Virus record (IMG/VR): IMGVR_UViG_3300027971_000195
Span: 1-26,279 of that record
Direction: 5' to 3' (one strand)
DNA: 26,279 nt
From: a virus
The position numbers and the translations under genes were made by a program. This document shows positions 1-26,279 of the stretch, in pieces. Position 1 is the stretch's first letter. Each line of letters begins with the position of its first letter. Under the pieces are notes generated by a model. The model worked only from the letters and a program-made list of their open reading frames with translations. It did not search any database and was not told the origin of the DNA.

Positions 1-856
1 CGAACGAACCGCGTATGCGCCCGCCTTGGCCCAACTCGGTCATGCGGGCGAACTTGGACACGGACGACATAGCCAAGTCATCGACCATCTGGACTACATC
101 GAGAACGCCGGACGATACATCAGCGGACGCCAGCAGCTTCGCCCGAACAGATTTGTCCAGCGACACTTTATCGTCCACCATCATGATCGACTTGTCGGGC
201 ACTCGGTCCCACACCCAACCGCGTAGTTTGGGCGAACGGGGGGAGTCAATACCCGTTGCGCCCCTCACCCGCGCCTGGATTTCGGTAGTCTCCGCAGCGG
301 CGTACCGTTGCGCCGAAACCGCCAACTCGTGGTCGTACAGAACCCCACGGTCGTTGATGTGTTCGTTTACGTGGTAGTCGGCTAGTTCTTCGCCCGACAA
401 TGGCCGCATGCTTTTGCTGATCGACCGCATGGCACGGACATCTTGGGCGCAGTACTCGGTCAACTCCGCGAGCAACTCGGGCGTGTGCTGGAACGGCGGC
501 ACGCACATCTTGCGTATGAGCGCCGCGCCTGTGCGGCTCTTACGCATACCGCTGCCTGTGAACCGGCCCACATCCTCCAAACTCCCCGGCATAGCGTTAG
601 CGCGGGCTTGCGCGGCGGTGCAGTAGAACCGCTCGATGGGCAAGTTGTGTGTCTTGTTGAGGATAAGCCGCTCAAACGCGGCGTTGTGGGCGCGGATTTG
701 ATGGTCGCCAAAATCGGGGATGCCCTCGCGCACTTCGCCATCGTCTATGGCGTAGCAGCAGCACAGGATTTCGGTAGTCGGATGCTCCGCGTAGTTGTAC
801 GCCCCATGAAGTTTGAGGTCGCACTCGCTACGGGTTTCTAGGTCTAGCCAGATCAT
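1..856 (-). CDS. Family A phage DNA polymerase, N-terminal part (3'-5' exonuclease domain); runs off the left edge
   Basis: An open frame reads from an ATG at 856 to the window edge without a stop (285 codons). The start MIWLDLETRSECDLK followed by GAYNYAEHPTTEIL is the typical opening of phage PolA-type replicative polymerases with a DnaQ-like proofreading domain. Exo I is D5-x-E7, exo II is the stretch HNAAFE around residues 57-62, and exo III is YCAQDV at residues 135-140, so proofreading looks intact. The palm and fingers lie outside the window, so polymerase activity is inferred from this N-terminal family signature and from the neighbouring exonuclease. The gene sits 37 nt downstream of the 198-residue protein, and that gap contains a strong inverted repeat. 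No good ribosome-binding site precedes the ATG, which suggests coupling or an unusual initiation site. Confidence 0.88.
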   Translation of the reverse strand, partial: MIWLDLETRSECDLKLHGAYNYAEHPTTEILCCCYAIDDGEVREGIPDFGDHQIRAHNAAFERLILNKTHNLPIERFYCTAAQARANAMPGSLEDVGRFTGSGMRKSRTGAALIRKMCVPPFQHTPELLAELTEYCAQDVRAMRSISKSMRPLSGEELADYHVNEHINDRGVLYDHELAVSAQRYAAAETTEIQARVRGATGIDSPRSPKLRGWVWDRVPDKSIMMVDDKVSLDKSVRAKLLASADVSSGVLDVVQMVDDLAMSSVSKFARMTELGQGGRIRGSF

Positions 857-865
857 AGCGGGGTA

Positions 866-887
866 GCGGGGGCGTCTTAGCCCCCGC
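866..887. repeat. Perfect 8-bp inverted repeat between two replication genes
   Basis: GCGGGGGC and GCCCCCGC are separated by a 6-nt loop. The hairpin fills most of the 37-nt gap between the 198-residue protein and the DNA polymerase, ending 10 nt before the polymerase ATG on the transcribed strand. There is no T-run after it on either strand, so it is a poor match to an intrinsic terminator. It could attenuate transcription, protect an mRNA end, or limit polymerase translation. These roles are inference. Confidence 0.6.
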
Positions 888-893
888 GTTTCC

Positions 894-1490
894 TTACTTG
901 CGGCGCGACTTAGCTTCGCCTTCCATCGGAAGCCATTTTACGATTTTGAACACGGGCGTGTAGATGCGCCCGTAACTCTTGTGCTGGTAGTGTTCCGTGC
1001 CGAGGACGATCACCGGAATGGGAGTGGTCTGGTCCGTTTCCACATGATCGGCCAGCGTAGCGGCGAGGTCTTGAAGTGCCCTCTTGCCGCCAACGCTGGT
1101 CGTGCAGAACCGCACTTCCAACCCCTGATCCTCACCGCTCATGCACTTGAGGCTGACGCCGATCTGATCTTCCCAGCCCTTGGTCGCGCCAGTCGGGGCG
1201 GGGCCGATTTCGGGCTTGGGCGAGGTCACACTCGCCATACGCTCGCCCAGGACGACACCATCCCCCCAAGCGATATACCCGTGAACAAACGAGAACGGGT
1301 TGACGGCCCACTCGGTGCCGTCCACTACGTCGGTGTGGTCGGCTCCGTACACCCAGTGACCCGTCTTGTCCATCTTGAGGATCACGCCCCCCGTGGACAA
1401 ACCAGTCTGGATGTTACGCAGCGATGCGGTGATCGAGGCTACGGGCAAGCCCGCGTTTTCGAAGATCGCCAGAACTTTAGTGTCGGTCAT
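894..1490 (-). CDS. Unrecognised phage replication-block protein (198 aa), possible ssDNA-binding role by position
   Basis: The frame has 198 residues and starts with the ATG of a TAATG junction that overlaps the stop of the exonuclease, so the two are probably translationally coupled. I do not recognise the family. A recognisable block is WAVNPFSFVHGYIAWGDG near residues 61-78, and the C-terminus is basic (EAKSRRK). There are no membrane segments and no signal peptide. In the well-known phage cassette with a DUF2800 exonuclease and a PolA polymerase, the gene between the two is usually a DUF2815 protein, thought to bind single-stranded DNA. This protein has a similar length and the same slot but no visible DUF2815 resemblance. 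A DNA-binding role is therefore only an inference from context. Confidence 0.8.
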   Translation of the reverse strand: MTDTKVLAIFENAGLPVASITASLRNIQTGLSTGGVILKMDKTGHWVYGADHTDVVDGTEWAVNPFSFVHGYIAWGDGVVLGERMASVTSPKPEIGPAPTGATKGWEDQIGVSLKCMSGEDQGLEVRFCTTSVGGKRALQDLAATLADHVETDQTTPIPVIVLGTEHYQHKSYGRIYTPVFKIVKWLPMEGEAKSRRK

Positions 1491-2557
1491 TAGTTCACCC
1501 TGTTAAGAGCGGCAGAGAGCCTACTCATGTTGAAGGACTCGCGCCGTGGGTCATCCACGGGCGCGAGGGTAACACCGGAAGATACCGCCTCTACCAACCC
1601 TTCCGGTAGCGACTTCTTGCCGAGGATTTTCTCGACCTTGGCGGGGGACACCAGTTCCATAAACTTGCCGAGGTTGCCGGTGTCCGTAAGAAATTCTTTG
1701 GTGGCGGTTTCGTCTACCCACCTGCGGTTGGCGCGTTTGTCCACCAGCTTCCACCCCGGTACGGGGGCGTCGTTGGACATCATGGTGATGGCGAGTTCCT
1801 TGAGGTCGTCGATCCACCCCTGTAGAACGTCGGCTTCTTTGAGATACGCACCGATGGTCACGGCATCCAGCAGTTGCAACTTAGATTGCAACGCCCGGTC
1901 CACCGCGCCGGTTACTGCGGGGCAAACGGGGCGAGCAGCGCACCAGCGGCAATGCTTACCGGCGTTGAGCGACTTTTCGTTGCTCATTACGGCGTTGCGG
2001 AGTTCGACTTCAAACGCCTGTAGCCGTTCTCGGGTAGTAATCCAACGCCGGATGTTGGGCGGTTGGATGATGATGAGTTCGATCTCGTCCACGTTGGCGT
2101 ATTCGCGTTTCCGCATCGCTGCGGCTGCGTAGAACATGAGTTGCGCGTTTTCTTTGGCGTCTACCATAACGCCGTCCCCGAACTTCCAATCGAGTACAAC
2201 CGCTCGGTCGCCCAAGCGTCCGATGATGTCAGCGGTGCCGAAGGCGTTGGGGATGTACGCGCCGAACTCGACCTTGACTTCAAGTTCGTAGTCCGTGCAT
2301 CCCACGGCGTTGAACAACGCCAGCGCCGGGGTGAGTTTGTCGTCGATGAGGTTCTGAGTGATGACCTCCTCCTTGTATGTGAGGCCGAGGACGTTGGTAT
2401 CACCAGTGACCATACGCGCTATGGCGTCGTGCAGCAGAGTGCCTTTGTCGGCAAAGCGGCTAGACGGCAGACGCGGGACAGTTTCGCAGAGGGCGCTTGA
2501 GCCTGGGCAAGCCATGACGCGGGCGGCTGTACTTCCGCCAACAGTTGTTGAGTGCAT
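1490..2557 (-). CDS. RecB/Cas4-like PD-(D/E)XK exonuclease with probable Fe-S cluster (DUF2800-type)
   Basis: The protein has 355 residues from the ATG at 2557, chosen because AAGGAG (2566-2571 on the minus strand) lies 8 nt upstream. An in-frame ATG at 2593 has no such site. Nuclease motifs follow the RecB/Cas4 order: GTLLHDAI with H43, GTADIIG with D110, VVLDWK with D123 and K125, and AQLMFY with Q139. The C-terminal CRWCAARPVC gives C203-x2-C206-x5-C212, the Cas4/AddB cysteine spacing, and C17 (or C24) would supply the fourth ligand for a 4Fe-4S cluster. Such enzymes resect DNA ends during phage replication and recombination. It is the first gene of the leftward replication transcript. Confidence 0.87.
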   Translation of the reverse strand: MHSTTVGGSTAARVMACPGSSALCETVPRLPSSRFADKGTLLHDAIARMVTGDTNVLGLTYKEEVITQNLIDDKLTPALALFNAVGCTDYELEVKVEFGAYIPNAFGTADIIGRLGDRAVVLDWKFGDGVMVDAKENAQLMFYAAAAMRKREYANVDEIELIIIQPPNIRRWITTRERLQAFEVELRNAVMSNEKSLNAGKHCRWCAARPVCPAVTGAVDRALQSKLQLLDAVTIGAYLKEADVLQGWIDDLKELAITMMSNDAPVPGWKLVDKRANRRWVDETATKEFLTDTGNLGKFMELVSPAKVEKILGKKSLPEGLVEAVSSGVTLAPVDDPRRESFNMSRLSAALNRVN

Positions 2558-2565
2558 GTGCTGTT

Positions 2566-2571
2566 CTCCTT
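2566..2571 (-). promoter_or_regulatory. Shine-Dalgarno site fixing the exonuclease start
   Basis: AAGGAG on the minus strand lies 8 nt before the ATG at 2557. It supports this start rather than the in-frame ATG at 2593, which would add 12 residues and overlap the predicted promoter. Confidence 0.7.
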
Positions 2572-2578
2572 CCCCCTC

Positions 2579-2606
2579 AACATAGTGCAACATAACCTAT
2601 TGTCAA
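2579..2606 (-). promoter_or_regulatory. Predicted sigma70-type promoter for the leftward replication genes
   Basis: On the minus strand there is a perfect -35 TTGACA (2606-2601), a 16-nt spacer, and a -10-like TATGTT (2584-2579). Transcription would begin near 2573, leaving a short leader that contains the AAGGAG site of the exonuclease. It overlaps the rightward promoter at the -35 element. Confidence 0.55.
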
Positions 2607-2628
2607 GAAGTTGGTTGCAGCCTATATG
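2600..2628 (+). promoter_or_regulatory. Predicted sigma70-type promoter for the rightward early genes
   Basis: On the plus strand TTGTCA (2600-2605) is followed after 17 nt by TATATG (2623-2628). The -35 is five of six to consensus and the -10 is four of six. Transcription would start near 2635, which is the probable start codon of the VRR-NUC gene. Confidence 0.45.
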
Positions 2629-2634
2629 TACCGC

Positions 2635-2919
2635 ATGAGAGAAGCAGAAATCGAACGGCGCTTCGCGTGGGTTGTGGCCCGCATGGGCGGAAAGACATGG
2701 AAGTTCACCTCACCGGGGCGTAGTGGCGTTGCGGATCGCATCGCGTGCTTGCCCGACGGGAGTACTTGGTTCGTAGAACTGAAAGCGCCCGACGGTCGGC
2801 TGTCGCGGTTGCAACAGGTATTCGCCGCCGACATGCAGCGGCTAAAGCAGAACTATGTGTGTATTTACACGTTGGAGGACGCGGATGGTTTTGCGGCCCT
2901 ATCAGCAAAACGCGGTTAG
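2635..2919 (+). CDS. VRR-NUC domain nuclease
   Basis: The protein is 94 residues from ATG 2635 (MREAEIERRF). This start resembles the usual start of phage VRR-NUC proteins, and an upstream ATG at 2626 or TTG at 2611 would lie inside the predicted promoter. The PD-(D/E)XK core is visible: SPGRSGVADR supplies the first acidic residue, FVELK the E-x-K pair, and LSRLQQ the following glutamine. VRR-NUC proteins are small standalone nucleases, some of them structure-specific, and in phages they are usually found next to a SNF2-type helicase, as here. The end of the gene overlaps the helicase by 35 nt. There is no clear ribosome-binding site, so initiation may be leaderless. Confidence 0.87.
   Translation: MREAEIERRFAWVVARMGGKTWKFTSPGRSGVADRIACLPDGSTWFVELKAPDGRLSRLQQVFAADMQRLKQNYVCIYTLEDADGFAALSAKRG
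2874..2879 (+). promoter_or_regulatory. Shine-Dalgarno site fixing the helicase start
   Basis: GGAGGA lies 5 nt before the ATG at 2885, inside the end of the VRR-NUC gene. It supports the start MVLRPYQQ rather than an in-frame upstream ATG at 2855. Confidence 0.75.
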
Positions 2920-4207
2920 GTTCCTGCGAGCCAACCCCCGTAGCATGGTCCTCGCGCCGGTCGGCGCGGGCAAGACGGCTATCGTACTCACCGCGATGCA
3001 GGACGCGCTGCGTGATGGCAGCGTAAAAAGGTTCCTTGTCGTAGCCCCCAAAAGGGTAGCCCAATATGTGTGGCCCGTAGAGGCTCCGCTATGGGCACCG
3101 GGGTTGGACGTAGCCGTAGCGGTAGGCGCTCCCACCCGCCGCGCGGCTGCGTTCAACTCTGCGGCGCAAGTGGTCGTAACCAACTACGACAACTTGCAAA
3201 CCATACCGCATGTAAACTTCGACGGCGTGGTGTTCGACGAACTTACCCGGCTCAAGAACCCGGCTGGCGCTAGGTTCAAGGCGCTGTTCAATAGCGTCAA
3301 AAGCCCGGTACGTTGGGGGCTAACCGGGTCGTTCACCTCCAACGGTCTTATTGATGTGTTTGGGCAATGCAAGATCGTGGATCAGCAGTTGCTCGGGCGT
3401 AGCCGTGGCGCGTTCTTGCAGCAGTATTTCGATCTGGTAAACCCGCAATTCGGTGAGTGGGAACCCCGTAAGGGTAGCCTTGAAAACGTCATGGCCCGGA
3501 TCAAACCGGCTACGTTCGTGCTGGACCCCGGCGTGTACACCAACACTTTGCCGGAAGTGCATACGGTATTCCTGTCGTGCGATATGCCGATGGGCGAGTA
3601 CAACGAGATGAAGAACAACTTCATCCTGCGGTTCCCTACCACAGACGCCATCGCGGCTAACGCGGGCGTCGTGACGGGTAAACTGCAACAACTCACCAGC
3701 GGGTTTGTGTACGCTTCCGAAAGCACCCCCTCCAGTGTGCCGGGCGCATACGATGTTACCCGCACCGTTCACCGGACGAACCGGGCTAAGTTTGATCTGC
3801 TAGATAGTCTGCTGGAAGAGAACCAACGCGCAAACACTATCGTCGTGTACCAGTTCCGCGAGGAACTAGCCGAACTACGGCGCAGTTACCCGCACTCGGT
3901 TACGCTGGACGATCCCGATGCGATTGACCGATGGAACCGGGGCGAGATCGAACTGCTGCTGGTTCACCCCAAGTCAGCGGGGCATGGCCTAAATCTGCAA
4001 CACGGCGGCAACAAGATAGTGTTCTTATCCCTACCGTGGTCGTGGGAGTTGTACGAACAAACCCTCGGGCGGATACACCGTTCTGGTCAGCAACAGGATG
4101 TGTGGTGTTATATACTCAGCGTGAACGGAACGGTCGATGAGCGCATCTGGGCGGCGCTCCGCGACAAAGCGTCTGTGTCTACCATAGCCCTTGGAGAGTT
4201 AAGATGA
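2885..4207 (+). CDS. SNF2-type superfamily 2 DNA helicase/translocase
   Basis: The protein is 440 residues and begins with the Q-motif-like LRPYQQNAVRFL. Helicase motifs appear in order: Walker A APVGAGKT at 24-31, VVAPKRV near 52-58, VVTNYDNL near 97-104, Walker B VVFDELTRLKN with D118-E119, GLTGSF at 145-150, then SAGHGLNLQ and QTLGRIHRSGQ in the C-terminal RecA lobe. The QTLGRIHRSGQ arginine-finger motif is typical of SNF2 proteins. The 440-residue length is the compact phage form without accessory domains. It would use ATP to move along or remodel duplex DNA during replication, with the overlapping VRR-NUC nuclease as a likely partner. The stop overlaps the next start as ATGA. Confidence 0.93.
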   Translation: MVLRPYQQNAVRFLRANPRSMVLAPVGAGKTAIVLTAMQDALRDGSVKRFLVVAPKRVAQYVWPVEAPLWAPGLDVAVAVGAPTRRAAAFNSAAQVVVTNYDNLQTIPHVNFDGVVFDELTRLKNPAGARFKALFNSVKSPVRWGLTGSFTSNGLIDVFGQCKIVDQQLLGRSRGAFLQQYFDLVNPQFGEWEPRKGSLENVMARIKPATFVLDPGVYTNTLPEVHTVFLSCDMPMGEYNEMKNNFILRFPTTDAIAANAGVVTGKLQQLTSGFVYASESTPSSVPGAYDVTRTVHRTNRAKFDLLDSLLEENQRANTIVVYQFREELAELRRSYPHSVTLDDPDAIDRWNRGEIELLLVHPKSAGHGLNLQHGGNKIVFLSLPWSWELYEQTLGRIHRSGQQQDVWCYILSVNGTVDERIWAALRDKASVSTIALGELR

Positions 4208-4380
4208 TGAACTGGCTGGCCTTTACCAAGAAGGTGTCCCGTATACCGGAGAAGCAACTGGAACGCATGCTGGACACGGAAACCCGCCCTTCCTTCATTG
4301 TGCGTATTCACCAGCGGTTCACGAGACTGCGGGCGGACCGCGAGCGTAGGGCGCTGCTCACGAGGCTGGGCCGTGACTGA
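4204..4380 (+). CDS. Small basic hypothetical protein (58 aa)
   Basis: This short frame starts at ATG 4204 (a second ATG follows at 4207), overlaps the helicase stop, and has GGAG 7 nt upstream. The product MMNWLAFTKKVSRIPEKQ... is rich in Arg and Lys (for example RLRADRERRALLTRLGR at the C-terminus) and probably helical. No family is recognised. Tight coupling on both sides and the ribosome-binding site support it as a real gene. A nucleic-acid-binding accessory role would fit the charge but is speculation. Confidence 0.6.
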   Translation: MMNWLAFTKKVSRIPEKQLERMLDTETRPSFIVRIHQRFTRLRADRERRALLTRLGRD

Positions 4381-4450
4381 TCCCTACTTCGTAATGGCTA
4401 TTGTGACGGTGCTGGCGCTGGCGGCGCTGCTGCGCCCGTGGAACTGGTAG
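4373..4450 (+). CDS. Very small single-membrane-segment peptide (25 aa)
   Basis: A GTG at 4373 opens a 25-codon frame that ends with TAG directly before the next ATG. GAGG lies 7 nt upstream. The product reads MTDPYFVMAIVTVLALAALLRPWNW: a short N-terminus, about 15 hydrophobic residues, then a charged and aromatic end. That is the shape of a phage membrane micropeptide. It overlaps the preceding stop by 8 nt. No function is recognised, and its reality rests on spacing and the ribosome-binding site only. Confidence 0.45.
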   Translation: MTDPYFVMAIVTVLALAALLRPWNW

Positions 4451-4597
4451 ATGTCAGTACTAGCGTTCGTTCTCGTGGCGCACATGCTGGGGCCGGTCAG
4501 CACCGGCCTGTACTACCCAGGCATCGTGCTGTGTCAGGCGGAAGCAGCAGCGCGGGCCGGTGACGGCATCGTTTACACATGCGAGGCAAACAGATGA
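4451..4597 (+). CDS. Small secreted-like or membrane peptide (48 aa)
   Basis: ATG 4451 follows the preceding stop with no gap. The product starts MSVLAFVLVAHMLGPVSTG, a short hydrophobic segment resembling a signal peptide or membrane anchor, and continues with a small polar part containing two cysteines (LCQAEAAARAG and VYTCEANR). The two cysteines could form a disulfide outside the cytoplasm. The stop overlaps the next gene's ATG as ATGA. No family is recognised. Confidence 0.5.
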   Translation: MSVLAFVLVAHMLGPVSTGLYYPGIVLCQAEAAARAGDGIVYTCEANR

Positions 4598-5070
4598 GGA
4601 AGTCTAACTGGGGTTTCGCTGGCATCGACAGCGCCCCGATGCGGCAGCAGCGGGCGTCGTATATCGCCACCCATACCACCGACGAAGCCATCGCCCTCGG
4701 GCTGGTGAAGGTTCAGAAGGTGCCTCCGGCTTATGTGGGCTCTGTGCTTGGCGCGCCCCGGCTGCCTCAAGCGAATGACGTGGCCCCGCTCCCCAAGGGG
4801 TGGGCGCATAAGAACGCTTCGTTCGCGAGGGGGGCCGCCAGCGCCCGTAACAAAGCCGCTGCTCGCGGCCCTACCGGATGGAGCGGGCGTGTGGTGAACC
4901 TGCTCACGCAGCGCGGTGATCCGATGACGGTGGCGGAAATTAGCGCCGTGTTTACGCGCCGGGACCGGGTTGGCGATGAGTGGTTGCGCTGGTTGCTGGC
5001 TAAGTTGTGCGGCGATGGTGTGGTTGTCCGTAACGCCGTACACCCTGCTACGTTCAGGGTGAAGAAATGA
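4594..5070 (+). CDS. Winged-helix-type DNA-binding protein (158 aa)
   Basis: The start at ATG 4594 (MRKSNWGFAG) is chosen because GAGG lies 7 nt upstream and the ATG overlaps the previous stop. An in-frame ATG at 4579 is possible. The C-terminal third has the pattern of a winged helix-turn-helix: a helix SGRVVNLLTQRG, a turn and helix MTVAEISAVF, a recognition-like helix EWLRWLLAKLCGDG, and a strand VVVRNAVHPATFRVKK. The N-terminal half is less ordered, with a positively charged Ala/Arg/Lys stretch (ASARNKAAARG). It could be an early transcription regulator or a replication-initiation accessory. Nothing distinguishes these. Confidence 0.72.
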   Translation: MRKSNWGFAGIDSAPMRQQRASYIATHTTDEAIALGLVKVQKVPPAYVGSVLGAPRLPQANDVAPLPKGWAHKNASFARGAASARNKAAARGPTGWSGRVVNLLTQRGDPMTVAEISAVFTRRDRVGDEWLRWLLAKLCGDGVVVRNAVHPATFRVKK

Positions 5071-5327
5071 TCCGCGCCGCGATCTTGGACCAAGCCCGCG
5101 ATTGCATCTGTGTTGACCGTCAGGCGACATACGGTGACCCGCACGAGCATTTTACGGCGGTCGCCAACGTGTGGAGCGTGCTGCTTGGCGTCCGCATCGA
5201 GGCCCACCAAGTGCCGCTGCTAATGGCGGGGTTGAAGCTGGTGCGCGCCAGCACCAACCCCAAGCACATCGACAGTTGGGTTGACCTAGCTGGCTATGCC
5301 GCGTTAGCAGGAGAGATCGGTGCCTAG
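5067..5327 (+). CDS. DUF6378-like phage protein (86 aa)
   Basis: The protein has 86 residues and an ATGA overlap with the preceding gene. The pattern RQATYGDPHEHFTAVANVWSV followed by LMAGLKLVRASTNPKHIDSWVDLAGYAALAGE is the hallmark of a common phage family of unknown function (DUF6378). The helical arrangement with acidic and histidine residues resembles small all-alpha nucleotide-pyrophosphohydrolase folds, but that is an inference. It belongs to the early accessory gene run. Confidence 0.72.
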   Translation: MIRAAILDQARDCICVDRQATYGDPHEHFTAVANVWSVLLGVRIEAHQVPLLMAGLKLVRASTNPKHIDSWVDLAGYAALAGEIGA

Positions 5328-5490
5328 TTACGTCCGCCCATCCCAATGGAGTCGCCTAACCCCTGCCGCTGCCGTCAACAAGCAGGTCCACAAAGAGGAC
5401 CGGGCCGAACGGAGCGCGATGGCGAAGGCCGAGATGTGGTGGCGGTTTTACATGCGAAATCGTCGTTTCAACATCAACAACAAGCGGTGA
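5320..5490 (+). CDS. Small basic hypothetical protein (56 aa)
   Basis: GTG 5320 opens a 56-codon frame, with AGGAGA ending 5 nt upstream and an 8-nt overlap with the preceding gene. The product starts MPSYVRPSQWSRLTPAAAV and ends with a strongly basic, aromatic tail (WWRFYMRNRRFNINNKR). It is probably nucleic-acid- or membrane-associated, but the family is not recognised. The ribosome-binding site and tight packing are the evidence that it is coding. Confidence 0.55.
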   Translation: MPSYVRPSQWSRLTPAAAVNKQVHKEDRAERSAMAKAEMWWRFYMRNRRFNINNKR

Positions 5491-5493
5491 CCG

Positions 5494-5832
5494 ATGAAAG
5501 CCTCCACAAAAACACGCCGCGGGGCGACCTACAGCGACACAGCCGAAGATATGCAATGGCTACGCGACACTGCATTGCGCGGGTATGACGTTCCCGCATT
5601 CGGCGCGGCCGCTTGGTACGGCAACGATGATTGCCCGCTGGAAATTGCGCTGTTCGCCAGCAACCGTCCGCTCGTATCGGACTCGCCAATCCTTACGCTA
5701 GTTCTGACACTAGGCCCCGATAACCTTTCAACGTACCAAGCTCGTAATGCTCGCCGGTTTCTACTACTGGAAGACGATCCGATCGGCCCGTTCACCACGG
5801 GAGCGGAAGCAATCGACGCGATGTGCCGATGA
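5494..5832 (+). CDS. Hypothetical phage protein (112 aa)
   Basis: The frame of 112 residues starts at ATG 5494, 3 nt after the preceding stop, and ends in an ATGA overlap with the next gene. It opens with a basic stretch (MKASTKTRRGATYSDTAED) and continues as a mixed alpha/beta-looking sequence with hydrophobic strands such as LTLVLTLG. No membrane segment or known motif was found. Its ribosome-binding site is weak. Confidence 0.6.
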   Translation: MKASTKTRRGATYSDTAEDMQWLRDTALRGYDVPAFGAAAWYGNDDCPLEIALFASNRPLVSDSPILTLVLTLGPDNLSTYQARNARRFLLLEDDPIGPFTTGAEAIDAMCR

Positions 5833-5930
5833 ACTGGCGCGAACGCATCCTGAAAGCCCTAGGCAACGTCCGGTTGTCTGAGATTGAGCCGGTCGGGTGC
5901 GTGGTGGTGAAGATCGGAGAGAAGAAATGA
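5829..5930 (+). CDS. Very small hypothetical protein (33 aa)
   Basis: ATG 5829 overlaps the previous stop and the frame ends at TGA 5928-5930, again overlapping the next ATG. The product MNWRERILKALGNVRLSEIE... is amphipathic and basic at the N-terminus. GGAG for the following gene lies inside its end. Only the coupled start and stop support it. Confidence 0.42.
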   Translation: MNWRERILKALGNVRLSEIEPVGCVVVKIGEKK

Positions 5931-6757
5931 ACATCGAACGGGTTGCTCAAGTTACCGCGCTGTACTCAGGGGCGCATGCAGCGAACGGCGCGAAAATGTG
6001 CGCTATGGAGGCGGTTGCGTTCGTCGCCGGGGAACCGTGGTCGGACCATCCGCAATGCGCTTGCCCGGTAATCGGCGCGTTCATGCGGTCATGGAACGAT
6101 GGCTTGCCGGATGCCGACCGCACCCGCCTGTTGCTCCCGCTAGTGCCAAAGTTGGTTGGCACACGCTCGACCCCAGAGGTTGAATCCGCGCGTGCGTGGA
6201 TGGCGGTCGATTGGCTGACCCGCACGCAGACAGTCGCGTGGTTGCGCCTCGCCAAACTCGACACCCACGCTGACGCAGTTGCTGCACTCCCGGAACTGAC
6301 AGCAACGACTTGGGGAGCGAGCGCGGCGACTGTGGACGCTGCGTGGGACGCTGCGGGGGACGCTGCGTGGGCCGCTGCGAGGGCCGCTGCGGGGGCCGCT
6401 GCGAGGGCCGCTGCGGGGGCCGCTGCGGGGGCCGCTGCGGGGGACGCTGCGAGGGCCGCTGCGGGGGCCGCTGCGAGGGCCGCTGCGGGGGCCGCTGCGG
6501 GGGCCGCTGCGGGGGACGCTGCGGGGGACGCTACGAGGGACGCTGCGTGGGCCGCTGCGGGGGCCGCTGCGGGAGCGAGCGCGGCGACTGTGGACGCTGC
6601 GTGGGACGCTGCGAGGGACGCTGCGTGGGCCGCTGCGGGGGCCGCTGCGGGGGCCGCTGCGAGGGCCGCTGCGGGGGACGCGCTCGCCCCCACCGTCGCC
6701 ATGCTCCAATCCTCCGCAGTCAAACTTGTCGAACGTATGATCGAGGTGAAGCCATGA
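5927..6757 (+). CDS. Alanine-rich tetrapeptide-repeat protein with conserved N-terminal domain (276 aa)
   Basis: The start at ATG 5927 is preceded by GGAG at 7 nt. An N-terminal domain of about 125 residues (CAMEAVAFVAGEPWSDHPQC, then VIGAFMRSWNDGLPDADRTR and ARAWMAVDWLTRTQTVAWLRL) resembles a conserved N-terminus that I recall from phage and bacterial proteins ending in Ala-rich repeats. Residues 137-250 are 27 tetrapeptides of the form (D/A)-A-A-(W/R/G), interrupted once by ASAATV. Then comes a short helical C-terminus (MLQSSAVKLVERMIEVKP). The repeat should form long Ala-rich helices or a solenoid. Similar repeats occur in proteins labelled putative immunity proteins, but that likeness may be compositional. 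Function is unknown. Confidence 0.8.
   Translation: MNIERVAQVTALYSGAHAANGAKMCAMEAVAFVAGEPWSDHPQCACPVIGAFMRSWNDGLPDADRTRLLLPLVPKLVGTRSTPEVESARAWMAVDWLTRTQTVAWLRLAKLDTHADAVAALPELTATTWGASAATVDAAWDAAGDAAWAAARAAAGAAARAAAGAAAGAAAGDAARAAAGAAARAAAGAAAGAAAGDAAGDATRDAAWAAAGAAAGASAATVDAAWDAARDAAWAAAGAAAGAAARAAAGDALAPTVAMLQSSAVKLVERMIEVKP
6335..6676 (+). repeat. 27 copies of a 12-nt coding repeat, in blocks of 20 and 7
   Basis: Each unit is (GAC or GCC) GCT GCG (TGG, AGG or GGG). Twenty units run from 6335 to 6574 and seven from 6593 to 6676, separated by 18 nt coding ASAATV. The region around 6313-6400 and the region starting at 6571 are near copies with an offset of 258 nt, so the second block arose by a larger duplication. 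Variation is confined almost entirely to two positions per unit, both amino-acid-changing. Confidence 0.93.
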
Positions 6758-7050
6758 CGGACAAACTGACGGAGAGGGTGGCGCGGGCGCTGGCGAATGC
6801 GGTTGGCGCTCGCAACGGCGCACCATACATCGTGAACCCGCTGGCGCTGATGAAACCGGAAATGCGCGAACGGTTTGAGGATGACGCACGCGCCGCCATC
6901 GCCGCAACCGGCGTGAGGGAACTGCTGGAGGCGGCGAAGGAGATTGCCGGGCAATTTCCCAACCGCCGCACGATCACTGAAACGATGAAAGACGATCTGA
7001 TCGCCGCCATCGCCTTCGCAGAGATTCCCGACAGCAAGGGAGGGAAGTAG
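6754..7050 (+). CDS. Hypothetical phage protein (98 aa)
   Basis: ATG 6754 overlaps the stop of the repeat gene as ATGA and has GAGG 7 nt upstream. The sequence MTDKLTERVARALANAVGAR ... ARAAIAATGVRELLEAAKEI ... is helical and resembles the small phage accessory proteins with LTERVARAL and AAIAA helices. These have no assigned function. No catalytic motif is seen. Confidence 0.65.
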   Translation: MTDKLTERVARALANAVGARNGAPYIVNPLALMKPEMRERFEDDARAAIAATGVRELLEAAKEIAGQFPNRRTITETMKDDLIAAIAFAEIPDSKGGK

Positions 7051-7052
7051 CT

Positions 7053-7322
7053 GTGACATTCAAGAGCGAGAACTTCACCGCAGTATCAGGCACCCACTCG
7101 CCTGGGGCGGAGATCGTGCGGGAGTTGCGGGAGCGCGCAGAGATTATGTGTCGTGGCGTCTACATCACGCCGCCCGCTGATGCTGTTTTGCTACGCCGCG
7201 CCGCCGACTTCATCGAACAGAACATCGGACAGACGAAAGGGGCCAGCGGTCGGTTCAGCGCCTCTGCTGCGGCAGAGCGTAACCCTACCAGTGATGGCGG
7301 GTTGGCTGCTGGGAGGAAGTAG
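7053..7322 (+). CDS. Hypothetical phage protein (89 aa), last gene of the rightward block
   Basis: GTG 7053 is preceded by a good AGGGAGG site. The middle, ELRERAEIMCRGV ... DAVLLRRAADFIEQN, has the helical pattern common in small phage accessory proteins. The C-terminal third (KGASGRFSASAAAERNPTSDGG) looks disordered. It ends 10 nt before the convergent holin gene. Confidence 0.62.
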   Translation: MTFKSENFTAVSGTHSPGAEIVRELRERAEIMCRGVYITPPADAVLLRRAADFIEQNIGQTKGASGRFSASAAAERNPTSDGGLAAGRK

Positions 7323-7330
7323 AGGACTAT

Positions 7331-7345
7331 CCTCAACGATTGAGG
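7331..7345. terminator. Short hairpin at the convergent gene end
   Basis: CCTCAA, a 3-nt loop CGA, and TTGAGG make a perfect 6-bp stem where the rightward early block meets the leftward late block. It overlaps the holin stop codon. Neither strand has a T-run after it, so if it terminates transcription it is weak or factor-dependent. Confidence 0.35.
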
Positions 7346-7854
7346 GCCTTACTAATCGTTTCGTCCTTGCCACGGCTTGCGGACGTTGACCCGTAGTAGA
7401 AAGCACAACAGCCGATCCAGACCGTCCCCAGGATCGACACCAGCGACAGGACTACAGCACCCCCGGTGGTATCGAGCGCAATACCGTGGGTGGTGATCCA
7501 CCCGAGTTCGGCAAAGAAGCCGATGGTGATGACTAGGAAGCCGATCCGAGGCGTCCAGAGGTCGTTGGTTGCCAGTTGCCGGGCTGACTTGCGATCATCT
7601 ACCGACAGTTCCTCGAAATGGATGTCGGCCTCTTTCATCCGAACCGCGTAGTCCTGGTCGGCCTTCTTGATGGACAGGATTTGCTCAGGAGTAGCAGCGG
7701 CGAGGGCTGTCGCTATCTCCTCCTCGGTCCCAGGCTTCCCCAGTAGCGCCGTGGCGATTGCTGCCACAGCGGAGCCCGCTAGAGGCCCTCCAAGGGCTGT
7801 GCCTAGTGTTGGTGACACCGTGCGGACAAGGGCCTTCCAGTCGAAGTTAGCCAT
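7333..7854 (-). CDS. Holin, 3TM gene-transfer-agent type
   Basis: The protein has 173 residues. A hydrophobic N-terminal segment (about 17-39) and two strong membrane segments (about 103-123 and 131-155) are separated by a charged region carrying DDRKSARQLA (86-95), a hallmark of the 3TM holin family first described for gene transfer agents (PF11351). Such proteins sit in the inner membrane and release the endolysin. It lies directly downstream of the endolysin with an 8-nt overlap and is the last gene of the leftward late run. Confidence 0.8.
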   Translation of the reverse strand: MANFDWKALVRTVSPTLGTALGGPLAGSAVAAIATALLGKPGTEEEIATALAAATPEQILSIKKADQDYAVRMKEADIHFEELSVDDRKSARQLATNDLWTPRIGFLVITIGFFAELGWITTHGIALDTTGGAVVLSLVSILGTVWIGCCAFYYGSTSASRGKDETISKALNR

Positions 7855-8245
7855 TCCTAATCATCTCCGCTACTCGTTTGGCCCTGGCCGGGGTTTGCTT
7901 GGCCCACTTGGAATCTAGTGCTGCGTCTGCCGCAGCTTCGTATTCGTGTTCCCACAGAGCGGCGAGCATCATGTGGAACTGCTTGAGGCCGTCTACACCC
8001 ATTTGGTAAGCCATCTCGATCAGAGCGGCTTTGCGGCCATCGGATAGACCTTCGAAGCCAGCGATCTGCTCGGTCAGCAGGGCCTCGATGCGCTCGCAGC
8101 GTTCCCTGACAATCCGGCGCGATTCGCTCTCTGTGATGTAGGTCAAGCCGTGGCCGAAGGTGAGGACGTTCACGACATCAAGATAGGGCTTTTCCTTGAA
8201 CCCTTCCTCGCGAACGAGGTCGGCTACTACCCGGTCTAGGTTCAC
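7847..8245 (-). CDS. Endolysin, T4-lysozyme-type muramidase (GH24)
   Basis: The 132-residue protein starts at a GTG that overlaps the previous stop as GTGA. The catalytic triad of T4-type lysozymes is visible in REEGFKEKPYLDVVNVLTFGHG as E14, D23 and T29, which is the usual E-8-D-5-T spacing. The C-terminal helical lobe includes RKAALIEMAYQMGVDGLKQF, typical of the fold. There is no signal peptide, so it needs the adjacent holin to reach the peptidoglycan. The enzyme cleaves the glycan backbone of the cell wall. Confidence 0.92.
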   Translation of the reverse strand: MNLDRVVADLVREEGFKEKPYLDVVNVLTFGHGLTYITESESRRIVRERCERIEALLTEQIAGFEGLSDGRKAALIEMAYQMGVDGLKQFHMMLAALWEHEYEAAADAALDSKWAKQTPARAKRVAEMIRNG

Positions 8246-8514
8246 CGAGCTTCCAGCATCTTGTCGATGCGCTGGTTGACCGCCTGGATGTCGGCTTTAC
8301 GGTCGCCAGATTCGCGCACTAGGCTGTTTACACGCTCCATGAGCGCCGCGCCTTGCGTTAGGGCTTGGTTTACGCTGATCTGTAAGTACTTGAGCGTCTC
8401 TGCCTGGGTGGCCCCGATAGTGCTGACCAGGGCGAGGACCAGGGCCAGCAATACGTTCGTCGGCGTCAGCAGAGAGATCAGACCGCCAGCCTTGATTGGC
8501 TTCTCGACCGGCAT
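8242..8514 (-). CDS. Single-pass membrane coiled-coil protein, candidate i-spanin (Rz-like)
   Basis: The protein has 90 residues, with an N-terminal membrane segment around residues 12-36 (LISLLTPTNVLLALVLALVS) and then a charged heptad-like helix to the C-terminus (LMERVNSLVRESGDRKADIQ). That is the layout of an Rz-type inner-membrane spanin. It sits immediately before the endolysin with a 4-nt overlap. No lipobox-bearing Rz1 partner was found in or next to it, so a pinholin, antiholin or other lysis regulator is also possible. Confidence 0.6.
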   Translation of the reverse strand: MPVEKPIKAGGLISLLTPTNVLLALVLALVSTIGATQAETLKYLQISVNQALTQGAALMERVNSLVRESGDRKADIQAVNQRIDKMLEAR

Positions 8515-8517
8515 GCG

Positions 8518-8769
8518 TTAAGCCCCAAGAGACAGGGCGATTTCGGCGTCGAGACTGTGCTGCTCGCAGCACCACTCGCGCATACTGTCCAACTCCGGCC
8601 CCGTGTAGTCCGAGCGCGGCTTGCGGTCTTGATCCGGCACTACCCATACAACACACCGCGTTGCGGTGTTGCCACCGTCTGTGCCCGAGCGGGTAAAGAC
8701 GATCTGGTCGACAGTGTCGCCGTCCGTTGATTTGAGCCGGTCGCGTAGCCATGAGTACGTGATGGTCAT
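8518..8769 (-). CDS. Hypothetical protein between tail fibre and lysis genes (83 aa)
   Basis: The frame has 83 residues. GGAG precedes the ATG, and it sits 9 nt after the tail-fibre gene and 3 nt before the spanin-like gene. A strand-rich centre (ATRCVVWVVPDQDRKPRSDY) is followed by an acidic helix containing a Cys pair (MREWCCEQHSLDAEIALSLGA). Position would suit a tail-fibre assembly factor, but I do not recognise the family. Confidence 0.6.
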   Translation of the reverse strand: MTITYSWLRDRLKSTDGDTVDQIVFTRSGTDGGNTATRCVVWVVPDQDRKPRSDYTGPELDSMREWCCEQHSLDAEIALSLGA

Positions 8770-8778
8770 TGCGATCTC

Positions 8779-10440
8779 CTACGAACCGTCGGTGATAATG
8801 ATTTGGTGCATCCATGTGTCGTACGTGCCCGCGGCCATTGCCAACTTCAGCGAGCCCGCTCCGACGCTATAGGTCCGAGCCGTAGGTGCGCCCTGGGTGT
8901 TGATACCGGACACAAGCGTCGCGGTCGTGCCGCCAGCCCACACCAAGTCGGCGAAGCGGTTGTTTGCAGCTTGGTCCTTACCGAACACCCAACATAGGCA
9001 CGCGCAGCCGGTCTGCACCTGACCAGAGTCAATGGCCGTCGCCGCAGCGATACCGGTGGTCTTCTTGATCCACCAAACCATCGACTGCGGCCCCGCCGAG
9101 CCGACAGAGGCAGCGCCGATAAACGCGCTGGAGCCCGCGGCGGCAGCGGGAACCGCTTTCCAACCGGCGTTAGTCGCGTTGTCGAGCGTGAAGGTTTGCG
9201 TGGCCCCGGAAGACCAAGTGTTGGCGGCGTTCAACAGCGGCACCGTCGCGCCGGACGTACCCGTGTTCTTCGTGCCAGCCGTGCCGATGTACGTCGCGAC
9301 CCACGACGTCGCCGCCACCTTCATCACGCGCAGTTGCGAAGTTGCAGGGACAGAAATGCTGCCGGTCGTCGCGTCGGGGAGCAGCGTCAGCGTGTCGGTG
9401 GTGATCGCCACCGTGAGGGTGTTGATCTGGTTCTGAAACACCAACTCAGTCCCGACCGGGTACGCAACATTGGCGTTGCTGTCGATCGTGAAGGTTCGCG
9501 GGTTGTTGTCCGCCGTTGGGTGCAAGAGGAACTTGCCCATGTCCGACAGCACGGTGGTGTAGTTCGCGCTCTGCGAATTAACTGCCAATGAGCGTGCCGC
9601 CGTACGACGAGCAACCCAATTCGTGGTTCCGACCTTGAGCACGTCAACGCTGTCGTTCGTGCCGATCACGATGCTGATCGTTTGGCCGCCCGGCTCCAGC
9701 GTCAGCGTGTCGGCGGTGATCGCCAGAGTCAGCGTGTTCACGCTCTGGTTCTCAAAGCGCATAATTGTGCCAATCGTGTAGGCCACGTTGGCGTTGCTGT
9801 CGATCGTGAACGTACGGTTGTTCGCGTCGGTCGACGGATGGAAGATGTGCTTGCCAGCGTCGCCGAGCACGGTGGTGTAGTTCGCACTCTGCGAGTTTTG
9901 CGGCATGCTGAAGCCAGCGCCCACCGGGTTAATCAACTGGAACCGTGTGCCGTCGTACACAACATGCGCTTCAGCGCCGCTCGGGATGTCGCCCGCGACT
10001 AGAGCTGTGCTGCCGTTCTTCGTGACCGCCTTTGCACCAAGGCTATCCACGTTCAGCGTCACGTTGGTGGTGTTCGCGCCCGTGGCCGTGAAGTAGTAAC
10101 TGTTGCCGGTAGCGTAGGCGGTGATGGTCGGAGCGCCAGTGGCGGTGATTACGTCAGCCGTGCCCGCAGCCGTAAGGAATAGCGCCCCGCCCGCCTGAGA
10201 CTGCCCAAGCGTAATGCTGTCCGTGTTGGCGCTACCGACGCCCAGCCCGGTCAGCTTCTTGGTGCCCATCGGGATATTGGCAGTCGCAGTCGTCTGCCCG
10301 TCCTTGGTCAAGGCGGTAGATAACCCCGTGGCTAGGTCAGCCGTCAGCGCGTTGAACGCCGTGCTGCTGATCGTCGTGTTGGTGACAACCGGCTGGCCGG
10401 TAGAGTTGATTACGAATGTCCCGGAACCGTTGTAACTCAT
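8779..10440 (-). CDS. Tail fibre protein with two internal repeats (553 aa)
   Basis: The N-terminus (MSYNGSGTFVINSTGQPVV, TTISSTAFNALTADLATGLS, TANIPMGTKKLTGL) matches the usual N-terminal attachment region of fibre and spike proteins in many proteobacterial phages. The middle has two copies of a roughly 106-residue unit (starting at residues 182 and 288) rich in Thr, Asn and beta strands. The C-terminal part (ATQTFTLDNATNAGWKAVPA ... WAGGTTATLVSGI) is probably the receptor-binding or trimerisation end. GGAG lies 7 nt before the ATG, and the start overlaps the preceding stop. The protein would trimerise and bind a surface glycan. The receptor is unknown. Confidence 0.82.
   Translation of the reverse strand: MSYNGSGTFVINSTGQPVVTNTTISSTAFNALTADLATGLSTALTKDGQTTATANIPMGTKKLTGLGVGSANTDSITLGQSQAGGALFLTAAGTADVITATGAPTITAYATGNSYYFTATGANTTNVTLNVDSLGAKAVTKNGSTALVAGDIPSGAEAHVVYDGTRFQLINPVGAGFSMPQNSQSANYTTVLGDAGKHIFHPSTDANNRTFTIDSNANVAYTIGTIMRFENQSVNTLTLAITADTLTLEPGGQTISIVIGTNDSVDVLKVGTTNWVARRTAARSLAVNSQSANYTTVLSDMGKFLLHPTADNNPRTFTIDSNANVAYPVGTELVFQNQINTLTVAITTDTLTLLPDATTGSISVPATSQLRVMKVAATSWVATYIGTAGTKNTGTSGATVPLLNAANTWSSGATQTFTLDNATNAGWKAVPAAAAGSSAFIGAASVGSAGPQSMVWWIKKTTGIAAATAIDSGQVQTGCACLCWVFGKDQAANNRFADLVWAGGTTATLVSGINTQGAPTARTYSVGAGSLKLAMAAGTYDTWMHQIIITDGS
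9270..9897 (-). repeat. Two tandem copies of a roughly 318-nt unit inside the tail fibre
   Basis: The first copy begins at 9897 and the second at 9579 (minus strand). Both contain NSQSANYTTVL and the identical RTFTIDSNANVAY, followed by a matching NTLTxAIT-DTLTL segment. The offset is 318 nt, or 106 codons. The second halves have diverged more than the first. This suggests domain duplication that lengthened the fibre shaft. Confidence 0.85.
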
Positions 10441-12515
10441 CTTGTTGCTCCTGATATGCCACGCGCCAGCGCGTTAGCGAGGGCTTGCGATGTACGCGCT
10501 GCCTTGGCTGCCTTGGCGGGGGCGGCTGCGGCCCGAGTCTCGTAGTTCTTCAGGATGGCCGCCAGTTTATGGCCGCGCGTGTACATGGCCTCACGAATGA
10601 GCGCCGGGTCGCGCCGCATGGCGAGCGCGGCTTTCCGCCCACCTACGCCGCCCAACACGCCCGTAATAGCGCCCAGGCTAAGACCACCGGGAAGCCCGGC
10701 AAGCGACCCCAGGGCGGTGCCAATCGCCGCCGCTACACGGGGGACGCCCGCAGTTGCCGGGGCGGCAGCGCCAGCCTTAGCGTTTTGGATCGTGGCAATG
10801 CGGGTCTGCTCGTCCCGCAATGCTTTCATATACGCGGCGGAGCGGCCCGGCATAACCACATCAAGCTTATCAAGCATATGCGTGGTTAGCGGGGGCATAG
10901 CGGCGGAGGGGTTCAGCCGGTGTATATCGTCGATAAGGGCTTGCCCCGCGCCAACGCGGTACAACTCCTGCTGCCGGGGCGTCATGTCCTTTAGGTTGAA
11001 CGGACGCATGGCCGCGTTCATGTCTGAGGCCGTTGTTGTAGTGGACGCCATATGCGCCCGCCCCAAGTCTAGGGATTCGATCTCCCCCGACAGCCCACTA
11101 TAGAGTTCACGGCCCTTTTTCAGACCTCCCGTGGCGTCCATCTTCTCGATGAACTTACGCAGGTCGTCGCGTACATCCTTGACGCCGTTAGGCAGTTTCC
11201 CCGCCTTAAAATCTAGTTCCAGCGCGTTGGTCAGTTGCTTCTCGACGTTATGCAAATGCGCCAACGTGTAGCCATCACCGACCTTCCACCCGGCGGCCCT
11301 ACCAGCGGCTATCTCTTTGTCGGTTAGCAACCCAAGGTCGCGAGCCTCTTTAAGCGCCGTAGTAAGTTCATCGTCAACGGGGGATACGTCCGTCCGCGTG
11401 TTTTTGGCGTTTTTGACGGCCCCTTGGGCCGCGTTCTTTCCTGCGGGGGTTTTGAGTAGGTTGCGTAACTCCGCGTCGTCCACAATCCGCGCGTTGCGCG
11501 GGTCCGTGTACGCGGCCTGATACCAAGCGTCCGGTTCGGTTGCCTTGCGGGCTTCTAGGTCCGCCCTGACCCCATGATAGGATTCCACCGGGTTGTATGC
11601 CCCCGGCGGCCCCACGTTGTCCCTTACGGCTGCTTCAAGGCGGTCGGTTTGCATGGCCGGAGTCTGACGCGCCTCCAGATCGGCTACCAAGCGGTCCTTC
11701 ACCGCCCCGGTGCCTACCGACTCCTCGGCCAAGTTTGTTAGGCTGCTCTTGCCACTAAGCACCTCAACGGGCAGCATACTGGGGTTGGCCGCCATGTCGG
11801 CGCGGAGGCTACTCGACGTTACGCCCGCGTCCCGCGCGGCATTACCAAGCGACCGTTGCTGCCCCGCGTTGGTGCCCACGAAGTCGCCCAGCTTACGCCC
11901 CGCCCAACCCCCCAAGTTTACGCCCGCGTGGATAGTTTTCGCGCCGCCGGGGATGACTGCACTCAGCAAGGCTGCAATCCCGGCGTTCTTCTCCGCGTTG
12001 CCAGCCATATCGGCGTCAGTGCCAATGGTATCTAGCGCCCCTTGCACCCCCGCCTGTCCGACATTGAGCACCGTGTTAGCTACCCACTTGGCTTTTGTAA
12101 GCGGGTTGATCATTCCGCCCACAAAGCCGCTAACGGCGTCCACTACGGGGTGTGCGGCTGCGAACTGTGCAGAATCGGCGCGGACCTTGCCTATCGAGTC
12201 CTTCCACGACACCCCCGGCCCGCCGGTAACGCGGTCGTGCAGGTTCGCGCCACTATACGCCCCCGCAGCGCGGACGAGCGGAGCCAACCCAAACGTAAGG
12301 GCATCTACAACGGAGTTCTCTGCCCCGTCAGTGAAGTTCTGGGCGGCTTGTGCCCACGCGGGTACCCACGCGGGGAAGGGAGGCCCGGATTGTGGGCTGC
12401 TCGGCGCGGGTTTTGGGCTGCTCGGCGCGGGTTTTGGGCTGCTCGGCGCAGCGGCTTGCTCAAACGTGAGTCTCTCTCGCGGTAGTTTTAGGGCGTCCTC
12501 AAACGTGATCGGCAT
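10437..12515 (-). CDS. Large internal virion / DNA-ejection protein (692 aa)
   Basis: The protein has 692 residues and starts in a TAATG overlap with the preceding gene. After a Pro-rich N-terminal repeat (residues 23-43) come segments such as NFTDGAENSVVDALTFGLAP and several Gly/Ala-rich hydrophobic helices. These include LLSAVIPGGAKTI and AAIGTALGSLAGLPGG near the C-terminus. Long acidic and basic helices lie between. Size, place after two other ejection-type proteins, and amphipathic membrane-like segments fit the largest ejected protein of short-tailed phages (the role of P22 gp16 or T7 gp16). That assignment rests on position and composition rather than a recognised domain. No lytic transglycosylase motif was found. 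Confidence 0.7.
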   Translation of the reverse strand: MPITFEDALKLPRERLTFEQAAAPSSPKPAPSSPKPAPSSPQSGPPFPAWVPAWAQAAQNFTDGAENSVVDALTFGLAPLVRAAGAYSGANLHDRVTGGPGVSWKDSIGKVRADSAQFAAAHPVVDAVSGFVGGMINPLTKAKWVANTVLNVGQAGVQGALDTIGTDADMAGNAEKNAGIAALLSAVIPGGAKTIHAGVNLGGWAGRKLGDFVGTNAGQQRSLGNAARDAGVTSSSLRADMAANPSMLPVEVLSGKSSLTNLAEESVGTGAVKDRLVADLEARQTPAMQTDRLEAAVRDNVGPPGAYNPVESYHGVRADLEARKATEPDAWYQAAYTDPRNARIVDDAELRNLLKTPAGKNAAQGAVKNAKNTRTDVSPVDDELTTALKEARDLGLLTDKEIAAGRAAGWKVGDGYTLAHLHNVEKQLTNALELDFKAGKLPNGVKDVRDDLRKFIEKMDATGGLKKGRELYSGLSGEIESLDLGRAHMASTTTTASDMNAAMRPFNLKDMTPRQQELYRVGAGQALIDDIHRLNPSAAMPPLTTHMLDKLDVVMPGRSAAYMKALRDEQTRIATIQNAKAGAAAPATAGVPRVAAAIGTALGSLAGLPGGLSLGAITGVLGGVGGRKAALAMRRDPALIREAMYTRGHKLAAILKNYETRAAAAPAKAAKAARTSQALANALARGISGATR
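12393..12450 (-). repeat. 21-nt tandem repeat coding a Pro-rich linker
   Basis: Almost three copies of TGGGCTGCTCGGCGCGGGTTT (plus-strand reading) encode APSSPKP, APSSPKP and APSSPQS near the N-terminus of the ejection protein. The first two copies are identical, which points to recent slippage. It probably makes a flexible linker. Confidence 0.85.
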
Positions 12516-13927
12516 TACTCAAACCAGCCTTTCGCGTTCCACGTCCGAATCTCTCCGTTTGGAAGTATGTATGCCACTCCCGGTCGCATATCCGCCTTGT
12601 CGGTAGGCATAGGTATTGCGCCCTTAGGTGTTGCGCCCTGTGGCGTAAGACCGTTCTGCATGGCGGCTTTCGCCTCCAAAGAACGCAGCGTATCGAGTGC
12701 CGCTTGGCGGGCCTCGCCGGTGATTGACCGATTGGCAAGGTCGCCCGCCATCTTTTCATACAGACGCACATCGGAGTCAGAGTCCTGCCCCTTAAACCTC
12801 GGAACCTTGCTCAGCAATTGGGCGGCGATGACGTCCAGCTTTTTAGCCGCCAACCCGGCTTGGCTTGTCGCGCCAAATACAGCCAATACCTGATCGCGCG
12901 TGCGCCCGGTCCAACTGTCAGTTGCCTCTTTCAGTAGATCGTCAATGGACACTGGAGGCTTGCCCGGCTCATAGACTATGGGGCTATTCAGCATGGAGGT
13001 CATAACTCCAGCCTGTTGCGCAGAAACCGTCTGCGCGCCCGCTCCAGCGCCCACTACATTCCCTTGCGCCGCAGCCGCAGCGTTGGCACCAATTAGCTTC
13101 GGGTCTGCCCGGCCTATCACTGCCCAAGTACCGTCATACATCAACTGACGGATAACACCGTCTGTTCCGGTCACGGTTTTTGAAACTAGCAGTTCTTTGT
13201 CGATAGCTTGCTTGAGTTGCTCCTGCCGCGCGGGGTCGCGTTCCGAAGCCAACTCCTGCTGTAGCAGCGCGAGGTTCGATAATCTCCTGTTGGGGTCAAC
13301 GACGCGCTCAGTAAAATCAGTCTCAATAGGGCCGTTTTGCCCCATGCGCCGCCCAACAGTTTTGTAGGTACCTGCCTGGGCCTTATTGGCAGCGTCCATC
13401 TCCGGCGTGACCGCAGAATGCCACGCATCGGTTGGTGTATCGCGCATCTGCGGCGTATCGCCAGTGTACGTGTAACTGGCAGTTACGTTTTCTGGCTTCG
13501 TTGCATCATACGCCCGCTGTTCAACCACCCTCGCTTGGGCGCGCTGCTCGGCGGCGGCTGCTGCTTGGCGCTGTGCCGTAAGGGCGGTTGCGGTACGCAG
13601 GTCGTCTGGGTTCAGTCCTGTCGGGTCTAGCGGGCCCACAGGATCGCCGTTCAATACCGCTGCGAGTGCGGCTGCGGAGCGGTCCTGGTCGGCCTTCTGC
13701 TGCACGCCCAACGCAGCCTGACCAGCCTCGGCACGCTTGCCTTGCAATCCACCCATGTACCCCTGCAACGCCTTCGCCAGCCCACCCCAAGCGGGGAGAG
13801 CGGCGGGGATGCCGTTGTAGCTACCGGCTTCCTGCGGCTGGAACGCTTGCTGTTGCAGGATGTCAGCCATCTTCTGCTGGCGGGCGATTGCCGCCTGTTG
13901 GGATGCGTATGGGTTGAAGTCAGCCAT
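12515..13927 (-). CDS. Internal virion / ejection-type protein (470 aa)
   Basis: The start MADFNPYASQQAAIARQQKM with QAFQPQEAGSYNG is typical of a protein family encoded among the ejection and tail genes of short-tailed phages. The central part is Gln/Ala/Arg-rich and helical (about residues 60-145). The C-terminus is a small beta-like module (MRPGVAYILPNGEIRTWNAKG). The gene overlaps its neighbours by 8 nt upstream and shares TAATG downstream. Its role is most likely as a core or ejected protein that helps DNA cross the cell envelope. It could alternatively be a structural tail component. Confidence 0.7.
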   Translation of the reverse strand: MADFNPYASQQAAIARQQKMADILQQQAFQPQEAGSYNGIPAALPAWGGLAKALQGYMGGLQGKRAEAGQAALGVQQKADQDRSAAALAAVLNGDPVGPLDPTGLNPDDLRTATALTAQRQAAAAAEQRAQARVVEQRAYDATKPENVTASYTYTGDTPQMRDTPTDAWHSAVTPEMDAANKAQAGTYKTVGRRMGQNGPIETDFTERVVDPNRRLSNLALLQQELASERDPARQEQLKQAIDKELLVSKTVTGTDGVIRQLMYDGTWAVIGRADPKLIGANAAAAAQGNVVGAGAGAQTVSAQQAGVMTSMLNSPIVYEPGKPPVSIDDLLKEATDSWTGRTRDQVLAVFGATSQAGLAAKKLDVIAAQLLSKVPRFKGQDSDSDVRLYEKMAGDLANRSITGEARQAALDTLRSLEAKAAMQNGLTPQGATPKGAIPMPTDKADMRPGVAYILPNGEIRTWNAKGWFE

Positions 13928-15017
13928 TTACGGTACTCGCGGACTTGCCGAGGCCACCCCCGAAGTACATTCCGAGGCCACCAGCGAGTTGTCCGAACGC
14001 TTGGTTCTGTGCATTTACGCCACCTTGGGCAATCCCATAGTTCTGCGTGGCCGCTTGTCCTGCCGCTTGAGCCGCGCCGAACACCGGGGGCGGCGTGATC
14101 GTCTGCCCCGTGTACCCTTGGAACTGCGGCATTTGAATCTGGCTACCGCTCATCAATCCGCTAATCTCGTTCAACGGCTGGTTGCGGAGAGCAAGCTGCT
14201 GCGCCAATGACTGCTGTTGGGCCTGATTGCCAAACTGCGCCATCTGCTGCGCTTGGTTGAACTGGTTAGCCTGTTGCGAGTTTTGCGCCTGCAACTGTGA
14301 CAGCGCGGCGTTCTGGTTCTGCAACAACGCTTGGTTGCCGAAGCCCGCGCTCTGCATCGCCTGACCGTAGGCGTTCTGCTGCGCTGCCGTGTCCAGGCCG
14401 ATACCCTGCAATGCGGCTTGGCTACGCAGATCGTTCTGCTGGTTGCCGAGGTCGCGCATCTCGTTCGTATAGGCTTCACCACCGCTCACCAAGCCCTGAT
14501 TGGCAAGGCGGGTGCGAGTCGCGGCCTCCTGCTGCGCCATCTGAGGCGCAAGGCGAGCCATGATCGCTTCCTGTCCCGTAGTCCCGGCGTTGACCGGAGC
14601 CTTGGGCAGTTGGCTTGTGTCGATGCTGCCTTGAGCCTGACCGTACAGACCAAGGTTGGGCGCATTGGGGATAGAGCCAACACCAGTGAGTTCTGTCTGC
14701 AAGCCCTTGAGGTTGGGATTGAACGGCTGTGCTAGGGCGTTCTGCGCCGTGCCGATGCCCTTCTCCGCAAGCCCCGAGAGGTCCGATTGTACGCGCTGCT
14801 GGTTCTGGAGCGCCTTGAGTGCGTCAGGAGCAAGCGTCTGCGTGACGGTCGGAATGTCGCCTTCATAGGTGACAGTCTGTGACCCCGTGGGGCCGATGAT
14901 ATTGGGGTTGGATAGCTTGGCCGAGGCGCGGGCAGCGTCTACGTTCGCAGCGCCCTGCGCTACCGCAGCGCCCTGGTAATCAGGGACCGGGGGTGGTGAT
15001 GGGTTATTGCGGCACAT
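13920..15017 (-). CDS. Gln-rich ejection / internal virion protein (365 aa)
   Basis: The protein starts MCRNNPSPPPVPDYQGAAVA, and such Met-Cys-Pro-rich starts are common in a family of podovirus ejection-block proteins. AAGGAA precedes the ATG by about 6 nt. Residues about 190-285 are extremely rich in Gln, Asn and Ala (for example LQAQNSQQANQFNQAQQMAQ), likely a long helical or coiled-coil rod. The C-terminus is Gly-rich (AGGLGMYFGGGLG), a candidate membrane-active segment. It is the first of three consecutive genes of this type. The exact P22 or T7 equivalent cannot be assigned. Confidence 0.7.
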   Translation of the reverse strand: MCRNNPSPPPVPDYQGAAVAQGAANVDAARASAKLSNPNIIGPTGSQTVTYEGDIPTVTQTLAPDALKALQNQQRVQSDLSGLAEKGIGTAQNALAQPFNPNLKGLQTELTGVGSIPNAPNLGLYGQAQGSIDTSQLPKAPVNAGTTGQEAIMARLAPQMAQQEAATRTRLANQGLVSGGEAYTNEMRDLGNQQNDLRSQAALQGIGLDTAAQQNAYGQAMQSAGFGNQALLQNQNAALSQLQAQNSQQANQFNQAQQMAQFGNQAQQQSLAQQLALRNQPLNEISGLMSGSQIQMPQFQGYTGQTITPPPVFGAAQAAGQAATQNYGIAQGGVNAQNQAFGQLAGGLGMYFGGGLGKSASTVNG

Positions 15018-15026
15018 ATTGCTTCC

Positions 15027-15509
15027 TTAGAACTGGTAAACCATTTCAGTCGCTACGGCACGGAACCCAAGCCGTGACCATAGACTTACCGCACGAGTAT
15101 CGGTCACGGCGCTTACGTTCAGTCGGGAAACCCCCGTCTGCCGCAGTTGATCCAGCCCATAAAGGGTCAGCTTACGGCCAACCCCTTTGCGGTGTTCTTT
15201 GGTAACAAAGAGCGCATCTTCCTGCGCTATCCGGTCGCCATTGTGCATGTCGTTGGTGACATACACATTGGCGTAGCCAACCGGGCGTCCAGAGCAACGT
15301 GCGGTAAACGTCAGCAAATAGCCGCCCCGTGAAGCTCGGAAATACTCATCTAACCGTGGGTTGTAGGGAGAAATCTCGTTGCCGAGAGCGGCCAACCGCG
15401 CCCGCATCTCGCCATAATGCTCCCGGTACAAGGGCTCAAACTCTGAGTATGTAGCCTCAAAGTTTTCAGTCGCTATGGAGTATGTGTCTTGCGCCAAAGG
15501 GCTCACCAT
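15027..15509 (-). CDS. GNAT-family N-acetyltransferase
   Basis: The 160-residue protein shows the GNAT core: a strand GRPVGYANVYVTND, motif A QEDALFVTKEHRKGVGRKL at 96-114 (acetyl-CoA binding loop HRKGVG), and motif B-like VSRLNVSAVTDTRAVSLWSR with LGFRAV, the typical ending of the fold. It would transfer an acetyl group from acetyl-CoA to an amine. The substrate is unknown. It is inserted between the nozzle and the ejection proteins, with 75 nt of apparently empty sequence upstream and no clear ribosome-binding site. GNAT genes are found in this position in other podoviruses, but their role in the virion or host is unsettled. Confidence 0.88.
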   Translation of the reverse strand: MVSPLAQDTYSIATENFEATYSEFEPLYREHYGEMRARLAALGNEISPYNPRLDEYFRASRGGYLLTFTARCSGRPVGYANVYVTNDMHNGDRIAQEDALFVTKEHRKGVGRKLTLYGLDQLRQTGVSRLNVSAVTDTRAVSLWSRLGFRAVATEMVYQF

Positions 15510-15584
15510 GAAAGCACCAACTGATGCCGCAGGAGCCTTCCGCCACTAATGGCGATGTGGGCGAGTGCGAAGCATATACGAAAA

Positions 15585-17120
15585 CTAAACTCCAGGCCAT
15601 CCCGACTGATACACAACGTCAGTTGCGGGCCACTGGATGTCCATGCCTTTGGATGAAGTCTTTAGGTGCAATCCGCCGCAGGTGCCGATACCGGCGATGC
15701 CCTGCCAGCCATTGTTGACAGCCAACCCGGCTCCCCACACAGCAACGTCCCATAGGGACGTATCCCACAGCGCCGTGGTGCCGGGACTGAACGTCAGGGC
15801 AGCAGTAGTGTCGGACAGGTCGAAGTCCACATTCATGCCGATAAACGTAGATGGGATGCCATTGGTCAGCAGGGTGGGACGGACACGGGTGAACTGCTTT
15901 TTCGTACCTCGGGTGTCGAAGTAGTTGAAGGCCTGGATCGTGTTCGTCTGGATCGCCGCCGCGTTGTCGGTATTGTCCGCAGTCCACGACTTGTAGACTG
16001 CCCCGTTGCCACCGAAGTACGGCGTGTTGCTGAACACCTCGTGGCAGTTAGCCGCCCAACCGGTGAACTGACACCAAGCCTTGGTGATCGAGTTCATCAC
16101 GTACTGCTGTTGGCTACCTACGGCCACAGGGACGTTCACCCATAGGGCGTTGTCCTTGGACGAGTAGGTGATGTCCCAACCAAAGGTCGAGCCATAGTTG
16201 TACGTGGCAAGCGCCATAGCGCCCTGAATCTTGTCCGAGAGCGCCACACGCGGGTCCAAGCGGCTGCTTTGCAGCGCGGACGCCAATGGGAATAGGCCGT
16301 CATAAGTGAGGATCAGAAGGTCGCCCGCGTACTTGTAGACGCATCGAGTCCCGATTGGCGAGCCAAGCTGCCATAATCCGGTCAGCGCCCATGTGGCCGC
16401 ACTAGCCGGGTCGGTGCCCCGGTAGACGATCACCTCGCCCTCGGAAGTCACGAATACAAGGTTGTCGTCTACACCGTAGCCAGCATCCAGCGTCCATGTC
16501 GCAACCGCCACAAGGTACCCGCCCTTGCGAGCAACAGACGAAAGATCGAGTGACGCCGCAGCGCCGCTGATGGCAGAGGTAGGGAGATACCACGCCTTGA
16601 GCGTGTTCTTCTGAATGAACCACAAGCGGTTCTTGAACAACTCCACCTGTGAGAACGTCGATGATGTAGCCACGGTGATGGCGGGGGTTGACCACACAGT
16701 GCCGTCGAACACCCGCGCACTGTCAAAGCCGTTGACGATGTAGACGTAGTTCCCGCCCGTGGTGCTGACGTTCACATGCTCCCAACGGGCGTTTGTTAGC
16801 CCCGTGAGCGACGCCGCGCCAACAGCGCCGCTAGACGTGACATCCCAAATGGAAGTGCCCGCAGCAGCGAATAGCTTGCTAGTAGCGCCGCCCGCATACG
16901 AGAACAGGCTCTCGACCTGAGAACCTAGTCCGGTCGCCCACGACGAATACCCGCCCCGAAGCTGGACGCTGTTGACCGTTGGAAACATGTTTTCCAACTG
17001 CACGGCGTCAGTGATTTCCATATTCGCAAGGCTGTCGCGAGCGTTCCACCCGCCAACAGGAGCAGGGACCGATTGGACCTGGGCGTTCTGCTTCTTTACG
17101 AGGCGTTGCGGGCGGAGCAT
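15585..17120 (-). CDS. Tail nozzle / hub protein, P22 gp10-like role (511 aa)
   Basis: The N-terminus QSVPAPVGGWNARDSLANM followed by AVQLENMFPTVNSVQLRGGY is typical of tail proteins that close the short-tail tube. The rest is a series of repeating beta-strand segments with aromatic turns (LFAAAGTSIWDVTSS, YVYIVNGFDSARVFDGTVWS, LVFVTSEGEVIVYRG, LWVNVPVAVG), as expected of a beta-propeller. It follows the connector gene directly and is probably the hexameric nozzle (DNA stabilisation) protein. Assignment is by pattern and order. Confidence 0.75.
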   Translation of the reverse strand: MLRPQRLVKKQNAQVQSVPAPVGGWNARDSLANMEITDAVQLENMFPTVNSVQLRGGYSSWATGLGSQVESLFSYAGGATSKLFAAAGTSIWDVTSSGAVGAASLTGLTNARWEHVNVSTTGGNYVYIVNGFDSARVFDGTVWSTPAITVATSSTFSQVELFKNRLWFIQKNTLKAWYLPTSAISGAAASLDLSSVARKGGYLVAVATWTLDAGYGVDDNLVFVTSEGEVIVYRGTDPASAATWALTGLWQLGSPIGTRCVYKYAGDLLILTYDGLFPLASALQSSRLDPRVALSDKIQGAMALATYNYGSTFGWDITYSSKDNALWVNVPVAVGSQQQYVMNSITKAWCQFTGWAANCHEVFSNTPYFGGNGAVYKSWTADNTDNAAAIQTNTIQAFNYFDTRGTKKQFTRVRPTLLTNGIPSTFIGMNVDFDLSDTTAALTFSPGTTALWDTSLWDVAVWGAGLAVNNGWQGIAGIGTCGGLHLKTSSKGMDIQWPATDVVYQSGWPGV

Positions 17121-17123
17121 AGG

Positions 17124-18026
17124 CTACAGGCCGTAGTTGCTGTCAGGAATGTTGTCGTAGCCGATCAGCACGGTCCCTGGACGCGGAGCGAAGCTAAGAT
17201 TTGCGCTCGACATATCGAGAGCGATTGCCGCCTCAAGTTCCTCGCGGTAGTCGCGGTAGATCGCCGTGGTGTCGAAGCCCTTAGCCTCAAAATACTTTAG
17301 CTTGAGCGCAAGGACCATCAGACGGTCAGGGTAGATGCACGTGTCGGTGTCGATGGTGAAACTCGACTTCGCAACGCCCGCAGCAGTCGCGGCCCATGCA
17401 TTGGAGCGATACTCAAACCCAAGGTACTCAGACGCGCTGAACCCCGGCCAGATTTGGAAGTACGAACCAAACAGACGCCAACGCACACGCGGGCCGGTGG
17501 CGATGTAGCCGGACTGCAACCACTCCCACTGTTGGGCGTCCTCCGGCCCAAGCATTTCCCAACGCTTGGACTTGTCCCACATCGTGCGCGGGATGAGCGC
17601 CTCGTAGTCGGACGGAAGGGCGTACTTCACCTTTTGGAAGTAGATCGTTGCCGCTGTGCCCGCAGCAGTCGGCGTGACCGTCAACGTCACCTGAGTGCCG
17701 CTGTCAACGCTTGCTACAGCATTGTTGTTGGGCAAACCGGTTCCGAGGCAGATGTAGGTAGTGTCCAGCCCGGTCGTAGTAGGAATCGAGGACACAACCG
17801 CAGAGGCAGTAGTCCATGTTCCAGTGGTGGTGAGATAAGACGTGTAGAAGGCGTACTGCTTGGTGAGTGTGCGCCAAGCGTGCTTGCGGAGCAGTTCGTA
17901 TCCCGATGCGTTCAACAGCGCGAGCATCTGCACAGTGTCTTGTGCGGTATTACTCGCGACCGTTGACGGAGCCGCAATGCCCAACTCGCTCGCAGCCTGC
18001 TGCATAAGTTGGAGCATTGTAGTCAT
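17124..18026 (-). CDS. Head-tail connector / tail tubular adaptor protein (300 aa)
   Basis: The helical N-terminus (MTTMLQLMQQAASELGIA, LALLNASGYELLRKHAWRTL) followed by a beta domain (GTQVTLTVTPTAAGTAATIY) and later RRD-like loops (YRDYREELEAAIALDMSSAN) is the pattern of the podovirus adaptor between portal and nozzle (roles of P22 gp4 or T7 gp11). Its place between head genes and the nozzle gene agrees. The motif KHAWRTLTKQYAF occurs in many such adaptors. It would form a 12-fold ring below the portal. Confidence 0.77.
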   Translation of the reverse strand: MTTMLQLMQQAASELGIAAPSTVASNTAQDTVQMLALLNASGYELLRKHAWRTLTKQYAFYTSYLTTTGTWTTASAVVSSIPTTTGLDTTYICLGTGLPNNNAVASVDSGTQVTLTVTPTAAGTAATIYFQKVKYALPSDYEALIPRTMWDKSKRWEMLGPEDAQQWEWLQSGYIATGPRVRWRLFGSYFQIWPGFSASEYLGFEYRSNAWAATAAGVAKSSFTIDTDTCIYPDRLMVLALKLKYFEAKGFDTTAIYRDYREELEAAIALDMSSANLSFAPRPGTVLIGYDNIPDSNYGL

Positions 18027-18029
18027 GGG

Positions 18030-18563
18030 TTATTCCTCGGTGGTGATCGTGCGGGGGCGACCGCGCTTTGCCGCCAGTTCCGTGATCATGGCTTGCGCCT
18101 TGGCGAGTTCCGCTTTCAGTTCGTCCATCTCGGACTTGGTGGCCGTCTTGTTGCGGTTCTGCAAGAACGCACGCGCGCGCTGCTGGAGTGCGACAGCACC
18201 CATACCAACACGCTGCAACTGCGCGTCAGTGGCGGTGGCGACCTGCTCAACAGTCTGGAACTTGAGGATGGTGAGTTCCTCAAGCTGGTTCACGGCGATG
18301 TCGTCGGGGGCTTCTTTCGCCCACTCAAGCAACGGCACGCCAATGGCCGAAACACCCTCGTTGGCCTTCATCGAGTAGTGAAGCCACTGACGCGGGAAGC
18401 GTTCCTTGTGGTAGTCGCGCATCGGCGTGTCGATGATGTTTAACTTGTCGCCGGGCACCATGATGCGGACGTACACCTTGCCGCGATCGGGCATACGCTC
18501 CTGCTCGTAGAACTCTACGAACAGTTTGCTGTCCGCGCCGTTCTCATCGCTGTCCAAGGGCAT
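18030..18563 (-). CDS. Conserved podovirus head-region protein with HhH-like segment and AT-hook tail (177 aa)
   Basis: The segment KVYVRIMVPGDKLNIIDTPM with KERFPRQWLHY is characteristic of a phage family found between capsid and tail genes. Residues about 103-136 (FQTVEQVATATDAQLQRVGM, then ALQQRARAFL) look like a helix-hairpin-helix. A coiled coil follows (MDELKAELAKAQAMITELAA) and the C-terminus KRGRPRTI contains an AT-hook core. DNA or capsid-interior binding is therefore plausible. No function is established from the sequence. The spacing of 3 nt to each neighbour shows it is part of the late run. Confidence 0.72.
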   Translation of the reverse strand: MPLDSDENGADSKLFVEFYEQERMPDRGKVYVRIMVPGDKLNIIDTPMRDYHKERFPRQWLHYSMKANEGVSAIGVPLLEWAKEAPDDIAVNQLEELTILKFQTVEQVATATDAQLQRVGMGAVALQQRARAFLQNRNKTATKSEMDELKAELAKAQAMITELAAKRGRPRTITTEE

Positions 18564-18566
18564 GGA

Positions 18567-18926
18567 TTACGCCGAGGTGATTGATGCCCACGTCGTCGCG
18601 GACGTGGCGAACAGAAGCATCGTCTTGGCAGTAGCAAGTGTGACATTGCTTGCGGCGGCGTTTACGGTCGAGCCGGTTGGGGTGTAAACGGTGATGGTCT
18701 GGCCGCTATCATTGCGGATGCCGACCACAGCACCAGCTTCCGTCGGCGGCAGGGCAACGCCAGTAGAGGCGGAAGAAGTGGTGATAGCGTTCCACGTTGC
18801 AGAAAGCTGTAGTGCAGTGGCGAGGGTGGTGCCAACAGCGACAAGGCCGGTCGCGCCGCTACCCGAGATTGCCAAGGTCGAAAGCGGAGAGTTACCGGCA
18901 GACAGAACTTGTGACGGAATGGGCAT
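18567..18926 (-). CDS. Small beta-rich head-associated protein (119 aa)
   Basis: The start is ATG 18926 because AGGAGG lies 5 nt upstream; a TTG codon one triplet earlier is too close. The protein is rich in Ser, Thr, Ala and Gly with alternating hydrophobic residues (AGAVVGIRNDSGQTITVYTP, GSTVNAAASNVTLATAKTML), typical of a small beta-sandwich such as a capsid decoration or head-fibre protein. No charged or catalytic motif is seen. Its location among head genes is the main support for a structural role. Confidence 0.68.
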   Translation of the reverse strand: MPIPSQVLSAGNSPLSTLAISGSGATGLVAVGTTLATALQLSATWNAITTSSASTGVALPPTEAGAVVGIRNDSGQTITVYTPTGSTVNAAASNVTLATAKTMLLFATSATTWASITSA

Positions 18927-18935
18927 CAAAGCCTC

Positions 18936-20264
18936 CTAGTGATTGACGACAAAGAACCTAGCTTCGGTATCGGTGTGACTGAAGTGCAAAATACCGTATC
19001 GAGAGAACTTCTGCGACCACCAGTCTGCTGGGAACACCGACAGATGTAGTGGTGCGCCGACCAGCGCACCAAGACTATCTGGTACGAGAGAAATCTGAAA
19101 AAACGCCATTTTCACACAAGCCATGATGTTCGTGATGACATCATCAACTAAGTGTGGCTCGATGTGTTCTAGTACGTCAGTGCAGTAGCCTACGTCGCCC
19201 TGCGTACTCATAGGTTCACTGAGGTCAGCGATGATCAGTGGCAGCGTTATGCCGTCATCCAGGCAGTTGTCTGCAAAGTCTACCAGACGGACATCCCACC
19301 CAGTCAGTTTACTGATCTTCGCTCCGCCCCTGCCAGTGCCGCAGCCGAAGTCGATGGCGCGTTTGATATTGTGACCGGCGCAGAGGCCAACAAACAGCGA
19401 TGCGGTATCTTCGCCCGGCGACCAGTCACGGTATGTAGCGTGGTCCCAGACTCTAGAATACTTCTGCTTTTCAGTCATGGCGCCCATGACCATGCTCTTG
19501 GCTATTTCCGGCAGCAGCCCGAAGCCGTGAACAGACACAACGCAGTCAGCGTCGGCTAGCTGTACAGCCGCAGTTTGGAACTCCATCGCCTGTCGGGCCA
19601 TCCAACTAGGGGCGGTGAAGGTTTTGCCATTCAGCATGTAGTCGTTGACGCGCTCATTGACGTTCATAGGCTGCGAATACGCATGACTAACATTATCTGT
19701 GTAGGAACTGTCGAACCCGTAAAGGTCGATGCTTCGGTAGCCCTTGGCGAACATGATCGACATTGACTGAAGGCCAACCGTTGTGCCGCCGCCAATCAGG
19801 GCGCACTCACGGTCGCCAATAATGTCTTCTACCCCCCGGTAGTTTGGATGCCAGAGGGTAACATCGCTGCCCGCAAGCGCGATGAAGCAGTCAGGATGAC
19901 ATTGGGACGCAATCAGATAGTGGTCGGCCTTCCCGCGTGTAAGGAAGTCCAAGTTTTCCTTTCGAGCGTCCAACAAAACAAAGAATTCTGGCTTGATCCC
20001 CGCTTGGGTAAGCATCCCAAGGGAACCGTTCATCGCGACGACTACGCCTTCGCCAGCTTGCTGCCGGGCTTTGATCGTCGGCAAGAAGGCCCGTACAGAC
20101 GGCCCTCCGCCGACGATCATTGCGGTACCCAAACAGGTATCTTCGGACATCAGCAACCAAGAGAGCGGAAGATCACTCGCCAAACGCATATTGGCGAGAA
20201 TCTCCGCATCTCCTGTGTTGCAGGATGCCGGGATCATGTCGTCCAGATTGGACGGCAGGATCAT
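18936..20264 (-). CDS. Fusion of a DUF115 (MAF/MptE-like) domain with a class I SAM methyltransferase (442 aa)
   Basis: Residues about 45-260 carry the DUF115 pattern: AMIVGGGPSV at 48-57, QAGIKPEFFVLLDA at 87-100, IGGGTTVGLQS at 157-167, and IDLYGFDSSY at 179-188 followed by HA at 194-195. DUF115 is shared by motility-accessory-factor glycosyltransferases, which add nonulosonic acids to flagellin, and by an archaeal pterin pyrophosphokinase. Residues about 300-442 are a Rossmann methyltransferase with motif I AIDFGCGTGRGG (303-314) and CTDVLEHIE (361-369). The gene starts 1 nt after the decoration gene without a ribosome-binding site. Parts are visibly AT-richer than neighbouring head genes (25 G+C of 60 at 19081-19140). 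Glycan transfer with methyl capping is inference. Confidence 0.85.
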   Translation of the reverse strand: MILPSNLDDMIPASCNTGDAEILANMRLASDLPLSWLLMSEDTCLGTAMIVGGGPSVRAFLPTIKARQQAGEGVVVAMNGSLGMLTQAGIKPEFFVLLDARKENLDFLTRGKADHYLIASQCHPDCFIALAGSDVTLWHPNYRGVEDIIGDRECALIGGGTTVGLQSMSIMFAKGYRSIDLYGFDSSYTDNVSHAYSQPMNVNERVNDYMLNGKTFTAPSWMARQAMEFQTAAVQLADADCVVSVHGFGLLPEIAKSMVMGAMTEKQKYSRVWDHATYRDWSPGEDTASLFVGLCAGHNIKRAIDFGCGTGRGGAKISKLTGWDVRLVDFADNCLDDGITLPLIIADLSEPMSTQGDVGYCTDVLEHIEPHLVDDVITNIMACVKMAFFQISLVPDSLGALVGAPLHLSVFPADWWSQKFSRYGILHFSHTDTEARFFVVNH

Positions 20265-20265
20265 G

Positions 20266-20802
20266 CTAGGTAACCGCGCCCTGCTTGTGGGGGCGGTTGA
20301 TCGACACGATCACCGTAGAGGTAGTAGACGTAACAGTCGCAAGATTCGCGGAGCGAGCGCCGAGAATCTGTTTGCCCGATGCCGCAGTAGCCATGATCTG
20401 ACCAGTCGTCGCCGACTGGTACACAGCGACCTGGGCGCTGGTCGCAACGGCGGTTTTCTTAATAACCGCCAAGCCACCAATCTGATACCAGCCAAACAGG
20501 CCAGCCGTGTTGGCAGACATCGCTACGGCGACGGGGCCAGCAAGGTTAGCGGTGTTGGCAGACAGCGCAGTCTGATAGGTCGTTGCGTTGTAGGAGACAA
20601 GAGACCCAACAGCAGTGCTGGCAACGCCCAGCAGCATGATGAACTCACCTTCGCCGTAGGTGGGATCATACGCCCGCGCCACCATCCCCAGCGTAGCCGG
20701 GGGGGTAGGAATCGCGGACGAGGCGTTTGCGGGGGTGTACCCACTGTCAGTAGACGCGACGGCAAGCATTCCGGCGCGGTTTTCAACCCAAGAATAAGCC
20801 AT
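20266..20802 (-). CDS. Capsid decoration / cement-type protein (178 aa)
   Basis: The gene lies 14 nt downstream of the major capsid gene and has a strong AAGGAGGG site. After the start AYSWVENRAGMLAVASTDSG, the sequence is small-residue-rich with beta strands (GEGEFIMLLGVASTAVGSLV, GPVAVAMSANTAGLFGWYQI, SAQVAVYQSATTGQI), which suits a beta-barrel capsid-surface protein. Position next to the capsid gene and high predicted expression support a decoration role. The family is not firmly identified. Confidence 0.72.
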   Translation of the reverse strand: MAYSWVENRAGMLAVASTDSGYTPANASSAIPTPPATLGMVARAYDPTYGEGEFIMLLGVASTAVGSLVSYNATTYQTALSANTANLAGPVAVAMSANTAGLFGWYQIGGLAVIKKTAVATSAQVAVYQSATTGQIMATAASGKQILGARSANLATVTSTTSTVIVSINRPHKQGAVT

Positions 20803-20816
20803 GTTCTGCGCCCTCC

Positions 20817-21818
20817 TTAAGCGATCAAGCAGCCGCTGAATTGCGGGCCGCTAGAGGTGAGGTTGCCAGCCCAACCGATGAGCTTCACGATGGCGTCCTG
20901 GTTGACAGCCTGACGCTCGCCTCCGATTGGTACGAAGTTCCGATCAGCGTGCGGGCGGAAGAAGATGTAGCTCGTGTTGAGGAACCACATGTGGTTCGCC
21001 GTAGCCGCAGCGCCGACACCGCCATCGAGGACGACATCGGACGCCATGCCAGCGCCGTAGTACTTGAGGGACGCGAAACCAGCGCCCTGCTTGCTGTTGC
21101 CGCCATCGGTGATGCGCTGGATCGACTGCAACGACTGCAAGTAGAACTTGTAGTAGTTGTTGTCGGCAACGATCAGGTCCGGCTTGTCAGTGCCACGGAT
21201 AAGCTGAACGGCCAGGGCGTCCATGTACGCCTGGATGTTCGATGCCGTCACCGCAGAACCACCGTCCGTAACGCCCGAGTACTTCACCGAGCGCCAGAAC
21301 GAGAAGTTGGCCCGGTCGATGCCGCCGTAGGTGCCCGAAGAAGGAGCATCAGGGACGGCAGCGGCGAGGCCGGTGATGTTCTTGCCGGAGTTGCCCGTGC
21401 CGTCGAGGTAGATGTCCCCGCCGATGCGGTTCGCCAACTGCGCTTCCGCGACGTTCATACGGCCATCAAGCAGGTCGATGATCGCCTCTTTGCCGCTGTT
21501 CTGGATCATCTCCAGACCAGAGATCGACACCGCCGAGGCGTACTGCGTGATCGGGAACTGAGCCGCCGAAATGGGCGAGTTCTGGCCCACGTTCAGGATT
21601 TCGTAGCCGGAGTACGAGTTGGTGTTGTTGGTGGTCGAGTCGTTGTACATGATCTCCTGCAAGATCACGTTACCGCCCGAGAACGTCTTGACGTTGCCGC
21701 GCTCTTTCAAGCGCCGCAGCAAGGCGTTGTTGTTCGTTACGTTGTCGGCCAGTTCACCACTACGCGACTGAATGTTAGTCGCAATGATGTCACTGATCGA
21801 AGTGTTAGCGAATGCCAT
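20817..21818 (-). CDS. Major capsid protein (333 aa)
   Basis: The gene follows the scaffold gene and has AGGAG 8 nt before the ATG. An N-terminal arm (NIQSRSGELADNVTNNNALL) leads into the HK97-type capsid body: a spine-like YASAVSISGLEMIQNSGKEA, LLDGRMNVAEAQLANRIGGD with YLDGTG, then PDLIVADNNYYKFYLQSLQS and RNFVPIGGERQ near the C-terminus. The length is usual for podovirus capsid proteins without a protease-cleaved delta domain, which agrees with a separate scaffold gene. It forms the icosahedral shell. Confidence 0.9.
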   Translation of the reverse strand: MAFANTSISDIIATNIQSRSGELADNVTNNNALLRRLKERGNVKTFSGGNVILQEIMYNDSTTNNTNSYSGYEILNVGQNSPISAAQFPITQYASAVSISGLEMIQNSGKEAIIDLLDGRMNVAEAQLANRIGGDIYLDGTGNSGKNITGLAAAVPDAPSSGTYGGIDRANFSFWRSVKYSGVTDGGSAVTASNIQAYMDALAVQLIRGTDKPDLIVADNNYYKFYLQSLQSIQRITDGGNSKQGAGFASLKYYGAGMASDVVLDGGVGAAATANHMWFLNTSYIFFRPHADRNFVPIGGERQAVNQDAIVKLIGWAGNLTSSGPQFSGCLIA

Positions 21819-21838
21819 CGCTTAGACTCCTGGTTACA

Positions 21839-22855
21839 TCAGAGGCGCTCCTCAATGTTGTTGAGTTGCTCAGACAACATGGAACGCCTGTCTTGCGCCT
21901 TGGGGGTCGTAGGGGAACCGGGTGTGGCACCGCGAACGCTTACCGCAGCAGCTCGTGCCGATTTAGCAGCCCTGTCGGCTGCTGCCCGCTTCGCCGCGTC
22001 CACTTGGCCTTGTTGGGCCATCTGGGACGAAATGGCCGGATCGAGTCTTATCGCCTTAGTATACGCTTCGTTAAGGTCTTTTGCCAACCCAGAACGTAGC
22101 ATCTGTACCATGACAGGCCGCACCGCCTCGAAATGCTCCTTATCCTGAGCAAACGTGCGGATTTCCGAGGTGATCGTATCGGCCTCGGCTTGCTCCCGCG
22201 CGAGGCGCTGCCCCTCCATTTCGCCGCGCATCTGGAGCATCTGCTGCTGCAAAGCGTGGTAGTTGGGGTCTACAGCGGTCTGCTGCGGAGACGCACCGGC
22301 AAGCGCCTGTAAGTCCACACCGTAGTTCTGAGCGAGGCGGGCGAAGTAGGCCAGTTTGTCCTGACCCTGAGCCGTCCGCATCGTATGGTCGGCTTCCATC
22401 AACCCCTTCACGGCAGTCGGCACATCGATGCCGAGGCCCTGAATGGTTGCTAGGTACGGCTTGGAGACTTCGCTGATCTTGTCTGCCAGTTGCGCCTTGG
22501 TCAGCAGCGGCTCAACTCCGGCGCGCATCTGTTCCTCGCGCTGGAAGGCGTACTCGCGCAAGGCGGGGTCGGCCTTGTTCCAGACCTCGTGGTATTCCTT
22601 CTTCCACGACGCCGGGGGCTTGTGCCACGGCTTTTCTTCAACGGGGGCAGCGCCGATGGGGGCGGCATCCTTCGCCGGTTTGGCGGTCAGGACCGGGCGC
22701 TTTTCAGCAACCTTATCGGCGGCGAACTTGCCAGCCTCATCGCGGGTACGGGCCGGTTTCTCGGGCTCTACGGCCTCGATCTCGGAGAACTGTTGATCGA
22801 GTAGTTCCTTGCGGGTGTCCTGTGGGGCTTCCGGCAGTTCGTTCAAGTCGTCCAT
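21839..22855 (-). CDS. Capsid scaffolding protein (338 aa)
   Basis: Placed directly before the capsid gene, this highly charged, helical protein has the composition of a podovirus scaffold. It has an acidic N-terminus (MDDLNELPEAPQDTRKELLD), a PWHKPPASWKKEYHEVWNK motif frequent in this family, long helices (MLQMRGEMEGQRLAREQAEA), and an Ala/Arg/Lys-rich C-terminal segment that would bind the capsid interior (VDAAKRAAADRAAKSARAAA). It would template procapsid assembly and leave before maturation. The ATG is in a TAATG overlap with the preceding stop. Confidence 0.82.
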   Translation of the reverse strand: MDDLNELPEAPQDTRKELLDQQFSEIEAVEPEKPARTRDEAGKFAADKVAEKRPVLTAKPAKDAAPIGAAPVEEKPWHKPPASWKKEYHEVWNKADPALREYAFQREEQMRAGVEPLLTKAQLADKISEVSKPYLATIQGLGIDVPTAVKGLMEADHTMRTAQGQDKLAYFARLAQNYGVDLQALAGASPQQTAVDPNYHALQQQMLQMRGEMEGQRLAREQAEADTITSEIRTFAQDKEHFEAVRPVMVQMLRSGLAKDLNEAYTKAIRLDPAISSQMAQQGQVDAAKRAAADRAAKSARAAAVSVRGATPGSPTTPKAQDRRSMLSEQLNNIEERL

Positions 22856-23187
22856 TATCTTCCTCGGCTGTGGGCCTGATGGCGGATTTCAGCAAGCAGC
22901 TTGTTAGCTTGCCGGTCGGTCATGTTGTCGAGTTGTTGGTGTAGACGCCGCCGCCGGTAATCGCGGTTTGGCGGTGCGGATTGCGATACGGCGGGGATGT
23001 CGTTCCCCACCTCTACGCAACCGTGGTCCCGCAGAAGGGTGCGGTGTTCGCTGCGGCTGGTGATGATCTTGCCGTTAATCATGTTCCGGTACGGCTTGAT
23101 GTCCGACATGATCTGAGGAGCAAAAACGGGGGATGAATCCACCCCCTTTTCCACCAACTTGCCGTTGCGGTAGACCCAAACGGTCAT
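22855..23187 (-). CDS. Conserved small phage protein between portal and scaffold (110 aa)
   Basis: The opening TVWVYRNGKLVEKG and the core SDIKPYRNMINGKIITSRSE followed by HRTLLRDHGCVEVGND are widely conserved in podoviruses just after the portal gene. The C-terminus is a basic amphipathic helix (DYRRRRLHQQLDNMTDRQAN). The start overlaps the portal stop as ATGA, and its own stop overlaps the scaffold start. Function is unknown; position suggests head assembly. Confidence 0.78.
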   Translation of the reverse strand: MTVWVYRNGKLVEKGVDSSPVFAPQIMSDIKPYRNMINGKIITSRSEHRTLLRDHGCVEVGNDIPAVSQSAPPNRDYRRRRLHQQLDNMTDRQANKLLAEIRHQAHSRGR

Positions 23188-25334
23188 ACGGGCTGCATGA
23201 CCCCAGGCTTGCCATATTCAGCTTGGACAGCCTTTTGCTGCGCGGCCTGTTGAGCCAGCGCCATATCGGCTTGCAACTTGCGTTCGTCCATCGCAATTCG
23301 CGCTTCTAGTTCACGCGCCTGCATCTCCAGCTTCTTCTGCTCAATCATCAGGTCAGCGGCCATTTTCCGTTCCGCCATCGCGGCGTCACGCGCTGCCGAT
23401 TGTTCATCGAGCGCGGATTGAGCCTGAGCCGCCTGAGAATCCAACTGGAGTTTCTGTTGGGCCAACTGTAGGTCGTTCTGCATCTTCTGCTGTGCCATCT
23501 GACCGTCAGTTTGCATCTTCTGCATCTGCATCTGCTGGTCAGCTTGCTGCTTTTGCTGCGCTAGTTGCAACTCGGCCTTTGCCTTCTCCATCGCTGGATC
23601 AGGTGGCGGAGGACCGGGGGGTTGCATGGCCGCTTGCTTAACCTCGTCCAACGCAGCATCCAACGCGCCCTCGACCTGCGCGGCCTCTGGGAACGCGGCA
23701 ACGCCGAACTTGAGCAGTTCGATGAGGATCGGCAGGGCTTTCGGATTCGATTGGACAACCGGGACCGCGTTCTGGAGGAACGTCCCAATCGCCGCGATGA
23801 ACTTCATCCGGTCGTCTTTGAGTTGCGTTTCGTCAATCTGGATCAGACTGTCCGTGGCGACCTCGATACGGAACGCCCGCATGGGATCGTCACTGAGCAA
23901 CGCAAGCGCCTGGGGAACCAACTGCTGGTCAGGCTGCGACAAGGCCCCCGCATCGGCGTACTTCGTCAGTGTCTCTGGCTGGAACTTAGAACAAATGATG
24001 TGGGCCTTGAGCCGCAGCAACCCGCTTGCGAAGTGCGCGACTTCGGTTTGCAGGGCCTTCAAGCGGAGCCCTGCGTACTGGCCCTTGATCTGTTGTGCAG
24101 TCGCGGTTTCCGAGGCTGTGGTCTGACCACGAATGATGTCGGAGATACCAGTGATCTCGTAGACCTGTTGCTTGATTTGGTCGTGGGCCTTATAGGCCTG
24201 AAGCAACGTGTTGGCGATAACATCCAACGGCAGAATGTCGATGCTGCCCTTTAGGCCGCCCTTCTCCGAGAACGACATCCACTTATCGACGGGGATAAGC
24301 GTGTTGTTGTCGCCCTCAGTCAGAAGGCGCTGGAGCGCAGGTACGGACGCATCGTAGACGCCACGAACACGCAGCGCCTTCACCAAGCCATCAATGCGGT
24401 CGGTCAGGATGTCGAGTTCGTTCGCCTGATCCTGGTACAGCAGGAAGTCCGGCACCGGTACAAGGCTATCGCTCGTGGTGGTCGAGTACAACGGTTTCGG
24501 GCAGGGGAAGAACTGTTCCAACTCCAACGGATCATCGCGCTCGTCGATGATGTCGAGGCCGTCCTTCTGGAACCAATAGACCTTGCCGGTTTCCTTGTCC
24601 CACAACTCACAGATGCGAGCGCGAGTAGGGTCGCCTTTTTGCGCTCTGGTTTTGAGCGGATCAGGCCCGCTTTCGAGGGGAATCTTGTCCGCAACCTCTG
24701 TGCCGAAGCGTTCTTCCAGGGCGTCCTTGGTCATGTAGACCCAACGCCAAACGGCGGTCACTTCCTCCCAAGTACGCGCTACCGAATGGCCGAAGTCGTC
24801 CCAATGGACGTAATCGACCGGCGCGCACTCGTACTCAATTTCCTCTTGGACTTGTACGGGTTCGTCAACATCATCAGTGACGGACGTAACCTCTACACCG
24901 TCCTCCGGCTCATCGGCGGGGGCCTGCGGCTTTACATGAGGCTCATACCGCGCCCACGCAGTTCCACGTCCGCCAAGGAAGCGGTCTTGGACCGCAGCGG
25001 ACATGGTGGTGCGATAGTCGGGGTAATGTTCAATCTCGAAATCCAACGCGCGCTCAAGCAGAAGCGAAGCAACGCGAGCGGTTGGATCGTTGTCACGGAA
25101 GCGGCGGGCAACTGATGCCTTCGGTGTCTTGGCGTAAACAGCCGGGATCAACGTCTGGACGTTACTCCAGAGGATGTTGAAGCGGGCCATCTCATTGTTG
25201 GACTGCCCACGGTTGTCGTCACGATACCGCTTGATGATCTTGCGGTTGCGCTCCTCCCACTTCTTGAACTCGGTATCGTAGGCCGAGACAAGATCGAGGT
25301 ACTTCTGGAGCGTATCGGTGACGAGTTCCTTCAT
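23184..25334 (-). CDS. Portal protein, P22 type (716 aa)
   Basis: The length and motifs fit P22-type portals. An N-terminal helical wing (KYLDLVSAYDTEFKKWEERN, then RFNILWSNVQTLIPAVYAKT) is followed by RGTAWARYEPHVKP, WDKETGKVYWFQKDG, and the stem and crown segments. The latter include YEITGISDIIRGQTTASETA and QQIKGQYAGLRLKALQTEVA. From about residue 570 there is a Pro-rich turn and a long Gln/Met/Lys/Ala coiled coil (MQMQKMQTDGQMAQQKMQND), the barrel extension typical of this family. The dodecamer forms the DNA entry channel and the terminase docking site. The start overlaps the preceding gene as ATGA. Confidence 0.94.
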   Translation of the reverse strand: MKELVTDTLQKYLDLVSAYDTEFKKWEERNRKIIKRYRDDNRGQSNNEMARFNILWSNVQTLIPAVYAKTPKASVARRFRDNDPTARVASLLLERALDFEIEHYPDYRTTMSAAVQDRFLGGRGTAWARYEPHVKPQAPADEPEDGVEVTSVTDDVDEPVQVQEEIEYECAPVDYVHWDDFGHSVARTWEEVTAVWRWVYMTKDALEERFGTEVADKIPLESGPDPLKTRAQKGDPTRARICELWDKETGKVYWFQKDGLDIIDERDDPLELEQFFPCPKPLYSTTTSDSLVPVPDFLLYQDQANELDILTDRIDGLVKALRVRGVYDASVPALQRLLTEGDNNTLIPVDKWMSFSEKGGLKGSIDILPLDVIANTLLQAYKAHDQIKQQVYEITGISDIIRGQTTASETATAQQIKGQYAGLRLKALQTEVAHFASGLLRLKAHIICSKFQPETLTKYADAGALSQPDQQLVPQALALLSDDPMRAFRIEVATDSLIQIDETQLKDDRMKFIAAIGTFLQNAVPVVQSNPKALPILIELLKFGVAAFPEAAQVEGALDAALDEVKQAAMQPPGPPPPDPAMEKAKAELQLAQQKQQADQQMQMQKMQTDGQMAQQKMQNDLQLAQQKLQLDSQAAQAQSALDEQSAARDAAMAERKMAADLMIEQKKLEMQARELEARIAMDERKLQADMALAQQAAQQKAVQAEYGKPGVMQPV

Positions 25335-25876
25335 GCTACGCCCTGTCCGCCCGTGTAGTCAGTCAGGTTCAACTTTTTCCTGCGCCCGAAGGAGCCGCCA
25401 GTACCGCCATCGGCAAGCTCCCCCGTCGAGGGGTTCTGCGTGGCATCCGGCTGCCCGCCATTGTTATCCGGCTGCCCGCCGTCAGATGGCTGATTGCCAT
25501 TTTGCATAGCTGGATCAGGCTGAAATGCATCCAACGCACGAGCAAGCAAGGTAGGATTGCCCTTATCGACGGGGAAATCGGTGGGCCCAAAGAAACCTGG
25601 GATATTGACCTTACCGCCCGTCGCATCGCTAAGAGCTTGGCGGCCTAAGTTATATGGGCTGAGGTCGCCGGAAATCGTCATGGCTCCTTTGCCGAGGTCC
25701 TTCATGTTGCCGAGCCAGTCACCCCAATTGTCGAAGTGGGCGGACGCGCCCCCAGCGGGGTCGTCGTACATCGTGGCCCCCGGAACGCCGTAGGCTTTAT
25801 TTTCCCCCGCGTATGCGTCATCCGGGTTAGCGCCACCTGGATTCGATTCGTCTACGGTGTCCCACCAATCGCTCAT
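25331..25876 (-). CDS. Hypothetical head-gene-block protein (181 aa)
   Basis: The protein starts MSDWWDTVDESNPGGANPDD and is acidic, Gly/Asn/Pro-rich and probably largely disordered. A small repeat (GGQPDNNGGQPDA) precedes a basic end (SFGRRKKLNLTDY). Start and stop both overlap neighbours as ATGA. No family is recognised. Its place immediately before the portal gene suggests packaging or head assembly. Confidence 0.65.
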   Translation of the reverse strand: MSDWWDTVDESNPGGANPDDAYAGENKAYGVPGATMYDDPAGGASAHFDNWGDWLGNMKDLGKGAMTISGDLSPYNLGRQALSDATGGKVNIPGFFGPTDFPVDKGNPTLLARALDAFQPDPAMQNGNQPSDGGQPDNNGGQPDATQNPSTGELADGGTGGSFGRRKKLNLTDYTGGQGVA

Positions 25877-26279
25877 AGCCCGCCTACGTTCGGTGGCAAT
25901 CCTTGCTGTTGCTGCTGCGTGTAGACGGACCGGCTTGTGTCTCGGTGAGCGGCCTTATAGTCGTTCCACACATTTGAGAGCAGTTTCTTGAGGTTAGGGG
26001 CGAGTTGCTGGATGGTTGGACTGGTCCAGATTCTGGCAAATACTTGGTCCATATCTCCACCCGTCGCCACAACCTGTTCAGTCAACTTTGCAAACGCAGT
26101 CGATACCGCAGCCGGTGAACTCATCGCAAGGTCGTGGAACTTATCCGCAGCGTCAGCGATAGCGTTAGGATTGCCCTGAATAAGCGCGGGGATTTCGCGA
26201 GCCAGATGCTCGGGGCCGCGAGCATTCTCGTACAGATTGCGATTGTACGCCGCTGCATCTACATCGGCCTGAGGGACAG
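25873..26279 (-). CDS. Hypothetical protein, 5' end outside the window (135 codons visible)
   Basis: The frame stays open to the right edge. The visible part reads QADVDAAAYNRNLYENARGP and continues through EIPALIQGNPNAIADAADKF to the end VYTQQQQQGLPPNVGGL. An internal ATG at 26124 could be a start, but the upstream 51 codons look equally coding, so the true start is probably beyond the edge. The protein is helical with a Gln-rich tail. It does not look like the C-terminus of a terminase large subunit. The stop overlaps the next gene's ATG. Confidence 0.6.
   Translation of the reverse strand, partial: VPQADVDAAAYNRNLYENARGPEHLAREIPALIQGNPNAIADAADKFHDLAMSSPAAVSTAFAKLTEQVVATGGDMDQVFARIWTSPTIQQLAPNLKKLLSNVWNDYKAAHRDTSRSVYTQQQQQGLPPNVGGL

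Follow-up and report, generated by a model that had tools for sequence, protein, structure and literature searches.

Maf enzymes attach nonulosonic acids to surface-exposed Ser/Thr residues of flagellin by O-glycosylation, and one Maf takes CMP-Neu5Ac and Kdo (PMC11339370). The central domain of Maf resembles the sialyltransferase Cst-II, and a weak likeness to methyltransferases is described for the N-terminal domain of Maf (PMC11339370). Glycosylation of virions is reported for the mycobacteriophages Che8 and Rita, in work cited in PMC11256854. In the related phage Maravista, glycosyltransferases are located near the 3' end of the genome, outside the head block (PMC11256854). Here, a gene joining a PF01973 domain (MptE-like, formerly DUF115) to a methyltransferase domain is described from the head operon of a short-tailed phage. 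The window, which is the whole stretch of DNA analyzed, is a single virus record of 26,279 bases.

The head operon of the window lies on the minus strand. Its order is portal (23184..25334; phrog_12082, E 3e-180), a 110-aa protein, a probable scaffold (21839..22855), the major capsid protein (MCP, 20817..21818; phrog_9953, E 1e-103), a virion structural protein (20266..20802; phrog_29386, E 3e-26) and the fusion gene (18936..20264). These are followed by a small Ser/Thr-rich protein of 120 aa (18567..18926), p177 (18030..18563; phrog_20268, the Mx8 p50 homologue), a tail/adaptor protein (17124..18026; phrog_6013), a phrog_5107 protein, a GNAT acetyltransferase and other tail or internal genes. 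The probable scaffold is homologous to Mx8 p47, and its position suggests the scaffold role; the phrog_29386 protein is the homologue of Mx8 p49. The MCP is about 50% identical to those of Myxococcus phages Mx8 and Mx9, Stenotrophomonas phage BUCT555 and Bradyrhizobium phage ppBjS10J-1. The phrog_5107 gene (15585-17120, minus strand; E 4e-119) bears the PHROG label "amidase" and has no Pfam match. Its homologues are annotated as head closure or stabilization proteins, and the label is probably wrong. The GNAT acetyltransferase (15027-15509, minus strand; PF00583, E 1.6e-10) sits between tail and internal virion genes. This position is kept in Mx8, Mx9, BUCT555, ppBjS10J-1 and RHph_I3_18, and therefore a second possible virion-modifying enzyme is conserved family-wide. 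Elsewhere in the window, 28 copies of a 12-base repeat (CGCTGCGGGGGC) at 6337-6681 are open in several frames on both strands; they lie inside an early ORF of the plus strand (5897-6757) that encodes Ala-rich repeats.

The fusion gene starts with the ATG at 20264, ends at 18936 and encodes 442 aa. It is identified by ORF calling, Pfam and PHROG matches, relatives and dN/dS. A search of IMG/VR finds 271 relatives of the protein, with identities of 40-93%. Against the closest relatives, dN/dS is 0.11-0.13 for the fusion gene and 0.09-0.11 for the MCP, and both domains are constrained by purifying selection. A chance ORF is ruled out by the profile matches, the fold, the 271 relatives and dN/dS. 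No near-identical DNA is found among deposited phages; uncultured phage proteins resembling the fusion already carry the label "MptE-like" from automatic annotation. In one relative (L049:1-1643), the methyltransferase part is out of frame with DUF115, leaving two ORFs, which could reflect decay or a sequencing error.

As the earlier note observed, the G+C content of the gene is locally low: it is 54.4%, the window as a whole has 60.0%, and just 0.2% of segments of the same length are lower. No Shine-Dalgarno sequence is visible before the ATG (gcagggcgcggttacctagcATG) either, but this is not distinctive, because several other genes of the operon also have none and the stop codon of the upstream gene lies 1 base 5' of the ATG. 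The strong ribosome-binding site of the 120-aa gene overlaps the end of the fusion gene.

The Maf-like domain is defined by Pfam, PDB profile match and fold at residues 18-258 (19491..20213, minus strand). Its PF01973 core corresponds to residues 47-190 (19695-20126, minus strand; E 8.2e-15, 55.4 bits against a cut-off of 34.6), and PF01973 is above the cut-off in 21/21 contigs tested, the window among them. The domain contains the motifs GGGPS, DAR, SQCxP, GGGTTVGL, GFDSS and HAYxQ. The nucleotide-binding motif GGGPS is conserved, and GGGPS, GG.TV, G.D.S and H..Q are kept even in a reversed fusion, described below, with about 29% identity in the DUF115 domain. The same motifs are partly visible in the alignment with Maf. 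In an AlphaFold model of the fusion protein, with 21 window-family sequences as input and a mean pLDDT of 87, the best solved structure found by Foldseek is Maf of Magnetospirillum magneticum (5mu5). VIA-align places model residues 18-258 on Maf 244-504 with Z 22.4 over 224 residues (rmsd 3.1). No GT42 sialyltransferase chain is among the matches listed by Foldseek and VIA, where matches of the methyltransferase domain crowd the list.

The PF01973 family also includes pterin pyrophosphokinases. It is very unlikely that the first domain has MptE activity and serves synthesis of a folate-type cofactor during infection. This would agree with the Pfam family name and with a weak profile match to MptE (8sd5; E 0.006, residues 18-94 only) in a search against PDB sequences. 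The same search matches Maf 5mu5 at E 1.9e-9, which together with the Z of 22.4 is far better, and both the partner domains (methyltransferase or glycosyltransferase) and the slot among virion genes speak against a pterin enzyme.

The second domain is a class I SAM methyltransferase domain at residues 262-442 (18939..19481, minus strand), assigned by phrog_24759, fold and alignment. It contains the motifs DFGCGTGRG and CTDVLEHI, of which the former is an intact SAM motif I (E/DxGxGxG), in a Rossmann fold. The PHROG profile phrog_24759, "methyltransferase", matches residues 277-422 (E 1.3e-9). Pfam methyltransferase models fall on about residues 301-396, all below their cut-offs, and the identity is therefore settled by the predicted fold. 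VIA-align places residues 262-442 on many class I methyltransferases with Z of about 17 over 160-186 residues. METTL6 and UbiG are among these neighbors in fold, as are sugar methyltransferases (TylM1, CalS10 and DesVI). The class I methyltransferase fold is a common one. A search of PLSDB plasmids for the methyltransferase found none. DUF115 fused to a class I methyltransferase, as proposed from the sequence at the outset, is borne out for both intact domains by profiles and by structure prediction.

The placement between head genes is likewise confirmed, and it recurs. Among 104 distinct DUF115 genes, the upstream neighbor is the phrog_29386 protein in 76 and the MCP in 7, and the downstream neighbor is the Ser/Thr-rich protein in 69 and p177 in 23; the remaining neighbors are mostly contig edges or unrecognized. 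Where the neighbor is resolved, phrog_29386 or MCP is upstream in 83/85 and the Ser/Thr-rich protein or p177 is downstream in 92/95. The gene thus occupies a fixed slot among virion genes. No DUF115 gene is seen in the head blocks of Mx8, Mx9, BUCT555 and ppBjS10J-1, and all Mx8-like relatives examined (74/74 loci) are without it. In these relatives, MCP and p177 are a short distance apart or have other genes between them, many of which look surface- or fibre-like when the sequences are judged by eye.

In an MCP tree of 75 rows, the clade of the window (support 100) has the gene in 17/17. Elsewhere in the tree, 55 rows are without the gene, and L137, L145 and L150, long branches of less sure placement, have it. 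The fewest gain or loss changes on this tree are 4, and the starred branches force 3. The earlier note regarded the gene as inserted, acquired cargo. The low G+C and the absence from Mx8-like relatives stand, and they are compatible with an ancient gain. Recent cargo is rejected by the clade-wide presence: because it is fixed in the clade of the window and under purifying selection, the gene is, on these sequence comparisons, an old resident and not passing cargo. Bacterial genomes were set aside as a guide to the host, the four matching MAG contigs (Baikal Gammaproteobacteria, Chloroflexota, Paludibacter and Acidithiobacillales) being probably misbinned virus.

Among the head genes, those for the two small proteins that flank the fusion gene have the highest Ser/Thr content, with means of 25% and 20% against 8-15% for portal, scaffold and MCP. 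In the window, S+T is 22% in the phrog_29386 protein and 32% in the 120-aa protein, which has 3% charged residues and no Pfam or PHROG match. The 120-aa protein is a candidate decoration protein and a candidate acceptor. Its homologue is detectable in 83/92 DUF115 loci and in 0/74 others, with a detection profile that leans toward the type of the window. Strict dependence of DUF115 on this neighbor is rejected, as these counts come mostly from one clade and the DUF115 lineages L137, L145 and L150 are without it. The neighbor is missing or moved in DUF115 phages L113, L137, L145 and L150, and therefore it cannot be the sole acceptor. In L069, L070 and L073-L080, a second, longer homologue of the 120-aa protein (an open frame of about 260-306 aa) lies upstream of DUF115, which thus has a relative of this protein on each side.

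The fusion is modular. L045/L046, L061/L062/L066 and L069-L080, all in the clade of the window or near it, have no methyltransferase, which is therefore dispensable for the DUF115 part. In L064/L067/L164, a GT-A-type glycosyltransferase (phrog_1962, E 3.6e-29) is found in place of the methyltransferase. In the related phages L169-L176, a phrog_1962-type glycosyltransferase gene also stands on its own, directly upstream of the portal gene.

The pairing of DUF115 and methyltransferase near capsid genes, for which a survey of phage genomes had been suggested, is found in other phage groups. In a different and widespread group (166 matches), the two domains are fused in the reversed order in one chain of about 475 residues, with the methyltransferase at 51-172 and PF01973 at 229-398 (E 2e-23). 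The gene lies in a virion-gene block and is flanked by two small Ser/Thr-rich proteins of the phrog_644 type; the MCP, about 7 kb upstream, is of another PHROG family (phrog_371). Between the window and this group, identity is about 45% for the methyltransferases and about 29% for the DUF115 domains, which suggests that the modules were joined separately. Siphoviruses related to MW202621 have consecutive separate genes for the MCP (phrog_247), a methyltransferase and a DUF115-like protein. This split-gene case is only probable, because the assignment rests on weak E-values (Pfam 0.002, phrog_4603 0.006) and the motif GGAPSL/GGGPSL; the AlphaFold model of the DUF115-like protein has a pLDDT of 41, and its profile comparison with the window family is not significant. 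In L177, the order is MCP (phrog_771/264), a 152-aa protein, a DUF115-like protein (phrog_4603, 7e-38) and a phrog_1962 glycosyltransferase. Next to these (L177:6654-10395) come radical-SAM-like and methyltransferase proteins, as judged by eye, and together these genes may form a larger cassette for modification.

Roseobacter phage CRP-9 has a related methyltransferase alone, directly behind the coat gene. This would suit direct methylation of a virion protein, with DUF115 as a nucleotide-binding partner or recognition module. Such a role is rather improbable for the fusion, given that the active-site motifs of DUF115 are conserved and that DUF115 also occurs without a methyltransferase and pairs with glycosyltransferases.

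Related genes are also present in cultured phages. The family phrog_4603, "alpha-2,3-sialyltransferase", has members in 73 phage records. In D3, phPA-G and Psp6, a phrog_4603 gene lies behind the MCP, and a few genes further along there is a methyltransferase. Between its capsid and head-closure genes, TV-S20 has a sialyltransferase-like gene, a gene for a GT-D glycosyltransferase (E 3e-25), a second sialyltransferase-like gene and a methyltransferase gene. In XacN1, CM1/RAS14 and JK004, phrog_4603 and phrog_1962 matches are at most about 1.5 kb apart. In a late region of P1, 1.2 kb separate pmgO (phrog_4603) from pmgQ (phrog_1962 type). The earlier note could not point to a described phage system of this kind; this is not quite right, as sets of sialyltransferase-like, glycosyltransferase and methyltransferase genes occur in the late or head regions of D3, Psp6, TV-S20 and P1, with putative functions.

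The P1 homologues are named "putative morphogenetic function". Accordingly, the product could act in morphogenesis, or be an enzyme directed at some other target such as a nucleotide or small molecule, and only travel with the head genes; late-operon genes need not act on virion proteins. We consider this improbable, since the catalytic motifs are conserved and lytic growth of P1 does not require pmgO, pmgP and pmgQ (PMC10695390), which fits an accessory modification.

In Caulobacter phage CcrColossus, the related gene is located after the tail genes, with lysis genes and a family 9 glycosyltransferase close by. This location would fit late modification of a host surface glycan (LPS, capsule or S-layer glycan) that would help progeny to leave the cell or exclude other phages. 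Lipooligosaccharide is the substrate of the related sialyltransferases of bacteria, and the host O-antigen is often changed by glycosyltransferase genes of phages. A host-glycan target is nevertheless unlikely for the fusion, as several phage groups have the gene within the virion-gene block, no host-glycan genes were recognized by eye among the extra genes of the block, and Maf, the closest solved fold, acts on protein.

The comparison among phages favors a virion-modifying role. The recurrence of the same enzymes in the virion-gene blocks of several phage groups suggests that these phages decorate their own virions with methylated sugars. About half of our confidence goes to a reading, based on sequence and model, in which the fusion is a cytoplasmic O-glycosyltransferase modifying a virion surface protein, with a methyltransferase that methylates the sugar. 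The product would be a late, bifunctional sugar-modifying enzyme. Its Maf-like domain would take a sugar from an activated donor made by the host and attach it to Ser/Thr of a virion surface protein that has just been synthesized; the likeliest acceptor is one of the two small structural proteins on either side. The transferred sugar would then be O- or N-methylated by the methyltransferase domain and so capped, and the benefit may be an altered particle surface. CMP-sugar synthetase and NeuB families (PF02348 and PF03102) have no match in 21 contigs, which are possibly incomplete. With no donor-synthesis genes there, a host donor would be needed. CMP-Kdo is made by Gram-negative hosts and suggests itself should the host be one of these; the donor could be this or another CMP-linked nonulosonic acid, or equally another nucleotide sugar.

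It can be speculated more broadly, and only tentatively, that a single-chain, two-step virion glycosylation enzyme (Maf-type, with CMP-Kdo or a similar host donor and a methyl cap) was assembled several times independently in different tailed-phage lineages, in both domain orders and with exchange for a second glycosyltransferase. If the two-step reading is true, capsid glycosylation would be a widespread trait of environmental phages, and glycosylation of capsid or decoration proteins would be common in uncultured phages, with enzymes of a family familiar from flagella. Genes of D3 and P1 now called only "alpha-2,3-sialyltransferase" or "putative morphogenetic" would also gain a function, and in these phages the question is directly testable. 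This bears on the contact of phage particles with surfaces, mucus, host glycans and immune systems.

Compared with Maf 5mu5, the window protein shares the central PF01973 fold and the motifs GxGPS, TV, GxDxxx and H..Q, and by analogy Ser/Thr of surface proteins would be the expected target. It differs in being only 17% identical, in matching only Maf 244-504 and in having a methyltransferase instead of the N- and C-terminal domains of Maf. Maf genes are among flagellar genes, whereas the window gene is in a phage late operon. The phrog_4603 proteins (D3 orf7 region, Psp6, TV-S20, P1 PmgO and CcrColossus) are related to the PF01973 domain and lie behind the capsid gene in D3, Psp6 and TV-S20, with methyltransferase and/or glycosyltransferase genes nearby. 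Unlike the fusion, they are separate short proteins, distant in sequence (the window protein has no hit to phrog_4603) and putative in function. The phrog_1962 family (P1 PmgQ) is fused to DUF115 in L064/L067 exactly where the methyltransferase sits, and is absent from the window protein. To our knowledge, no DUF115 enzyme takes part in the glycosylation of Che8 or Rita. In the open-licence literature, nothing was found on DUF115 in phage virions or on a DUF115-methyltransferase fusion in a head operon. As far as the citation in PMC11256854 goes, Che8 and Rita are a precedent for glycans on capsid proteins of tailed phages, made by other glycosyltransferases, and here again the earlier remark on described systems is not quite right. 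Virion glycosylation is thus already known, from mycobacteriophages with other enzymes, and a DUF115-methyltransferase form of it in a head operon would be new.
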